A DNA stretch of 64,000 nt from Akkermansiaceae bacterium (GTDB taxonomy: Bacteria > Verrucomicrobiota > Verrucomicrobiia > Verrucomicrobiales > Akkermansiaceae). Shown here piece by piece: positions 1 to 64,000 of this stretch. Where the stretch lies: contig CAISTY010000022.1 in the NCBI GenBank assembly GCA_903888515.1, positions 1 through 64,000 on the forward strand. The letters run 5' to 3'. The notes under the pieces are model-generated. The model made no database searches and had not been told where the DNA came from. It saw nothing but the letters and a program-made list of their open reading frames with translations. The number at the start of each line of letters is the position of its first letter. Position 1 is the first letter of the stretch. A program made the translations under genes and the position numbers.

Positions 1-387
1 CAGCGGAATGTCTCCGAGGACATCGCGGGCGAGAACGTATTCTTCGATTGCGGCGACCAGCGGCGTGCCAAGCGTGGAGAGCAGCTTGCGTGCGGCGTGG
101 AAAAGGTCACGCTCGCGGGTGCTCAGGTCATTGTTGCTGCCCAGTCCGCGCTGGATTTTTTCGGCGGCCAATTTCGCCTCGCGCTTCGCCTTGTCCAGAT
201 CGGTGAACATGCGGCGCTGTCGCTGGCCGTCCACATGGAAGGCGATGGTGTAGCGGGTCTTGCCGCCGGTGATGCCTTGATAGATTGGAACGGTCACCGA
301 TCCGTGGCGAACCAAGGCGTGAGGTCCCTTTTGATTTTCCGTCTTTGTGATGGTGTTTTTGCCGGTTGTCAGAATTTTGTCAGACAT
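1..387 (-). CDS. tyrosine recombinase/integrase, N-terminal part (cut by window edge)
   Basis: The minus strand is open for 129 codons from an ATG at 385-387 and runs off the left edge without a stop. The protein begins MSDKILTTGKN and continues with a VPIYQG segment, a YTIAFHVDGQRQRR strand pair and a helix rich in Lys/Arg/Ala (FTDLDKAKREAKLAAEKI). That is the arm-binding/SAM-like N-terminal layout of tyrosine recombinases common in Verrucomicrobiota and Planctomycetota. The catalytic R-H-R-Y domain would lie outside the window, so the call rests only on the N-terminus. No clear Shine-Dalgarno precedes the start. It may mark the end of an integrated element lying to the left. Confidence 0.6.
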   Translation of the reverse strand, partial: MSDKILTTGKNTITKTENQKGPHALVRHGSVTVPIYQGITGGKTRYTIAFHVDGQRQRRMFTDLDKAKREAKLAAEKIQRGLGSNNDLSTRERDLFHAARKLLSTLGTPLVAAIEEYVLARDVLGDIPL

Positions 388-557
388 GCTAATGGTGGGG
401 TGTCAACGGACCGTCGGAAAGGCATTGGAAGAGCCTCCTAACTCATTTATTTCACGCTCATTAGGCGTGTATTTTGTTAGGTGGCCGATGGCTCTTTCGG
501 CAAATTCCCGTGAAATGCGCCAAACTGGCACAGGAGCCGGTCGATTTTTCGCGGATG

Positions 558-578
558 ATCGCGTCACGGTGACGCGAT
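558..578. promoter_or_regulatory. 21-bp perfect palindrome, candidate activator site upstream of hsp20
   Basis: Ten-base arms (ATCGCGTCAC / GTGACGCGAT) flank a single central G. The centre lies about 86 bp upstream of the transcription start predicted from the sigma-54 promoter at 627-643. That is the usual distance for an enhancer bound by a bacterial enhancer-binding protein. A second inverted repeat (CAACCCGC at 598-605, GCGGGTTG at 622-629) overlaps the -24 element. Palindromy is seen directly; the regulatory role is inferred. Confidence 0.5.
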
Positions 579-626
579 GGATTGTGGAAACGGCACACAA
601 CCCGCTGATTTTCGGGGGTTTGCGGG

Positions 627-643
627 TTGGCACATGATTTGCA
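627..643 (+). promoter_or_regulatory. sigma-54 (-24/-12) promoter for hsp20
   Basis: TTGGCAC followed after five bases by TTGCA gives the GG-N10-GC spacing that defines RpoN promoters. It matches the consensus at every strongly conserved position. Transcription should begin near 654, giving a leader of about 116 nt before the hsp20 ATG. The leader contains a 12-bp palindrome at 726-737. The intergenic stretch 388-769 otherwise shows no gene. Confidence 0.65.
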
Positions 644-769
644 AAGATCCCCTATGTCAGCCTGCCGCAACGGTCTATGACCGCCCGGCGGGAGACCCGG
701 CATGGCGGGTGAAACGGACAAGCCCCCGACCGGTCGGAAACATCATCAACTTGTCCTCATCCAACTAAC

Positions 770-1225
770 ATGAACACGATAACCACATGGAATCCCCTGC
801 GGGACTTGGAAGAAATGCAAGATCGCGTGCTGCGTACGTTCGGGCTGGGCATGAACCGCCGCATGCCGGAAGGCCAGCAATCCATCAGCACGGCCGAATG
901 GGCGCCCTCGGTGGACATTTCCGAGGACGACCATGAATACCTGATCAAGGCCGAACTGCCGGAGGTGAACAAGGAAGACGTCAAGGTCACCGTTGAAAAC
1001 GGCGTGGTGACCATCCGCGGCGAACGCAAACTCGAGAAGGAAGAGAACAACAAGAAATACCACCGCATAGAGCGCAGTTATGGCAGCTTCTTGCGGAGCT
1101 TCGCGATGCCGGAGGATGCCGCCTCGGACAAGGTCACGGCCGACTTCAAGGAAGGTGTGCTGCTGGTGCGCCTCGCCAAATCCGAGGAGAAGAGACCGAA
1201 GCATCTCGAAATCACGGTGAACTGA
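770..1225 (+). CDS. Hsp20/alpha-crystallin family small heat shock protein
   Basis: 151 aa ATP-independent holdase that binds unfolding proteins until DnaK/GroEL can refold them. The N-terminus NTITTWNPLRDLEEMQ is typical of bacterial Hsp20. The alpha-crystallin domain (about residues 45-145) has WAPSVDISEDDHEYLIKAE, a GVVTIRGER strand and the AxFKEGVLLVRLAK motif, and ends in ITVN. It is monocistronic, preceded by a sigma-54 promoter and followed closely by a long GC-rich hairpin. No SD is visible before the ATG (leader ends CCAACTAAC). The identification is firm; paralogue identity cannot be set. Confidence 0.93.
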   Translation: MNTITTWNPLRDLEEMQDRVLRTFGLGMNRRMPEGQQSISTAEWAPSVDISEDDHEYLIKAELPEVNKEDVKVTVENGVVTIRGERKLEKEENNKKYHRIERSYGSFLRSFAMPEDAASDKVTADFKEGVLLVRLAKSEEKRPKHLEITVN

Positions 1226-1236
1226 TCCGCGTTTCC

Positions 1237-1269
1237 GGCGGGAGGCGCCAAGCCATGGCGGCTCCCGCC
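1237..1269. terminator. GC-rich hairpin after hsp20, possible transcription end
   Basis: Arms GGCGGGAG-G-CGCCA and TGGCG-G-CTCCCGCC pair over 13 bp with one G/G mismatch and a five-base loop, 11 bases after the hsp20 stop. There is no T-run, so it may be a factor-dependent terminator, an mRNA-stabilising hairpin, or the scar where the neighbouring pseudogene is broken. Confidence 0.4.
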
Positions 1270-1270
1270 A

Positions 1271-1606
1271 ATACGGGTAGGTGAACACGTCCGCATCGTC
1301 ACCGCACAAGCGCACGTCGCCCGCGGAAGCGGCGGCCTGAGCGGGCCACGGCGCAAGACACGTAGGCACGATGAGCGGCTTGCGCCAGTCGGCCCGCCAC
1401 GCACGGATGACCGCCACGTCCGCCGCCACCAAGTTTGTTAGCGGCACCACCATGGGCGGCTTGTCCGGCGGGGTAAAGGTGGCGCGCAGGCCATCGGCCG
1501 CGCTCAATGCCGCATCAAACGTCCGGCCATCACGGGTCGTCCAGGCACATGCCGGCTCCCCGGCGAACGCGGCGGCGATGCACATCATGACGGGGAGGGA
1601 TTTCAT
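1271..1606 (-). pseudogene. truncated gene for a secreted protein
   Basis: From the ATG at 1604-1606 the minus strand encodes a signal peptide (MKSLPVMMCIAAAFAGEPACA) followed by WTTRDGRTFDAAL and VVPLTNLVAADVAVIRAW. This is the short W-T-x-x-DGRTFxA / VPLxxLxxxD module that starts many secreted planctomycete and verrucomicrobial proteins. Recognisable sequence fades near the hairpin at 1237-1269. The frame then stays open antisense to hsp20, where it cannot be real coding sequence. I read it as a gene whose 3' part was deleted. Function unknown. Confidence 0.45.
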
Positions 1607-1681
1607 GCGAAGGACGGGCAATGATAGATCGAATCATGGGGGGTTCCCATTATTTTTTCCAAACAGCCACAAATCCCTGTC

Positions 1682-1707
1682 GCCACAGATGTCTGCCACA
1701 AATGTCT
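1682..1707. repeat. two 13-bp tandem units upstream of pruA
   Basis: GCCACAGATGTCT is followed directly by GCCACAAATGTCT, preceded by a looser GCCACAAATCCCTGT copy at 1665-1679. It sits in the pruA leader and belongs in style with the other short tandem repeats in spacers of this window. Confidence 0.6.
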
Positions 1708-1755
1708 TGCCTCTGCGGAGCGTAGCGTTACACTCGAGGAGCCAACAGCAACCCC

Positions 1756-3387
1756 ATGAATCACTCCATATTCGATTTCAAACTGCCCAGGAATGAGCCG
1801 ATCTTCACTTACGCGCCAGGCACTCCGGAGCGCGCGGCGCTCAAATTGGAGTTGGCCAGACAACAGTCCTTGGAACTGGAAATTCCGTTGATCATTGGAG
1901 GCCAGGAGGTCAAAACCGGCAAACTCGGCAAAGTGGTGATGCCGCACAACCACCAGCATGTTCTGGCCACCTATCAGATGGTGACCGCCAAGGAAGTGGC
2001 GATGGCGATCGAGGCGGCCATGCAAGCCAAGAAAATCTGGTCGGACATGCCGTGGGAGGACCGTGCACACATCACCTTGAAAGCGGCGGACCTGCTGGCC
2101 GGCAAATACCGCTACGTGATCAATGCCGCCACCATGCTGGGGCAAAGCAAAAATGCCTACCAAGCCGAAATCGATTCGGCCTGCGAGGTAATCGATTTCC
2201 TGCGCTTCAATGTCTATTTCGCCAATAGAATCTACAAGGAACAACCCGCGTCGTCGGACGGCGTGATCAACAAAACGGAATACCGGCCGCTGGAGGGTTT
2301 TGTGTTCGCGGTGTCGCCCTTCAACTTCACGGCCATCGCTTCCAACCTCAACATGTCGCCCGTCATCATGGGTAACACTACCGTATGGAAACCGGCCACC
2401 ACCTCGATCCTCTCCAACTATTATCTGATGAAGGTGTTCAAGGAGGCAGGCCTGCCCGATGGAGTTATCAACTTCCTGCCAGGGCAGGGGTCGGTCATCG
2501 GCAAGGAGGTGTTTGCGCACCGGGATCTGGCCGGCATCCATTTCACCGGCTCCACGAGTACCTTCAACTTCTTCTGGCGCCAGCTCGCCGAAAACCTCCC
2601 CACCTATAAGAACTATCCGAAAATCGTCGGTGAAACCGGTGGCAAGGATTTCATCATCGCGCATCCCTCGGCCAATGTGGATGAACTCGCCGTGGGCATT
2701 GTCCGGGGTGCCTACGAGTATCAGGGACAAAAATGCTCCGCCGCCTCGCGCGCCTATATTCCCGCCGGTTTGTGGCCCGCGGTGAAAGCGAAACTCGTGG
2801 ACATGCTGGCCAGAATCAAGATGGGCGATGTCTGCGACTTCTCCAACTTGGTCAATGCCGTCATCGATGAACCGGCCTTCGACAGCATCATGTCCTATAT
2901 CGAAAAAGCCCGCGCCAGCACGGACGCCGAAATCATCATCGGCGGCAAGGGGGACAAATCGAAGGGCTTCTTCATCGAACCCACCCTGATCCTCACCAAA
3001 GATCCCCACTTCATCACCATGGAGGAGGAGATCTTCGGTCCGGTGCTCACGGTGTTCGTTTATCCCGATGAGGATTTTGAAGCGACGCTCGATCTGGTGG
3101 ATTCCACCAGCCCCTACGGCTTGACCGGCGCCCTGTTTGCAACCGAGCGCACGGCGATCATCAAAGGTTGCGAAAAACTGCGCTATGCGGCGGGCAACTT
3201 CTACGTCAACGACAAACCTACGGGTGCCGTAGTAGGTCAGCAGCCGTTCGGCGGGGCGAGAGGCTCCGGCACCAACGACAAGGCGGGCGGCAGCATGAAT
3301 CTGCTGCGCTGGGTCAATCCCCGCACCATCAAGGAAACGCTGGTCCCGCCCACCCGCTTCGAGTATCCCTTCATGCAGGAACCGTGA
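1756..3387 (+). CDS. pruA: 1-pyrroline-5-carboxylate dehydrogenase (ALDH4-type)
   Basis: 543 aa enzyme oxidising glutamate-gamma-semialdehyde to glutamate with NAD+, the second step of proline catabolism. The whole chain follows the long ALDH4A1 (mitochondrial-like) form: PFNFTAI, the NAD-binding KPATTS, FTGSTSTF, the general base in GETGGKDF, the catalytic Cys in YQGQKCSAASR, EEIFGPVL, and the C-terminal QQPFGGARGSGTNDKAGG motif. No proline dehydrogenase is adjacent, so PutA-type fusion is excluded. The last 17 bases overlap the convergent recJ end. Leader pyrimidine/adenine-rich, no SD. Confidence 0.95.
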   Translation: MNHSIFDFKLPRNEPIFTYAPGTPERAALKLELARQQSLELEIPLIIGGQEVKTGKLGKVVMPHNHQHVLATYQMVTAKEVAMAIEAAMQAKKIWSDMPWEDRAHITLKAADLLAGKYRYVINAATMLGQSKNAYQAEIDSACEVIDFLRFNVYFANRIYKEQPASSDGVINKTEYRPLEGFVFAVSPFNFTAIASNLNMSPVIMGNTTVWKPATTSILSNYYLMKVFKEAGLPDGVINFLPGQGSVIGKEVFAHRDLAGIHFTGSTSTFNFFWRQLAENLPTYKNYPKIVGETGGKDFIIAHPSANVDELAVGIVRGAYEYQGQKCSAASRAYIPAGLWPAVKAKLVDMLARIKMGDVCDFSNLVNAVIDEPAFDSIMSYIEKARASTDAEIIIGGKGDKSKGFFIEPTLILTKDPHFITMEEEIFGPVLTVFVYPDEDFEATLDLVDSTSPYGLTGALFATERTAIIKGCEKLRYAAGNFYVNDKPTGAVVGQQPFGGARGSGTNDKAGGSMNLLRWVNPRTIKETLVPPTRFEYPFMQEP

Positions 3388-5083
3388 CCTCCTCGGCCGC
3401 CCGCACGTCTTGAATGTTCAATTGCAGGGTCGTGCGTCCGCGGAAGGTATTGCGGTCGATGGTGAAGGCGATGTCCCACGGCGGATCGGGCAGCGGGTAT
3501 TCACCGCCACCGAAGAAGACCGCGTCCTGCTCGTGATAACCCTGGCGCAGCATCAGCCGCAAATGGTGGTTCTTCATGTGCTGCGGGGAACGGCTCAGGC
3601 CGATGGCGCGGGAGATGAAAACCGGTTGTGGGTTGCCGTTGCCGAACGGTTGCAATAGGTCATAGCTGGCAAGGAATTCCAGTGACAGCTGATCGAATGA
3701 AATCTCGGCGTCATACGTCAGCTTCGGTTGGCGCTGTTCTTCGCTGGTGGTTTTGAGAACATACTCCGCGAAGGTCTTCCGGAATCCGTCAATTTGCCCT
3801 TCATGGATCGAAAGTCCCGCAGCCATCGCGTGCCCGCCGCCCGCGATGAAATTCCCTGCGCACGCACGAATCGCCTCCACCAGCGAAACCCCGGCGATGC
3901 TGCGCCCGGATCCTTTGCCCAACCCATGCTCGTCAATCGCGACCATGAAGGTCGGTTTGTGATATTGCCTCATCAAGCGCGATGCGACGATGCCAACCAC
4001 CCCGTGGTGCCAGGAGCGCGAGCCGAGCACGATGACTGGATCATGGGCCGGATCAAAGTCACGGGTGAGCATCTCCACCGCTTCGCGCCGGATCAGTCCT
4101 TCGTGCGTCTGCCTATCCCTGTTATAGACATCCAGCTTGTGGGCGAGTTCATGGGCATGCCGCCGGCACTCGGTCGTGAGAATGGCCAGCGCGTCCTCCG
4201 GCGCGTCCATGCGCCCGGCCGCATTGAGACGCGGGCCGATCCGGAAGCCGACATCCATCGAGGACGCGACCCCATTCATGCCGGTGACCTCCTGCAATGC
4301 CCGCAATCCGGGATTGAGGGTGTTCGATAACTGTTTGAGTCCGTGGCGCACCAGCAGGCGGTTCTCGTCGATCATCGGCACGATGTCCGAGATGGTCGCC
4401 ACGGCCACCAGATCGATCCATTCCTTGAGATCGAGATCAATGCGGCGGGTTTTCATCAGGGCGTGACCCAGCTTGAAGACCACCCCGGCGGCACAGAGGT
4501 ATTGGAAATCGGTGCCACATTTCGGATTCACCAGCGCACAGCAAGCCGGTTTTTCCCCGGGTGTGGGTTCATGGTGATCGACAATGAGCACATCAATTCC
4601 GTCCGCACGCAACGCCGCCACTTCGGCAATGGAAACCGTGCCGCAATCCACCGTGATGAGCAGGTCCGGCTTCGGTCCTTCCCGCATGCAACGTTCGAGC
4701 GCCGCCAAGCTCAGGCCATATCCCTCCGGACCCCGCCGCGGGATGAAATGGCGCGGTTCCAGACCGTAGGCCATCAGGATTCTGCGCATCAATGCGATCG
4801 AGGCCACCCCATCCACGTCATAGTCGCCGTAAATGCACACTTGCTGGCCCTGATCGATGGCTAACAGAATCCGCGCCACCGCGATCCGCATGTCGGGAAT
4901 CAGAAAGGGATCCGCCAGATGTTCCAAGCGAGGGCGCAAGTAGCCCTCCAGATCCATGCCTGCGGGGAGTCCCCGTTGGCGGATCAGGTGTTCCAGAATC
5001 GGCGGAAACGAACCCGGCGCGCCATTTCCCATGTTTTGAAACGGTGCGCCTAGAGGAATCCAGCGTAAAGGGAGGGCTCGCAT
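3371..5083 (-). CDS. recJ: single-stranded-DNA-specific 5'-3' exonuclease RecJ
   Basis: About 570 aa, close to E. coli RecJ (577). It degrades ssDNA from 5' ends in recombination and mismatch repair. DHH-phosphoesterase motifs are intact: YGDYDVDGVAS, LITVDCG, the DHH signature in VDHHEP, and the later GGGHAMAAG of the DHHA1 domain, followed by the OB-fold (C-terminal third). I prefer the ATG at 5083 (MRALPLRWIPLG); a GTG at 5119 would add 12 residues. It converges on pruA and is followed upstream on the same strand by the terpenoid-like cluster after a 63-nt gap. Confidence 0.95.
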   Translation of the reverse strand: MRALPLRWIPLGAPFQNMGNGAPGSFPPILEHLIRQRGLPAGMDLEGYLRPRLEHLADPFLIPDMRIAVARILLAIDQGQQVCIYGDYDVDGVASIALMRRILMAYGLEPRHFIPRRGPEGYGLSLAALERCMREGPKPDLLITVDCGTVSIAEVAALRADGIDVLIVDHHEPTPGEKPACCALVNPKCGTDFQYLCAAGVVFKLGHALMKTRRIDLDLKEWIDLVAVATISDIVPMIDENRLLVRHGLKQLSNTLNPGLRALQEVTGMNGVASSMDVGFRIGPRLNAAGRMDAPEDALAILTTECRRHAHELAHKLDVYNRDRQTHEGLIRREAVEMLTRDFDPAHDPVIVLGSRSWHHGVVGIVASRLMRQYHKPTFMVAIDEHGLGKGSGRSIAGVSLVEAIRACAGNFIAGGGHAMAAGLSIHEGQIDGFRKTFAEYVLKTTSEEQRQPKLTYDAEISFDQLSLEFLASYDLLQPFGNGNPQPVFISRAIGLSRSPQHMKNHHLRLMLRQGYHEQDAVFFGGGEYPLPDPPWDIAFTIDRNTFRGRTTLQLNIQDVRAAEEVTVPA

Positions 5084-5182
5084 GAGGCGCACTGACTCTG
5101 CCTTGCGAAAGTCCGTCACACAAGGCCGGATATTGGCTTTTATTCCCGGCCGGTGTGGCCATGCATCCGAACCGCTGCCCGT

Positions 5183-6988
5183 TCATTTCAAGTGCCTTCT
5201 GAGCGCTTCAAAATAAAAGATCAGAGGATACAATTTCTCGTCGTACCACAACAGCGCGAAATACAGGCCTATCGGGCTGGATCGCAGGCCGTTATTGGCC
5301 GCCTCATTTTCAAGCCATGCGAATCCATTCAGGATGGCCGCATGATCGCCACCGATCAATGCGGAGATTGCGAGCGATGTCTCCTCCATCGTTCCCGCAA
5401 CTCCAAACTCCCCGCCCCAACTGCCATTCTCATTCTGCTGACCTAGCAGAAATACCCGCGCGTCGGACACCATCCGTCGGATCCGCCCCTTTGCCGGCCC
5501 ATCGATACTCTCACACAACAAGCTGTCCTTCAGATAGACCATGATCTTCGCAGTCCCGTAAACCGGATTCCGCTGGTTTGAAGTCATCTGATTGCCAAAC
5601 CACAGCGGCCACCAGCTGCCATTGCCATTCTGGGCATTCCCCAGAAAGACGATTGCCTTGGCAATGCACTGCCGCACCGCATTCCGCAATTCTCCCGGCA
5701 TCCGCTCTCCCGCAACCTCGAGTGATTTGACCAAAGCCAGCATGGCATGTCCCGTCAGATCAGCGCAGCTACAATCGAAGGGAAGCCTTCCCCACCCCTT
5801 GCAAAATGTCGGAAATCCTCCGTCCTTGTTTTGAAGCTTGGTCAGCCACCGACATCCGTTGATGATCGACTCGTGATCCCCAATGTCAGAAACACCTAAC
5901 ACAATCAGAGCCAGAATCGCCCCCGACGTGTCGTCGACATCAGGCACGGAGCCGGGAAAATCGGTCCATCCCCAGCCACCAGGCTGTGCCAGATTGAATG
6001 GGTGTACGTCCCTGTGCTGAATTGCTTGCAGATGATTCACCAGCGTCCTCACCTCTGCTGCCGAAAATTCATTGGCCAGCTCGGACCCAAACGCATTGAC
6101 GCTGAGTGTGGTGACCCATGTTGACAAGTCGGTGTCGATTGGCCAACTGCCATCGGCCCGTTGGCGGCTGCGCAGGAAAGCGAGCCCTTGGGTGCTAACC
6201 TTGAGTTGCCCGAATCCGGAGGAAATCAAGCACATGGTGACGAATGCAGTCAGTGGAATCGCTTCGAGAAATCCGCCGCTTTTGGGGACAAGACCTTCAA
6301 GTTTTCGCAACGCGGGCTGAATGGATCTGCATCTGATCCAGTACATGAACGGGTTGTGGCGCTTCCTGGCTTTGAAGACGAAGATTCCAACAGCGATCAG
6401 CGCGGGTATTGCATAACTCACCACCCGTAAATTAAATACCCCGTACCACGACGCGGGAAGCAAGGTGAATTCAAAGGGCAACTGCGGAATTCTCGCGCAG
6501 GCATCCTTGTCGAGCAGCCCGCAAATGGCCAGCATCGCAAGGATTGGGACGGAAAAGGTGAGGTCTTTGCCGTAAAACCTCAACACCGGGGTGATCATGT
6601 CGCCTTTGGTCAAATCAATGTCCTGTCGGCCAAGGTACCTCCTGATACCCTCGAGGGCATCCCTGGATCGCTCGCCACCCTCTCCGCAATAGCTGATGGA
6701 GCCATAACACAGCAGCGAAGTGCTGACGTTGCTTTTGCATTCCGGCGTGTCGCCAAATCCTCCATCGCTATTGTTGTTTTCCAAGAGCCAGTCCAGCCCG
6801 CTGAGGATGGGTTGAGCGTCGGATACATTGCCGTTGAGTTTCAACGCAACAATAGCCACTGCCGTTCCCAGTGCGCTCGAGGAGAGCCTGCCCCTCCAAA
6901 AACCAGCGTCGTTCCGCTCCGATTTGAGCAGTCCTGCAAGAATTTCATACTGGTTCTCAAGAGTGCTCTTTTCCATAATGACATCCAT
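5183..6988 (-). CDS. squalene-hopene cyclase-like class II terpene cyclase family protein
   Basis: About 601 aa with prenyltransferase/squalene-oxidase repeats of (alpha/alpha)6-barrel cyclases: GFWRGRLSSSALGTAV near the start, QW-like repeats NNNSDGGFGD, RQRADGSWPID, KLQNKDGGFPTF, AQNGNGSWWPLWF and NENGSWGGEF. The catalytic-acid motif of class II cyclases is present as PDVDDTSGA (DVDDT at about residues 350-354). A hydrophobic segment (VVSYAIPALIAVGIFVF, about 195-215) suggests membrane attachment, as in SHC. It is last in a five-gene operon. Starts at 6988 (MDVIMEKS), 6976 or GTG 7021 are possible; the GTG would overlap the previous stop. Substrate unknown; shorter than canonical SHC. Confidence 0.75.
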   Translation of the reverse strand: MDVIMEKSTLENQYEILAGLLKSERNDAGFWRGRLSSSALGTAVAIVALKLNGNVSDAQPILSGLDWLLENNNSDGGFGDTPECKSNVSTSLLCYGSISYCGEGGERSRDALEGIRRYLGRQDIDLTKGDMITPVLRFYGKDLTFSVPILAMLAICGLLDKDACARIPQLPFEFTLLPASWYGVFNLRVVSYAIPALIAVGIFVFKARKRHNPFMYWIRCRSIQPALRKLEGLVPKSGGFLEAIPLTAFVTMCLISSGFGQLKVSTQGLAFLRSRQRADGSWPIDTDLSTWVTTLSVNAFGSELANEFSAAEVRTLVNHLQAIQHRDVHPFNLAQPGGWGWTDFPGSVPDVDDTSGAILALIVLGVSDIGDHESIINGCRWLTKLQNKDGGFPTFCKGWGRLPFDCSCADLTGHAMLALVKSLEVAGERMPGELRNAVRQCIAKAIVFLGNAQNGNGSWWPLWFGNQMTSNQRNPVYGTAKIMVYLKDSLLCESIDGPAKGRIRRMVSDARVFLLGQQNENGSWGGEFGVAGTMEETSLAISALIGGDHAAILNGFAWLENEAANNGLRSSPIGLYFALLWYDEKLYPLIFYFEALRRHLK

Positions 6989-7014
6989 CTCAACGCTTCC
7001 CCATAAAAAAGCCG

Positions 7015-7890
7015 CTAGCACAACGATCCCAACGCCAATAGGCCATAAAATGTGTATTCAACGTCAGATGCCGAATCATAGGCAGTCGCCCGAAACCCGC
7101 CGTTATCATACAACCCATCAACAAAAGCAAGGCAATCAGGCTTGATCAAGCGGAGGTCAGCACCGAGAAAATGAAGCGCATACAAGGCAACACCTGTTGA
7201 AAGCAAGTCTTCAGCAGGAGCTTGGCGAAGCGCGGCAAATCCGCCCTTTCCCCGGTAAAATGTCTTCAGCACTTCAACCGCATCGGACTTGCGATTTCCT
7301 GCGATTTCCAGGATGACTGCCGTTGCCGCAACCACGGGGCAGGGACGCCCGCTCAATGTGAGCGAGCGCCTATAGCGGGCGGCAATTAATTGTATTTGCC
7401 GGTAGTCTTCCAGATAGTGCAGTGCCAACACGCCGAGGAATCCGCCGTATTCCTGCTGCTGCGAGCTGGTTTGCGCCAGATCGGCGGCAATTTGCCTTCG
7501 CAATGTTTCGGTGATGTCGTCCAAGCCGATGAGCTTTGCATACAGAATCGCCCCACAATAAAGATGTACCCCGGTCAGGCGATTCGCTGTGACCGCCGTT
7601 GCCACATAATTTCTAAGCGGCTCCATGATCCCACTAACAGAAAGGGACTCCGCAAGATAGCATCCGAAAAGCGTGTAGTACAAGTCGCACCTCTCGCCCC
7701 TGTCAGGAAATCCGCCCTGAGGCGTCTGATTGCGAATCAAATATGACCGGATCTCGGCGATCATTTCGCAATCCAGCATCAATGTGGATCTGGCAAGCAC
7801 CGATTCAATCAACTTAGGCCGGACCCTTGCCAACCGAGGTTGCGCCGCCAGTCTAAATATGCTCCTTGAAAAGTTTCCCCAAAATTTCAT
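7015..7890 (-). CDS. prenyltransferase beta-subunit-like (alpha/alpha)6 barrel protein
   Basis: About 291 aa from ATG 7890; the frame extends further upstream but only inside the preceding gene. Repeats QGGFPDRGERCDLYYTLFG, YRGKGGFAAL and NGGFRATAYDSASDVEYTF resemble the GGF repeats of protein-prenyltransferase beta subunits and of terpene-cyclase halves. I see neither the protein-prenyltransferase zinc ligands with confidence nor a DxDD motif, so it may be a non-catalytic partner of the downstream cyclase. The start overlaps the end of the polyprenyl synthase gene by 38 nt, suggesting coupled translation. Substrate unknown. Confidence 0.6.
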   Translation of the reverse strand: MKFWGNFSRSIFRLAAQPRLARVRPKLIESVLARSTLMLDCEMIAEIRSYLIRNQTPQGGFPDRGERCDLYYTLFGCYLAESLSVSGIMEPLRNYVATAVTANRLTGVHLYCGAILYAKLIGLDDITETLRRQIAADLAQTSSQQQEYGGFLGVLALHYLEDYRQIQLIAARYRRSLTLSGRPCPVVAATAVILEIAGNRKSDAVEVLKTFYRGKGGFAALRQAPAEDLLSTGVALYALHFLGADLRLIKPDCLAFVDGLYDNGGFRATAYDSASDVEYTFYGLLALGSLC

Positions 7891-9448
7891 GTAATGCCAG
7901 TTTGAGACCCAGATTGGAAAGGCTTCCAAGGCAAGCGCGCGCGTCGGTGACCGCCCCGAGCAGCATGTTCCTGGCCGCATCTGGAACCTGATAGCGGTCA
8001 AGCAATTCCTGGACTGTGGCGCTGTCGCCGTGCCTGCACGCATTCAGCAGATTGGCGCCTTCTGATTCCGGAAGCTGTTCCTGCAGGATGGATAGCAAAA
8101 TCGAGAACCTTCTGACCGCAATATCACCCCTCGTGCCCTGATAATCGGACAAGTCATCCTGGATCTGATATGCAATGCCGAGAAAGTGGCAGTAGCTCTC
8201 CAAAATCGCGATTGTCTCATCGTCCGCGCCACCAGCTTTGGCGCCAAGCAACAAGGATACCTTGAGAGCGGCGGCTGTCTTTTTGTCAAACAAATCCAGC
8301 ATTTCCGCCACCGGGAGGATCTGGTTTGACCGGATGGAAATCAGTTCGGCGCCTTGTCCGAGCGTGAGACTGCGGTGGCCTCTGGAGACGATCCTGATGC
8401 CTTCGCGAATCAACTCTGAAGGCAGCGTGGTTTCCGCTATCAGCCGGTATCCCTCACCGATCAGGTGGTCGCCGGTGTTGATGGCCACGGCAATGCCGTA
8501 TCGGGCATGAACAGTCGCCTTGCCGTACCGCGTGTCGTCGTTATCTTCAATGTCATCATGTATCAATGACGCCTTATGAAAGCACTCCACCGCCACTGCC
8601 AGCTTGCTCAGAACCGTCGAGTCAGGCTCCTCTGCAAATGCTTCATATGCCAAGGCCAGCAGGAATGGTCGCAAGCGTTGCCCGCCGGAGAGCAGCGCTT
8701 CAAATGCAATGGTCTCGGTTTTGCTGCTGGCGGCCCCCAAGACCTGGACGATTCGCGCCTCCTCAAAAATCGAGCGGGTCTTGTTGCGCAGATGCTGGAG
8801 ATTGAATAATCTGACAGATTTGTCCTCGCGGAAATTGGCAACCTCCTGTTTGATCCATTCGGTGTCCGCCGTCGTGTCGACACAACCGGATGTCAGGAGC
8901 GGGATTCCGATGCTCGGCACCGAATATTTGGATACCGCGGCAAACATCCTTTGGAGCACTTCCATACACCCCACCCCGATCACGGCATCCACCTTGCCGC
9001 TTTCAATCAGGCGGGAAGTGATGGTGGTCCCCTCGGTCACCAAAGCAACGTATCCCAGATCCTCAGCCGCGCGCAGCAAGCCGGATATGCTGCAATTGCC
9101 ACACTCACTGCACAGCAAACCCAATTCATCCTGCCGGGCTTCGCAAAGCGCGGCATTCCGCAGGCATTGTGGCAGCAGGAAAATACGGCGATCAAAGGGT
9201 GTCGCGCTGACCACCGGGCGCCAGATTGCATTGCCACAACACACCATAATGAAGGCATGATAACGCTCCTCCCAGTTTTCAGACTTGACCAGGGAACTGG
9301 CGAACCCTTCCAACGCCTCGTAGGTGACCGGTGGCATTTCATTGCGCTCCAGAAAGTAGGTTTCCACGGCGGCCCGTATTTGGGCGCGCAGGAAATTGTC
9401 CTCGGGAACATCAAGTGCGGTTACCGGTTGACGCGTTTTCGCCTTCAT
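7853..9448 (-). CDS. DUF116 - trans-polyprenyl diphosphate synthase fusion
   Basis: 531 aa from ATG 9448 (an ATG at 9466 would overlap the upstream gene). Residues about 65-190 match DUF116: FLLPQCLRN, C102, the C113-x2-C116-x2-C119 triplet, and IGVGC at 157-161. Residues about 225-531 are an isoprenyl diphosphate synthase with GGQRLRPFL (255-263), the first Asp-rich motif DDIED (298-302) and the second, QDDLSD (430-435). Both Asp motifs are intact, so Mg-dependent allylic condensation is likely, supplying the two cyclase-fold proteins downstream. The Cys-rich half may bind metal or an Fe-S cluster. A fusion of these two domains is unusual. Confidence 0.8.
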   Translation of the reverse strand: MKAKTRQPVTALDVPEDNFLRAQIRAAVETYFLERNEMPPVTYEALEGFASSLVKSENWEERYHAFIMVCCGNAIWRPVVSATPFDRRIFLLPQCLRNAALCEARQDELGLLCSECGNCSISGLLRAAEDLGYVALVTEGTTITSRLIESGKVDAVIGVGCMEVLQRMFAAVSKYSVPSIGIPLLTSGCVDTTADTEWIKQEVANFREDKSVRLFNLQHLRNKTRSIFEEARIVQVLGAASSKTETIAFEALLSGGQRLRPFLLALAYEAFAEEPDSTVLSKLAVAVECFHKASLIHDDIEDNDDTRYGKATVHARYGIAVAINTGDHLIGEGYRLIAETTLPSELIREGIRIVSRGHRSLTLGQGAELISIRSNQILPVAEMLDLFDKKTAAALKVSLLLGAKAGGADDETIAILESYCHFLGIAYQIQDDLSDYQGTRGDIAVRRFSILLSILQEQLPESEGANLLNACRHGDSATVQELLDRYQVPDAARNMLLGAVTDARACLGSLSNLGLKLALHEILGKLFKEHI

Positions 9449-9458
9449 GCCATTGTCT

Positions 9459-10637
9459 TCAACCATATGCCCCCAATCCGAAAAAGGCCCGTCGTTTCGC
9501 CATCCGGTAGATCCAGCTCTTTTCAGGGATTCTCGGACAACTCCCATGGCTGCAAATGGCACAGCCATTGGCCAATTGCGCCGGCAAACCAGGACGGTTG
9601 GATGTGTTGACCGCCTGATGATCAGCCACGAAGGCCGCAAGCCAAGCCGGATTCTCCATCAAGATGCAACCCCGCGTCTGCTTGCCAACCTCGGTTCTGA
9701 AATCCCTGATGAAGGTGGAATTTTCGTACACCTCGGGCAACTTGCCGCTACTGATGTGATCGCACGAGAACTGGATCACCGGACATGGTTCGATATTTCC
9801 ATCGGGATTGATATGGTGGCTCAAGCCTTCCGCCGCCGGGCAAAATGGCTCGCCGTCGGCGCCCCAATACGAATCAATGAGCACCAGCGGATATTTGGCG
9901 CGCCCATCCACAAGGAAAGTGCGCAAGCGCAGGATGTCGTCAGGTGAGAGGGCCAGTTCATAATGAGGATTCTCTCCTGTCGGGCGATATATGTAGTACC
10001 AAAGATAGACCACTCCACAATCGTGCAGCATGGCAATGAACTCATCGGAGAGTGCCATTTCAATGTTTGATTTGCAGACACTGATGGCAACACCGGTGAT
10101 GAGGCGGTGCGCGGTGGCGGTCCTGATCGCTTTCATTGTCCGATCATAGACGTGATGGCCGCCCCTGCGGATGTCCGCCACATGCTCATTGCCTTCGAGA
10201 CTGATCAGCGGTGTCACATTCGCGAGACTCCGCAACTCGGCTGCGACTTTGTCGTTGAGCAAAGTGCCGTTTGTGAAGAGCTGGAAATAACAATCGGAGT
10301 GTGTGCGGAACAGCTCGAATAATCCACTGTGCATCAACGGTTCGCCACCGAGTATTCCGAAAAAGTGGCAACCTTGCCGCTTGCTGTCAGTTATAATCCC
10401 GTTGATTGCCGACAAATCGAGGCTTGATGTCCTGTCGCCTCTGGTGACCCAGCATCCCTGACACGCCAGGTTGCAGTTGTTGGTTATCGAAATGAACTGA
10501 AAGGCGGGAAATGTCAGGCCCCGCTTTTTCCTTTTCTGAAAGCTTGCGAATCCCTTGATTCCTTTCCATCCGAAATTATAGACAAGGGTCCACAGGCATT
10601 TGCGATCGGAACGCAGCACATTTCGCAGTATTGACAT
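9459..10637 (-). CDS. radical SAM enzyme of the terpenoid-like cluster
   Basis: 392 aa. The [4Fe-4S]/SAM motif is C55-x3-C59-x2-C62 in NNCNLACQGCW, followed by the GGEP motif (FGILGGEPLMH). The C-terminal third carries further cysteines (FCPAAEGL, PDGNIEPCPVIQF, GCAICSHGSCPRI) arranged like a SPASM/twitch auxiliary-cluster region. It starts 11 nt after the ferredoxin gene stop and ends 10 nt before the DUF116 fusion. It resembles peptide- or lipid-modifying SPASM enzymes, but the cluster context suggests an isoprenoid-derived substrate. The open frame extends to 11129, but that part overlaps the ferredoxin gene. Confidence 0.8.
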   Translation of the reverse strand: MSILRNVLRSDRKCLWTLVYNFGWKGIKGFASFQKRKKRGLTFPAFQFISITNNCNLACQGCWVTRGDRTSSLDLSAINGIITDSKRQGCHFFGILGGEPLMHSGLFELFRTHSDCYFQLFTNGTLLNDKVAAELRSLANVTPLISLEGNEHVADIRRGGHHVYDRTMKAIRTATAHRLITGVAISVCKSNIEMALSDEFIAMLHDCGVVYLWYYIYRPTGENPHYELALSPDDILRLRTFLVDGRAKYPLVLIDSYWGADGEPFCPAAEGLSHHINPDGNIEPCPVIQFSCDHISSGKLPEVYENSTFIRDFRTEVGKQTRGCILMENPAWLAAFVADHQAVNTSNRPGLPAQLANGCAICSHGSCPRIPEKSWIYRMAKRRAFFGLGAYG

Positions 10638-10647
10638 TGTCAGGTTC

Positions 10648-11430
10648 CTATGGCTTCGGGCTTTTTCCGGCAAGAGCCTTGTCCCGTTCAGCAATTGCCT
10701 GCTGCATGGCCGTTGTGCGGATAATCGACTGGCGTTTTGCCTTTCGTAGTGCGAGCGCCTGATAAATATTGCTTCCCAGTATTGTGTCGATATCGATTTG
10801 TTGTCGTTGCTGTTCAGAGATTTCATCGATCGTCTCCGCGCCGGCAATGGCTCCCGCGTGTTCGTATTTCGGAAAGACGATTGCCGTTTGCGGACAGATC
10901 CGGCCACATGCCGGACAGTTGTTTTTGCATTCCTTGGGATTGACGACAACCACTTTATCATCCCGCTTCTCGTACACGCCAAAGAGGCAGAAATCAGCGC
11001 ATTGCCCGCAGGCGCTGCATCGCGAATAATCAATGACAGGGAACCACGCGGGCCATTCTGAATGGCTCTGAAACACAGAGGACTCCCCGCCGCCGCCACC
11101 GCCGGCAAAAAACGAGTCGATTGCGGCAAAAATCTCAGAATCGCTCATTGCCCTGAAATTGACGAAGATGAAATTCGTCGAGTGCGGGTCGATGCCGCAG
11201 TTGGCCAGCAGCAGTTTGACGGCACGCGGAAAGCAGGCGATCATCAAAATCTCATCTGCCGACAAGAGCAGGTCACGGGTTTCACTCCTGCGGTCGACAG
11301 AAGTGCCGCAGAGGTCGGATATCTCGGTAAACGGATGGCCGGCTTGCTGCAAGTACCCGGAAATCGCCGCCGCCCGGGTCGGCTCTAGCAGCTTCGCGCC
11401 GCAGTGACAAAAAATCGCTTTCCTGGTCAT
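10648..11430 (-). CDS. 2[4Fe-4S] ferredoxin-domain protein, first gene of the cluster
   Basis: 260 aa from ATG 11430. Residues 138-148 (CSACGQCADFC) and 168-179 (CKNNCPACGRIC) form two [4Fe-4S] motifs. The N-terminal 80 residues start with FCHCGAK and contain ILMIACFPRAVKLLL, loosely like the small subunits/MvhD-type domains of heterodisulfide-reductase systems. A Gly run (about 110-115) links the two parts. A likely role is delivering electrons to the adjacent radical SAM enzyme. The frame upstream of 11430 lies antisense to dnaK and is not coding. Confidence 0.75.
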   Translation of the reverse strand: MTRKAIFCHCGAKLLEPTRAAAISGYLQQAGHPFTEISDLCGTSVDRRSETRDLLLSADEILMIACFPRAVKLLLANCGIDPHSTNFIFVNFRAMSDSEIFAAIDSFFAGGGGGGESSVFQSHSEWPAWFPVIDYSRCSACGQCADFCLFGVYEKRDDKVVVVNPKECKNNCPACGRICPQTAIVFPKYEHAGAIAGAETIDEISEQQRQQIDIDTILGSNIYQALALRKAKRQSIIRTTAMQQAIAERDKALAGKSPKP

Positions 11431-11606
11431 GAGAATCAAGGAAGGAGGTGGAGCGGGGAGATTCATCAAGGAGTTGGCTTGGCGCGGAAAATACTCGTCA
11501 GTCCGGCTTTGCCAAGGATTCATTGCGACAGATTCATTCCGAAACAGAGGGCGACCGCCGCGACCCGAACGCCGGGTTGTGGAATGCCGCACCCTACGCC
11601 TTATCA

Positions 11607-11619
11607 GGACAATTTGTCC
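11607..11619. promoter_or_regulatory. palindrome in the dnaK/terpenoid-cluster divergent spacer
   Basis: GGACAA-T-TTGTCC is a perfect 13-bp palindrome with a further TTGTCC half-site at 11639-11644. It lies about 180 bp upstream of the ferredoxin start, a position compatible with an operator for the minus-strand cluster. No protein is identified. The 373-nt spacer 11431-11803 shows no gene. Confidence 0.25.
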
Positions 11620-11671
11620 CAACCGAACCGCGCCAACTTGTCCAAAACAGGCCCTAATCCGTCGCCAGTAA

Positions 11672-13714
<2,043 letters not shown>

Positions 13715-13722
13715 GACGCAAG

Positions 13723-13750
13723 AAACCAGAAACCAGAAACCAGAGACCAG
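13723..13750. repeat. heptamer tandem repeat AAACCAG after dnaK
   Basis: Three exact AAACCAG units and one variant (AGACCAG) follow the dnaK stop by 8 nt. One of at least eight heptameric tandem repeats in spacers of this window. Confidence 0.8.
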
Positions 13751-13845
13751 ATAAGAAACCACCGAGACCTCACCATTCCGCCCACCCTCACCACCCAACC
13801 CTCCACCTCACCACGTCTCTAACTTTCCAACTCTCTAACTCTTCA

Positions 13846-13924
13846 GCCCCAACGGGGCGTCTCATGCCAGCCCAGGGCAACGCCCTGGGTCTAGCCCCAG
13901 AAGAAATCCAAGCCCTGAAAGGGC
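13846..13924. repeat. three consecutive small hairpins (REP-like)
   Basis: GCCCCAACGGGGC (13846-13858), CCCAGGGC-AAC-GCCCTGGG (13871-13889) and GCCC-TGAAA-GGGC (13912-13924) are three inverted repeats in a row. Clustered hairpins of this kind resemble REP/BIME elements mobilised by REP-associated transposases. They mark the left border of the AT-richer accessory patch. Confidence 0.6.
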
Positions 13925-13994
13925 GACACAACTCGGACGAGATACAACTCTTATCAAGAAACCCTCGCTTCGAAGCACCCCAAATAGAATAGTA

Positions 13995-14222
13995 ATGGAA
14001 AACGATAAATTTGAAATTCTAATAGGGCGACTTGATAATATGGAAAGTCAACTATCGCACTTAACCATATCTCAATCGGAGTTTCAAAAAGAACAAATTG
14101 ATACTCTAAAGAGAATAGAGAGCATTTTAAAAGGATTGGTTGGAGTTCACAGCATACATGACAATCCAATCGGCCTTAAACAAATTCAGGAGTCGCTCAG
14201 GACAATCAGCAACAATCAATAA
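13995..14222 (+). CDS. small predicted coiled-coil protein, unknown
   Basis: 75 aa, ATG 13995, AT-rich like the HNH gene after it. The sequence is mostly predicted helix (FEILIGRLDNMESQLSHL, KEQIDTLKRIESILKGL) with heptad-like spacing. No family recognised. It precedes the HNH gene by 29 nt on the same strand and shares its base composition, so it probably arrived with it. Confidence 0.45.
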   Translation: MENDKFEILIGRLDNMESQLSHLTISQSEFQKEQIDTLKRIESILKGLVGVHSIHDNPIGLKQIQESLRTISNNQ

Positions 14223-14251
14223 CTTAAAACCTCGATCTCAGTTTCTTTAGA

Positions 14252-14848
14252 ATGCCTAAGCGAATTACATGCACTTCACGAGATGCTCGTAAGTATTGCG
14301 AACAAAGCTTATGCAGAATAGTTAAGGTGATTAGTAGTATCTTAGAGGAAGATTACGAAAATCCACAATGGACACTTTATACAAATGTTCTCGGCGATCC
14401 AAACGCATGGCGGATTTCTGAGAATGAGCCCGTATATTTTTATGAGGAAGCACGATTTCAAACTAGACATGGAGATGTCAAGCGTTGCGCCTCGTTATGG
14501 TTGTATAAGAACAGGATTTTTGAAGAGGGACATGGTAATGACTACACTTTGGAACAACGCAAACTTCTTGTTCTTGAGGAATTTGATAAAGAACGGATAC
14601 AATTTGAAAAACTTCATGCGAAATTCTCGGGACTATCAAGTGCTTCGCAGGCTCGTTCAAAAATCCCGTCACATGTTCGTATTTATGTGTGGCAAAGAGA
14701 CGGGGGACGATGTGTTGAATGTAGCTCCAACGAAAACCTCGAGTATGATCACATTATTCCCTTCGCCAAAGGTGGCGCGAACACTGAAAGAAACCTGCAA
14801 CTTTTGTGTGGTGCCTGTAATCGTTTGAAATCTGCCAATATCCAATGA
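14252..14848 (+). CDS. HNH endonuclease
   Basis: 198 aa. The C-terminal 55 residues form a classical HNH/beta-beta-alpha-metal domain: CVECSSNENLEYDHIIPFA, GGANTERNLQLLC and GACNRLKSAN, with two CxxC zinc-binding pairs and the catalytic D-H. The N-terminal 140 residues are unrecognised. Low GC and a codon usage unlike its neighbours mark it as transferred. Its stop overlaps the next start (TGATG). The role could be restriction of foreign DNA or homing; the dinD-fic neighbourhood favours defence/stress. Confidence 0.8.
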   Translation: MPKRITCTSRDARKYCEQSLCRIVKVISSILEEDYENPQWTLYTNVLGDPNAWRISENEPVYFYEEARFQTRHGDVKRCASLWLYKNRIFEEGHGNDYTLEQRKLLVLEEFDKERIQFEKLHAKFSGLSSASQARSKIPSHVRIYVWQRDGGRCVECSSNENLEYDHIIPFAKGGANTERNLQLLCGACNRLKSANIQ

Positions 14849-15006
14849 TGCCTAACCTCGCCCCCAAACACCAACGCCTTGCCGCGCCGCGCCCGCTCGC
14901 TCCGGCCGCGGTCGCCAGCATTGCGGCGGCGTGGGATGTGCGGATGGATCCAACTTCCGATCATTTTCCTGACCTCAGGAAAATGATCCATAAACCCCAG
15001 CCATGA
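14848..15006 (+). pseudogene. 52-codon chimeric remnant: fic start joined to a dinD-like segment
   Basis: Residues 1-33 (MPNLAPKHQRLAAPRPLAPA then SIAAAWDVRM) copy the N-terminus of the Fic protein encoded at 15842. Residues 37-48 (SDHFPDLRKMIH) copy the SDQFLEVTKLIS segment of DinD encoded at 15003. It is tied by overlapping start/stop codons to both the HNH gene (TGATG) and dinD (ATGA). I read it as the remains of a fic/dinD repeat unit; it may still be translated as a coupling peptide. Confidence 0.6.
14959..14988. promoter_or_regulatory. 30-bp perfect palindrome just before dinD
   Basis: GATCATTTTCCTGA-CC-TCAGGAAAATGATC, two perfect 14-base arms, ends 14 nt before the dinD ATG. A related imperfect palindrome (GATCAATTTC...GAAATTGATC, 15196-15225) lies at the homologous place inside dinD, so its origin is coding. 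It could nevertheless act as an operator or mRNA hairpin. Confidence 0.5.
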
Positions 15007-15845
15007 AGAAATCCGTCATCTCCACGCTTCTCGCGGAACTTGAAAGGCTCGTTCAAGTCGAACAGGAGTTCGGCGTGGAATTCTGGCTGGCGCGGGATCT
15101 CCAAGGTGTTCTTGGCTACCTGCGATGGGAGAACTTCCGCAAGGTTATCGGGGACGCGATGAAGGCCTGTGAAACCTCTGGGAATAAGGCTTCTGATCAA
15201 TTTCTTGAGGTCACGAAATTGATCAGCCACGGCAAGGGCGGGCAGCGGGAAATCCAAGATTTCATGCTCACCCGCTACGCCTGTTACCTCATCGCCCAGA
15301 ATGGCGATCCGGCAAAGGATGAGATCGCGTTCTGCCAAACCTACTTTGCCGTCCAAACGCGGCGGCAGGAAATCATCGAAAAGCGCATTTCTGAGGTGGA
15401 GCGCCTGCGTGCCCGCAAGAAGCTTACCGAGTCCGAAAAGCTGCTTTCCACGCTGATTTACGAGAAGGTGGGTGACGAACGCAGCTTTGGAATTATCCGC
15501 AGCAAGGGCGATCAGGCGCTGTTCGGTGGACATACCACACAGGACATGAAAACCCGCCTCGGAGTGCCGGACAACCGTCCCTTGGCTGACTTCCTCCCGA
15601 CCATCACCATCAAGGCCAAGGATTTTGCCAATGAAATCACCACCTTCAGCATCGGGCGTGATGGATTGGCCTGTGAGCGAGCGATCACCCACGAACACGT
15701 CAAGAACAACACCGATGTTCGCAACCTGCTAGGACAACGGAACATCCATCCCGAAAGTCTTCCTCCTGCAGAAGATCTCAAAAAGGTTGAACGCCGCCTG
15801 AAATCGGAAGAAAAGAAACTTCCCCGTCGCAATTCACCGGAATGA
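15003..15845 (+). CDS. dinD: DNA damage-inducible protein D
   Basis: 280 aa, the usual DinD length. The N-terminal BRO-like domain shows FWLARDLQGVLGYLRWENF and SDQFLEVTKLISHGKGGQRE, followed by YFAVQTRRQEIIEKR and the conserved DinD C-terminal region (NRPLADFLPTITIKAKDFA, EHVKNNTDVRNLLGQR). In E. coli DinD is LexA-controlled and inhibits RecA filament activity. No obvious LexA box was found, but a 30-bp palindrome lies just upstream. Its stop overlaps the fic start (ATGA), so the two are co-translated. Confidence 0.9.
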   Translation: MKKSVISTLLAELERLVQVEQEFGVEFWLARDLQGVLGYLRWENFRKVIGDAMKACETSGNKASDQFLEVTKLISHGKGGQREIQDFMLTRYACYLIAQNGDPAKDEIAFCQTYFAVQTRRQEIIEKRISEVERLRARKKLTESEKLLSTLIYEKVGDERSFGIIRSKGDQALFGGHTTQDMKTRLGVPDNRPLADFLPTITIKAKDFANEITTFSIGRDGLACERAITHEHVKNNTDVRNLLGQRNIHPESLPPAEDLKKVERRLKSEEKKLPRRNSPE

Positions 15846-16591
15846 CCACTCTCCTCACCAAACACCAACGCCTCGCCGCGCTGCGTCCGCTCTCCCCGGA
15901 GTCGGTCGGCAGTCTTGCGGCGGCGTGGGATGTTAGGATGGTGTATGAGTCGAACTCGATCGAAGGCAACAGCCTCACACTGCGTGAAACCGAGTTGGTT
16001 CTATCCAAAGGGGTCACTGTTTCCGGCAAACCGTTCAAGGACCACCTGGAGGCCGTCAACCTCTCAATGGCATGGGAGCAGGTGAAATCTCTTGCCGCGC
16101 CTGACGCCGTGCTCACCGAGCGTGATCTGCTAGATCTGCACCGCATCGTGCTCACCCGCGTGGAGGATCGCTTCGCCGGTTTCTACCGCACCGGAGCCGT
16201 GCGCATCGCCGGATCCAACCACATCCCGCCGAATCCGGTGAAAGTGCCGGATCTGATGGACGATTTGTTCACGGAAATCCAAACGATCACCGATCCTGTC
16301 GAACGCGCCGCGAAACTCCACCACGGGATCGCCCGCATCCATCCATTTGCCGATGGCAACGGCCGCACCGCACGCCTGGCGATGAACTTTGTGTTGCTCG
16401 CGGCCGGTTATCCGCCGATTTCGATTCCCACCGAGCTCCGGCAGGCCTATTACAACGCCCTCGAAGCCGCCGACGCCGGCGATTTCCAATCATGGCTAAA
16501 CTTCCTCACCCAACAACTCGACCAAGAACTCGACCTCTGGCTCGATGCCCTTGAAGAGACGCAAGACCCAAGACTTCAAGACCCAAGTTAA
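15842..16591 (+). CDS. fic: Fic family protein (AMPylase), with N-terminal inhibitory motif
   Basis: 249 aa. The active-site motif is HPFADGNGRTAR, fully canonical, so nucleotide transfer (usually AMP) to a target hydroxyl is expected. The inhibitory helix motif (S/T)xxxE(G/N) is present N-terminally as SNSIEGN, making it a self-inhibited class II type that needs no separate antitoxin. It overlaps dinD by 4 nt. The last residues (ETQDPRLQDPS) are encoded by the start of a heptamer repeat array, so the repeat has grown into the gene or the stop was lost. Confidence 0.92.
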   Translation: MTTLLTKHQRLAALRPLSPESVGSLAAAWDVRMVYESNSIEGNSLTLRETELVLSKGVTVSGKPFKDHLEAVNLSMAWEQVKSLAAPDAVLTERDLLDLHRIVLTRVEDRFAGFYRTGAVRIAGSNHIPPNPVKVPDLMDDLFTEIQTITDPVERAAKLHHGIARIHPFADGNGRTARLAMNFVLLAAGYPPISIPTELRQAYYNALEAADAGDFQSWLNFLTQQLDQELDLWLDALEETQDPRLQDPS

Positions 16592-16716
16592 GACCCCTCT
16601 CCACTTTCACTTCCCAATAACGAATAACAAATAACATATAACTTATTCTTCTCTTGTGTCTTGCGTCTTGAAGTCTTGAATCTTTCTCCCTTTCCACGCC
16701 GCTCCCGCAGCGTGGC
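16562..16716. repeat. heptamer arrays and inverted repeats between fic and groES
   Basis: CAAGACC/CAAGACT-type heptamers (16562-16596) are followed by AATAACG-AATAACA-AATAACA-TATAACT (16616-16643), then TCTTGTGTCTTGCGTCT (16652-16668), whose 17 bases recur exactly at 33077-33093. GTCTTGAAGTCTTG downstream pairs with CAAGACTTCAAGAC upstream. A GC hairpin (CCACGC...GCGTGG, about 16696-16715) ends the block. No CIRCE element is seen before groES. Confidence 0.65.
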
Positions 16717-16755
16717 TTCTCACCCCAAACAACAAACAACAACAACAACGACAAC

Positions 16756-17046
16756 ATGGCTAATATCAAACCACTCGGACCACGTGTCCTCGTAAAGCGT
16801 CTCGAAGCTGACGCAATCAGCGCCGGCGGCATCGTCCTGCCGGACACCGCCAAGGAAAAACCCCAGGAAGCCGAAGTTCTCTGCCTCGGCACCGGCGGCA
16901 AGGATGAAAAGGGCAAGCTCATCGACTTCACTGTCAAGGTCGGCGACAAGGTGCTCATCTCCAAATACGGCGGTACCGAAGTCAAACTCGACGGCGAGGA
17001 AGTCCTCATCATCAATGAAGCCGACATCCTCGGCATTGTCGGCTGA
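16756..17046 (+). CDS. groES: co-chaperonin GroES (Hsp10)
   Basis: 96 aa lid of the GroEL cage. [17 protein letters not shown], the mobile loop around [16 protein letters not shown], and the roof/C-terminus [17 protein letters not shown] fit GroES throughout. The leader (AACAACAACAACGACAAC) is A/C-rich with no SD. groEL follows after a 144-nt spacer that can fold into a long stem. Confidence 0.97.
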
Positions 17047-17054
17047 GGCCAAGG

Positions 17055-17138
17055 GTCATTTGTCAATGGTCAACAGTCATTGGTAAAGATCTGGCTCAGC
17101 TCTTTCTTCCCAGTGACCAATGACTGATGACCAATGAC
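17055..17138. repeat. inverted heptamer arrays forming a long stem in the groES-groEL spacer
   Basis: GTCANNN heptamers (17055-17084: GTCATTT, GTCAATG, GTCAACA, GTCATTG, GT) face TGACCAA/TGACTGA/TGACCAA units (17114-17138). Bases 17062-17084 pair with 17116-17138 over 23 bp with two mismatches and a 31-nt loop. Such a structure could be an RNase site or a partial terminator setting the GroES:GroEL ratio. Confidence 0.7.
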
Positions 17139-17178
17139 GATGCACCATAAGAACAATCCCAATTAACCACCAATCTAA

Positions 17179-18834
<1,656 letters not shown>

Positions 18835-18879
18835 TCCGTGGCGCGGCGGGTTCCAACCGCCATGCCTCAATCTAGCAAG

Positions 18880-18907
18880 CCGGACAGGGCAACCTGTCCG
18901 GTTTTTT
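18880..18907 (+). terminator. intrinsic terminator of groESL
   Basis: CCGGACAGG-GCAA-CCTGTCCGG is a perfect 9-bp stem with a GNRA-like tetraloop, followed directly by six Ts. It lies 46 nt after the groEL stop. Confidence 0.9.
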
Positions 18908-19087
18908 CGTCTTTTTTGCTTGCCATGGCCGTTTTTTCTGCTTGGATCGACCGGAATTTGAGGCGCGACCTCCCCAAAACAAGCGTGTTCCGGCACGCGG
19001 TTCGGTTTGCGGAAATGGTGCCTCTTAAACCCATCAGCCATGATTTTCCCCGACGGTACCCACGCCCTTGAGTCTTCCGATGTTCAA

Positions 19088-19729
19088 ATGATCGACCGCC
19101 GCAGGGTGCTGGGTGCATGGAGTCTGGCTGGGCTCGGAATGCTGGCGTCCTCGATGTCGGCACGGGCGTTCACCTCCCAGCGCAACGATGGCTCGGGGCC
19201 GAAAGTTTCGGTTCCCACAGCATCGCCGGGCGGCTTCGATTCCCCGGTTGCCTCCCCCGCCCTGCCGGATCTGCCCGAGGAATGGGTTGAGCGTCAGGGG
19301 CGCTTGGCTATCGATTATGTGCGGTATTTGAATGGTCTGCGCATGCAGCGGGTATGTCCGAAGCAGGTTCTCGAAACCCATGCGAAGGCGAAATCCTCCG
19401 TCTGGAATTCCCTGCCGCCAAAGGCGTGGTGGAACCGCATCGGCTACACACTGCGCGTGGTGGACCGGATCGCCCGCGAAATGAACGTCGCGCAAGTGGA
19501 GGTCATTTCCGCCTACCGTTGCCCCGCTTACAACGCCCATTGTTCGGGTGCAAGGGCGGGCTCATGGCACCAAGCCAATATCGCGGCCGACGTGAAATTC
19601 CCCGTCAAAGCCTCGCAAGTGACCGCCACCGCCCGCGAACTGCGCGATCTCGGACTGTTCAAGGGTGGAGTCGGCGGATACTGGGATTTCACCCATATCG
19701 ACTGCCGCGGCCAGAATATCAATTGGTGA
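19088..19729 (+). CDS. exported M15-family (D-Ala-D-Ala carboxypeptidase-like) peptidase
   Basis: 213 aa from ATG 19088 (in-frame ATGs at 19040 and 19007 exist). The start gives a twin-arginine type signal: IDRRRVLGAWSLAGLGML...ARA. The C-terminal domain matches peptidase M15A/YcbK-like: VEVISAYRCPAYNAHCSG, SWHQANIAADVKF with zinc-type H and D ligands, and YWDFTHIDCRG with the final His. It probably trims peptidoglycan cross-bridges. Two cysteines near the active site are a small oddity. Stand-alone gene after the groEL terminator. Confidence 0.75.
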   Translation: MIDRRRVLGAWSLAGLGMLASSMSARAFTSQRNDGSGPKVSVPTASPGGFDSPVASPALPDLPEEWVERQGRLAIDYVRYLNGLRMQRVCPKQVLETHAKAKSSVWNSLPPKAWWNRIGYTLRVVDRIAREMNVAQVEVISAYRCPAYNAHCSGARAGSWHQANIAADVKFPVKASQVTATARELRDLGLFKGGVGGYWDFTHIDCRGQNINW

Positions 19730-20126
19730 TTCCCGCTTGCGGGGAGTTGTTGTTTCTTGGGGGGGGGCGGGGGGGGCGGCACGCATGGGAAAGCAGCGCA
19801 ACCGGGAATCGAAGACCGGGAAACAGACGATACCTCCATCGCATGACGGGACATGGAGGTGAACGGTCGCAGACCAATCCGCAAGGATCCGGGCGGGATG
19901 CGATGGTTTTTTTGGAAAAAATCAAAGAAAAGGCAAATTAGGGCTTGTCAGGTTCGGTTTGCCCCGTATGTTCGCCGCCCCGCATTGCGGTATGCCTTGT
20001 TTTAGATCAGGCAGAAGCAACCCACGGGACCATCTATCGGGTCAGCTCCGGAGAAAAGCTTCAACGAGGTTTCCTCGTCGTTGCTCCGGTTTGGCCCTGC
20101 GGAAAACCAGAAACACGCAGGAAATC
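19730..20126. other. 397-nt spacer with a G-run and the rpsL leader
   Basis: No gene is seen. Bases 19759-19779 are almost pure G (G9-C-G8-C-GG), able in principle to form a G-quadruplex on the plus strand. A sigma-70-like promoter (19945-19972) and a small hairpin ACGAGG-TTT-CCTCGT (20064-20078) belong to the leader of the ribosomal operon. Confidence 0.5.
19945..19972 (+). promoter_or_regulatory. sigma-70-like promoter for the rpsL operon
   Basis: TTGTCA (19945-19950), a 16-bp spacer and TATGTT (19967-19972) match the housekeeping consensus at 5/6 and 4/6 positions. It gives a leader of about 147 nt before rpsL. Confidence 0.4.
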
Positions 20127-20528
<402 letters not shown>

Positions 20529-20561
20529 TCCACCGCCCTCAACCTTCAGACCTCCAACGCC

Positions 20562-21035
20562 ATGCCACGCCGCAAGCGAGTTTTTGCCAAACCGGACCGC
20601 CGTGATCCCCGCTATGACAGCGCCCTCGTCGGCCACCTCATCAGCAAAGTGATGAACGATGGAAAGCGCTCGCTCGCGCAACGCATCGTCTATGCCGCGA
20701 TCGACCGCGCCAACGAAGGCATCGACACCGTCGATCCGCTCGAAGTCGTCACCCGCGCCGTGGAGAATTCCAAGCCGCGCGTGGAAGTGAAATCCCGCCG
20801 CGTCGGGGGTGCCACCTATCAGGTGCCGCTGGAAGTTTCGCCGGCCCGCTCCGAGTCGCTCGCAATGCGCTGGCTCGTCAACTACGCCCGCAACCGCAAG
20901 GGCACGCCGATGCACGTCGCGCTGTCCAACGAAATCAAGGACGCCGCCAACAACCAGGGCAGTTCGGTGCGCAAGCGCGACGACGTCCACAAGATGGCCC
21001 AAGCCAACCGCGCCTTCGCCCACTTCCGTTTCTAA
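20562..21035 (+). CDS. rpsG: 30S ribosomal protein S7
   Basis: 157 aa, usual length for S7, which nucleates the 30S head. MPRRKRVFAKPDRRDPRYDS, VMNDGKRSLAQRIVY and the C-terminal RKRDDVHKMAQANRAFAHFRF are conserved. The ATG is preceded by pyrimidine-rich leader without SD, 33 nt after rpsL. Confidence 0.98.
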   Translation: MPRRKRVFAKPDRRDPRYDSALVGHLISKVMNDGKRSLAQRIVYAAIDRANEGIDTVDPLEVVTRAVENSKPRVEVKSRRVGGATYQVPLEVSPARSESLAMRWLVNYARNRKGTPMHVALSNEIKDAANNQGSSVRKRDDVHKMAQANRAFAHFRF

Positions 21036-21066
21036 CCGCCTCCGCGCCGCCAGGCGCACGCCCCTT

Positions 21067-23208
21067 GTGAATCCTAACAGTCCTAACCGCCAATACGTGC
21101 TCGAACGCACCCGTAATATCGGGATTGCGGCGCACATTGACGCGGGCAAGACGACGCTCACCGAGCGGATCCTGTTCTATACCGGGATGATACGCAAAAT
21201 CGGTGAAGTGCACGATGGCGGGGCGACGACCGATTGGATGGAGCAAGAACGCGAGCGTGGCATCACCATCACTGCCGCCGCCGTGACCACCGAGTGGTGG
21301 CAGCGTGCCGAAGAGGGCATGACCAAGCTTTTCCCGGACGAAAAACAACGCATCAACATCATCGACACGCCGGGACACGTGGATTTCACCGCCGAGGTCG
21401 AGCGTTCGTTGCGCGTGCTCGACGGCGCGATCGTGGTGTTTTGCGGGGTGGCGGGCGTGCAACCACAGTCGGAAACCGTCTGGCGCCAGGCTAACAAATA
21501 CCACGTGCCGCGCATCGTTTTCGTCAATAAAATGGACCGCACCGGGGCCGACTTCAACCGCGTCTTCCACGAGGTGAAGGAAAAACTCGGGGCCAGCGCG
21601 ATCCGCATCCTCATCCCGATCGGTGCCGAAGACCAACTCATCGGCCAAATCGATGTGGTCAACCAAAAGGCGGTCTATTTCTCCGACGACGACACGCTGG
21701 GTTCCACCTATGCCGTCAAGGATCTCGAAGGCGATCTCATCGACATCGCCAGGGAGGCGTATGACGAACTCATGCACGCCGTGGCCGACGTCGATGACGC
21801 AATCGCGGAGAAGTTCGTCCACGAGCAGGACATTTCACTCGCCGATCTCAAACAAGGCATCCGCCGCGCCACCATCGCCAACAAGCTGATCCCCGTCACC
21901 GGCGGCTCGGCCTATAAGAACAAGGGCATCCAATACCTGCTGGACGCAGTGCTCGATTACCTGCCCAGCCCGCTCGACATCCCGCCGGCCATCGGCATGA
22001 ATCCCGAGCACGAGGAAAGCAAAATCGAGGTCATCACGTCCGATCAAGAGAAATTCGTTGCCCTTGCCTTCAAACTCTGGGCGGACAAATATGTCGGCAA
22101 GCTGGTCTTTTTCCGCGTCTATTCGGGGGTCATCCAAAAAGGCGATACCATTTACAATCCGCGCACCCGCCGCTCCGAGCGTGTCGGTCGGCTGATCCAG
22201 ATCCAGGCCAACGAACACAAGGACATCGATGCGTGTTACGCCGGTGACATCGCGGCGATGGTTGGCCTCAAGAACGTCACCACCGGCGACACCCTCACCG
22301 CCGATAAGCATGACGTGGTGTTGGAGCCCCCCACATTTCCGGAGCCGGTGATTTCCATGGCCGTCGAACCGAAGACCAAACAGGACCAGGAGAAGCTCGC
22401 TCTCGCTCTCCAGCGCCTGTCCGAAGAGGATCCGACGTTCATGGTGAGGACCGACGAGGAAACCGGCCAAACCATCATTTCCGGCATGGGTGAGCTGCAC
22501 TTGGAGATCATCGTCGATCGCCTGCGCCGCGAATTCAAAGTCTCGGCCAATACCGGCGCCCCGCAAATCGCCTACCGCGAAACCATCACCCGCGCCGCCG
22601 ATGGCGAGGGCAAACTGGTCAAACAATCCGGTGGCCGCGGCCAATACGGACACGTCATTCTCGCGATCAAACCTAACGAAAAAGGCAAGGGCCTCACCAT
22701 CGAAAACAAAGTCGTCGGCGGGGCTATTCCCAAGGAATACATCCACGCCGTGTGCAAGGGCATCACCGAGTCGATGACCAACGGCATCATCGCCGGCTAC
22801 CCGGTCATCGATATCCATGTGGAAATACTCGACGGCTCGTACCACGATGTGGATTCCAACGAAAACGCCTTCACCATGGCCGCCATTTTCGCCATGAAGG
22901 ACGGGTTCAAAAAGGCCAAGTCCGTTTTGCTGGAGCCCATCATGGCGGTCGAGGTTTCCACTCCTGATGATTACCAAGGAGACGTCATGGGGGATCTGAG
23001 CCGCCGCCGCGGACAAATTCAAAACACCGAATCCAAGGGCAAACTGTCGATCGTGCATGCCAATGTTCCGCTCAAGGAAATGTTCGGTTATTCCACCGCC
23101 GTCCGCACCCTTTCCTCGGGTCGTGCCTCGTATGCGATGACCCCGTCGCACTTCGAGCAAGTCCCCTCCAGTATCGTCGAAGAAATCGTCAGCGATCATT
23201 TCTGGTGA
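21067..23208 (+). CDS. fusA: elongation factor G
   Basis: 713 aa translocase GTPase. G1 [10 protein letters not shown]3 DTPGHVDF and G4 [10 protein letters not shown] are intact, and the C-terminal domain ends in [17 protein letters not shown]. The start is a GTG ([19 protein letters not shown]), 31 nt after rpsG; the frame is open farther upstream only inside rpsG. No tuf gene follows, unlike the classical str operon. Confidence 0.97.
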
Positions 23209-23255
23209 TTCCTCGCCCTGAAAATCCACCACCTAACCGCCCCACATCCTCCACC

Positions 23256-23564
23256 ATGGAAAACCAGAAAATCCGCATCCGCCTGCGCGCTTTCGATCAC
23301 CGCGCGATCGACCGCTCCGCCCAAGAAATCGTGGAGACCGCGAAACGCACCGGCGCCCGCGTGGTCGGCCCGATCCCGCTGCCCACCCGCATCGAGAAGT
23401 TCAGCGTCAACCGCTCGGTGCACGTCAACAAGAAGTCCGCCGAACAATTCGAAATCCGCACCCACAAGCGCTTGTTAGATATTGTCGATCCGACCGCACG
23501 CACGGTGGACGAGCTCAAGAAGCTCAATCTGCCCGCCGGTGTGGACATCACCATCCGCATCTGA
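23256..23564 (+). CDS. rpsJ: 30S ribosomal protein S10
   Basis: 102 aa. [56 protein letters not shown]. First S10-operon gene, directly joined to fusA with a 47-nt gap, so no separate S10 promoter is apparent. Leader CCTCCACC, no SD. Contains a TTA Leu codon inside GTTAG. Confidence 0.98.
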
Positions 23565-23579
23565 GGCTGCATCTCTGTC

Positions 23580-23614
23580 ATCTTCTATCTTCTATCTTCA
23601 ATCCTCTATCTCTT
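23580..23614. repeat. heptamer repeat ATCTTCT in the rplC leader
   Basis: Five consecutive heptamers (ATCTTCT, ATCTTCT, ATCTTCA, ATCCTCT, ATCTCTT) occupy nearly the whole spacer between rpsJ and rplC, ending 8 nt before the start codon. Confidence 0.8.
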
Positions 23615-23622
23615 CCACTGCC

Positions 23623-24258
23623 ATGTCACTCGGCCTTCTTGGTAAAAAACTTGGTATGACCCGCCTGTTCGACGCACAGGCCGGGATCATGATTCCCGTC
23701 ACGGTGCTGGATGTTTCCGGCAACGTCATCCTGCAGGTGAAGACGCCTGAAAAGGAAGGCTATACCGCCGTGCAAGTCGGCTATGGCGAGCAAAAGGAAC
23801 AGCGCGTCAACAAACCGGATCTCGGCCGCTTCAAGAAAGCCGGGTCCACGCCGAAGCGCTTCATCCGGGAATTCCGCTTGGCCGATGGTGCCGCCATTCC
23901 CGAAACCCACCCCGGTCTTGAAGCTTTCACCGCAGGCCAATGGGTGGATGTGATCGCCAACTCCAAGGGCAAGGGGTTTCAAGGGGTTTACAAACGCTAT
24001 GGTTTCGGCGGACTCAAACAAACCCACGGGTCCATGATGCACCGCCGGACCGGTGCCATCGGTTGCCGCTCCACTCCCGGCCGCGTCTGGAAAAACCAGA
24101 AAATGCCCGGTCACATGGGCACCACGCGCACCACGGTGCAGAATCTCAAGATAGTCGCCATTCGTTCGGAGGATGGGGTGATCCTGATCTCGGGTGCGGT
24201 GCCCGGTCCCAAGGGTGGCTACGTCACTGTCCGCGCCGCCAAGAAAAAGACCGCCTGA
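23623..24258 (+). CDS. rplC: 50S ribosomal protein L3
   Basis: 211 aa. MSLGLLGKKLGMTRLFD, the KGKGFQGVYKRYGFGGL loop reaching the peptidyl-transferase centre, and GRVWKNQKMPGHMG are conserved. The 23623 ATG matches family starts; the frame is open upstream through the heptamer repeat, which is not coding. No SD. Confidence 0.97.
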   Translation: MSLGLLGKKLGMTRLFDAQAGIMIPVTVLDVSGNVILQVKTPEKEGYTAVQVGYGEQKEQRVNKPDLGRFKKAGSTPKRFIREFRLADGAAIPETHPGLEAFTAGQWVDVIANSKGKGFQGVYKRYGFGGLKQTHGSMMHRRTGAIGCRSTPGRVWKNQKMPGHMGTTRTTVQNLKIVAIRSEDGVILISGAVPGPKGGYVTVRAAKKKTA

Positions 24259-24295
24259 TCCGGTGCCATTACGCTAACCTTCAAGATTCCAAGTC

Positions 24296-24904
24296 ATGTA
24301 CGCCAAGTCCCTCACCGTCGAAGACGCCCAAGCCGCCAACCTCGTGTTGGTCGGCCCGGAAAAAGGCCGTCAAGCGGTTCACGATCTCGTGACCGCTTAT
24401 CGCGCCAACCGCCGCACCGGCTCCGCCTGCACCAAGACCCGCGGCGAAGTTTCCGGCAACAACAAGAAAATCTTCAAACAAAAAGGCACCGGCAATGCCC
24501 GTCACGGTGACAAACGCGCGCCGATCTTCGTCGGCGGCGGCGTCGTCTTCGGCCCACGCCCGCGCGATTATTCGAAAAAAGTCTCCAAAACCGTCCGCAA
24601 ACTCGCCCTGCGCCGTGTCCTGGGCGACCTCGTTCGTGGCGAAAAAATCAAGGTGGTCGAATCGTTCTCGATCACCGATGGCAAAACGAAGTCGTTCATC
24701 GCCGCCTTGAGTGCCATCACCGTGCCGGATAAAATCCTGGTTGTTTCCAACTCCTTCGACGAGTCGACCTATCTGGCCGCCCGCAACGTCGCCTGGGCGC
24801 AACTCGTCACCGGACTCGATCTCAACGTCGAACAACTCCTGCTCGCGAAATCCGTCATCCTGGTGGGTGACGCGATCCAGTCGCTCGCCCAGCGCACTGC
24901 CTGA
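24296..24904 (+). CDS. rplD: 50S ribosomal protein L4
   Basis: 202 aa. The exit-tunnel loop KTRGEVSGNNKKIFKQKGTG followed by RHGDKRAPIFVGGGVVFGP is typical. In E. coli L4 also represses its own operon; no equivalent leader was recognised here. Gap to rplC 37 nt, no SD. Confidence 0.97.
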   Translation: MYAKSLTVEDAQAANLVLVGPEKGRQAVHDLVTAYRANRRTGSACTKTRGEVSGNNKKIFKQKGTGNARHGDKRAPIFVGGGVVFGPRPRDYSKKVSKTVRKLALRRVLGDLVRGEKIKVVESFSITDGKTKSFIAALSAITVPDKILVVSNSFDESTYLAARNVAWAQLVTGLDLNVEQLLLAKSVILVGDAIQSLAQRTA

Positions 24905-24927
24905 AAACCGGACCCCGCCCCGCTATC

Positions 24928-25212
24928 ATGAAAGATATTTACCAGGTCATCAAAAACGTTCGCCTCAGTGAGAAGGCCACCATGCTGCAGGAGACTAACA
25001 ACGAGATCACGCTCGAAGTCGATCGCAAGGCCAACAAGCTGGAAATCAAACAAGCCGTCACGCAACTCTTCGGAAAAACCGCGATCTCCGTCCGCACCGC
25101 CAATTACGACGGCAAGCTCCGCCGCCAACGCCGTGCCGATGCGGGCCGCACCAACCACTGGAAAAAAGCCGTCGTCCGTCTGAAAAAAGGCGAGTCACTC
25201 GATCTCATCTGA
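24928..25212 (+). CDS. rplW: 50S ribosomal protein L23
   Basis: 94 aa. YQVIKNVRLSEKATMLQE, EVDRKANKLEIKQAV and the C-terminal WKKAVVRLKKGESLDLI fit L23, docking site for trigger factor and SRP at the tunnel exit. 23-nt gap to rplD. Confidence 0.95.
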   Translation: MKDIYQVIKNVRLSEKATMLQETNNEITLEVDRKANKLEIKQAVTQLFGKTAISVRTANYDGKLRRQRRADAGRTNHWKKAVVRLKKGESLDLI

Positions 25213-25260
25213 GCGATTCACCCGCTGCTCCAAACGTAACACCTCACCGTTCCGCGAGTC

Positions 25261-26100
25261 ATGCCATTGAAAAATTTCAAGCCCATCACACCATCCGCCC
25301 GCTACAAGAACCTGCCGTCTTTCGAGGAGGTGACCAAGAGCAAGCCCGAGAAAAGCCTGCTCACGCCACTCAAGCGCACCGGGGGGCGCAATAATACCGG
25401 CCGCATCACCTGTCGTCACATCGGCGGTGGCCACAAACGCCACTACCGCCTGATCGACTTCAAACGCGATAAACATGATACCCCCGCCACCGTGGTGGGC
25501 ATCGAATATGACCCGAACCGCACCTGTCGCATCGCGCTCATCCAGTATACTGACGGCCAAAAGTCCTATATCCTCGCCCCTCTAGGTCTGGAAGTCGGCA
25601 CCACCGTGATCGCCGGTCAGAACGTCGCTCCGAAAACCGGCAATGCCATGCCGCTCAGTGCCGTGCCGCTTGGCACCTCCATTCACAACATCGAGCTCAT
25701 CCCCGGCAATGGCGGCAAAGTCGCCCGTGCCGCCGGTCAACTCGCCGTGCTTTCCAACCGCGACGGCGGATGGGCGCTGGTGAAAATGCCATCCGGTGAG
25801 ATCCGTCGTTTCAATGACCGGTGTTTTTGCACCATCGGCCAGGTCGGCAACCGCGACCATATGAATGAAACCTCCGGCAAGGCGGGCCGCACCCGCTGGC
25901 AGGGCGTCCGCCCGACCGTCCGCGGCATGACCATGAACCCCGTGGACCACCCGAACGGCGGCGGCGAAGGCAAATCCAAATCCGGTGGCGGCCGCCAGCA
26001 CCTTACCAGCCCGTGGGGCCACGCCAAGGGTGAAAAAACCCGCAATCCCAAAAAGATCACCAATATCTTCATCGTCGCTTCCCGCCACAAGAAAAAGTAA
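25261..26100 (+). CDS. rplB: 50S ribosomal protein L2
   Basis: 279 aa. [35 protein letters not shown], and the C-terminal [18 protein letters not shown] with the His essential for peptidyl transfer. 48-nt gap to rplW, no SD. Confidence 0.98.
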
Positions 26101-26142
26101 TTCTTCCACTCTTCAGCCAGCCTAACACACGCACCCGATCCC

Positions 26143-26415
26143 ATGCCACGTTCTCTCAAGAAAGGTCCCTACGTCGATCAAAAGCTCCTTGCCAAGGTTG
26201 ACAGCGTCGCCGAAGCCGGAGCCGACCGCAAGCCCATCAAAACCTGGAGCCGCAAGTCCATGATCACGCCGGATTTCGTGTCCCACAACTTCGCCGTCCA
26301 CAACGGCAAGACCTTCGTCCCCGTTTATATCACCGAAAACATGGTGGGTCATAAACTGGGAGAATTCGCCCCCACCCGGATCTTCCGCAGCCACGGCGGC
26401 ATCGGCAAAAAGTAA
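26143..26415 (+). CDS. rpsS: 30S ribosomal protein S19
   Basis: 90 aa. [62 protein letters not shown]. Normally followed directly by rplV; here an unrelated gene begins 24 nt after the stop. Confidence 0.98.
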
Positions 26416-26439
26416 CCCGCACGTTTTTCCTTCACCCAT

Positions 26440-27165
26440 ATGCGTTCCGCCTTCCATTCCACAGCTCTTGCCGCCGCCATCACGGTGCTGGCCGGCACCG
26501 GAATGGCCCGCGCCCAAACACCGAATCCGGAAAAACTCCAGCAGACCATCACCGCACTCCAAGAGCAAAACCAGGCCCTGCAACACAGCCTCGCCGAGTC
26601 CAACCGCAGTGAAAAACAAGCGACCGAACAACTCGCCCAAATCCGCGTGCGCCTCGAAGCCCTTGGCAAAAATCTGTTGGACGGCGGCGATGACCGCTTG
26701 GTTCAGGCGGCTTCCGATCTGCAACTCACCAACGAGCGTATCACGCAGTTCGAAGGCGCGGTCACACGCCTTACCGCCGCAGTCAACGACTACCTGCGCC
26801 AAGCGGTGGTTGCCGACCCTGCGGCGAGACTTCGGGTGGAATCTTCCTTAAGAGAGATTGACTCCATCCTCGGACTGCGTCAGAAACCCCGGCCCAATGT
26901 GCGGACCGGCACGCTCCAGCAGGCTCGCATCGTCAGCCTCGATCCGCAAAGCGGCATGTTGGTTCTCAATATTGGCGAAAGCCAAGGTGCCAGAATCGGC
27001 ATGACGTTCCGCCTCACCCACGGACACCAGCCTTACGGCAGAGCCATTCTCGCAGATGTCCGCAAGGGCGTCAGCGGGGTCTTTGTCGAGTCCCTCGATT
27101 CTGCCACCGAATCCCCACGCCCCGGCGATCTCGCCATCATCGAAACACAACCCACCGCGCAGTAA
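26440..27165 (+). CDS. secreted coiled-coil protein inserted in the S10 operon
   Basis: 241 aa of unknown function. An N-terminal signal peptide (FHSTALAAAITVLAGTGMARA) is followed by a coiled coil (about 30-100; PEKLQQTITALQEQNQALQ, then heptads through RLEALGKN). A C-terminal beta-rich domain (about 150-235) has LQQARIVSLDPQSGMLVLNIG, ARIGMTFRL and a RPGDLAIIE end, resembling small beta-barrel modules of envelope proteins. The spacings of 24 nt to rpsS and 20 nt to rplV show it is transcribed with the ribosomal genes. Its codon usage looks like that of its neighbours, so the insertion is probably not recent. Confidence 0.75.
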   Translation: MRSAFHSTALAAAITVLAGTGMARAQTPNPEKLQQTITALQEQNQALQHSLAESNRSEKQATEQLAQIRVRLEALGKNLLDGGDDRLVQAASDLQLTNERITQFEGAVTRLTAAVNDYLRQAVVADPAARLRVESSLREIDSILGLRQKPRPNVRTGTLQQARIVSLDPQSGMLVLNIGESQGARIGMTFRLTHGHQPYGRAILADVRKGVSGVFVESLDSATESPRPGDLAIIETQPTAQ

Positions 27166-27185
27166 ACCTTCACGTCCGCCGATCC

Positions 27186-27650
27186 ATGGAAGTCAAAAGT
27201 ACCACCAAATTCGTTCGCCTCTCGCCCAAAAAAGCGCGTGACGTCGCCCGTGAAATTCAAGGCCTGCCGGTCTCCAGCGCCCTCGATATCCTCACCTTCA
27301 CCCCAAAAAAAGCCGCGCAGCTCATCGGTAAAACCCTCAAAACCGCCATCGCCGACGCCGAAAATAATTTTTCGTTGGATGTCGGCACGCTGGTGGTCAA
27401 AGAGGCGGTCATTGGTTCCGCCCCCACCCAACGCCGCTTCAAGCCGAGAGCCAAGGGCTCGGCAGGTCCGATACTCAGGCGCTCCAGCCACATCTCGATC
27501 ACTCTTGAGGGTGCCCCTCCCGAAAAGAAAAAGAAGGGTGCTCGCAAAGCGGCCGCCGTCCCAACCGAAGAATCTCCCGCCGTCCCAACCGAAGAATCTC
27601 CCGCTGTCCCAACCGAAGAATCTCCCGCTGTTGCGCAAACCCCAGCCTGA
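27186..27650 (+). CDS. rplV: 50S ribosomal protein L22 with repeat-bearing C-terminal extension
   Basis: 154 aa against about 110 usually. The core (MEVKSTTKFVRLSPKKARDV, FKPRAKGSAGPILRRSSHI) ends near residue 110. A basic KKKKGARKAAA stretch and three exact VPTEESPA units (about residues 125-148) follow. The units are 24-bp near-identical DNA repeats (27558-27629). The tail should project from the ribosome surface near the tunnel exit. Confidence 0.96.
   Translation: MEVKSTTKFVRLSPKKARDVAREIQGLPVSSALDILTFTPKKAAQLIGKTLKTAIADAENNFSLDVGTLVVKEAVIGSAPTQRRFKPRAKGSAGPILRRSSHISITLEGAPPEKKKKGARKAAAVPTEESPAVPTEESPAVPTEESPAVAQTPA
27558..27629. repeat. three 24-bp tandem repeats inside rplV
   Basis: Three in-frame 24-bp copies, differing only in the last base of the first unit, encode VPTEESPA. 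Near identity implies recent expansion or active homogenisation. Confidence 0.9.
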
Positions 27651-27682
27651 ATCCCTCTCTCCTAACTCATCCATCACCGCAT

Positions 27683-28426
27683 ATGGGCCAAAAAGTAAAT
27701 CCGATCGCCTTCCGTCTTGCCGTCAATAAAGACTGGCGCTCAAAGTGGTATGCCCACGGTAAAGACTACTCCGCCAAGCTCCACGAAGACCTCAGGATCC
27801 GCAGTTATCTCAAGAGCAAACTCCAAAATGCCGGCTTGGCCCGCGTCATCATCGAGCGTGCTTGGAACAGTGTCCGCGTCACCCTGCATTCGTCGCGCCC
27901 CGGCCTGATCATCGGCCGCCAGGGCAAGGAAATCGAAGTGATGACCAAGGACATCACCGACTTCTGCAAAGGAGCCCAAGTCAAAATCGATATCATCGAA
28001 ATCCGCAAACCCGAGTTGGACGCCCAATTGGTGGCCGAACAGATCGCCGTGCAACTTGAACGCCGGATCAGCTTCCGCCGCGCCATGAAGCGCGCCCTGC
28101 AAACCGCCATGGAGTTCGGCGCGGAAGGCATCCGTCTCCGCTGCGCCGGTCGACTGGGGGGGGCTGATATCGCCCGCGCCGAGGGCTATCGCGAAGGCAA
28201 AGTGCCTCTCCAAACACTCCGTGTCCCGCTCGACTACGGTTTCGCGGAAGCCCGCACCGTTTACGGCATCATCGGCGTGAAGTGCTGGGTCAATAAAAAA
28301 GAAGAAGATAACGTGGCCAAACCCACAGGCGGTCGCGGCGAGCGCGGTGACCGTGCGGATCGCGGTGACCGTGGCGGCCGTGGCGGTGATCGCGGCGGCG
28401 AGCGCCGATCTAACAACCGTAACTGA
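27683..28426 (+). CDS. rpsC: 30S ribosomal protein S3
   Basis: 247 aa. MGQKVNPIAFRLAVNKDWRS, the KH-2 motif GLIIGRQGKEIE and the C-terminal VPLQTLRVPLDYGFAEA are conserved. A tail of about 30 residues rich in Arg/Gly/Asp (GRGERGDRADRGDRGGRGG) extends past the normal end, a trait seen in S3 of some Verrucomicrobiota. S3 forms part of the mRNA entry helicase. Confidence 0.97.
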   Translation: MGQKVNPIAFRLAVNKDWRSKWYAHGKDYSAKLHEDLRIRSYLKSKLQNAGLARVIIERAWNSVRVTLHSSRPGLIIGRQGKEIEVMTKDITDFCKGAQVKIDIIEIRKPELDAQLVAEQIAVQLERRISFRRAMKRALQTAMEFGAEGIRLRCAGRLGGADIARAEGYREGKVPLQTLRVPLDYGFAEARTVYGIIGVKCWVNKKEEDNVAKPTGGRGERGDRADRGDRGGRGGDRGGERRSNNRN

Positions 28427-28480
28427 TTTCCCAATTCCTTAAACGCTAGTAATAACTGAATCTCCACAAAGGACCGAGCC

Positions 28481-28900
28481 ATGTCTTTGATGCCCAAACG
28501 AACCAAGTTCCGCAAAGCCCATCGCGGAAGCCGCTCTGGCAACGCCCAGACGGGAACCACCGTCGCCTTCGGTGACTTCGGCCTCCAAACTCTCGAGCGC
28601 GCCTGGATGACCAACCGCCAGATCGAAGCCTGCCGTATCGCCATCAATCGTTCGCTCAAACGCAAGGGCAAGGTATGGATCCGCATCTTCCCGCACAAAC
28701 CGATCACCCACCGCCCGCCCGAAGTGCGCATGGGCAAGGGCAAAGGTGCCGTCGAGGGCTGGGTCGCCGTGGTCCGCCCAGGCAACATCCTCTTCGAAAT
28801 CGGCGGCGTGCCGGAATCCTCGGCCAAAGAAGCGATGCGTCTCGCGTCCTATAAACTCGGCATCCGAACCCGTCTCGTTTTCCGTACCTCGCACTCCTGA
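28481..28900 (+). CDS. rplP: 50S ribosomal protein L16
   Basis: 139 aa. [51 protein letters not shown]; binds near the A-site tRNA. Has a good SD (AAAGGA, 7 nt before ATG), an exception in this operon. Confidence 0.97.
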
Positions 28901-28926
28901 TCCATCCCTCACCCACCGTCTGAACC

Positions 28927-29127
28927 ATGGCCAAAACCAAAGCCAAAAACATCCGCGAACTCTCCGCCAACGACCTCCAACTCCAACTCCGCGAGTTGAA
29001 GCAGGAAGCCCTCAACCTCCGCCTGCAAAAAGCCACCGGCCAACTTGAAAATCCCGCACGTATCCGCCAAGTACGCCGCGAGACCGCACAAATCCTCACC
29101 GCGACCACCGCCAGGAATAGAGCCTGA
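28927..29127 (+). CDS. rpmC: 50S ribosomal protein L29
   Basis: 66 aa. [40 protein letters not shown]: the two-helix L29 hairpin at the tunnel exit. 26-nt gap to rplP, no SD. Confidence 0.93.
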
Positions 29128-29159
29128 TCCTTCATCCCAACGCCATCCCCAATCCCATC

Positions 29160-29429
29160 ATGAGCGATTCTTCACCGACCTCCGCCGCCCACGTGCGTAA
29201 AACCCGCGTGGGCATGGTCATCTCCGACAAAATGGCCAAAACCATCGTCGTCGAGCATATCGCTCGCGTCCCTCATCCACGCTTCAATAAAATCGTCAAA
29301 CGTTCGAAAAAATACTACGTGCATGACGAAGCAAGCCAAGCCAAGATCGGTGACCGCGTCCGCATCGTCGAAACCCGCCCGCTCTCCAAATTGAAACGCT
29401 GGAAACTCGCGGAAATCGTCACCCACTAA
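29160..29429 (+). CDS. rpsQ: 30S ribosomal protein S17
   Basis: 89 aa. [58 protein letters not shown] short Ser/Thr-rich N-terminal extension precedes the core. No SD. Confidence 0.96.
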
Positions 29430-29444
29430 GTCGGCTTCGCCGAA

Positions 29445-29472
29445 TTTCAAATCTCAAATCTCAAATCTCAAA
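29445..29472. repeat. heptamer repeat TCTCAAA in the rplN leader
   Basis: TTTCAAA followed by three exact TCTCAAA units, ending 11 nt before the rplN start codon. It replaces any SD. Confidence 0.85.
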
Positions 29473-29483
29473 TTCTCCCTACC

Positions 29484-29849
29484 ATGATCCAGATGGAATC
29501 CATGATCGCCGTCGCCGACAATACCGGCGCCCGCACTGCAAAAATGATCGGCGTGCTCGGCACTCGCAACCGCTCCGCAGGCATCGGTGATGTCATCATC
29601 GCTCACATTCGCGATTCCATCCCCACGGCCACCGTGAAAAAAGGCAGTGTCGTCAAGGGGGTCATTGTTCGAACCGCCTACCCGATCCGCCGCCCCGATG
29701 GTTCGATCCTGCGCTTCGATTCCAACGCCATCGTCCTCATCGACAAGGATAACAACCCGCGCGGCACCCGGATCTTCGGCCCCGTCGCCCGTGAACTCCG
29801 TGAAAAGGCGTTCATGAAAATCGTTTCCCTCGCCCCCGAGGTGCTCTGA
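29484..29849 (+). CDS. rplN: 50S ribosomal protein L14
   Basis: 121 aa. [60 protein letters not shown]; fully canonical. Start of the spc section; no promoter seen apart from the heptamer block. Confidence 0.97.
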
Positions 29850-29882
29850 ACCGCCCATCCCCACCTCACCCATTTCATCCCC

Positions 29883-30116
29883 ATGAGCCGCATCAAGACC
29901 CACGTCAAAAAAGGCGACCAAGTCGAAATCATCACCGGCAACCACAAGGGCAAGCGCGGCACCGTGCTCGTCGTCAATGCCGCCAAGGGCCAGGTCGTCG
30001 TCGAAGGCGCACGCCCGGTCAAAAAAGCCACCAAACCCACCGAAGCCGATCCCACGGGCGGCATCAAGACCATCGACGGAACCATCCACATCTCCAACGT
30101 CAAAAAAGTGGGCTGA
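29883..30116 (+). CDS. rplX: 50S ribosomal protein L24
   Basis: 77 aa, a short form of L24. The KOW motif is present in [19 protein letters not shown], then [15 protein letters not shown] and [15 protein letters not shown]. Initiator of 50S assembly. No SD. Confidence 0.94.
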
Positions 30117-30176
30117 GACATCCCGCTCCCAGCCCGCGCTTAAGCGCCCCACACTCAGCGCTGACCCGCAAAACCA

Positions 30177-30764
30177 ATGAATACCCCGAACCTGCTACAA
30201 CACTACAAGGAAAAGGTGGTCCCGGCTCTCACCCAGAAGCTCGGATACACCAACGTCCATCAGGTCCCACGCCTCGAAAAAATCGTGGTGACCTCGTGCA
30301 TGGGCAAATCCCCCGACCGCAAGGTCGCCGTGGAAGATGCCGTTAACGAAATCCAGAAAATCACCGGCCAGAGACCGTCCACCACTTTCTCGAGAAAATC
30401 GGTAGCCAACTTCAAACTCCGCGAAAACGAAATTCTCGGCGCCCGGGTCACGCTGCGCGGCAACCGCATGTGGGAATTCCTCCACCGCTTCATCCACATC
30501 ACCGCACCGAACATCCGCGACTTCCGCGGAATCTCGGCGAAGTCGTTCGACGGCCGCGGCAACTATGCCTGCGGCATCCAGGAGCAGTCGATCTTTCCGG
30601 AAATCGAAATCGACCAAATCAAACGCCAGATCGGCTTCGACCTGATCTTCGTCACCTCCGCCCCGACCGACGCCGAAGGCCGCGCCCTGCTCACCGAGTT
30701 GGGCATGCCGTTCCGCGACGTGAAGAAATCCACCGAAGAAGCCGCCGAAGCCGCCGAGCTCTAA
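30177..30764 (+). CDS. rplE: 50S ribosomal protein L5
   Basis: 195 aa. LLQHYKEKVVPALTQKLGYT, KKITGQ-equivalent QKITGQRPSTTFSRKSVANF, IRDFRGISAKSFDGRGNYACG; binds 5S rRNA. The following gene is rpsH, so rpsN (S14) is missing from its normal place. Confidence 0.97.
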   Translation: MNTPNLLQHYKEKVVPALTQKLGYTNVHQVPRLEKIVVTSCMGKSPDRKVAVEDAVNEIQKITGQRPSTTFSRKSVANFKLRENEILGARVTLRGNRMWEFLHRFIHITAPNIRDFRGISAKSFDGRGNYACGIQEQSIFPEIEIDQIKRQIGFDLIFVTSAPTDAEGRALLTELGMPFRDVKKSTEEAAEAAEL

Positions 30765-30808
30765 CAACCAGCGGAACCCATCCAACCCCTTACTCAGGAA
30801 TACTCACC

Positions 30809-31204
30809 ATGGCAGTTCTCACCGATCCCATTGCCGATTTTCTCACGCGTCTGAAAAACGCCTGCCTCGCCGGCAACGAGGAATTCACCGCCCCTTACTC
30901 GAAAATCAAGGCGGACATCGCTCGTATCCTTCAGGAGGAAGGTTACCTCTGGAACTACGAGGTCGTCACGGGCACTCGCACCCAGCTCAAGGTCAAACCG
31001 AAGTTCATCGAAGGCCGTCCGGTCCTCACCGATCTCAAGCGCGTTTCCACTCCCGGGCGTCGCCACTACGTCGGTGCCCACGAAGTCCCGCGCGTCATGT
31101 CCGGCCTCGGCATTTCCATCCTATCGACTTCGCAAGGCGTCATGTCCGGCGGCAACGCCAAACGCCATAAACTCGGCGGCGAACTCCTCGTCAACGTCTG
31201 GTAA
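30809..31204 (+). CDS. rpsH: 30S ribosomal protein S8
   Basis: 131 aa from ATG 30809; longer frames upstream lie inside rplE. MAVLTDPIADFLTRLKNACL, VTDLKR-like LTDLKRVSTPGRRHYVG, GISILSTSQGVMSGGNAKR. SD-like AGGA 9 nt upstream. Confidence 0.97.
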   Translation: MAVLTDPIADFLTRLKNACLAGNEEFTAPYSKIKADIARILQEEGYLWNYEVVTGTRTQLKVKPKFIEGRPVLTDLKRVSTPGRRHYVGAHEVPRVMSGLGISILSTSQGVMSGGNAKRHKLGGELLVNVW

Positions 31205-31236
31205 ACCCCCGAACTCGAATCAAGGAAAACACTACC

Positions 31237-31776
31237 ATGTCACGAGTCGGACTCAAACCTATCTCACTGCCGCCAAAAGTCGCCGTCAAACTCGACGGCC
31301 GCACGGTCAGCGTCGAAGGCCCCAAGGGCACTCTCGACTTCAACCTCCCCGATGGCATCTCCCTCAAAACCGAGGACGGCACCGTCATCGTTTCCCGCGC
31401 CACCGAACTGCGCCAACACAAGGCACTCCACGGCACCGCCCGCAGCCTCGTCCAAAACATGATCACCGGCGTCACCGTGGGCTACGTCAAAAATCTCGAA
31501 ATCCACGGCGTCGGCCTGCGTGCCGCCGTCAAGGACCAGGATCTCGACCTGTCGCTCGGACGATCCCATCCCCTGCTCCACCCGATCCCGTCCGGACTCA
31601 CCGTCACGGTGAACGAAAACACCAAAATCAAAGTGGAAGGCATCGACAAACAACTCGTCGGCCAGTTCGCCGCCGATGTCCGCAGTTACTATCCGCCGGA
31701 ACCCTACAAGGGCAAAGGCGTCCGCTACACCGGTGAAAAAGTTCGTCGCAAGGAAGGCAAAAGCGTCGGCAAATAA
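31237..31776 (+). CDS. rplF: 50S ribosomal protein L6
   Basis: 179 aa. MSRVGLKPISLPPKVAVKL, VEGPKGTLDFNLP, GVGLRAAVKDQDLDLSLGRS and the C-terminal PEPYKGKGVRYTGEKVRRKEG. SD-like AAGGAA 9 nt before the ATG. Confidence 0.97.
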   Translation: MSRVGLKPISLPPKVAVKLDGRTVSVEGPKGTLDFNLPDGISLKTEDGTVIVSRATELRQHKALHGTARSLVQNMITGVTVGYVKNLEIHGVGLRAAVKDQDLDLSLGRSHPLLHPIPSGLTVTVNENTKIKVEGIDKQLVGQFAADVRSYYPPEPYKGKGVRYTGEKVRRKEGKSVGK

Positions 31777-31817
31777 CAAATCAGCCCCGCCCCTAACCAC
31801 CCACCCATCACGGCACC

Positions 31818-32174
31818 ATGAGCATCACCAACCGCAAGTTGATCCGCCGGCGCATCCACGACCGCATCCGCCGCAAGGTTTCAGGCACTGCGCAGCGCCC
31901 GCGTCTGTCCGTCCACTACTCGAACCAACACATCTATGCCCAAGTCATCGACGATGCGGCAGGACGCACGTTGGTTTCCGCTTCCACCCTCGACAAGTCC
32001 TGCGAAAATGCCTCGTCGAATATCGCCAGTGCCCACAAAGTCGGCCTGCTCCTCGCCGAGCGCGCCAAGGGCTTCAACATCAGCGCCGTGGTCTTTGACC
32101 GGGGCGGCCACCTCTACCACGGAAAAATCAAAGCCCTCGCCGATGCCGCGCGTGAAGGCGGACTCCAATTCTAA
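31818..32174 (+). CDS. rplR: 50S ribosomal protein L18
   Basis: 118 aa. [57 protein letters not shown]; 5S rRNA-binding protein. No SD. Confidence 0.97.
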
Positions 32175-32195
32175 CGCTCCGAACTGATACCCATC

Positions 32196-32990
32196 ATGGT
32201 AACTCCTCCTGATATCGAACTGTCCGCTCTTGACATCGAACCGTCCGCTCCTGACATCGAACCGTCCGCTCCTGACATCGTGCCGTCCGCTCCTGACATC
32301 GTGCCGTCCGCTCCTGACATCGTGCCGCCCGCTCCTGACATCGTGCCGCCCGTTTCTTCCGGCAATCGCGGCCAAGGCGGCGGCGGTTACGGCGGCGGTT
32401 ACGGCGGTGGCCAAGGCGGTGGCCGTGGCTTTGGCGGCGGCGGCGGCCAAGGCGGCCGTGGTCGCGGCGGACCAAGACGCGAAGAGCGCCAAACTCCCAC
32501 CGATGCCGAGGGCAACGAAATCTCCGAAAAAGTCGTCTTCATCAATCGCTGCGCCAAGGTGGTCAAGGGCGGTCGTCGCTTCAGCTTCTCTGCACTCGTC
32601 GTCTCCGGCAACAAGATCGGCAAAGTCGGCGTCGGCTTCGGCAAGGCCAACGAAGTCGCCGACGCTATCAAGAAAGCCGGTGAAAGCGCCCGCAAGGTGC
32701 TCAAGCCGATGAGCATCGTCGATGGCACCATCCCGCATGAAATCTACGCCGAATTCGGCGGCGGCAAGGTGCTGCTCAAACCGGCGTCGCCGGGAACGGG
32801 CATCATCGCCGGTGGCGGCGTCCGCGCCGTCTGCGAAGCCGTCGGCATCCGCGACGTGCTCGCGAAATCGATGGGTTCTTCCAACCACGCCAACGTCGTC
32901 AAAGCCACCCTCAAAGCCCTCTCCCAACTCCGCACCCGCGACCAGGTTCTCTCCAGCCGCGGCAAAAAGAAAAAAGAAAAGGCGATCTAA
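32196..32990 (+). CDS. rpsE: 30S ribosomal protein S5 with long repetitive N-terminus
   Basis: 264 aa against about 165 usually. Residues 5-53 are seven 7-residue units of the type [15 protein letters not shown] Gly-rich stretch (about 58-95) follows and then the normal core: [32 protein letters not shown] and [14 protein letters not shown]. The ATG 32196 is the only sensible start upstream of the repeats, though a shorter form starting inside cannot be excluded. rplO follows, so rpmD (L30) is absent from its usual place. Confidence 0.93.
32208..32354. repeat. seven 21-bp tandem repeats inside rpsE
   Basis: Units of the form CCTGACATCGTGCCGTCCGCT, in frame, with a gradient of variants (GAACTG, GAACCG, GTGCCG) from first to last. 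The pattern suggests stepwise slippage expansion. Confidence 0.9.
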
Positions 32991-33003
32991 GACAGAAGAC
33001 ATT

Positions 33004-33114
33004 AAGACACAAGACGCAAGATAAGATCCCATGAGCCGTGCTTTAGCTCCTCTTCCTCTTTTCTTGAATCTTCAAGTCTTGTGTCTTGCGTCTCGATTCC
33101 TCCCTCATCACTTA
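33004..33114. repeat. heptamer-like arrays and inverted repeat in the rpsE-rplO spacer
   Basis: AAGACACAAGAC (33004-33015) pairs with GTCTTGTGTCTT (33076-33087). The second arm lies in a 17-base segment (33077-33093) identical to 16652-16668 upstream of groES. No SD or promoter is evident in this 146-nt spacer. Confidence 0.65.
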
Positions 33115-33136
33115 TAACCCATAACTGACAACTCCC

Positions 33137-33589
33137 ATGCACCTCCACTCCTACAGCCCCAATCCGGGTTCCAAACACCGCGTCAAACGGCTGGGTTGCG
33201 GCGAAAGCTCCGGTCACGGCAAAACCTCCTGCAAAGGCAACAAAGGCCAGAAGGCACGTTCCGGCAGCGGGACCCGTGTGGGCTTTGAAGGTGGCCAGAT
33301 GCCGCTCCACCGCCGTTTGCCCAAACGGGGATTCAATAACTTCGATTTCCGCGACAAGGTGGGGGTCTTCAACGTGGGCAAACTCGACGATTTGTTCGAT
33401 GCCGGGACCACCATTGATGAATCCGCGCTCCGCACGGCGGGCCTCATCAATGGTCGTTGTGACTCCATCAAGGTGCTCGGCATCGGTGAAATCACCAAGG
33501 CTCTCCATCTGGTGGTGGCACATGCCAGCGCTTCCGCCCGTGACAAGATCGAAAAAGCCGGTGGCTCGGTGAACCCACCCACCGCTTGA
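33137..33589 (+). CDS. rplO: 50S ribosomal protein L15
   Basis: 150 aa. LHSYSPNPGSKHRVKRLGCG, SGHGKTSCKGNKGQKARSG, VGFEGGQMPLHRRLPKRGF. Late 50S assembly protein; its longer-than-usual 5' spacer contains repeats. Confidence 0.97.
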   Translation: MHLHSYSPNPGSKHRVKRLGCGESSGHGKTSCKGNKGQKARSGSGTRVGFEGGQMPLHRRLPKRGFNNFDFRDKVGVFNVGKLDDLFDAGTTIDESALRTAGLINGRCDSIKVLGIGEITKALHLVVAHASASARDKIEKAGGSVNPPTA

Positions 33590-33686
33590 TCCTTTCCCGG
33601 ACGATCTCCGATCTCGGATGGGGAAGAGCTTGCGTACTTGCCTGTCTTTCCTATAACTCACGAGTTGTGATTCTTTCCCTCAAGCC

Positions 33687-35189
33687 ATGATTTCCGCCTT
33701 TACCAACACTTGGAAAATCCCGGAACTCCGGGATCGCATTCTTTTCACTCTCGCCCTGATCGTCATCATCCGGCTTGGCGTGCACATCACCCTTCCCGGT
33801 GTGGATGGCACGGTCATCAAAGCCTGGCTGGACGACCTCCAAAACCAGGATCCCACAAGCCCGACCGGTGGCATCACCGCGCTGCTCACCGTGTTTTCGG
33901 GCGGTGGCCTCCAGCAGGCGGGCATCCTTGCCCTGGGGATCATGCCCTATATTTCCGCGTCGATCATGGTGCAGTTGATGACGGCTGTCGTGCCGAAACT
34001 CTCGCGCCTCGCACGGGAAGACGGCGGACGCCAGAAAATCAACCAATACACCCGATATATCACCATCGGCATTGCGATCGTCCAAGGCTTCTTCGTGGCG
34101 AAATCGCTCATCAATCCCGGGCAAATCCCCTATATGTCGGGCATCCAGGACTTCGGCAATCTGGTGCCGGATCCTTCCCGCATGTGGATGGCTCTCACGG
34201 TGGTGACCATCGTTGCGGGCTGCGTGCTCATCCTCTGGATCGCCGACCAAATCACCGACCGCGGCATCGGCAACGGCTCGTCCATCATCATTACCGTCAA
34301 TATCATCTCCGCGCTCCCCGGTGCCTTGATCCAGGCGTGGAAATACTTTGTCACGGGTGAAGGGGTGAGCCCTTTCAGATCCATCATGATGGTTGTCATG
34401 ATCGCCCTGCTGCTGATCGTCATCGCCGCCACCATCGCCATCACCCAGGCCCAGCGCCGCATCGCCGTGCAATACGCCAAACGCGTCGTCGGCCGCAAAC
34501 AATTCGGCGGACAAACCCAGTATCTGCCGCTCAAGGTCAATTACTCCGGGGTGATGCCCATCATCTTCGCCTCGGCGGTGCTGTCGCTGCCGCCGATGAT
34601 GTTGCAATGGTTCTTCGCCGGCCAGGGATGGGCCACCAAGCTTTACGGCGAACTCGTCGGGGGCGGCACCTGGTACTACGTGCTGGGCGGCATCGGCATC
34701 TTCTTGTTCTCTTACTTCTGGGTGGCCATGATGTTCCAACCGTCCCAAATCGCCGAGGATCTCAAACGCAACGGCGGCTACATCCCCGGCGTGCGCCCCG
34801 GCAAACCCACCGCCGATTTCCTCGACTTCACGATGACCCGCCTGACCTTCGCCGGCGCCATCTTCCTCACCGTGATCTTCATGCTGCCGGTGCTCACCGG
34901 CATGGTGGTCGGTCTTCCGCCCGGCTCGTTGATCCTGCAGTTCTTCGGCGGCACCTCCTTGCTCATCATGGTGGGCGTCACGCTCGACGTGATGCGCCAG
35001 GTGGAAACCCAACTCCTGCAAAAACATTACGACGGCTTCCTCCGCAAAGGCAAACTCAAGGGCCGCTATGATCGCCTCAACCAAGGCAGCGGCGCGGCTC
35101 CCCGAACCGCCATCGTCTATCTCTGGACGGTCATCGCCATCCTCATCGTGATCGGCATCACGGCCTATATCTATAACAGCCTCCAGTGA
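33687..35189 (+). CDS. secY: protein translocase subunit SecY
   Basis: 500 aa with about ten membrane segments, longer than E. coli SecY (443). Recognisable are WKIPELRDRILFTLALIVII, SIMVQLMTAVVPKL, GIGNGSSIIITVNI (conserved GxGNG), the cytoplasmic loop around YAKRVVGRKQFGGQTQYLPL, and KRNGGYIPGVRPGKPTADF. It is the channel of the Sec translocon. Additional length lies mainly in extramembrane loops between TM segments. Confidence 0.97.
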   Translation: MISAFTNTWKIPELRDRILFTLALIVIIRLGVHITLPGVDGTVIKAWLDDLQNQDPTSPTGGITALLTVFSGGGLQQAGILALGIMPYISASIMVQLMTAVVPKLSRLAREDGGRQKINQYTRYITIGIAIVQGFFVAKSLINPGQIPYMSGIQDFGNLVPDPSRMWMALTVVTIVAGCVLILWIADQITDRGIGNGSSIIITVNIISALPGALIQAWKYFVTGEGVSPFRSIMMVVMIALLLIVIAATIAITQAQRRIAVQYAKRVVGRKQFGGQTQYLPLKVNYSGVMPIIFASAVLSLPPMMLQWFFAGQGWATKLYGELVGGGTWYYVLGGIGIFLFSYFWVAMMFQPSQIAEDLKRNGGYIPGVRPGKPTADFLDFTMTRLTFAGAIFLTVIFMLPVLTGMVVGLPPGSLILQFFGGTSLLIMVGVTLDVMRQVETQLLQKHYDGFLRKGKLKGRYDRLNQGSGAAPRTAIVYLWTVIAILIVIGITAYIYNSLQ

Positions 35190-35202
35190 GCGTTGCGACC
35201 CC

Positions 35203-36006
35203 GTGTCCCGCAAAATCCGCATCCCGATCAAATCGCCGCGCGAAATCGCATGCATGCGTACCGCCGGTGCCCTCGCCGCAACGATCCTGCAAGCCCTCGC
35301 CAAGGCGGTCACACCCGGTCGCAGTACCCGTGAGATCGATCTCCTGGCCGCCGATTTGATGTGCCAACACGCGTGCAAGAGCGCCTTTCTCGGCTATCGC
35401 GGATTTCCCGGGTATACCTGCATTTCCATCAACGAAGAGGTCGTCCATGGCATCGGCGGCCCACGCGTCATCCAGCCCGGCGATATCGTCAAAATCGACG
35501 TCGGCATCATCAAAGGCGGCTTCATCGGCGACAACGCCACCACCGTGGCGGTCGGTGACATCGCCCCCGCAACCCAACGCCTGCTCGCCGCCACCGAACA
35601 AGCACTTTACCAAGCCATCCAACACGCCCGTCCGGGACGCAAGCTCGCCGATCTTTGCGGGGCCGTCGAAGAGTTCGTCACGCCGCTGGGATACTCGGTC
35701 GTTAGAGAATTCGTCGGTCACGGTGTCGGCCGCCGCCTGCATGAGGAGCCGCAGGTGCCGAACTACCGGCCCTCGGGGAAAGCCCCTACCCTGCTGCCCG
35801 GCATGACCCTCGCCATCGAACCCATGATCAATGCCGGCGTGCCCTCCGTCCGTATCCTCAACGACGGATGGACCGTCATCACCGAGGACCGGAAACCCTC
35901 CGCTCACTTCGAACATACCGTGCTCATCACCTCCGGTGATCCCGAAATCCTCACCCCGCGCCCGCGCGTCGCCACTCCCGAACTGCTAGGCCTCCCGCCC
36001 TGGTGA
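35203..36006 (+). CDS. map: methionine aminopeptidase, type I
   Basis: 267 aa, GTG start 13 nt after secY. Removes initiator Met. Metal ligands are in place: [18 protein letters not shown] (two Asp), [12 protein letters not shown] (His), AIEPMIN (Glu) and the final EHTVLI (Glu). infA, rpmJ, rpsM, rpsK and rpoA, which often follow, are not present; the run ends here. Confidence 0.96.
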
Positions 36007-36109
36007 TACCCCTCAACATCTTGCACTCCATGCATTGTCACCGCATGGGCCGCGCAGGTATGCTCAGTTAGAATTGCGGGACGGTGGCGAATCGTGCAAA
36101 TTCCGCGCC

Positions 36110-36925
36110 ATGTGGACCACCGTGCGCGAGTTCGAGGACATCCGTTATGAAACGACGGATGCGGGGAAAATAGCCAAAATCACCATCAACCGGCCGGAAG
36201 TGCGCAATGCCTTCCGCCCGAAAACAGTGACAGAAATGTTAGAGGCCTTCGACCACGCGCATCAGGACCCGGTCGTCGGCGTGATCATCCTGACCGGTGC
36301 GGGCGATCTCGCATTCTGCGCGGGCGGTGATCAGAAAGTCCGCGGTCATGCGGGCTATATCGGCGAGGACGGAATCCCCCGGCTCAACGTGCTCGATCTG
36401 CAGAAAAAAATCCGCTCGCTGCCCAAGCCGGTCGTGGCAATGGTGGCGGGCTTTGCGATCGGCGGCGGCCACGTTCTGCACATCGTCTGTGATCTGACCA
36501 TCGCGGCGGACAATGCCCGCTTCGGCCAGACCGGCCCCAAGGTCGGTTCCTTCGATGGCGGGCTCGGATCGAGTTATCTCGCGCGCATCGTCGGCCAGAA
36601 AAAGGCCCGCGAAATCTGGTACCTGTGCCGCCAATACGACGCCCGACAGGCGCTCGACATGGGCCTCGTCAACACCGTCGTGCCGCTCGCCGATCTGGAA
36701 CGGGAAACCCTCCAGTGGTGCCGCGAAATGCTCGCCCACTCGCCACTCGCCCTGCGCTGCCTCAAGTCCGCCCTCAACGCCGATTGCGATGGACAGATGG
36801 GGCTGTTAGACCTCGCCGGCAACGCCACTCTATTATACTATATGAGCGAGGAGGGCCGCGAAGGCAAACAAGCGTTCCTCGAAAAACGCCCGCCGGATTT
36901 CTCCAAATTCCCGCGCGTGCCGTGA
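36110..36925 (+). CDS. menB: 1,4-dihydroxy-2-naphthoyl-CoA synthase
   Basis: 271 aa crotonase-fold ring-closing enzyme of menaquinone synthesis. [15 protein letters not shown], the [15 protein letters not shown] segment, [20 protein letters not shown], and [21 protein letters not shown] with the SFDGG loop specific to MenB. The C-terminal [15 protein letters not shown] also fits. The ATG at 36110 matches MenB N-termini. No other men genes nearby. Confidence 0.93.
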
Positions 36926-37119
36926 GCGACATGAGTCGCCTGAGTCATCATGAGCCTCCGTCATGCAGTCATTCATGGCTGACATTCCAGCAAATGGGAG
37001 ACCAGAAAAACAGGCAGGAACGCATGACCTACAATGGCCGCACATCAGGCGTGCTCGGCGGGCTTCCCGGATAGCAACTGTGAGAGATGGTATCCTCCAT
37101 CGCCGCATCCTTCCATAGC

Positions 37120-37443
37120 TCAGGAGCGCAAGGCCATGACGGCCTTTTCCACGGCGGCGCTGAGGCTGCCGGTTTGTTTCGCCAGTTCTTCCAGACGGGT
37201 CCGTGCGGCGGGGGAAAGCAGTACCATGGTGCGGCGGGTTTCCCGGCGTTTCCGGCCAGAGCCTGGCCGCTTGCCGCCGCGTAGCGAAGTCGCCAACTCC
37301 GCGAGACCTGCCCGCACTTCCACTAACAGTTCCGGGTTGGCATGTTGGATGGGTGCGTGTTCGTCGATGGCGTCTTCAATCGATTGCTCGTAGGGAGAAA
37401 GCGGGACTTCCTCCACGGTCTTGATGCGGTGTTGGTTTTTCAT
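37120..37443 (-). CDS. antitoxin-like protein (ribbon-helix-helix type)
   Basis: 107 aa. A C-terminal strand-helix-helix (RRTMVLLSPAARTRLEELAK then SLSAAVEKAV) looks like a ribbon-helix-helix DNA-binding fold. The basic GGKRPGSGRKRRETRRT stretch precedes it. It overlaps the upstream toxin-like gene by ATGA, the order toxin-then-antitoxin seen in BrnT/BrnA systems. Likely binds and represses its own promoter. Family assignment tentative. Confidence 0.55.
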   Translation of the reverse strand: MKNQHRIKTVEEVPLSPYEQSIEDAIDEHAPIQHANPELLVEVRAGLAELATSLRGGKRPGSGRKRRETRRTMVLLSPAARTRLEELAKQTGSLSAAVEKAVMALRS

Positions 37444-37709
37444 GGGCGGTAGAGTTTGTGGTATTTTCGGGACGGGTAGGCGGTAATGATGCGCCAGGCG
37501 GCTCCGCGGCGCTCGCAGGGAACCGCATGCACGTAACCTGCTATTTCAACAATCAAGAGGATTTGATCCGGGTAGCCCGGGTTTGGAAGTGTGTCCAAAA
37601 CCAATGCCGTAGCGACTTGTTCGAAGGTGATGCCGCGTGCCTTCATGCTTTCCTTCTCCATGTCTCCCGGGACGAATCTCACGACAAAGCAATGCCACAC
37701 TCCAGCCAC
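37440..37709 (-). CDS. BrnT-like toxin
   Basis: About 89 aa from a GTG at 37709; the true start may be farther in. MEKESMKARGITFEQVATAL, ILLIVEIAGYVHAVPCERRG and the terminal ITAYPSRKYHKLY match the BrnT/DUF4258-like RNase toxin family, whose members usually read K-x-x-x-x-RGIxFEE and end PSRKATK. Paired with the overlapping antitoxin-like gene. Confidence 0.6.
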   Translation of the reverse strand: MAGVWHCFVVRFVPGDMEKESMKARGITFEQVATALVLDTLPNPGYPDQILLIVEIAGYVHAVPCERRGAAWRIITAYPSRKYHKLYRP

Positions 37710-37796
37710 TGCCGCAATGAAAAAGTGAATATTATTTCATAACCGCTCCTTCCATGTCACGGGCTATGAACGCGTTTTTTTAGGTTTGGCAGCGGG

Positions 37797-39005
37797 ATGA
37801 AACAGTGGGATAAACCATTGGTCATGAGCCAAGCACCCCACGCACCGACACCTGCCGGCATCCCGGCGATGTTGCTGGCAGGCGTGAACCATGAGGCGCT
37901 CGAACATAAGTATGCGGTACTCAAAGAGGCGTGCACGCACTTCCTCGGGTATCCCGTGAACCTCAAGCATGATTACTCGGAACTCGCACGCTTTCTCGAG
38001 TTTTCCATCAACAATGTGGGCGACCCGTTCCAACATTCACCCATCCATCTCAACACACTCGAGTTCGAGCGCGAGGTGATCGAGTGCTTCGAATGGCTGG
38101 CCGGTGGCGATCCGCAGGAAACCTGGGGCTATGTGACGGGCGGGGGAACCGAGGGCAACATGTATGGTCTCTATCTGGCGCGCGAATTGTTGCCGGACGG
38201 AATGGTCTATTTCTCGGAGGAAACGCATTACAGCGTGACCAAGGTGTTGCGCTTGCAGCACATGCCTAACATCATGCTCAAAAGCCAGCCTAACGGGGAA
38301 CTCGATTATGAGGACTTGGAGGCGTCGCTGCGCATCAACCGCCACATCCCGCCCATCATCTTCGTCAACATCGGCACCACCATGAAGGGGGCCATCGACA
38401 ATCTCGAACGCATCCGCGCCATCCTCGACGAACTGGCGCTGACCCGCCACTACATCCATGCCGATGCCGCCCTGCACGGCTTCGGGTTGGCATTTCTCGA
38501 TGACCCGCCGCCATGGAATTTCAAGGCCGGCATTGACAGCTTGTCGATCAGCGGCCACAAGTGGTTGGGATCGCCGATCCCGTGCGGCATCTCCCTGGTG
38601 CGCCGCCATCATGTCGAACGCATCGCCCGCTCGGTCGAATATGTGAACTTGCGCGATACGACTCTAACAGGTTCGCGCAATGGTCTGACGCCGATGATTT
38701 TGTGGCACGGCCTGCGCCGGCACGGCTATCACGGCTTGCGCACCATGGTGGCCGATTGCCTTGCCACCGCAGAGCATGCGGTGCGCCGCCTGTGCGCACA
38801 CGGGTTCGCGGCGTGGCGCAATCCGCACTCGCCCATTGTCATCTTTCCGCGCCCGCCGCTGCCGCTGCAAACGCGTTGGTGTCTGGCACCCAAAGGCACT
38901 CTCACCCACCTCGTCTGCATGCCCCACGTCACGCCCGAACTCATCGACCGCTTCGTGGACGAATATGTAGCCGCCATGAACGGGGCTCCCACTGATGTTA
39001 GATAA
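37797..39005 (+). CDS. hdc: pyridoxal-phosphate-dependent histidine decarboxylase
   Basis: 402 aa group II decarboxylase. Features match the Gram-negative HDC type rather than tyrosine/glutamate decarboxylases: GGGTEGNMYGLYLARELLPDG, SEETHYSVTKVLRL, SQPNGELDYEDL, ADAALHGFGLAFLD, and the PLP lysine in SGHKWLGSPIPCG (about K255). It would make histamine from histidine, either for acid tolerance or as a building block. A double-ACT protein follows after 8 nt. Starts at 37797 or 37824 are possible. Confidence 0.88.
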   Translation: MKQWDKPLVMSQAPHAPTPAGIPAMLLAGVNHEALEHKYAVLKEACTHFLGYPVNLKHDYSELARFLEFSINNVGDPFQHSPIHLNTLEFEREVIECFEWLAGGDPQETWGYVTGGGTEGNMYGLYLARELLPDGMVYFSEETHYSVTKVLRLQHMPNIMLKSQPNGELDYEDLEASLRINRHIPPIIFVNIGTTMKGAIDNLERIRAILDELALTRHYIHADAALHGFGLAFLDDPPPWNFKAGIDSLSISGHKWLGSPIPCGISLVRRHHVERIARSVEYVNLRDTTLTGSRNGLTPMILWHGLRRHGYHGLRTMVADCLATAEHAVRRLCAHGFAAWRNPHSPIVIFPRPPLPLQTRWCLAPKGTLTHLVCMPHVTPELIDRFVDEYVAAMNGAPTDVR

Positions 39006-39013
39006 CACATACC

Positions 39014-39415
39014 ATGAAACTACTCACCATTCCCACGGAAAGCCACCCTGGCGAATTGCTGGCGGTGACGCAGATTCTCGGCGATGCCGGGATCAACATT
39101 GATTCCATCGACGCCGAGGAGGAAGAAGATGGTCAGGGCCTGCTGGTCTTGTCAGTAAACCGTTACGACGAGGCCTTGCGTCTGTTGCGCGCGGCCGGCT
39201 ACCGGCCCATCACCGAGGACGCGCTGGTCATCCGCGTGGCGAATGAACCGGGCGCGCTGGCCAAAGTGGCCGCGCGCTTTGCGGATGCCGGGGTGAACAT
39301 CCGCAGCCTGCACATCGCACGCCACCAGAATGCCAGTTCACTGGTGAGCCTGGTGACATCCGACAATGAAGCCGCCGCACGCCTCGTGGCCGATCTGATC
39401 GTGATGCAGAAATAA
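39014..39415 (+). CDS. tandem ACT-domain protein
   Basis: 133 aa, two ACT domains: residues about 2-65 (LTIPTESHPGELLAVTQILG, AGINIDSIDAEEEEDGQGLL) and 70-133 (VIRVANEPGALAKVAARFAD, AGVNIRSLHIARH). Stand-alone ACT pairs bind amino acids and act as regulators. Its position 8 nt after hdc suggests histidine sensing, but that is inference. It converges on the ABC exporter with a 9-nt gap. Confidence 0.85.
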   Translation: MKLLTIPTESHPGELLAVTQILGDAGINIDSIDAEEEEDGQGLLVLSVNRYDEALRLLRAAGYRPITEDALVIRVANEPGALAKVAARFADAGVNIRSLHIARHQNASSLVSLVTSDNEAAARLVADLIVMQK

Positions 39416-39424
39416 CAATACATA

Positions 39425-40612
39425 TCATGACTCGCGCAGACCCGCGGCGATCGGCAGGCGGGCGGCACGGATGGCTGGGAACAAACCGCCGCCGATGCCG
39501 ATGAGGGTGGCGAAACCGAGCGCTTTTCCTAACAATGCCGGGCTGACGTTGAAGGCAAACGTCACCTGGCTGAAGGTTTGCCAATTGATGGTGGAGGCAC
39601 GATAGCCATCGAAAAGAAAGTATGCGGCGGCGGCGCCGAGCCCCCCCCCAGCAAGGGACAGGAGCACGGATTCCAACAATACCGAGAAGATCACCGGGCC
39701 TGAACCGAATCCCAGCGCCCGCAGGGTGGCGATTTCGCGGGTTCTGGCGGCCACCGCGCTATACATCGTGTTGAGCGCTCCGAACAAGGCGCCCAGCGCC
39801 ATCAGACTGGCAATGAAAACTCCGATCGTGGTGATGAATCGGGTGACGGAGGTGGATTGCTCGGCATAATATTCCGCTTGGCGCATCACCTTGACGCTGA
39901 GCCTGGGATGGTTGGTTAGAAATTTACTGAACTCCTGGAAGGCGGCTGCGGATTCGAGCTTTACAGAGACCGACTGGAAGTTGTCGTCGCGCTGATAAGC
40001 AGGCTGCAGTACCGCGGTGTCGGCCCAGATTTCCGATTCGGCGATGCCCCCGCCAGCCGTGAAAATCCCAACGACCTCCCAGGCATTCTGGCCGACCTTG
40101 ATGTGTTGGCCGACATCGAGACCGGCGAACGCATGGGCCGCCCCGGCTCCCACGATCACTTCGTTGCGGCCGGTGGCAAAGCGCCGCCCCCGGACGATTT
40201 TAATGTTGCCGCGCACTTCGAACGCGCCTGGCTCGACACCGCGCAACGGCACGTTGGCATCGGTCCCGGTCGAGCGTTTCGGCAGGCTGATGATGGCAAA
40301 CAACTCGGCGGTTGTTAGAGGGCCGTTGGCAGTGCGCGCCACGCCCGGCGCATCGCCGATGATACGGGTATCCGCGCGATTCAGGCCGCTGGTCATCTCG
40401 CTGTCCGCGCCGCTGCGCAGCACCACCGCGACATCGGGCGCGCCGGCAACCGTCATCGCCCGCTGAAATCCCTGAGCAATGGCCAGCACTCCGACGAGCA
40501 CGCCGACCACCCCGGCGATGCCGATCGCCGCCGTGATGGCCGCCGCCTTGCGCTCGGGCAATGAGCGGAGGTTGAACAGGGCCACGGATAACAACAACGA
40601 GGGACGGGTCAT
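39425..40612 (-). CDS. ABC transporter permease, FtsX/MacB type (second)
   Basis: 395 aa. One N-terminal TM (about 20-50, IGIAGVVGVLVGVLAIAQGF), a large periplasmic domain, and three C-terminal TMs with the FtsX motif (TREIATLRALGFGSGPVIFS). Works with the ATPase and adaptor upstream to export a substrate or lipoprotein. Starts 21 nt after the first permease; last gene of the operon. Confidence 0.9.
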   Translation of the reverse strand: MTRPSLLLSVALFNLRSLPERKAAAITAAIGIAGVVGVLVGVLAIAQGFQRAMTVAGAPDVAVVLRSGADSEMTSGLNRADTRIIGDAPGVARTANGPLTTAELFAIISLPKRSTGTDANVPLRGVEPGAFEVRGNIKIVRGRRFATGRNEVIVGAGAAHAFAGLDVGQHIKVGQNAWEVVGIFTAGGGIAESEIWADTAVLQPAYQRDDNFQSVSVKLESAAAFQEFSKFLTNHPRLSVKVMRQAEYYAEQSTSVTRFITTIGVFIASLMALGALFGALNTMYSAVAARTREIATLRALGFGSGPVIFSVLLESVLLSLAGGGLGAAAAYFLFDGYRASTINWQTFSQVTFAFNVSPALLGKALGFATLIGIGGGLFPAIRAARLPIAAGLRES

Positions 40613-40633
40613 GGTGCGGATGATGGATGCATT

Positions 40634-41791
40634 CTAACCACCTCTTCTCAGGGCTTCGGAGATTTTCAGGCGCATCGCCTGCCAGGCGGGCAGCGCCCCG
40701 GCCACGAGCCCGAGCACCACCGCGCACAAGACACCGGTGACAATGCTGCCAGACGGCAGGAAGAACACCGGCAGCAAAGAGGGTATGGGATTGCCGGAGG
40801 CGATGATCAACCAGGCGATGCCGAGACCGCCGCAGCCACCGAGAATGGTGATGCACGACGACTCCAGCAAGACGAGGATCAGCACGAGATGATTGGAAAA
40901 ACCCAGCGCCTTGAGCACACCCAACTCCTCGGTGCGTTCGCGCACCGACTGCGCCATGGTGTTGCCAGCAACTAACAGGATGGTGAAAAACACCGCGCCG
41001 ACTACGGCCATCACGATCGAACCGATGTCACCGATCTGTTGGGCGAAACCCGCGGCGAACGCACCCTCGGGTTCGGTTTTCGTTTCATAAGGCGAGTTGG
41101 CGAATTGATCGTCGATCTTCGCGGCGATTTCCGCGGCCCGCCCGGAATCGGCTATGCGCACGGTGTACCAACCAACCTGTCCTTTCATCTGCTGCCGCGC
41201 TTCCTCGAAATAATCATAGCGGAAAAACATCTGGCTGGTGTCGGCCGCTTTTTTCGTGCCCTCATAGATGCCTGTTATCACGAATTCCCATTGGCCCTGG
41301 CCGGCGGGCTGACCCCAAATCGGCGATTGGATCGGGATCCGGTCGCCGATGTGCCAATTGAATCGCTCCGCCGTGACGCGCCCGACGACCGCCCCGGTGC
41401 GGGTGCCCAACCACGCCTGCTTTTCCGCGTCGCTGAGCACGAACTCCGGAAACATCGCGAGAAAATCCCCGGGCACGACCGGCATGTTGGGAAAAAAGTT
41501 TTTCGAATTCTGATAGATCCCGCCGAACCATGTTTGATGGCACACCGCAGCGACACCTTCCACCGCTTCGATTCTCGCCTGGTAACTTTCCGGCAAAGTC
41601 TGGATCAGCGAGACCTTGTGGCGCAGGATCAGGCGGTCGAGGCCCGTCATGCTGACTCCGCCGCTCAGGGCTTCCCGGAGGGCGCCGAGAAAGGCATATA
41701 GCATGAACGCGATGCAAATCGATAGAAACGTGAACGTGGTGCGCAGCTTCCTGCGTTTCAGGCCCGCCCATACCAGAGGAAGAAATTTCAT
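40634..41791 (-). CDS. ABC transporter permease, FtsX/MacB type (first)
   Basis: 385 aa from ATG 41791; the open frame upstream lies inside the ATPase gene. LVWAGLKRRKLRTTFTFLSI opens TM1. A periplasmic MacB-PCD domain contains TWFGGIYQ and RVTAERFNWHIGDRI. The C-terminal TMs carry RERTEELGVLKALGFSNHLV. Starts 13 nt after the ATPase stop. Confidence 0.9.
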   Translation of the reverse strand: MKFLPLVWAGLKRRKLRTTFTFLSICIAFMLYAFLGALREALSGGVSMTGLDRLILRHKVSLIQTLPESYQARIEAVEGVAAVCHQTWFGGIYQNSKNFFPNMPVVPGDFLAMFPEFVLSDAEKQAWLGTRTGAVVGRVTAERFNWHIGDRIPIQSPIWGQPAGQGQWEFVITGIYEGTKKAADTSQMFFRYDYFEEARQQMKGQVGWYTVRIADSGRAAEIAAKIDDQFANSPYETKTEPEGAFAAGFAQQIGDIGSIVMAVVGAVFFTILLVAGNTMAQSVRERTEELGVLKALGFSNHLVLILVLLESSCITILGGCGGLGIAWLIIASGNPIPSLLPVFFLPSGSIVTGVLCAVVLGLVAGALPAWQAMRLKISEALRRGG

Positions 41792-41804
41792 GCCGGTGGC
41801 GGGA

Positions 41805-42503
41805 TTACGCGGACGGTTGGTCGGAAAGCCGGCCCTTGTCCAGATAGACGGTGCGGCTGGCGCGGGCGGAGGCATGCGGGTCGTGGGTGACCATGATGAT
41901 GGTTTTACCGAAGTCCTTGTTGAGCTTTTGAAGCAGCGTGAGGATTTCATCGCCGGCCTTGCGGTCGAGGTCGCCGGTGGGTTCGTCACATAACAACACC
42001 GTGGGATCCGTGACGATCGCGCGCGCGATGCCGACACGTTGTTGCTCGCCACCGGAAAGCGTGCGCGGGAATTGCGACGCGCAATCCGGCAGCCCCACCG
42101 CCGCCAATGCCGCCGCCACATGCCGGCGGCGGCCCGCCTTGTCCAAGTTTGTTAGGAGCAACGGCAGCTCGACATTGTGCCCGGCACTGAGCGCGGGTAA
42201 CAGATTGTAAAACTGAAAGACAAACCCGATATGCCGTGCCCGCCAAAGCGCCTGTTGCCGGTCGGAAAGCTGGTCCACGCGGTCCTCGCCGATCCGGATG
42301 ATACCGGATGTCGGCCGGTCGAGGCCGCCAATCAGATTGAGCAGGGTGGACTTGCCCGAACCGGACGGCCCCATCAGCGCGAGGAATTCCGCTTCCTGCA
42401 CGGCGAGGTCCAGACCTGCCAGAACATGCAGGTCTTCGAAGCCACGCTTGAAGGTCTTGGTGACGTTGTGGATGTGGACGAGAGGTTGGCTGGATGCATT
42501 CAT
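41805..42503 (-). CDS. ABC transporter ATP-binding protein (LolD/MacB type)
   Basis: 232 aa. Walker A GPSGSGKSTLLN, Q-loop VFQFYNLLPALSAGHNV, signature LSGGEQQRV, Walker B VLLCDEPTGDLD, H-loop MVTHDPHA. The FYNLLP segment after the Q-loop glutamine is characteristic of the LolD/MacB export group. Its start overlaps the adaptor stop by 4 nt. Confidence 0.95.
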   Translation of the reverse strand: MNASSQPLVHIHNVTKTFKRGFEDLHVLAGLDLAVQEAEFLALMGPSGSGKSTLLNLIGGLDRPTSGIIRIGEDRVDQLSDRQQALWRARHIGFVFQFYNLLPALSAGHNVELPLLLTNLDKAGRRRHVAAALAAVGLPDCASQFPRTLSGGEQQRVGIARAIVTDPTVLLCDEPTGDLDRKAGDEILTLLQKLNKDFGKTIIMVTHDPHASARASRTVYLDKGRLSDQPSA

Positions 42504-43489
42504 CGGTTAGATACGTCACTTTGAAATGCCACTTTCACACCCATCTGCGGCAGGATGCGCGGGTCCAGTTGATCGAATGCCACGCGCACTTTCACCGTGG
42601 CTTTCTGGCGGTCTGCGGTGGGGATGATGGCAATCACCTTGCACGGGATTTTCCAATCCGGATAGGCATCCAGGGTTGCCTCGGCCGGCTGGTCCTCCTT
42701 CACGCGGTTGATGAAACTCTCGCTCACATCCACCTCGATTTCCAACGATGTCATGTCCACCAGAGTGCAAATTCCCGTCCGTGTGAAACCGCCGGCAGAC
42801 ATCGGAGATATCATTTCTCCCGGTTGCGAATCCTTGGTCGTGACCACCCCGGCGAAGGGCGCGCGGATGATCGTATCATCCACCTGCTGCTTGTATTCGT
42901 CCACCTGCCGCTCCGCCACTTCGACATCCGCTTGCTGGCGCCGGAGTTTCGCCTTTTGGGCCAGCGCCTCGGCCTCGGCCTTGTCGAGGTCGGACTTGCT
43001 GATAGAGCGCGAGGCGCCCAGCGAGGTGAGACGTTTCATTTCGGTTGCGGTGTATTTCACCATCGGCTCGGTTTCGGCCAGCATCCGTTTCGCGGATTCG
43101 AGTTGGGCCTCGGCCCGTCGCAATCCGGCTTGCGCGTTGGATGCATCGAGTTTGGCGAGGATCTGGTCTTTTTCCACCTTCATGCCCTCCTCCACCAGGA
43201 TCTCGACCACCTTGCCGGTGACTTTCGAGGAAACCGTCGCCTGCAGGCGCGTGGTCACGTAACCCGATGCGTTCAACAAGGTCCGCCCTCCTTTATCAAC
43301 CGGGCCTTGCATCGGCACCGCGGCCGTTTTCACGGGAACCTCCCTGGCCCGGGTGAACCACCACCCCCCCAACCCCGCCGCAACTAACAGCAATAGCAAA
43401 ACCCACCGGAATCCACCACCCGGAGCTTTCAGCGGTGCGGCTGAGCGGTCGATGCGCAGGGCATCAAGGTTGGATGGCTTGGATTCCAT
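42500..43489 (-). CDS. HlyD/MacA-type periplasmic adaptor
   Basis: 329 aa. N-terminal TM anchor (WVLLLLLVAAGLGGWWF, about 30-46), lipoyl half-motif (TVSSKVTGKVVEILVEEGMK), a coiled-coil hairpin (about 110-200: LRRAEAQLESAKRML, KAEAEALAQKAKLRRQQADV), second lipoyl half (IIRAPFAGVVTTKDSQPGEM) and a beta-barrel. First gene of the exporter operon. No TolC-like gene is adjacent. Confidence 0.9.
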   Translation of the reverse strand: MESKPSNLDALRIDRSAAPLKAPGGGFRWVLLLLLVAAGLGGWWFTRAREVPVKTAAVPMQGPVDKGGRTLLNASGYVTTRLQATVSSKVTGKVVEILVEEGMKVEKDQILAKLDASNAQAGLRRAEAQLESAKRMLAETEPMVKYTATEMKRLTSLGASRSISKSDLDKAEAEALAQKAKLRRQQADVEVAERQVDEYKQQVDDTIIRAPFAGVVTTKDSQPGEMISPMSAGGFTRTGICTLVDMTSLEIEVDVSESFINRVKEDQPAEATLDAYPDWKIPCKVIAIIPTADRQKATVKVRVAFDQLDPRILPQMGVKVAFQSDVSNR

Positions 43490-43567
43490 GACTGCTGATT
43501 AGGGATGGGTCAGTGTTATGAGTTAGGATAGTCAGGTTTTTGGCGGATGACAACACCGCGCATCCAC

Positions 43568-43846
43568 ATGGGCAAAACCATCGAACTTCCAGACCCGCTC
43601 TTTGCCGAGATCGACGGCTACGCCCATCGTGTCTCCGCTACACCGATCACGGTCATCCGGCAGGCATGGAGCGAATTCCTGCATCATCATCCGCAGCAAC
43701 CTGTCACGCCTTCCATACAAAATTCGGCCACCGAAGACCTTCTGGCAATGGTCCACACTCTCCGGGGCTCCATCTCCCTGTCGGTCGATGTGGATGACAA
43801 AACCCAGTCATGGCTTGCGCAACATCCTGTTTCACAATCGAAATGA
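43568..43846 (+). CDS. small antitoxin-like protein, no partner visible
   Basis: 92 aa from ATG 43568 (frame open from 43547). MGKTIELPDPLFAEIDGYAH followed by helical SATPITVIRQAWSEFL has the strand-helix-helix pattern of ribbon-helix-helix antitoxins. The remainder (AMVHTLRGSISLSVDVDDK) is unrecognised. No toxin gene follows; it borders the repeat-rich decay region. Could be a solitary or orphaned antitoxin. Confidence 0.45.
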   Translation: MGKTIELPDPLFAEIDGYAHRVSATPITVIRQAWSEFLHHHPQQPVTPSIQNSATEDLLAMVHTLRGSISLSVDVDDKTQSWLAQHPVSQSK

Positions 43847-43936
43847 GCGCCGCCGCCAGCAATCCTAACATTCGCCCGGAAAATAGCCGACTAGCAAAAA
43901 ATCTTCGCCTCCGCATCATTTGATCCTTCCCGAAAT

Positions 43937-44207
43937 AACAAATTCTGCCAGATTCCAACCGTTAGGGAAATATCCGCCACTTTGCACTCAACCCACCCAG
44001 CACCCGCCAAATGGACCGCGAGTCTCCAGACTCGCCCCAGAAGGACCGTGAACCGTAGCAAAGCGGAGATAGTCGGCGTCGCATCTTTCGATCTTGCCGA
44101 CAATCTCCAGACTCGCCCCAGAAGGACCGCGAGTCTCCCGACTCGCCCGCCAAAGCGTCGCGAAAGCACCGCACCGCAAGCTCCTTCCCTTTCTCCTCCC
44201 ATTACCT
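43937..44207. repeat. long direct repeat, copy A, with GCGAGTC hairpins
   Basis: Shares with copy B (44920-45073) the order ATTCCA..CCGTT, AATC/ATCCGCC, CACCCAGCACCCGCCAAAT, the hairpin GCGAGTC-TCCA-GACTCGC, and GCGTCGCGAAAGCACCG then GCAAGCTCCTTCCCTTTC. Copy A carries extra hairpin copies (near 44018 and 44129, loop TCCA or TCCC), so it is an expanded version. Confidence 0.7.
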
Positions 44208-44694
44208 CCCCCCGCCGGACCCTTCCTTCTTCCTTCCAACGTTTCAGCTTCCACCTTTCCGCTTTCCAATTTCCGCTTTCCAATTTCCGCTTTCAGCTTT
44301 TCCCCTCTCTCTCCCCTCCGCCCGCGCCGCATGCGCCGTCCCTTTCACATCCCATTGGCCCACGCCGCCGGCCTCTCTCGCTCGGTTCAGCGTTTGTCCT
44401 TCCCGCCATGCCCTCTCTCCGCTCACTCTCAAGGTGCTACCATGCGATCTTCCCCGAAGCGTCACTCCGCTCCAGATCCGCAAGATGAACTGGCAGGTGG
44501 TATTCCGGCCGGAGGAGGATTTGAGGGCCTGAACCCCGCAATGCGCCCCGTGGCGGCAACCGAGCGTAGCGAGATGGAGCGACAAGCCTCCTTCCCAATC
44601 CCTCGCTCAATTTGTAACCGCCATGCCCATTCTCCCGTATCCGTGGCGTTCATAACGAGCGCAGCAAAAAAGAAGCCCCAGTCCGAACATTTCG

Positions 44695-44732
44695 GATCGA
44701 AGATCGCGGATTGTAGATCGCGGATCGCGGAT
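44695..44732. repeat. heptamer repeat GATCGCG
   Basis: GATCGAA, GATCGCG, GATTGTA, GATCGCG, GATCGCG, GAT in direct succession; same heptamer period as spacers elsewhere in the window. Confidence 0.8.
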
Positions 44733-44796
44733 GCTCCACCCCGCCCGCCCGCTCCCCCTGCCATTTCCCTTGAATTCCATCCCCCCGCTCTGCGTT

Positions 44797-44825
44797 CCTT
44801 GGCGACCTTGGCACCTTGGCGGTTC
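44797..44825. repeat. solitary copy of the CTTGGCG...GGTTC 28-bp element
   Basis: CCTTGGCGACCTTGGCACC then TTGGCGGTTC has the same 9-then-8 base spacing of three CTTGGC cores and the same GGTTC end as the repeats flanking the GxxExxY gene at 47706 and 48154. It is followed by CCTCTTCTCT, as is the partial copy near 54911. Confidence 0.7.
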
Positions 44826-44843
44826 AAATTCCTCTTCTCTTCC

Positions 44844-44864
44844 ACCCATGACCCATGACCCATG
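44844..44864. repeat. heptamer repeat ACCCATG
   Basis: Three exact ACCCATG units. Confidence 0.85.
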
Positions 44865-44919
44865 ACAAAAATCTTTCCACCCTCCGCATTTTCTCCTCCC
44901 CCCCCCTAACCGCTTCTGT

Positions 44920-45073
44920 CAAATTCCATCCGTTCGCAAAAAAATCCGCCGCCTTGATCTCTCCCCACCCAGCACCCGCCAAATCAACCGGAAGGACCGC
45001 GAGTCTCCAGACTCGCCCGACAGTGCGTCGCGAAAGCACCGCGCCGCAAGCTCCTTCCCTTTCTCCTCCCATT
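44920..45073. repeat. long direct repeat, copy B
   Basis: Counterpart of 43937-44207; carries one GCGAGTC-TCCA-GACTCGC hairpin (44999-45016) and the same GCAAGCTCCTTCCCTTTC end followed by TCCTCCCATT. Confidence 0.7.
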
Positions 45074-45216
45074 GGGTCGTGCTGCCTCCTTTTCCCAGAA
45101 GTGCCCCAGACGATGCCGGGCCAGCAGTTACCTCGCGTCCCTCTCAGCGTGTGCGTCTCCATCTATACGGGAAGGGGACTCGACATGCCGAAAAATCCCC
45201 AAATGTCTGTTATTTG

Positions 45217-45267
45217 GGACTGGTTCCATTGCGCCGCCGTCCGAAGCAGGCGCAATGGAACCAGTCC
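45217..45267. repeat. 51-bp hairpin with perfect 19-bp arms
   Basis: GGACTGGTTCCATTGCGCC (45217-45235) and its exact complement GGCGCAATGGAACCAGTCC (45249-45267) flank a 13-nt loop. Perfect arms imply a recent origin or selection. No T-run; it lies in non-coding sequence. Confidence 0.8.
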
Positions 45268-45686
45268 TCGCACGGTAACCCATGGCCATCAGGACGTGAC
45301 GTTCCTGCAATTCGCCGCTCTCCTTGAGGGCGCTCCAAGTGTGTGGGTTGGTTCTCCGGGCCATCTTCTTACAGGCGACACCCACAAGAAATCCGAATGA
45401 TCGGCGGTTTTCAAGCAAGATACGTGTGATGGAATCGTCCGCGCCGTCAACAATCTCCCTGAATAAGTTCTCGCGCAAAGGCGCAAAGCCGCAAAGTTTT
45501 TCAGAATCCGGGAATCCCCGATTTTCGGCAAAACGGAATATGTGATTACCATAACCCTGATTGCTCAAGAACATCCAGGCCCGCCTTTCGTCAGCAAGCT
45601 TCGCCATCAGGTTCGCGAACTTCATGGGCCGGGCGTCGATGCAGTTCATCCTCCGGCACAAACTCAATTCGCATGCCCCAAAGTGA

Positions 45687-45878
45687 AGTGCATCTGACGC
45701 GAGCCTCAAGGACAAGTCCGCGGACGGCGGCAACGTGCTGACGGCGCCGGTGCTTTCATTGCTGCCGCCCCATGACGGTCCGAAGGTGATCTATGCCGCC
45801 GCCAGCCAGCTCGGCACACCGCGCCTCCAGCGCGAGCGCATCGTTTTTAAACAAACTCCATATGCGCTCGATCTTTAA
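45687..45878 (+). pseudogene. C-terminal fragment of a probable type III modification methyltransferase
   Basis: An open frame ending in TAA at 45876-45878 encodes DGGNVLTAPVLSLLPPHDGP and then KVIYAAASQLGTPRLQRERI, VFKQTPYALDL. This resembles the C-terminal end of type III Mod-like DNA methyltransferases (DGPKVIYG..., FKQxPY). No start or catalytic motif is present. It lies directly upstream of a res-like fragment, in the natural mod-res order. Identification is from memory of the family and should be treated as tentative. Confidence 0.4.
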
Positions 45879-45904
45879 CAGAAAATCCCGAAACCGGTTC
45901 CAGG

Positions 45905-46100
45905 AATTGGGGGGCGCACGCTTCCAGCGTGCCTCCTTCCGCATCCTGCGGAATGACCAGACGCTGGCGCAGCGCGGCAGCCTGCCCACTTGCTCTCTCC
46001 ATTCATCAGGTCGCGCCGCAGCGCTCCGATTTTCCAAATCCCTTGTGCAGGATGCACAAGGGGGCACGCGGGACGCGTGCGCCCCCCGCCCCCCCCAATT
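45905..46100. mobile_element. 196-bp MITE-like element with hairpin-bearing terminal inverted repeats
   Basis: The left end (45905-45955) holds hairpins GCACGCT-TCC-AGCGTGC and TTCCGCA-TCC-TGCGGAA. The right end (46040-46100) holds CCCTTGTGCA-GGA-TGCACAAGGG and CACGCG-GGA-CGCGTG, which is the same pair in inverted order. Reverse-complemented, the right end aligns with the left from AATTGGGGGG onward, with substitutions that keep the stems paired. It has no coding capacity and separates the mod-like and res-like fragments. Confidence 0.6.
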
Positions 46101-46111
46101 TTACTGATGCC

Positions 46112-46408
46112 ATGGAACCGCTGACACCGAAGCTCTATCAGGAATCCATGCTCGGGAGTGTGGACGCGTATTTCAACGCCTGCCACGAAACCGGCGACCC
46201 GGACACGGCGTTCTATCGGACGACGAAGGAGTTGTGGGGCAACGGGTTGCAATACCGGCCGATCGCCGGGTTTCCGGCGGATATGCCATATTTCTGCCTG
46301 CGCGTGCCGACCGGCGGCGGCAAGACGCGGCTCGCCGCCCGCGCGGTGGAATTGGTGAACTCGAAGCTGCCGCGCACCGAGCACAGCGTGATTCTCTGGC
46401 TGGTGACT
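46112..46408 (+). pseudogene. N-terminal fragment of a type III restriction/helicase (Res-like) gene
   Basis: Starting at ATG 46112: LTPKLYQESMLGSVDAYFNA, YRPIAGFPADMPYFCLRVP and the Walker A motif PTGGGKTRLAA, then HSVILWLVT. This is the start of DEAD/Res helicase subunits. After about 99 residues similarity stops. The frame continues open through 46409-46687, where nothing is recognised, directly into pheS, so most of the helicase gene has been deleted against the pheS promoter region. Confidence 0.65.
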
Positions 46409-46687
46409 GAGGCAGCGGGCGAGAAAGCCTTCAACGCCGCACTCGGTGCGGGTGATCCGTTGTTGCAGTGCTTGCGGGCTGATCTTCAGGCACTCCTCCT
46501 CATGGCCAATGCTCGCGACGAGTTGGTTTTGCATGTGGCGTTGGGCTGGATGGCCGGCTTATGCGGCAGAGTCGGAGACGCTTTGCCATGGCTTGATGGC
46601 ACAGCGCTCGTCAGTGTCCGTTTTCGCACATCCCGCAGCTTGGCTTTGACCGGCGGCGGATTTCCGGCTATTGCGCGGGTCTTTCCC

Positions 46688-47701
46688 ATGAACGAGTCCA
46701 TCGAAGCCATCCAGACTGAAGCGCTGGCGCAGATCACCGCCGCCCGCGACGAACGCGCGCTCGAGGATGCGCGCGTCGCCGTGCTCGGCAAAAAAGGCAG
46801 CCTCACGCGGGTGTCCGCCGGTATCAAGGACGTGCCGCAAGAAGACAAGGCGGCGGTCGGGCAGTTATTGAATGCAGCCCGCACGGCCATTACGGCTGCT
46901 TTGGAGGCCAAGCAGCTCGCCCTGCGGGATCTGGCGGACCGCGCGGCGTTGGCTGGCATCGATGTCACCCTGCCGGCCCGCGACTTGCCGTGCGGCGCGC
47001 TGCATCCGCTCACTCTCATCCGCGATGAGTCTATCGGGATATTGCGCCGCATGGGATTCGCGCTCGCCGAGGGACCGGAAATCGAGGACGAGTTCCATTG
47101 TTTCGATGCTCTCAACACCCCGGCCGATCACCCGGCCCGCAACGAAAAGGACACCTTTTATTTCGATTCCGGGAAACTTCTGCGCACCCACACGTCCAGC
47201 GTGCAGATTCGCACCATGGAATCGCAGGCACCGCCGGTACGCATCATCGCCCCGGGATCGGCCTATCGCCGCGACGAGATCGACGCCACCCATCTATCGG
47301 CATTCAACCAGCTCGAAGGCCTTTATGTCGACGCGGACGTTTCGCTGCCGGATCTCAAAGGCACGTTGGAGTATTTCCTGCACGAGTTGTTCGGCACGAA
47401 CACCGCGGTGCGCTTCCGCCCGCACTTTTTCCCCTTCACCGAGCCGAGTTTTGAAATCGACGTGCAGCTCCAGCTCAAGGGTCAGCCCCCGCGCTGGATC
47501 GAAGTCGCCGGCTGTGGCATGGTCGATCCCGCCGTGTTTGATGCCATCAACCGGTCCCGCAAGGATCACGCCTACGATCCGGAACAAGTCGCGGGTTTCG
47601 CCTTCGGCATGGGTCTGGACCGCCTTGCCATGATCCGCTGGGGCATCAAGGATATCCGTTTACTGGTAGAAAATGATGTGCGGTTTCTACGCCAATTCTG
47701 A
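46688..47701 (+). CDS. pheS: phenylalanine-tRNA ligase alpha subunit
   Basis: 337 aa, MNESIEAIQTEALAQITAAR at the start. Class II motifs follow: LLRTHTSSVQIRTME (motif 2 region), PGSAYRRDEIDATH, and motif 3 GFAFGMGLDRLAMIRWGIKD. It forms an (alpha-beta)2 enzyme with PheT. The frame is open far upstream through the helicase fragment, but family alignment supports ATG 46688. pheT lies 501 nt downstream, separated by an inserted gene. Confidence 0.96.
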   Translation: MNESIEAIQTEALAQITAARDERALEDARVAVLGKKGSLTRVSAGIKDVPQEDKAAVGQLLNAARTAITAALEAKQLALRDLADRAALAGIDVTLPARDLPCGALHPLTLIRDESIGILRRMGFALAEGPEIEDEFHCFDALNTPADHPARNEKDTFYFDSGKLLRTHTSSVQIRTMESQAPPVRIIAPGSAYRRDEIDATHLSAFNQLEGLYVDADVSLPDLKGTLEYFLHELFGTNTAVRFRPHFFPFTEPSFEIDVQLQLKGQPPRWIEVAGCGMVDPAVFDAINRSRKDHAYDPEQVAGFAFGMGLDRLAMIRWGIKDIRLLVENDVRFLRQF

Positions 47702-47705
47702 TTTT

Positions 47706-47733
47706 GAACCGCCAAGACGCCAAGCGCGCCAAG
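47706..47733. repeat. left 28-bp inverted repeat of the GxxExxY cassette
   Basis: GAACCGCCAAGACGCCAAGC then GCGCCAAG begins 4 nt after the pheS stop. Its complement matches the right arm (48154-48181) at 27 of 28 positions. Confidence 0.9.
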
Positions 47734-47752
47734 TTTCCATAACATTAAACTC

Positions 47753-48142
47753 ATGAATGTGATCGATGCCATAGCCTCCGAGATCGTTGATGCTGCCTTC
47801 AAGGTTCACAAAGAGCTTGGGCCGGGTTTGTTGGAAAGCGCCTATGAGGCCTGCCTCGAGCATGAATTGAAGAAACGAGGCTTGGTTGCAGAGCGACAAA
47901 AAGCACAGCCAGTGCATTACGATGGGATTATGATAGACGTTGGCTATCGAATCGATTTGTTGGTTAATGATGCGGTCATCATTGAACTCAAAACAGTTGA
48001 ACAACTGGCGCCTATTCACCAAGCCCAGCTCATGACCTATCTCAAACTTTCCGGAAAATCACTTGGGTTTCTCATCAATTTCAACGTTTCTCTGATCAAG
48101 AACGGTATCCGCCGAATCGCCAATCAATTCCAAGAATCATAA
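47753..48142 (+). CDS. GxxExxY protein, PD-(D/E)XK nuclease-like
   Basis: 129 aa, the typical length. Motifs: FKVHKELGPGLLESAYEACL containing the name-giving GLLESAY, then YRIDLLVNDAVIIELKTVE, which provides the D...ExK of a PD-(D/E)XK nuclease core (family placed in that superfamily, PF13366), and HQAQLMTYLKLSG. No demonstrated function is known to me for this family. It splits pheS from pheT and is bracketed by inverted repeats, so it looks like a small self-contained insertion. Confidence 0.9.
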   Translation: MNVIDAIASEIVDAAFKVHKELGPGLLESAYEACLEHELKKRGLVAERQKAQPVHYDGIMIDVGYRIDLLVNDAVIIELKTVEQLAPIHQAQLMTYLKLSGKSLGFLINFNVSLIKNGIRRIANQFQES

Positions 48143-48153
48143 ACCTTTTCTCC

Positions 48154-48181
48154 CTTGGCGCTCTTGGCGTCTTGGCGGTTC
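48154..48181. repeat. right 28-bp inverted repeat of the GxxExxY cassette
   Basis: CTTGGCGCTCTTGGCGTCTT then GGCGGTTC, 11 nt after the GxxExxY stop and 21 nt before pheT; one mismatch to the complement of the left arm. Confidence 0.9.
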
Positions 48182-48202
48182 ATCTATCATCTCTCTCATC
48201 CC

Positions 48203-50587
48203 ATGAACATTTCCCTCAACTGGCTCGGCACACACCTCGACCTTGGCGGCAAATCCGTCAAGGAAATCGACGACCTTCTGACTTTCGCGGGCGTGGAAGT
48301 CGAAGGCGTCAAGACCAAGGGCATCACCTCGGAGAAAATCGTCGTCGCCCGGATCATGGAGGCGGTGCCGCACCCGAACGCCGAGCGCTTGAAGGTCACC
48401 CAGGTGGACGCCGGCGAGGGCGGGCTGCGCCAGATCGTGTGCGGCGCGCGGAACTATCAGGTGGGCGACAAGGTGCCGTGCGCGCTGCCCGGTGCCGAGC
48501 TGGCCGGTGGCTTCGTGATTGGCGAGGCGGTCATGCGCAAGGTCGAGTCCAGGGGCATGCTGTGTTCCGCCACGGAGCTTGGCCTGCCACCGGATGTGGA
48601 CGGCCTGTTGATCCTCCCGCAGGATGCCGTGATCGGCCAGCCGGTCCGGGAGATGTTTGACTCGGATGTGATGTTGGAACTGGAAGTCACCCCGAACCGC
48701 CCGGATTTGCTCAGCCACCGCGGCATGGCACGCGAGTTGGCCGCCTTGCTCAAGACGCCGCTCAGGGCGATGGACGTCCCGTCTGTCTCATCCTTTTGTG
48801 CCGCTCCGTCCGTCATTGCCCTCGATGCCCCCGCCGCCTGCCCGCTCTACACTGCGGTGCGCATATCCGGCGTCACCATCATGGACAGCCCGGCCTGGCT
48901 CAAACAACGTCTCGAATCCATCGGCTTGCGGCCCATCAACAACATCGTCGATGTCACGAACTTCGTGCTCCACGAACTCGGCCAGCCGCTCCACGCGTTC
49001 GACGCCGCCAAACTCAGCGGCGGCATCGTCGTGCGCCATGCCAAGGAGGGCGAATCATTCCTTGCACTCGATGAATCAGCGCACGCACTCATCGCGGATG
49101 ACTTGGTGATTGCCGATGCGTCCGGAGCCGCCCTCGCTCTGGCCGGCGTGATGGGCGGCCTGCACAGCGGCGTCACGCCAGCCACCACCGACATTCTACT
49201 GGAGTCGGCGTACTTCACGCCGCAGGGCATTCGCCGCACCTCGCGCCGCACCGCGCTGTCCTCGGATTCGTCCTACCGCTTCGAGCGCGGCGTCGATCCG
49301 TTAGGCGTGCTGCCGGCATCCGCCGTGGCCGTGAAACTCATCCTCGCAACCGCTGGCGGCACGGTGCGTGAAACCACGCAGGTGGCCGGTGCCGCACCCG
49401 TGCTCACCCGGCCGGTCGCGCTCGATGCCCATAAACTCGATCGGTTGATGGGTGGCTCGATTTCTCTAGCCGCCGCGGAGGAAATCCTCACCCGCCTCGG
49501 CCTGACAAAACGCGCCGATGGCATGTGGGACGTGCCATCCTTCCGCGAGGATCTGCAACGCCACATCGATCTGGTAGAGGAGGTCGCACGCGTCCACGGC
49601 CTAGCCAATGTGCCGTCGCGTTTCCGCGGCGCCTTCGTGCCCGCCAGTCCGATAGATGGCGCCTACGATGCGGACATGGTGCTGCGCCGCCGCCTCGCCG
49701 CGCTCGGGCTTTACGAATGCCAGACGATCAAATTGATCGCGGACACGCAGCTCGGCGACGCGCTGCCGCTGCGCCCGTTGTTAGAAGGTGATGTGATCCG
49801 CGTGAAACTTCCGCTCAGTGAGGACCACGCGGTGATGCGCCCGAGTCTGGTGCCCGGTCTGGTCGCCTCGGCTGCCAGAAACATCCGCCAACAAGCGAAG
49901 TCGCTGCGGTTTTTCGAAATGGGCCGCGTTTTCCGTCATGCCGGTGGCGGCAAGGCCAGGGATCAGGAAAGCGAAACACTGGCCGTTTTTCTATCAGGAT
50001 GCGCCGCGCCCGCAGGCTGGAATCAACAGGACCGCGCCGCCGATCTCCATGACCTCAAGGGCCTCATCGCCGCGCTGGTTCCCGGCAAATCCGTCCGCTT
50101 CTCACCCAGGGACCGCGACGGATTCGCCCTCGGCTGCGACGTGAAAGCCGACGATCAAAACCTCGGCGTGTTCGCCCGTCTGCTGCCCGCCCGCGAACGC
50201 GAACTCGATTTCACCGCGCCGGTGTTTGTCGCCGAACTGGACCTGACAAAACTGCGCAAGCTGCTCGCAGACACCGGCCACGTCGCGGACCTGCCGCAAT
50301 TTCCCGGCTCCTCGCGCGATGCGGCGATGGACCTGCCCGCCTCCCTGCCCAATGCCGAAATCGAAAATGTGTTAGACAAGTGTGCCGAGCCGTTGCTCGT
50401 CGCCTACGAATGCTTCGATGTCTTCACCGACCCGAGCGGCCAGAAGCTCCCGGCCGACCGCAAGTCCGTGGCCTATCGGTTCCACTACCGCGCCGCCGAC
50501 CGCACCCTCAAGGCGGATGAGGTGGACGCCGCCCATCAGAAAGTGCTCGCCGTCCTCACGCAGAAACTCGGCGTGAAGTTTCGTTAG
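48203..50587 (+). CDS. pheT: phenylalanine-tRNA ligase beta subunit
   Basis: 794 aa. MNISLNWLGTHLDLGGKSV, the tRNA-binding OB domain (HPNAERLKVTQVDAGEG, then CGARNYQVGDKVPCALPGA), the B3/B4 editing module (NRPDLLSHRGMARELA, NNIVDVTNFVLHELGQPLHA), B5, and the C-terminal FDX-ACB domain (FPGSSRDAAMDLP, SVAYRFHYRAADRTL). The frame is open upstream of 48203 through the inverted repeat. Three TTA codons all lie within GTTAG. The 3' end overlaps the convergent oxidoreductase gene by 32 nt. Confidence 0.96.
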   Translation: MNISLNWLGTHLDLGGKSVKEIDDLLTFAGVEVEGVKTKGITSEKIVVARIMEAVPHPNAERLKVTQVDAGEGGLRQIVCGARNYQVGDKVPCALPGAELAGGFVIGEAVMRKVESRGMLCSATELGLPPDVDGLLILPQDAVIGQPVREMFDSDVMLELEVTPNRPDLLSHRGMARELAALLKTPLRAMDVPSVSSFCAAPSVIALDAPAACPLYTAVRISGVTIMDSPAWLKQRLESIGLRPINNIVDVTNFVLHELGQPLHAFDAAKLSGGIVVRHAKEGESFLALDESAHALIADDLVIADASGAALALAGVMGGLHSGVTPATTDILLESAYFTPQGIRRTSRRTALSSDSSYRFERGVDPLGVLPASAVAVKLILATAGGTVRETTQVAGAAPVLTRPVALDAHKLDRLMGGSISLAAAEEILTRLGLTKRADGMWDVPSFREDLQRHIDLVEEVARVHGLANVPSRFRGAFVPASPIDGAYDADMVLRRRLAALGLYECQTIKLIADTQLGDALPLRPLLEGDVIRVKLPLSEDHAVMRPSLVPGLVASAARNIRQQAKSLRFFEMGRVFRHAGGGKARDQESETLAVFLSGCAAPAGWNQQDRAADLHDLKGLIAALVPGKSVRFSPRDRDGFALGCDVKADDQNLGVFARLLPARERELDFTAPVFVAELDLTKLRKLLADTGHVADLPQFPGSSRDAAMDLPASLPNAEIENVLDKCAEPLLVAYECFDVFTDPSGQKLPADRKSVAYRFHYRAADRTLKADEVDAAHQKVLAVLTQKLGVKFR

Positions 50588-51632
50588 ACGGATAATCCAG
50601 ATAGCCTTGCGGGCCATCGCCATAGAAGGTTGCGGGATCGGGTTGGTTCCATGGCGCGCCGGTGCGGAGCCGTTCGACCAAGTCCGGATTGGCAATGGCG
50701 GGCTTGCCGAAGGCGACGGCATCGGCATTGCCGGAGGCGATGGCTTCGCGAGCGCTCACTGCGGAGAATCCTTCATTGGCGATGAAAACACCGCCGAATG
50801 CCTGCTTGAGTGAGGGACCGAGCGCCGCTTGTTGGTGCGATTCGCGGGCGCACAAAAAGGCGAGTTTCCGTTTGCCGAGTTCGCGGGCAACGTGCCCGAA
50901 GAGCGCCGCAGGATCGGAATCCCCCATGTCATGGGCATCGCCGCGCGGAGCGAGGTGCATGCCCACGCGATCCGCCCCCCAAACCGAGATGACCGCATCG
51001 GTCACTTCCAACATGAAACGCACGCGGTTCTCTAACGGACCGCCATAGCCATCGGCGCGGTGATTGGTGGAGTCCTGAAGGAACTGGTCGATGAGATAAC
51101 CATTCGCCCCATGAATCTCGACCCCGTCGAATCCCGCTGCCTGGGCGTTTTGCGCACCCAGGCGATAGGCTTCGATGAGCGCCGGAATTTCCACCGTGTC
51201 GAGCGCCCGCGGCGTGACAAACGGTTGCGGCGGGCGGATGAGACTGACATGTCCGGCGGGTTGAACCGCGCTGGGTGCCACCGGCAGCGCCCCATCCAGA
51301 TAGACCGGATCCGAAATGCGGCCGACATGCCAGAGTTGCAGCACGATTTGTCCGCCGCCATCATGCACGGCACGCGTGACACCCTGCCATCCCGCAATCT
51401 GCGCGTCGGACCAAATGCCCGGGGTGTTAGGATAGCCGACACCCATCGGGCTCACGGCGGTGGCTTCCGAGATGATCAGGCCGAAGGACGCGCGTTGCCG
51501 GTAATACTCCGCCATCATGGCATTGGGCACGCGCCCGGCGGAAGCCCGGCAACGGGTGAGCGGAGACATCACCACGCGATTGGACAGGAGCAGGGCCCCG
51601 GCTTGAAGTGGTTGAAACAGCGGATCGGACAT
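50556..51632 (-). CDS. old yellow enzyme family NADH:flavin oxidoreductase
   Basis: 358 aa TIM-barrel FMN protein of the NemA/xenobiotic reductase type. NRVVMSPLTRCRAS, LQLWHVGRIS, the substrate-binding H-x-x-N in VEIHGANGYLIDQFLQDSTN, RADGYGGPLENRVRF and FGKPAIANPDLVERL. It reduces electrophilic alkenes or nitro compounds; the natural substrate is unknown. Single gene, convergent with pheT. Confidence 0.92.
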   Translation of the reverse strand: MSDPLFQPLQAGALLLSNRVVMSPLTRCRASAGRVPNAMMAEYYRQRASFGLIISEATAVSPMGVGYPNTPGIWSDAQIAGWQGVTRAVHDGGGQIVLQLWHVGRISDPVYLDGALPVAPSAVQPAGHVSLIRPPQPFVTPRALDTVEIPALIEAYRLGAQNAQAAGFDGVEIHGANGYLIDQFLQDSTNHRADGYGGPLENRVRFMLEVTDAVISVWGADRVGMHLAPRGDAHDMGDSDPAALFGHVARELGKRKLAFLCARESHQQAALGPSLKQAFGGVFIANEGFSAVSAREAIASGNADAVAFGKPAIANPDLVERLRTGAPWNQPDPATFYGDGPQGYLDYPSNETSRRVSA

Positions 51633-51686
51633 AATGTTGTTAGAAACTTTCTCTCAAACACCCGGACGACACCCGCTGCCCGCCCA

Positions 51687-52304
51687 TCACACCATCGACG
51701 ATGTCAGCGGCGACGGAATTGCCAGAACCTGCATGCCCGCACGCCGCGCCGCGAGAATCCCCGAGGGCGCGTCCTCCAGCGCCAGACACTTCGCGGGCCC
51801 CACGCCCAGAAGGCGGGCCGCGTGTAGAAATACATCCGGTGCGGGCTTGCCTACCGCAACGTCATCCGCCGTCACCACTTCGTCGAACCAATCGGAAATC
51901 CCCACGGAATGAAGGAGTTTTTCGATGATCATGCGGGAGCCACCGCTGGCGATGGCCATCGGGATTTTCCCCCGCAGCGAGTGCGCAAACGCCGCCACTT
52001 CATCTATCAACTCCACCTTGTGCAAGCGCTTCAGGAATGCCTCACGCTTGGAAAAAGCCACTTTCTCGGGATCGAGGTGCAGGTTGTATTCATCGTTCAA
52101 CTCCACCACGATGTCATGCGTCGGCCGGCCGCCCATGGCGAAGAACACGTCTTCCTTGAACACGCCGCCCGCACCGTGCAGCGCAAGCGCCTCGCACCAC
52201 GCCTTGAAATGGGCCGGCATGGAGTCCACCAGCGTGCCGTCACAATCGAAAACCACGGCTTCAAAGCCGTTTGATGGAAAGGAAAAGGAACCGATGCTTG
52301 CCAT
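51687..52304 (-). CDS. HAD-superfamily hydrolase, beta-phosphoglucomutase-like
   Basis: 205 aa from ATG 52304; upstream open frame is non-coding. HAD motif I FDCDGTLVDSMPAHFKAW, motif II AIASGGSRMII, Lys of motif III VGKPAPDVFLHAA, motif IV ALEDAPSGILAARRAGM. The cap arrangement fits the sugar-phosphate phosphatase/phosphoglucomutase subgroup. Substrate unknown. Confidence 0.85.
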   Translation of the reverse strand: MASIGSFSFPSNGFEAVVFDCDGTLVDSMPAHFKAWCEALALHGAGGVFKEDVFFAMGGRPTHDIVVELNDEYNLHLDPEKVAFSKREAFLKRLHKVELIDEVAAFAHSLRGKIPMAIASGGSRMIIEKLLHSVGISDWFDEVVTADDVAVGKPAPDVFLHAARLLGVGPAKCLALEDAPSGILAARRAGMQVLAIPSPLTSSMV

Positions 52305-52422
52305 GGCGGCGAGGGGCTTAGAGACAAGCCCGGGAAATGGCAAGTGCCGGATCAATAAAAATGACGAATCATGATGCCGGCCATTCCTGGCAGCCGTGGC
52401 GCTCCTCGTCCCCGGGCTCGTT

Positions 52423-52854
52423 TCATTCCGAGGGAGTGGCATCCGCGAGTTTGATGCGGGCCGGGACGTCACTGATTTTGATGCCAGCTTTGGTGAGCGA
52501 GTCCCAGACCTGGAGCAGGCGTTCCAGCGGGAGTTTTTTATCGGCTTCGAGTTCGAGTTTGCGGCCGGGGTTTTGTTTCTGATAGGCGGCGAGGTAGGAT
52601 TCCAACAGTCCTTCTGGCACCGCCAGCGAGTCCAAGGTGATGTTGCCCAAGGCATCCACGGCAATGACCGAGCGATCCTCCACGGTCTTGTCGGTCGGGA
52701 TTTGCCGCACGGTTGGCAGCTCGATGCGCATGACATCGCGTGCTTTCTTGAAGGTCGTGGAAACGATGAAAAATACTAACAGGATGAAGAGGATGTCGAT
52801 CATCGGGACGATCGGCACCTCGGCGCGCTTGCGGGTATGGCGGTAAAAGTGCAT
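52423..52854 (-). CDS. exbD: ExbD/TolR-type biopolymer transport protein
   Basis: 143 aa. One N-terminal TM with the proton-conducting Asp: VPIVPMIDILFILLVFFIV. The periplasmic domain (MRIELPTVRQIPTDKTVEDR, VIAVDALGNITLDS) follows. Start ATG 52854, 8 nt after the exbB-like gene. Together with its neighbours it should transduce proton-motive force to the outer membrane. Confidence 0.88.
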   Translation of the reverse strand: MHFYRHTRKRAEVPIVPMIDILFILLVFFIVSTTFKKARDVMRIELPTVRQIPTDKTVEDRSVIAVDALGNITLDSLAVPEGLLESYLAAYQKQNPGRKLELEADKKLPLERLLQVWDSLTKAGIKISDVPARIKLADATPSE

Positions 52855-52862
52855 GCGCGGGA

Positions 52863-53540
52863 TCAGCCTTTGGCAACGTTTTTCTGGCAGGCGTGTGCCA
52901 AGTCGGCCAAGAGCGACTCGAGACGCGAGGTGAGAACTTCGATTTTGCGCGTGAAGTATCCGTGCGCGACCACACATGGCACCGCGATGGCGAGGCCGAA
53001 GATGGTGGTGTTGAGCGCTTCGGCGATGCCACGGGCGATGACGAGGTGCTGGGACTCGTCGCTCAAGCCTTGGAAAATGGTGACCAGGCCGGATGCGGTG
53101 CCCAGCAAGCCGAGCAACGGGGCGACGGTGATGACGATGTCGAGCACGCCGATGCCGGCGTGCAGGCGGGAGGTTTCCTCGCGGGCGGAGGATTCCACGG
53201 CCAGGATGATGTCGCGTTGCGGTTTGCCGCGGTGTCTAACAGCCACGGCGGCGAGGCGGGCAAGCGTGCTGACGCCTTTGTCAAACTCCTTGAAGACGGG
53301 TTCTATCCGGTCGGCCGCGACCAGTTCCGGGAAGTCCATCACCTGCCGCGCGAGCTGGTCCGGGATGACGCGGTTGCGGGAAAGCGCCAGGCATTTATAG
53401 AGGATGGCGGTCATCCCGATGATCGAGGTGAGGCACAGCGGAATCATGAAGATGCCTCCTTTTTGCATGAACTCCCATGAGGTTTGGAAGATGCCGGCTG
53501 TGGCGAGGGCGGACATGGGGTGGACGGTTTCTAGCATCAT
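52863..53540 (-). CDS. exbB: ExbB/TolQ/MotA-family proton channel protein
   Basis: 225 aa, three TMs: about 30-48 (FMIPLCLTSIIGMTAILY), 130-150 and 170-195. The conserved family stretch LDIVITVAPLLGLLGTASGL and the TTIFGLAIAVPCVVAHGYF segment are clear. It begins 5 nt after the tonB-like gene stop and precedes exbD. Confidence 0.9.
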   Translation of the reverse strand: MMLETVHPMSALATAGIFQTSWEFMQKGGIFMIPLCLTSIIGMTAILYKCLALSRNRVIPDQLARQVMDFPELVAADRIEPVFKEFDKGVSTLARLAAVAVRHRGKPQRDIILAVESSAREETSRLHAGIGVLDIVITVAPLLGLLGTASGLVTIFQGLSDESQHLVIARGIAEALNTTIFGLAIAVPCVVAHGYFTRKIEVLTSRLESLLADLAHACQKNVAKG

Positions 53541-53545
53541 GATGG

Positions 53546-54721
53546 TTAGAAGAAGAATCTGAAGATGAGTTCGAGCGGTTCCTTGTCGTATTGTTTGCGC
53601 AGAATGGCGGGCATCGGCGGGATTTCGGCGTCGCGAATGGCGTTCAAGGTGAACCCCTTCTGCACTTCTCCGGTTTCCATGTCACCCACAAATTGGACCG
53701 AACGCACCTTGCCGCCGGGTTCGACAAAAAACCTTACCGTTAGAAATCCAGGAGTAATGAAATCGCGGTGGCGCACGCAATTGCGCTGCCATTCCAGTTC
53801 CACGGCGCGGCTGAGGGTGGCCTGATAGCGGCCGAGCGGGGAGTCCTCGACATCCAGGGCGCTGCGACCCGTGCGGGAAATGGATCCGGTGACCGATGTC
53901 TTGCGTTGATAACCCCTGAATCCGGGCTCCCTGGAGGGCGTGGGCTTGGGTGCCTCGAGGCTTTCCGCAGGTCCGGTGGCTTGCAGCGGCCGGGGGCGCT
54001 CCGTCTGCCGATCTTCGGGTTTCGGTTTGATGGCATCTTCCTTGGCAACCTCGCGGGGGACCGGCACGTCCACCGGATGGGGACCATCTAACAACAATTC
54101 ACGGGCGGGCGGAGGGTTGGACACGGTGGCCGGGACGGTCGGGTCGGGGGGGGGAACTGCGGTGGCATCCATGGCCGGAGATGAGTCCGCCGGGGTGGGA
54201 GGATCGGGTGCCGGCGGGGTCGTGGACGGATCGGTTGGAGAAACGGCGGCTTGTGTGGAGGTCAGGCTGCCGTCCTGATAACGGCTCTCCGTGGTCTCGA
54301 TATCCATGGCGTCTTTCGGCGTGATACCCGCCTGTGACGGCATGGGGGGCGCGGTGGGATCGGGGGGCCGGTCGCTGGTGGCGCGGGTATTGCGTTCTCC
54401 CATGAAGGCCGGCGTGTCCGGTCGTGGGGCGCTTTGATCTTGCGATGTCCGGGCAAAGCGATGCCCCGTGGCCACAGTGATGTCCGGAGCCGACACGGTT
54501 TCCGGCGTGACGCGGTTTGCAGCCACTTCGGGATAAATCACCGCCACGGATGCCGCGGGCGGCTTGGGTGCTTGTGCCGATTTTTCCCTCAATTTTAGGG
54601 ATTTCATCGTGACAAAGCCCGCAGTGGCAAGCAGGGCGGTGTTGGCGAGCAAGGAAAGCCCCAGCGCGGTCAGCCACAAGTGACTGTCGCCGCGCCGTGT
54701 GCGGGAATCCATCCGTTGCAT
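53546..54721 (-). CDS. TonB-like energy transducer
   Basis: About 391 aa (ATG 54721; 54739 also possible). N-terminal TM (LWLTALGLSLLANTALLATAGFV), a long Pro-rich linker (about 80-270, e.g. STTPPAPDPPTPADSSPAMD) spanning the periplasm, and a C-terminal TonB/TolA-like domain (LSRAVELEWQRNCVR, LTVRFFVEPGGKVRSVQFVG, ending PLELIFRFFF). First gene of an operon with exbB and exbD. The C-terminal domain is diverged, so TolA-like function is also possible. Confidence 0.75.
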   Translation of the reverse strand: MQRMDSRTRRGDSHLWLTALGLSLLANTALLATAGFVTMKSLKLREKSAQAPKPPAASVAVIYPEVAANRVTPETVSAPDITVATGHRFARTSQDQSAPRPDTPAFMGERNTRATSDRPPDPTAPPMPSQAGITPKDAMDIETTESRYQDGSLTSTQAAVSPTDPSTTPPAPDPPTPADSSPAMDATAVPPPDPTVPATVSNPPPARELLLDGPHPVDVPVPREVAKEDAIKPKPEDRQTERPRPLQATGPAESLEAPKPTPSREPGFRGYQRKTSVTGSISRTGRSALDVEDSPLGRYQATLSRAVELEWQRNCVRHRDFITPGFLTVRFFVEPGGKVRSVQFVGDMETGEVQKGFTLNAIRDAEIPPMPAILRKQYDKEPLELIFRFFF

Positions 54722-54910
54722 GGCCACACCCGAGAACATGCCACGAATCCCGCTTGAAGCAATCCGGGATATGACCGGATTGCCGCGGCTTTCTTGCTTT
54801 GAACCGACAATGATGTTGTGCTGCTGTAAAGCGTCATCGGACAATCCCCGCTTATCGATTCGCGCTGCCGTCTGCAACCCATTTCTCCCGTTCCCCGTTT
54901 TCCTTGCCCG

Positions 54911-54924
54911 CGTCTTGGCGGTTC
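54911..54924. repeat. partial copy of the GxxExxY-flanking element
   Basis: GTCTTGGCGGTTC preceded by a degenerate CTTGCCCGC; followed after three bases by CCTCTTCTCT, the same downstream decamer as the copy at 44797. Confidence 0.55.
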
Positions 54925-55313
54925 AGCCCTCTTCTCTATCAAAAATCCAAAATCAACAATCTATCCGTCGTAGCCTCGGCGAAGTCGGATCGTCATTCGT
55001 AAATCTCTTCTTCTTCCTGCCCGCTGACCTCCGATCTCCGACCTCTGTCCTCTGGCTCCCCCTCAGCATTTCCTCTCGCCATCCGCCAGCCATTCCTCTA
55101 ATTCACGGATGTTCTAACCATCCTCCCGGCATGCGCTCCACCACCACATCCACCCGCCGCATCCACCCGCCGCTCACGGCCGACTTGCGCAGGATCGTGG
55201 ATGGCACAGGTGGCGCGCTCTCGCCGAGAGCGCATGCGGATGGCTCGCGAACGAAACGTCCGGCATGAAACCTTGGGGCTTTCCTGGCATACCCGTTTAC
55301 CCCTCATCCGCCT

Positions 55314-55332
55314 GCGGTCTCATCGAGACCGC
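55314..55332. repeat. hairpin GCGGTCTC-ATC-GAGACCGC
   Basis: Perfect 8-bp stem followed by GCTACCT. A sister copy at 55605 shows a compensatory base-pair change. Confidence 0.8.
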
Positions 55333-55604
55333 GCTACCTTCCCAATCAAAATTCCAACCGGCAATCTCTCTTCTCTACAACCGCTCACTGCTCACCGATC
55401 ACTCAGCTTGCCCGGCACAGCGCAGCGACGACGGGGCACTTCTCCTCCCTTCCGTCTTTCATCTTCACTTCAACATTCGATGTTCAACTACCCAATATAC
55501 CTGCCCGCCTCATGAATGCTGAAACGACACCACTCAATGTGAATCCGCGAGGCCTGACCCCATTCATGACCCCATTCACGTGTAGGGGCATCGGGTGGCA
55601 TTCT

Positions 55605-55623
55605 GCGGCCTCATCGAGGCCGC
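55605..55623. repeat. hairpin GCGGCCTC-ATC-GAGGCCGC
   Basis: Same loop and same GCTACCT suffix as 55314-55332, with the T-A pair of the stem replaced by C-G. Confidence 0.8.
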
Positions 55624-55746
55624 GCTACCTATCAGAACGGGCGGCAGAGTTTGGCGACGTGGGATTTCAGATCGCGGTGGTGGTCGGTGATGCGTTTGCC
55701 GTCGGGGAGATTGTTTTCCCCGGCCTGGATCCAATCGAGCAGAAGG

Positions 55747-56349
55747 TTAATAGCTGTGGCGGTAACGCTGGATGCCCTCGGCTACGCCGCGGGCGATCGC
55801 TTCACGGAATCCCCCCGACTTCATGAGGTTCCGCTCCGATGCGTTGGTGACAAATCCGCCCTCCACGAGGATCGCGGGCAACGTGGAATTCCGAAGCACA
55901 TAATATCGGGCGAATTTGGCGTTGCGGTCCATGGTACGGGTGCGGCCCACCAAGCTGCTCTGCACGCATTGAGCGAGGCGTTGGCCTTCACTGCTGTAAT
56001 AGAACGTTTCGACACCACTGATTTGTTGTTTCCACGTGTAGTTGTAATGAATGCTCACGAAGATCGCATTTTTGTATCGATTGCTCATGCACACGCGCTG
56101 GGGCAGCGTCAGGAAGTAATCGTCTCTGCGGAGCATCACGGTCTTGTAACCCATGCGTTTCAGGTTGCTTTCCAAGCGGGCCGCCGTGTCGAGCGCCAGG
56201 TGCTTTTCATACACTTGGCCCCATGCCCCGCCATTGTCCTGCCCGCCGTGCCCGGCATCAATCACCACCGTCTGGAAATTCCGGGCGTCCACCGTGGCTC
56301 CTGAAATACAAGCTGCGATCAGGACGAAAAATCGAAGGACGGTTTTCAT
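55747..56349 (-). CDS. secreted N-acetylmuramoyl-L-alanine amidase
   Basis: 200 aa from ATG 56349. Signal peptide MKTVLRFFVLIAACISGATVDA, then a bare Amidase_3 domain: VVIDAGHGGQDNGGAWG (zinc His), YEKHLALDTAARLE (Glu), ISIHYN-type VSIHYNYTW (second His), and LVEGGFVTNASE with the catalytic Glu. It cleaves peptide stems from peptidoglycan. No AMIN or LysM targeting domain, so shorter than AmiC. Confidence 0.9.
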   Translation of the reverse strand: MKTVLRFFVLIAACISGATVDARNFQTVVIDAGHGGQDNGGAWGQVYEKHLALDTAARLESNLKRMGYKTVMLRRDDYFLTLPQRVCMSNRYKNAIFVSIHYNYTWKQQISGVETFYYSSEGQRLAQCVQSSLVGRTRTMDRNAKFARYYVLRNSTLPAILVEGGFVTNASERNLMKSGGFREAIARGVAEGIQRYRHSY

Positions 56350-56452
56350 GGGAAAAAGGAGGTTGTGGAAAACTTGTAAAGAAATATTGATATTTTTTAA
56401 AATTGTAAAGAAAAATCTTCGCGAGGTTGAAATTTTTTTCGAGGTTGGGGGA

Positions 56453-57322
56453 TTAGTAAAGGATAGCGGGTCGGTCGGAAGCCTTGCGGATTTTCGCCCG
56501 TTGTTCGGCGGCGGCTTTGGAGTCGTAAGGGATGCTGTTGGCGACCTGCACGGAGCCATCCGCGAAGGTCAGCAGTTGGGGGTCGCCCTGAGTGCCGCGC
56601 TTGTGGATCTGGCGGTTGTGCAATTTCCCGTCGGTATCGATGACGCAATGGACCCACATGGTGGGGGTGGCCAGAAACATCACATGCATGCGTTGCTGGC
56701 TGTCCACGGTGGCGAGGGGTTTGCGCAGCATGAGGATGTCTCCGAGCAGGAAGGTGCGGACGCTTTGACCGGTCTGGCCATCCACGATCTGGGTGTAAAT
56801 TTGGGATTTTGAATCACCGGAGAAAGAGAGGATGCGGAATTCACGGGTCTGATTGGGGCGACCCGGGATGCCGACTTTCTGGGACCAGTAGAGCTGACCC
56901 CGGCTTTGACTGAAGAACACCCGGTTGGAGGAGGTGGCTTGCGTGTTGTCACCCGGCAGACGCACCACGGCGGCCACCGAAAAGTTACCGGGTTCGCCGA
57001 GTTGAAATTGTTGCGCAAGATCGACTTCCCGGGACAGCGATTGGCCGGGCGCGATTTTCATCGCTCCAAAGGGCGATGCACTTTTCGTGGAGACCGGGGT
57101 GCCATTGCTGTATTTGACGACGAAATCGAGCCACTGGAAGCGGCCGTCGCTTTGGAAGACCAGTTCCCTGCCCGCGTGGTTGACGAGGGTGACGACGGCC
57201 ATGACGGGTTCTCCGGTGAGGTGCTGGTGCTTGGCAAGCCTGATGGAAACGGCGATTTGGGCCTGCGCGGAACCGGCGCACAGCCACAGGGCGGCGAGCA
57301 ATTTGAAACTCCACTGGGTCAT
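56453..57322 (-). CDS. secreted protein of unknown function
   Basis: 289 aa from ATG 57322. Signal peptide MTQWSFKLLAALWLCAGSAQA, then an Ig-like beta domain (about 25-135; KHQHLTGEPVMAVVTLVNHA, LVFQSDGRFQWLDF) and a second beta-rich half with LYWSQKVGIPGRP and MHVMFLATPTMWVHCVIDTD. Not recognised. It lies 103 nt upstream of the amidase gene, possibly co-transcribed; the spacer between them is AT-rich. Confidence 0.7.
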   Translation of the reverse strand: MTQWSFKLLAALWLCAGSAQAQIAVSIRLAKHQHLTGEPVMAVVTLVNHAGRELVFQSDGRFQWLDFVVKYSNGTPVSTKSASPFGAMKIAPGQSLSREVDLAQQFQLGEPGNFSVAAVVRLPGDNTQATSSNRVFFSQSRGQLYWSQKVGIPGRPNQTREFRILSFSGDSKSQIYTQIVDGQTGQSVRTFLLGDILMLRKPLATVDSQQRMHVMFLATPTMWVHCVIDTDGKLHNRQIHKRGTQGDPQLLTFADGSVQVANSIPYDSKAAAEQRAKIRKASDRPAILY

Positions 57323-57370
57323 GACCACGGAACCTAGCCCACTTCATGCGGGGCGTCAATCTAACGGAGG

Positions 57371-59899
57371 TCAGACGCCGACTTCCTGTTCTTCTTGGGG
57401 GGCGGGGCTGGAGGAATCGAAGGCGAGTTCCTCGGCATCGGATTTTTTGACGACGTTGACGGTATCGCCCGGTTTGACCTCGCCGCGGAGGAGGGCTTCG
57501 GCGAGCGAGTCTTCGAGGAAGCGTTCGACGGCACGGCGCATGGGCCGAGCGCCGTAGGCGGGATCGAAGCCCTTGGTGGAGAGGAAATCGCGGGCCTCGG
57601 CGGTGAGGGTGAGGGTGATATCCTTTTGTTTGAGGCGTTTGACGAGTTTGTCCACCTCGAGATCGACGATGTGGTGGAGGTCGTCCTTTTCGAGCATGCG
57701 GAACACCACGAGGTCGTCGAGGCGGTTGATGAACTCGGGTTTGAAGTAGCGTTTCGTTTCTTCGAGGATTTTTTCCTTCATGCCCTCGTGATCGGCCTGA
57801 TCCTCGGCCATGGCACCGAAACCAAGAGTGGTCTGGCGTTTGATCGAAGCCGCGCCGATGTTGGAGGTCATGATGATGATGGTGTTGCGGAAATCGATCT
57901 TGCGGCCTAACGAGTCGGTGATGGTGCCTTCCTCGAGGATTTGGAGCAGCAGGTTCATGACATCCGGGTGGGCTTTTTCGACTTCGTCAAAGAGCACGAC
58001 GGCATAAGGGCGGCGGCGGATGGCTTCGGAAAGCTGGCCGCCTTCCTCATAACCCACGTATCCCGGCGGCGAGCCGATCAGGCGGCTGGCCGTGAATTTC
58101 TCCATGTACTCCGACATGTCGATCTGGATGAGCGCATCGGCATCACCGAACATGAATTCCGCGAGATTGCGGGCGAGGTAGGTTTTGCCGACGCCGGTCG
58201 GGCCCAGGAAAAGGAACGAGCCGATTGGACGGCGCGGATCCTTGAGGTCGGCGCGCGAGCGGCGCAGCGCCTTGGAAATGGCGATGACCGCCTCGTTCTG
58301 GCCGATGACGCGGCCCTTGAGTTCGTCCTCCATTTTGAGGAGTTTTTCGGTTTCCTTTTCCTCCATGCGGCGCAGCGGGATGCCGGTCCATTTGGCGACA
58401 ACGGCCATGATATCATCCTCGGTGACCGTGACGATGGTTTCCTCGGACGCGGCACGCCAGTTTTTCAGGGTGTCCTCGAGGTTTTTCTTGGCGTGTTTTT
58501 CATCGTCGCGCAGGGCGGCGGCCGTTTCGAAATTCTGCTCGGCGATGGCGGCCAGTTTGGCGCGGTTGATGCGGTCGATTTCCGCTTCGAGTTGTTTGAT
58601 GGCGGGCGGGCGCGTGAGGGTGCCGATGCGGGCGCGGGCGCCGGCCTCGTCGAGCACGTCGATCGCCTTGTCGGGCAGGAAGCGGGCTGTGAGATAGCGT
58701 GAGGTGAGGTTCACCGCAGCCTTGATGGCCTCCGGGGTGAACTTCGCCTTGTGGTGGGTTTCGTATTTTTCCTGCAGTCCTTGGAGGATCTTGATTGCGT
58801 CCGGCACCGACGGTTCTTCCACTTTCACCTGTTGGAAGCGGCGTTCGAGGGCGGAGTCTTTTTCGATGTATTTGCGATATTCGTTGAGGGTGGTGGCACC
58901 GACGCATTGCATTTCGGCGCGGCTGAGCGCGGGTTTGATGATGTTGGAAGCATCCATGGCACCTTCGGCGGAGCCCGCGCCGACGATGGTGTGGAGTTCA
59001 TCGATGAAGAGGATGACGTTCTTGACCTTGCGGATTTCGTCCATGACGGCCTTGATGCGTTCTTCGAACTGGCCGCGATATTTGGTGCCCGCGACCATCA
59101 GGGCGAGGTCCAGAGTGACGACCTTGCGGTCGCGGAGGATTTCCGGCACGTTGCCATTGGCGATTTCCTGGGCGAGTCCTTCGACGATGGCGGTTTTGCC
59201 GACGCCGGCCTCGCCGATGAGGACCGGGTTGTTTTTGGTACGGCGGCAAAGGATCTGGATGACGCGTTCGATTTCCGGCTCGCGCCCGATCACGGGATCG
59301 AGTCCGCCTTCCCTGGCGAGTTTGGTGAGATCGCGGCCGAAGGCATTGAGTGCCGGGGTTTTGATTTTTCCCGTGCTCTCCTGGCCTGCTGGCTGGAGCT
59401 GTCCTTCGTCTTCAAATGGCCCGTCGCCGTCATCCCCATCGTCGTCCTGATCATCGGGCGAGAAATTCGGATCGATTTCCGCGAGGATTTCGTTGCGGGT
59501 GCGTTGGATGTCCACCTCGAGGCGTTTGAGCACGCGGGCGGCGACGCCCTCACCTTCGCGCAGCAGGCCGAGCAGGAGATGTTCGGTGCCGACGTAGGAA
59601 TGGTTGAGTGCCTTGGCTTCCCTGTTAGCGAGGGCGAGGACTTTTTTGACACGGGGGGTGTAGGGGATATTGCCGGCGGATTTTTGGGGTGGGCCGGATC
59701 CGACATCTTTTTCGACCTCCATGCGGACGGCCTCGAGTTCGAGCCCCATGCGTTCGAGCACATTGACGGCCACACCCTGGCCGAGTTTGATCAGTCCGAG
59801 CAGCAGGTGTTCGGTGCCGACATAGGAATGGTTGAAGCGGTCAGCTTCCTTGCGGGCGAGGGCCAAGACTTGTTGGGCGCGTGGGGTGAAGTTGTTCAT
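57371..59899 (-). CDS. clpC: ATP-dependent Clp protease ATPase subunit ClpC
   Basis: 842 aa AAA+ unfoldase. Two Clp-N repeats (residues about 1-145, [20 protein letters not shown] and its copy [20 protein letters not shown]), Walker A motifs GEAGVGKT (about 228) and GPTGVGKT (about 566), a middle domain with a UVR-like segment ([16 protein letters not shown]), and a [20 protein letters not shown] sensor region. It overlaps mcsB by 4 nt, so arginine-phosphorylated substrates are probably handed to it, with ClpP encoded elsewhere. Confidence 0.97.
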
Positions 59900-61023
59900 G
59901 GGTCACCGGGGTTGGGGAGATCTGAAAGGGGTTTGGATGCGTCAGTGGTAGAACGATTACTCGGGGATGCTACAGAATGCAAACGCGAGCGGATGATTGT
60001 TGCGCGAATGGCGTCTCTTTCATCCGGTGAGAGCTTGCGGCCGGCGTGGAGTTGCAAGTGGGCTGGCTGGATATCCATCAGCAAGGTATCGCAGAGGATC
60101 ACCGTTTCCGGGGGAAAAACCCCGAGTGTTCCGCCAAGCCGGAGCAATGACAGGTGATTGAGGGCCTCCTTGGAATCGATGATATGGGAGTGACTCAATA
60201 CGCCGTAGGCACGACCGATCTTATCAAAAACCATCTCCGGATCGTCATCGAGAAGTTTTTCGCGCGCGTTTTGTTCGTGATTGGCGACCTGTGAGATGAC
60301 GCGTTCGAGCCGACTGATGATGGTGGCCTCGCTCTCGCCGAGGGTGGACTGGTTGGAAATCTGATAGAGATTGCCCAGTGACTCGGTGCCTTCGCCGTAA
60401 AGGCCGCGCACGGCAAGGCCGATTTTATTGACTGATTGGAGGACTTGTCCGATTTGATCGCTGAGCACGAGGCCCGGAAGATGCAGCATGACGGAAGCGC
60501 GCAGGCCGGTGCCGAGATTGGTCGGGCAGGTCGTGAGGTAGCCGAGCGTGGGATCGAAGGCGAATTCGAGCGCGTCTTCCAAGTCGGAGTCGAGTTCCGA
60601 GAGCATGTTGAAGGCGGCGGTGAGTTGCAGGCCGGGGCGGATGGCCTGCATGCGGAGGTGATCCTCCTCATTGAGCATGAGGCTGAGTGTCTGGCGGCGT
60701 TCGATCACGACGGCGGATCCGACGCCGTGTGCGGCGTGTTCGCGGGAAATGAGGTGGCGTTCGACAAGGACCTGTTTTTGCACCGCGTTGAGGTCACCGA
60801 GTTCTTGGGAAAACGCGTCCTTCATGAGTGGCAGCGCCTCGACGGCGGGGCGCATCAACTCGAGCGCGGCGGCGCGTTGTTCGCGTTTCGCCCATCCCGG
60901 GAACGGATGGTGGCGGAGATTGCGTGCCAGACGGATGCGTGAGGTCAGCACGGCACCATGCTCCCCTTGTCCGCCCGTCATCCAATCGGCGGGGTATTTT
61001 ACAAGAGTGGAGAAACGCATCAT
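59896..61023 (-). CDS. mcsB: protein-arginine kinase McsB
   Basis: 375 aa phosphagen-kinase fold enzyme that phosphorylates arginine in proteins. LTSRIRLARNLRHHPFPG, the catalytic-Glu loop NEEDHLRMQ, the conserved Cys motif TTCPTNLGTGLRASVMLHLP, and the allosteric phospho-arginine-binding RDxxRA motif (RDAIRA) near the C-terminus all are present. That makes it a McsB rather than a small-molecule arginine kinase. Sits between mcsA and clpC; the regulator ctsR is missing. Confidence 0.95.
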   Translation of the reverse strand: MMRFSTLVKYPADWMTGGQGEHGAVLTSRIRLARNLRHHPFPGWAKREQRAAALELMRPAVEALPLMKDAFSQELGDLNAVQKQVLVERHLISREHAAHGVGSAVVIERRQTLSLMLNEEDHLRMQAIRPGLQLTAAFNMLSELDSDLEDALEFAFDPTLGYLTTCPTNLGTGLRASVMLHLPGLVLSDQIGQVLQSVNKIGLAVRGLYGEGTESLGNLYQISNQSTLGESEATIISRLERVISQVANHEQNAREKLLDDDPEMVFDKIGRAYGVLSHSHIIDSKEALNHLSLLRLGGTLGVFPPETVILCDTLLMDIQPAHLQLHAGRKLSPDERDAIRATIIRSRLHSVASPSNRSTTDASKPLSDLPNPGDP

Positions 61024-61046
61024 GGGGAAGTCAGGGGTCGGGGGTG

Positions 61047-61556
61047 TCAGGCCAAGGTTGCTTCGCCGAGATTGCGGATTTCATCGCGGATGGCGGCGGC
61101 TTCTTCGTAGCTTTCGGCGGCGATGGTCTGTTCGAGGCGCGAACGGAGTGCTTCAAGGCGCTGGTGACGGATGTGCAAGGCCATGAGTCCCTGGGGCACC
61201 TTGCCGATGTGAGAGGCGCCCTGATGCATGCCGCGGATCATTTGGCCCACCTCCTCGCTGAATGTGGTATAACAATCGCTGCATCCGAAACGGCGCACCC
61301 GGCGCAGATCGTCCAAGGAGAACCCGCAGGTGGGACATTTGCGTCCGCCGCCTGGCGTGGCCGGCGGTTGGTTTCCGGCGGGGGCGATGCCGCCGGCCAT
61401 TCCGCCTAGCAGAAGATCGGCCAGCGAAAAGCCGGTGGGATCGGTGACTCCGCGTTGCTTCGCGCAGGGAGCGCACAGGCATACCTTCTTCATTTGTCCT
61501 TCCACGAGTTGTGTGAGGAAAACGGTGGCCTTGTGATCGCAGAAGTCACATTTCAT
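61047..61556 (-). CDS. mcsA: McsA, activator of protein-arginine kinase
   Basis: 169 aa. Zinc-binding CxxC pairs: CDFC (3-6), CLCAPC (26-31), CPTC (about 75) and CSDC (about 94). A C-terminal UVR motif (LEQTIAAESYEEAAAIRDEI) follows, the architecture of Bacillus McsA. First gene of the mcsA-mcsB-clpC operon; 23 nt to mcsB. The 75-nt spacer upstream has no CtsR box or sigma-54 site that I can see. Confidence 0.93.
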   Translation of the reverse strand: MKCDFCDHKATVFLTQLVEGQMKKVCLCAPCAKQRGVTDPTGFSLADLLLGGMAGGIAPAGNQPPATPGGGRKCPTCGFSLDDLRRVRRFGCSDCYTTFSEEVGQMIRGMHQGASHIGKVPQGLMALHIRHQRLEALRSRLEQTIAAESYEEAAAIRDEIRNLGEATLA

Positions 61557-61631
61557 TTCTGATAGTGCGGGTTGCCGGTTGTCGGATCGGATGCCAATGA
61601 ATTTTGATTTGTTTCGACGGTTGGGGCGAGG

Positions 61632-62501
61632 TTAGCGGATGGGTGTGCCGGTGGTCATCGCGAGTTGATGGAATGCGGCGAGGAACCGTTGCGTGATCGG
61701 CCCCGGTTTGCCGGAGCCGATGACCCGGCGGTCCAGCGCCACGACGGGAATGACTTCGGCCGCCGTGCCGGTGAGGAAACATTCGTCCGCCGTGAAAATG
61801 TCATAACGGGTGAGCGAGCGTTCCACGACGGGGACACCGAGGGTTCCGGCGAGTTCGATGATCACGGCGCGGGTGATGCCATCGAGCGCTCCGTCGCTGA
61901 TCAGGGGTGTTAGAAGAGTGCCGTTTTTCATGATGAACAGATTGTCACCGGTGCATTCGGTGACGTAGCCCTGTTCATTGAGCATGACGGCTTCGAGGGC
62001 GTTGGCCTGGATCGCCTCGACCTTGGCCATGATGTTGTTCAGATAGTTGAGCGATTTCACCTGTGGCATCAAAGCCGCCGGTGATGGGCGGCGGGTGGCG
62101 CAGGTGATGATGGAAAGACCGTTTTTGTAATGTTCTTCCGGATAGAGTTGGATGGTCGATGCGATGATGAACATCGAGGGTTTCGGGCAGAGATACGGAT
62201 TGAGGCCGAGTCCGCCGGCGCCGCGGGTGACGACGAGGCGGATGTATCCATCGGTGAGATCATTGGCGGCCACCGTCGCGCAGGTGAACCCGCAGACCTC
62301 TTCGCGGGTCCACGGCAGATCGAGGATGATCGCGCGTGCGGAATCAAAGAGTCTGCGAATGTGTTCCTCCAAGCGGAAGATCCGCCCATTGTAAAAACGG
62401 ATGCCTTCAAAAACGCCGTCACCGTAGAGCAGGCCATGGTCAAAGACCGAGACCTTCGCTGCCGCTTCGTCCACCAGATTGCCATCGAGCCAAATTTTCA
62501 T
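61632..62501 (-). CDS. ilvE: class IV aminotransferase, branched-chain amino acid type
   Basis: 289 aa from ATG 62501. MKIWLDGNLVDEAAAKVSVF, YGDGVFEGIRFYNGRIFRLE, the PLP lysine in PQVKSLNYLNNIMAKVEA, and TECTGDNLFIMKNGTLLTP. These favour branched-chain aminotransferase over D-amino acid transaminase or 4-amino-4-deoxychorismate lyase. Last step of Val/Leu/Ile synthesis. Confidence 0.88.
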   Translation of the reverse strand: MKIWLDGNLVDEAAAKVSVFDHGLLYGDGVFEGIRFYNGRIFRLEEHIRRLFDSARAIILDLPWTREEVCGFTCATVAANDLTDGYIRLVVTRGAGGLGLNPYLCPKPSMFIIASTIQLYPEEHYKNGLSIITCATRRPSPAALMPQVKSLNYLNNIMAKVEAIQANALEAVMLNEQGYVTECTGDNLFIMKNGTLLTPLISDGALDGITRAVIIELAGTLGVPVVERSLTRYDIFTADECFLTGTAAEVIPVVALDRRVIGSGKPGPITQRFLAAFHQLAMTTGTPIR

Positions 62502-62618
62502 GTGTTTCCCCGACAAAGGTAGATGGATGAACGCCCGTGGCAAGCGGAAGATGGCAACAATCCATCGGGATGAAAAGACGGTCTCCGCACCGGGACAGCG
62601 CTGCATGCAATCGCCGCA

Positions 62619-63233
62619 TCAACGAGGCGGGGGGCGGACACCTGGCGGGATTTGCACAGGCGGAGCGGTGCTTTCAGGTTTTTTGTCGGCGCCACTCATG
62701 ATGGCGGCCCAATCCACCGCGCCATAATCAAGGCGGTGAACCTCGCTGGCATAGACGGCATCCTCGTTTTTCGGGTCCAGCCCGGCGGCCAGATGGACCA
62801 ATATGCGGCCCAGACGCTTGTTTTCATCCCCCCCTTGCTTTTCGAGAAGTTGGCCGCGGCTGAGCAGCAAACGCGCGAATACCTGCGGACTGTAGTTGCC
62901 TCCCGTCACTTCGGGCAGAATGCCTTTTGAAAGTTGGTAATTCATCACAATCGCCCGTTTGTTGCGCGGCGAGAGGTGCAGTGCCAGCGCCAGCATGCGG
63001 CGTGCATCCGCCAACGACTGGGGCGCGGCTTTGGTGTCGGCCAATTTTCCCGCTGCGTGGGACGCCAGATTCGTGGCATATTCCTGACGTTCCGAATCGA
63101 GCATTCCGAGATCCGGCGTGAACATGCTGTGTGCAATTTTCAGCGGTTCCCACGCAAAAGTTTTCGGAGGTTCCGCGGCACGACTCCACACCACCCCGAG
63201 AAAAAAAACCGTCACTGCTTGCCCAATGCGCAT
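62619..63233 (-). CDS. secreted protein of unknown function
   Basis: About 204 aa from ATG 63233 (MRIGQAVTVFFLGVVWSRAA signal peptide); upstream starts to 63272 would overlap fthC. The body is helical with a TPR-like stretch (ARRMLALALHLSPRNKRAIV, RLGRILVHLAAGLDPKNED) and a Pro-rich end. No family recognised. Divergent from fthC with about 40 nt between starts, so the two share a promoter region. Confidence 0.65.
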   Translation of the reverse strand: MRIGQAVTVFFLGVVWSRAAEPPKTFAWEPLKIAHSMFTPDLGMLDSERQEYATNLASHAAGKLADTKAAPQSLADARRMLALALHLSPRNKRAIVMNYQLSKGILPEVTGGNYSPQVFARLLLSRGQLLEKQGGDENKRLGRILVHLAAGLDPKNEDAVYASEVHRLDYGAVDWAAIMSGADKKPESTAPPVQIPPGVRPPPR

Positions 63234-63272
63234 CGTTAAAGATAAGGATGTGAAAACTCCGCTCATTTGCAA

Positions 63273-63818
63273 GTGTCAATTCCCGAATCCAGCAATCGCA
63301 AATCCCAACTCCGCGTGACCCAGCGGCGGCTCATGCGCGGTACCCCGGCGGATTCCCGCGCGGTGTGTGACGCCCTCGACCGCTGGCTCGGCAAGCAGTC
63401 CGGCTTGAGAACCATCGCGGTGTTTTCCGCGTTGCCGGGAGAAGTCGATCTATCGGAACTTGTCACGCGGCATCCGCAGTGGTGCTGGGTCTATCCGCGA
63501 GTCGCCGGTGACGATCTGGGTTTTCACGCCGTGGCAAACCCGGCGGTGGATCTGGCACCCGGCGCGTTTGGCATTCGCGAACCTTCAGCCGCCATGGCGA
63601 AAATCCCGCTGGATCGCATCGACGTGTTCCTGTGCCCGGGACTCGCCTTCGATGGTCACGGCGGACGCCTTGGACGTGGACGCGGGTATTATGACCGCAT
63701 GCTGGCCGGCGCGCGGCACGGCTCGGTGAAGGTCGGCGTTTGTTTTGCCAACCAGATCGTGCCGGACACATTTGCCGAACCTCACGATGTGCGGATGGAC
63801 GTGGTGGTCTCCGGCTGA
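63273..63818 (+). CDS. fthC: 5-formyltetrahydrofolate cyclo-ligase
   Basis: 181 aa (GTG 63273; a GTG at 63315 and a TTG at 63267 are alternatives). Converts 5-formyl-THF to 5,10-methenyl-THF. KSQLRVTQRRLMRG at the start, IAVFSALPGEVDL, DRIDVFLCPGLAFDGHGGRLGRGRGYYDRML with the family's GxRxGRGxGYYD signature, then VGVCFANQIV. In some bacteria 6S RNA lies beside this gene; none is evident here. Confidence 0.93.
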   Translation: MSIPESSNRKSQLRVTQRRLMRGTPADSRAVCDALDRWLGKQSGLRTIAVFSALPGEVDLSELVTRHPQWCWVYPRVAGDDLGFHAVANPAVDLAPGAFGIREPSAAMAKIPLDRIDVFLCPGLAFDGHGGRLGRGRGYYDRMLAGARHGSVKVGVCFANQIVPDTFAEPHDVRMDVVVSG

Positions 63819-63831
63819 TCCGCATGCCGTG

Positions 63832-64000
63832 TCACCTTTGATGAGGCACCTCCAGGCGGAACTCCGGGATGCGCGTGAAAATCCATTCACCAGTGGCCGT
63901 TTCGCCGAAAAACGCCCCTGAAACCCGGGCGCTCCCGGCGACCACGTGGTAGCTGTTATAGGAAAAATGCCCGCCCGGTTCGATCTCCGGACATTGTCCG
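63832..64000 (-). CDS. apaG: ApaG domain protein, C-terminal part (cut by window edge)
   Basis: The minus strand is open from the right edge to TGA at 63832-63834 and encodes CPEIEPGGHFSYNSYHVVAG, then GAFFGETATGEWIFTRIPEF, RLEVPHQR. The IxPGxxFxYxS...G and IPxFRLxVP pattern is the C-terminal half of ApaG (DUF525), a fibronectin-like fold of uncertain role. It is convergent with fthC after 13 nt. Confidence 0.75.
   Translation of the reverse strand, partial: GQCPEIEPGGHFSYNSYHVVAGSARVSGAFFGETATGEWIFTRIPEFRLEVPHQR

What the first reader, a model, noticed from the sequence alone, without database searches (positions are those of the whole stretch)
5183..11430. Five-gene radical SAM / DUF116-polyprenyl synthase / cyclase cluster: candidate undescribed terpenoid pathway
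Seen: contiguous, overlapping or nearly abutting minus-strand genes for a 2[4Fe-4S] protein, a radical SAM enzyme with extra cysteines, a DUF116-polyprenyl synthase fusion with both Asp-rich motifs, a GGF-repeat prenyltransferase-fold protein, and an SHC-like protein keeping DVDDT. Known: polyprenyl synthases make the linear chain and DxDD proteins protonate and cyclise it. Inferred: the radical SAM protein, fed by the ferredoxin, modifies the product. There are no hpnCDE squalene genes here, so the product need not be a hopanoid.
Basis: partly seen in the sequence, partly recalled or inferred. Interest (0 to 1): 0.82.

Follow-up and report, generated by a model that had tools for sequence, protein, structure and literature searches.

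The report
Conserved five-gene iron-sulfur terpenoid pathway
Five neighbouring bacterial genes that stay together in several phyla, and that have jumped as one block into this genome, look like an undescribed oxygen-free assembly line that builds a long isoprenoid chain and folds it into a ring-containing lipid of unknown identity.

Summary
The five minus-strand genes are real (window 5183-11430): FDX (2[4Fe-4S] protein), radical SAM (rSAM), DUF116-polyprenyl-diphosphate-synthase fusion (D116), a protein-prenyltransferase-fold protein (PT) and a DxDD squalene-cyclase-like protein (CYC). The same order recurs in 27 of 33 complete clusters found in Bacteroidota, Planctomycetota, Acidobacteriota, Verrucomicrobiota and Kiritimatiellae. 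Where the genes are scattered they still co-occur: rSAM and CYC agree in presence or absence in 361 of 387 genomes of the order. In the window the block is horizontally acquired: same-genus genomes have recJ directly beside dnaK, and all five gene trees place the block inside Bacteroidota. CYC keeps the squalene-hopene cyclase (SHC) catalytic acid but scores 63 bits against the SHC cut-off of 431. Squalene/phytoene-synthase genes do not track the cluster and are undetected in 8 of 30 cluster-bearing genomes. Best reading: D116 makes a dedicated polyprenyl diphosphate, CYC (with PT) cyclises it, and the iron-sulfur/radical proteins modify it without O2. The product and the roles of DUF116, PT and rSAM are not shown. 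I found no paper describing the cluster; only the DUF116-synthase fusion had been noted (PMC5898192).

The parts
10648..11430 (-). FDX: N-terminal ~110-aa domain with four invariant Cys (8, 10, 41, 66) plus C-terminal 2[4Fe-4S] ferredoxin domain; two separate ORFs in most planctomycete, verrucomicrobial and acidobacterial relatives
   Evidence: Fer4_10 over cut-off; conserved Cys; split ORFs
9459..10637 (-). rSAM: radical SAM enzyme, CxxxCxxC (C55, C59, C62) plus conserved C188, C266, C285, C324 (twitch/SPASM-like C-terminal part, assigned by eye)
   Evidence: PF04055 1.3e-16; below every NCBIfam cut-off shown; nearest solved sequence SkfB; conservation
7853..9466 (-). D116: DUF116 domain (about residues 65-207, 7 conserved Cys) fused to a trans-polyprenyl diphosphate synthase (about 255-537) with DDIED and DDLSD motifs
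   Evidence: AlphaFold2 model pLDDT 89.8, Z 33.5 to GGPP synthase 6kd7
7015..7890 (-). PT: single alpha/alpha-toroid of the protein-prenyltransferase beta-subunit fold; no DxDD motif
   Evidence: PF00432; AlphaFold2 model pLDDT 93.1, Z 20.7 to RabGGTase beta 4ehm; conserved D69, Y71, Y72, D228, D276, E278
5183..6976 (-). CYC: SHC-like class II cyclase with PDVDDT (345-350) and H410 (alternative GTG start at 7021)
   Evidence: PF13243/PF13249; profile hit to SHC 1gsz 4e-36; residue comparison with SHCs
5086..11774 (.). approximate extent of the horizontally acquired insert between recJ and dnaK (DNA homology to same-genus genomes ends near 5085 and resumes near 11775)
   Evidence: cluster GC 54.5% against recJ 60.5% and dnaK 59.0%

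Best explanation
The block is a self-contained, oxygen-independent biosynthetic operon for a cyclic polyprenoid. SHOWN: a conserved, co-inherited five-gene unit containing a second, dedicated trans-polyprenyl diphosphate synthase fused to DUF116, and a class II cyclase that keeps the SHC proton-donor machinery. INFERRED: (1) the D116 synthase domain extends an allylic diphosphate with IPP to a long all-trans polyprenyl diphosphate (small residues A299/S300 just upstream of the first Asp motif favour long chains, from general knowledge of the family); (2) the fused Fe-S DUF116 domain, fed with electrons by FDX, acts on that chain (reductive removal of diphosphate, reduction, or joining of chains; which one is open); (3) PT, a prenyl-binding toroid without an acid motif, partners or hands over; (4) CYC protonates the terminal isoprene through D348 and closes several rings; (5) rSAM makes a radical C-C or C-H modification of the chain or ring product, also fed by FDX. 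The product is probably a membrane lipid, a hopanoid surrogate.
For: Same order in 27 of 33 complete clusters across Bacteroidota, Planctomycetota, Acidobacteriota, Verrucomicrobiota and Kiritimatiellae. In 387 genomes of the order rSAM and CYC: both 117, rSAM only 9, CYC only 17, neither 244 (phi 0.85). CYC in 27 of 27 genomes with D116/rSAM and 0 of 8 without, while squalene/phytoene synthase genes are in 35 of 35 regardless. Block transfer between recJ and dnaK with five congruent trees nesting the window in Bacteroidota. The window's genome also has a separate polyprenyl synthase (G000:C247), so D116 is extra. No PF00494 gene found in 8 of 30 cluster-bearing genomes. CYC keeps equivalents of SHC D374/D376/D377, W312, H451, W489 and Y495. 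D116 synthase domain models as a complete synthase.
Against: No chemistry is shown. The 8 genomes without PF00494 are mostly MAGs whose completeness was not told. rSAM matches many peptide- and cofactor-modifying families weakly and no lipid-acting one strongly. PT most resembles protein prenyltransferase beta subunits. The GcvH-like and CobW-like partners in other phyla are not explained by a plain terpenoid route. Co-occurrence counts are not phylogenetically independent.
Confidence: 0.6

Rival explanations
1. Hopanoid-like route: CYC cyclises squalene made by squalene/phytoene-family enzymes elsewhere in the genome; D116 supplies FPP, and rSAM acts like HpnH on the polycyclic product.
For: G000 has two PF00494 genes elsewhere; CYC is SHC-like in family and acid motif; rSAM has a weak hit to HpnH (42.9 bits).
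Against: PF00494 genes are present whether or not the cluster is (35 of 35) and undetected in 8 of 30 cluster-bearing genomes. CYC scores 62.9 bits on TIGR01507 (cut-off 431) while true SHCs of the phylum score 637-725. HpnH cut-off 225 not reached. Hopanoid routes do not need a DUF116 synthase.
Confidence: 0.12
2. Prenylated cofactor, peptide or protein: D116 makes the prenyl donor, PT works as a protein-prenyltransferase-like subunit, rSAM is a SPASM-type maturase, and CYC cyclises the attached chain.
For: PT Z 20.7 to RabGGTase beta; rSAM best solved match is the peptide maturase SkfB; NCBIfam hits are mostly peptide or heme maturases; GcvH-like carrier protein next to clusters in other phyla.
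Against: No precursor peptide gene or protein-prenyltransferase alpha subunit was noticed in the window cluster; the GcvH-like gene is missing from G000 and was not seen beside Bacteroidota clusters; CYC keeps the SHC protonation residues, expected for a free polyprene substrate. Zn-ligand equivalents in PT were not tested.
Confidence: 0.16
3. Sulfur- or metal-linked lipid: the extended module with lipoylatable GcvH-like protein, CobW GTPase and nearby NifS-like gene transfers sulfur or a metal-bound group onto the polyprenyl chain via DUF116/FDX, and cyclisation is one step of that.
For: GcvH-like and dedicated CobW-like proteins flank FDX in planctomycete, verrucomicrobial and acidobacterial clusters and largely co-occur with it; NifS-like genes adjoin some clusters.
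Against: The transferred block in the window has only five genes; G000 has no match to the GcvH-like protein and its CobW-like gene is a divergent one beside a TonB receptor and transporter-like genes.
Confidence: 0.1

Closest known systems
Squalene-hopene cyclase (SHC, TIGR01507) and the hopanoid pathway
   Same: CYC shares both SQHop Pfam domains, the DxDDT acid motif, and equivalents of W312, H451, W489 and Y495
   Different: about 21% identity to SHCs of the same phylum, 62.9 bits against a 431 cut-off; no hpnCDE or HpnH in the cluster; F601 and Y609 of SHC not kept; linked instead to D116, rSAM, FDX and PT
Sesquarterpenoid (C35) route of Bacillus: heptaprenyl diphosphate synthase, tetraprenyl-beta-curcumene synthase and cyclase (from general knowledge)
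   Same: polyprenyl diphosphate synthase followed by a squalene-cyclase-family enzyme acting on a regular polyprene instead of squalene
   Different: no first-ring synthase family found in the block; has Fe-S DUF116, ferredoxin and radical SAM components
DUF116-polyprenyl synthetase fusion Psta_0175 of Pirellula staleyi (PMC5898192)
   Same: same domain fusion as D116; DUF116 there predicted flavodoxin-like, metal-binding, electron transfer
   Different: the passages read report the fusion only, not the five-gene unit, its spread, its cyclase partner or its transfer
Drimenyl diphosphate synthase and other bacterial class II cyclases (7xqz, 8zg0)
   Same: class II cyclases that act on prenyl diphosphates; CYC profile matches them at about 1e-12
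   Different: drimenyl diphosphate synthase uses short-chain FPP; no known link to radical SAM, DUF116 or FDX partners
RabGGTase/GGTase beta subunits
   Same: PT has the same alpha/alpha toroid (Z 20.7, 245 residues aligned)
   Different: 11% identity, no alpha subunit noticed in the cluster, Zn site not mapped

Membership tests
Squalene-hopene cyclase (TIGR01507) | score over the curated cut-off (431.1 bits) | tested here: not met
   CYC 62.9 bits; true SHCs in the phylum 637-725 bits
Squalene-hopene cyclase (TIGR01507) | DxDD acid motif with supporting His and Tyr | tested here: met
   D346/D348/D349, H410, Y473
Hopanoid biosynthesis operon | hpnCDE / squalene synthase genes linked to the cyclase | tested here: not met
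   none seen in the cluster or beside the relatives' clusters read; PF00494 does not co-vary with CYC
HpnH adenosyl-hopene transferase (TIGR03470) | score over cut-off (225 bits) | tested here: not met
   rSAM 42.9 bits
Class II (DxDD) terpene cyclase, SQHop superfamily | PF13243/PF13249 over cut-off plus DxDD | tested here: met
   86 and 56.5 bits; Asp residues of PDxDDT conserved in 35-45 orthologs
trans-polyprenyl diphosphate synthase (PF00348) | family score plus both Asp-rich motifs | tested here: met
   140.5 bits; motifs conserved; fold Z 33.5
trans-polyprenyl diphosphate synthase (PF00348) | catalytic activity and product chain length | not testable with these tools
   needs an assay; A299/S300 upstream of DDIED suggests a long chain
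DUF116 (PF01976) | family score and conserved Cys set | tested here: met
   108.4 bits; C101, C108, C119, C122, C125, C167, C195
Radical SAM superfamily (PF04055) | CxxxCxxC and family score | tested here: met
   61.6 bits; C55, C59, C62 conserved
Protein prenyltransferase beta subunit | alpha/alpha toroid fold | tested here: met
   Z 20.7, rmsd 2.9 to 4ehm; SHC-family toroids score only slightly lower (Z 17-19)
Protein prenyltransferase beta subunit | Zn ligands and partner alpha subunit | not tested
   ligand positions not mapped; no alpha-subunit gene noticed in the cluster

The most novel reading that the evidence does not exclude
The operon is an unrecognised, squalene-synthase-independent and oxygen-independent route to cyclised regular polyprenoids, in which Fe-S (DUF116) and radical SAM machinery processes a long polyprenyl diphosphate before or after class II cyclisation. 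It would be a candidate biological source of the orphan tricyclic terpanes (cheilanthanes) of oils and ancient sediments, which have been ascribed to a prokaryotic membrane lipid, tricyclohexaprenol (cited as such in PMC10319793).
Probability: 0.2. Interest if true: 0.92.

Novelty: new variant of a known kind. Interest (0 to 1): 0.72.

Why it matters
A five-gene unit kept together across several phyla, inherited as a set within a whole order and transferable as one block very likely makes something useful to the cell, yet I found no product or paper for it. It could give DUF116 a first assigned role in bacteria, give a hopanoid- or sterol-like lipid to groups without classical squalene-hopene cyclases, and offer a concrete gene set to test for the unknown makers of sedimentary tricyclic terpanes.

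Tried and rejected
Contamination or misbinning: rejected, because flanking RecJ is 85% identical to a same-genus genome and the empty recJ-dnaK site is present in same-genus genomes. SHC or HpnH membership: rejected by curated cut-offs. HdrA-like identity of the FDX N-terminal domain, suggested by eye (CxC, LC, AC.PR pattern): not supported by Pfam, NCBIfam or PDB profile searches. Fold of the DUF116 domain: the structure search was filled by the synthase domain, so it stays untested; a DUF116-only profile hit no PDB sequence. CobW-like gene of G000 as part of the system: it is divergent and sits by a TonB receptor and transporter-like genes, so I do not count it. Other PF13243 hits in G000 (contigs C146, C284): only the surroundings of the C146 hit were read, and they look like repeat proteins rather than a cyclase; C284 was not read. 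Literature searches for the cluster gave nothing relevant. The L254 sequence in the CYC/SHC tree was probably a wrong ORF (833 aa), so its long branch is likely an artefact.
Full report
1. What is there. The window (64 kb, contig C22 of a 5.3 Mb, 309-contig assembly) carries five minus-strand ORFs between recJ and dnaK: FDX 11430-10648, rSAM 10637-9459, D116 9466-7853, PT 7890-7015 and CYC 6976-5183. They overlap or nearly abut. Pfam assignments exceed the curated cut-offs for all five; none of the NCBIfam matches shown reaches its cut-off, so no named function applies.

2. Is it more than chance. A scan of 84,980 species genomes with a D116 alignment returned 80 loci. Of these, 29 hold all five genes; adding four complete clusters from the window's order gives 33, and 27 of the 33 have exactly the window's order FDX, rSAM, D116, PT, CYC on one strand. 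They belong to Bacteroidota, Planctomycetota, Acidobacteriota, Verrucomicrobiota and Kiritimatiellae, including cultured Sunxiuqinia elliptica; cultured Chthoniobacter flavus has D116, PT and CYC close together (L204).

3. Unclustered but still together. In most genomes of the window's order the genes are scattered. Nevertheless CYC occurs in all 27 tested genomes with D116/rSAM and in none of 8 without, while squalene/phytoene synthase genes occur in all 35. On 387 genomes of the order, rSAM and CYC agree in 361 (117 both, 244 neither, 9 and 17 single; phi 0.85). Some single cases are expected from incomplete MAGs. The counts are not phylogenetically independent.

4. The window's copy is a block transfer. 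The closest relatives of all five proteins are Bacteroidia MAGs (68-81% identity to L153), and five separate trees place the window inside the Bacteroidota clade. Of the same-genus genomes sampled only two others (G019, G029) have the pathway, and theirs is a different, verrucomicrobial-type copy. Same-genus genomes have recJ directly beside dnaK; DNA homology to the window stops near 5085 and resumes near 11775. The insert has GC 54.5% against 59-60% in the flanking genes, and third-position GC 0.58-0.66 against 0.72-0.78. The contig itself is native: RecJ is 85% identical to a same-genus genome. That these five genes moved together and stayed intact argues that they form a functional unit.

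5. Parts. D116: the synthase half has both Asp-rich motifs, models with pLDDT 89.8 and matches GGPP synthases (Z 33.5); the DUF116 half has seven conserved Cys and no PDB relative by sequence. The genome also holds a separate polyprenyl synthase. CYC: about 21% identity to SHCs, keeps the acid motif and several surrounding aromatic residues, but not F601 and Y609 at the far end of the SHC cavity (SHC residue roles and numbering from general knowledge). PT: single toroid, best Z 20.7 to RabGGTase beta, no DxDD. rSAM: canonical cluster motif plus four conserved Cys, weakly similar to SPASM-type maturases. FDX: 2[4Fe-4S] part plus a four-Cys N-terminal domain without a named family.

6. Which substrate. 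If CYC used ordinary squalene, squalene synthase should track it. It does not: PF00494 is in all tested genomes of the order and is undetected in 8 of 30 cluster-bearing genomes of other groups (mostly MAGs whose completeness is not told). The linked, extra polyprenyl synthase is the better candidate supplier. This is inference, not proof.

7. Wider module. In planctomycete, verrucomicrobial and acidobacterial clusters a GcvH-like protein that keeps the lipoyl-lysine context and a CobW-family GTPase sit just upstream; in some Bacteroidia the CobW-like gene lies just downstream. They largely co-occur with the cluster in the order, but G000 lacks the GcvH-like gene. Their role is unexplained and is the main weakness of a simple terpenoid reading.

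8. Literature. The fusion was noted for Psta_0175 of Pirellula staleyi, with a suggested electron-transfer role for DUF116 (PMC5898192). No paper found describes the gene cluster; only open-licence PMC papers could be searched. Tricyclic terpanes have been ascribed to a prokaryotic tricyclohexaprenol (quoted in PMC10319793); a dedicated polyprenyl synthase plus SHC-like cyclase without squalene synthase is the kind of gene set that idea needs. This link is speculative.

9. Verdict. Novelty: a new variant of terpenoid biosynthetic operons.

Noticed in passing
window 14252-16591: HNH endonuclease, BRO-N/DinD-like protein and Fic-family protein in a GC-poor stretch (about 49%) between dnaK and groES/groEL: possibly a second island next to the heat-shock genes.
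   Followed up: partly
L160 5195-6852, and the same place in L165, L170, L178, L190, L211: A lipoylatable GcvH-like protein and a CobW/G3E GTPase sit directly upstream of FDX in planctomycete, verrucomicrobial and acidobacterial clusters; the ones tested reach no NCBIfam cut-off.
   Followed up: partly
L140 10008-11918, and the same place in L145 and L153: In Bacteroidia clusters a CobW-like GTPase (Cys-rich tail in L140) and an ArsP_1 permease follow CYC.
   Followed up: partly
L157 4483-7071, L172 14808-17203, L194 4354-6818: A divergent rSAM homologue (37-38% identity) paired with a NifS-like cysteine desulfurase lies close to clusters that lack rSAM at its usual place.
   Followed up: no
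G000:C248 28213-28974 and G000:C204 7076-7924: Two squalene/phytoene-synthase-family genes elsewhere in the window's genome, apart from the cluster.
   Followed up: partly
L153 9824-11694: D116 appears split into two overlapping ORFs in the closest Bacteroidia relative, either a frameshift or an assembly error.
   Followed up: no
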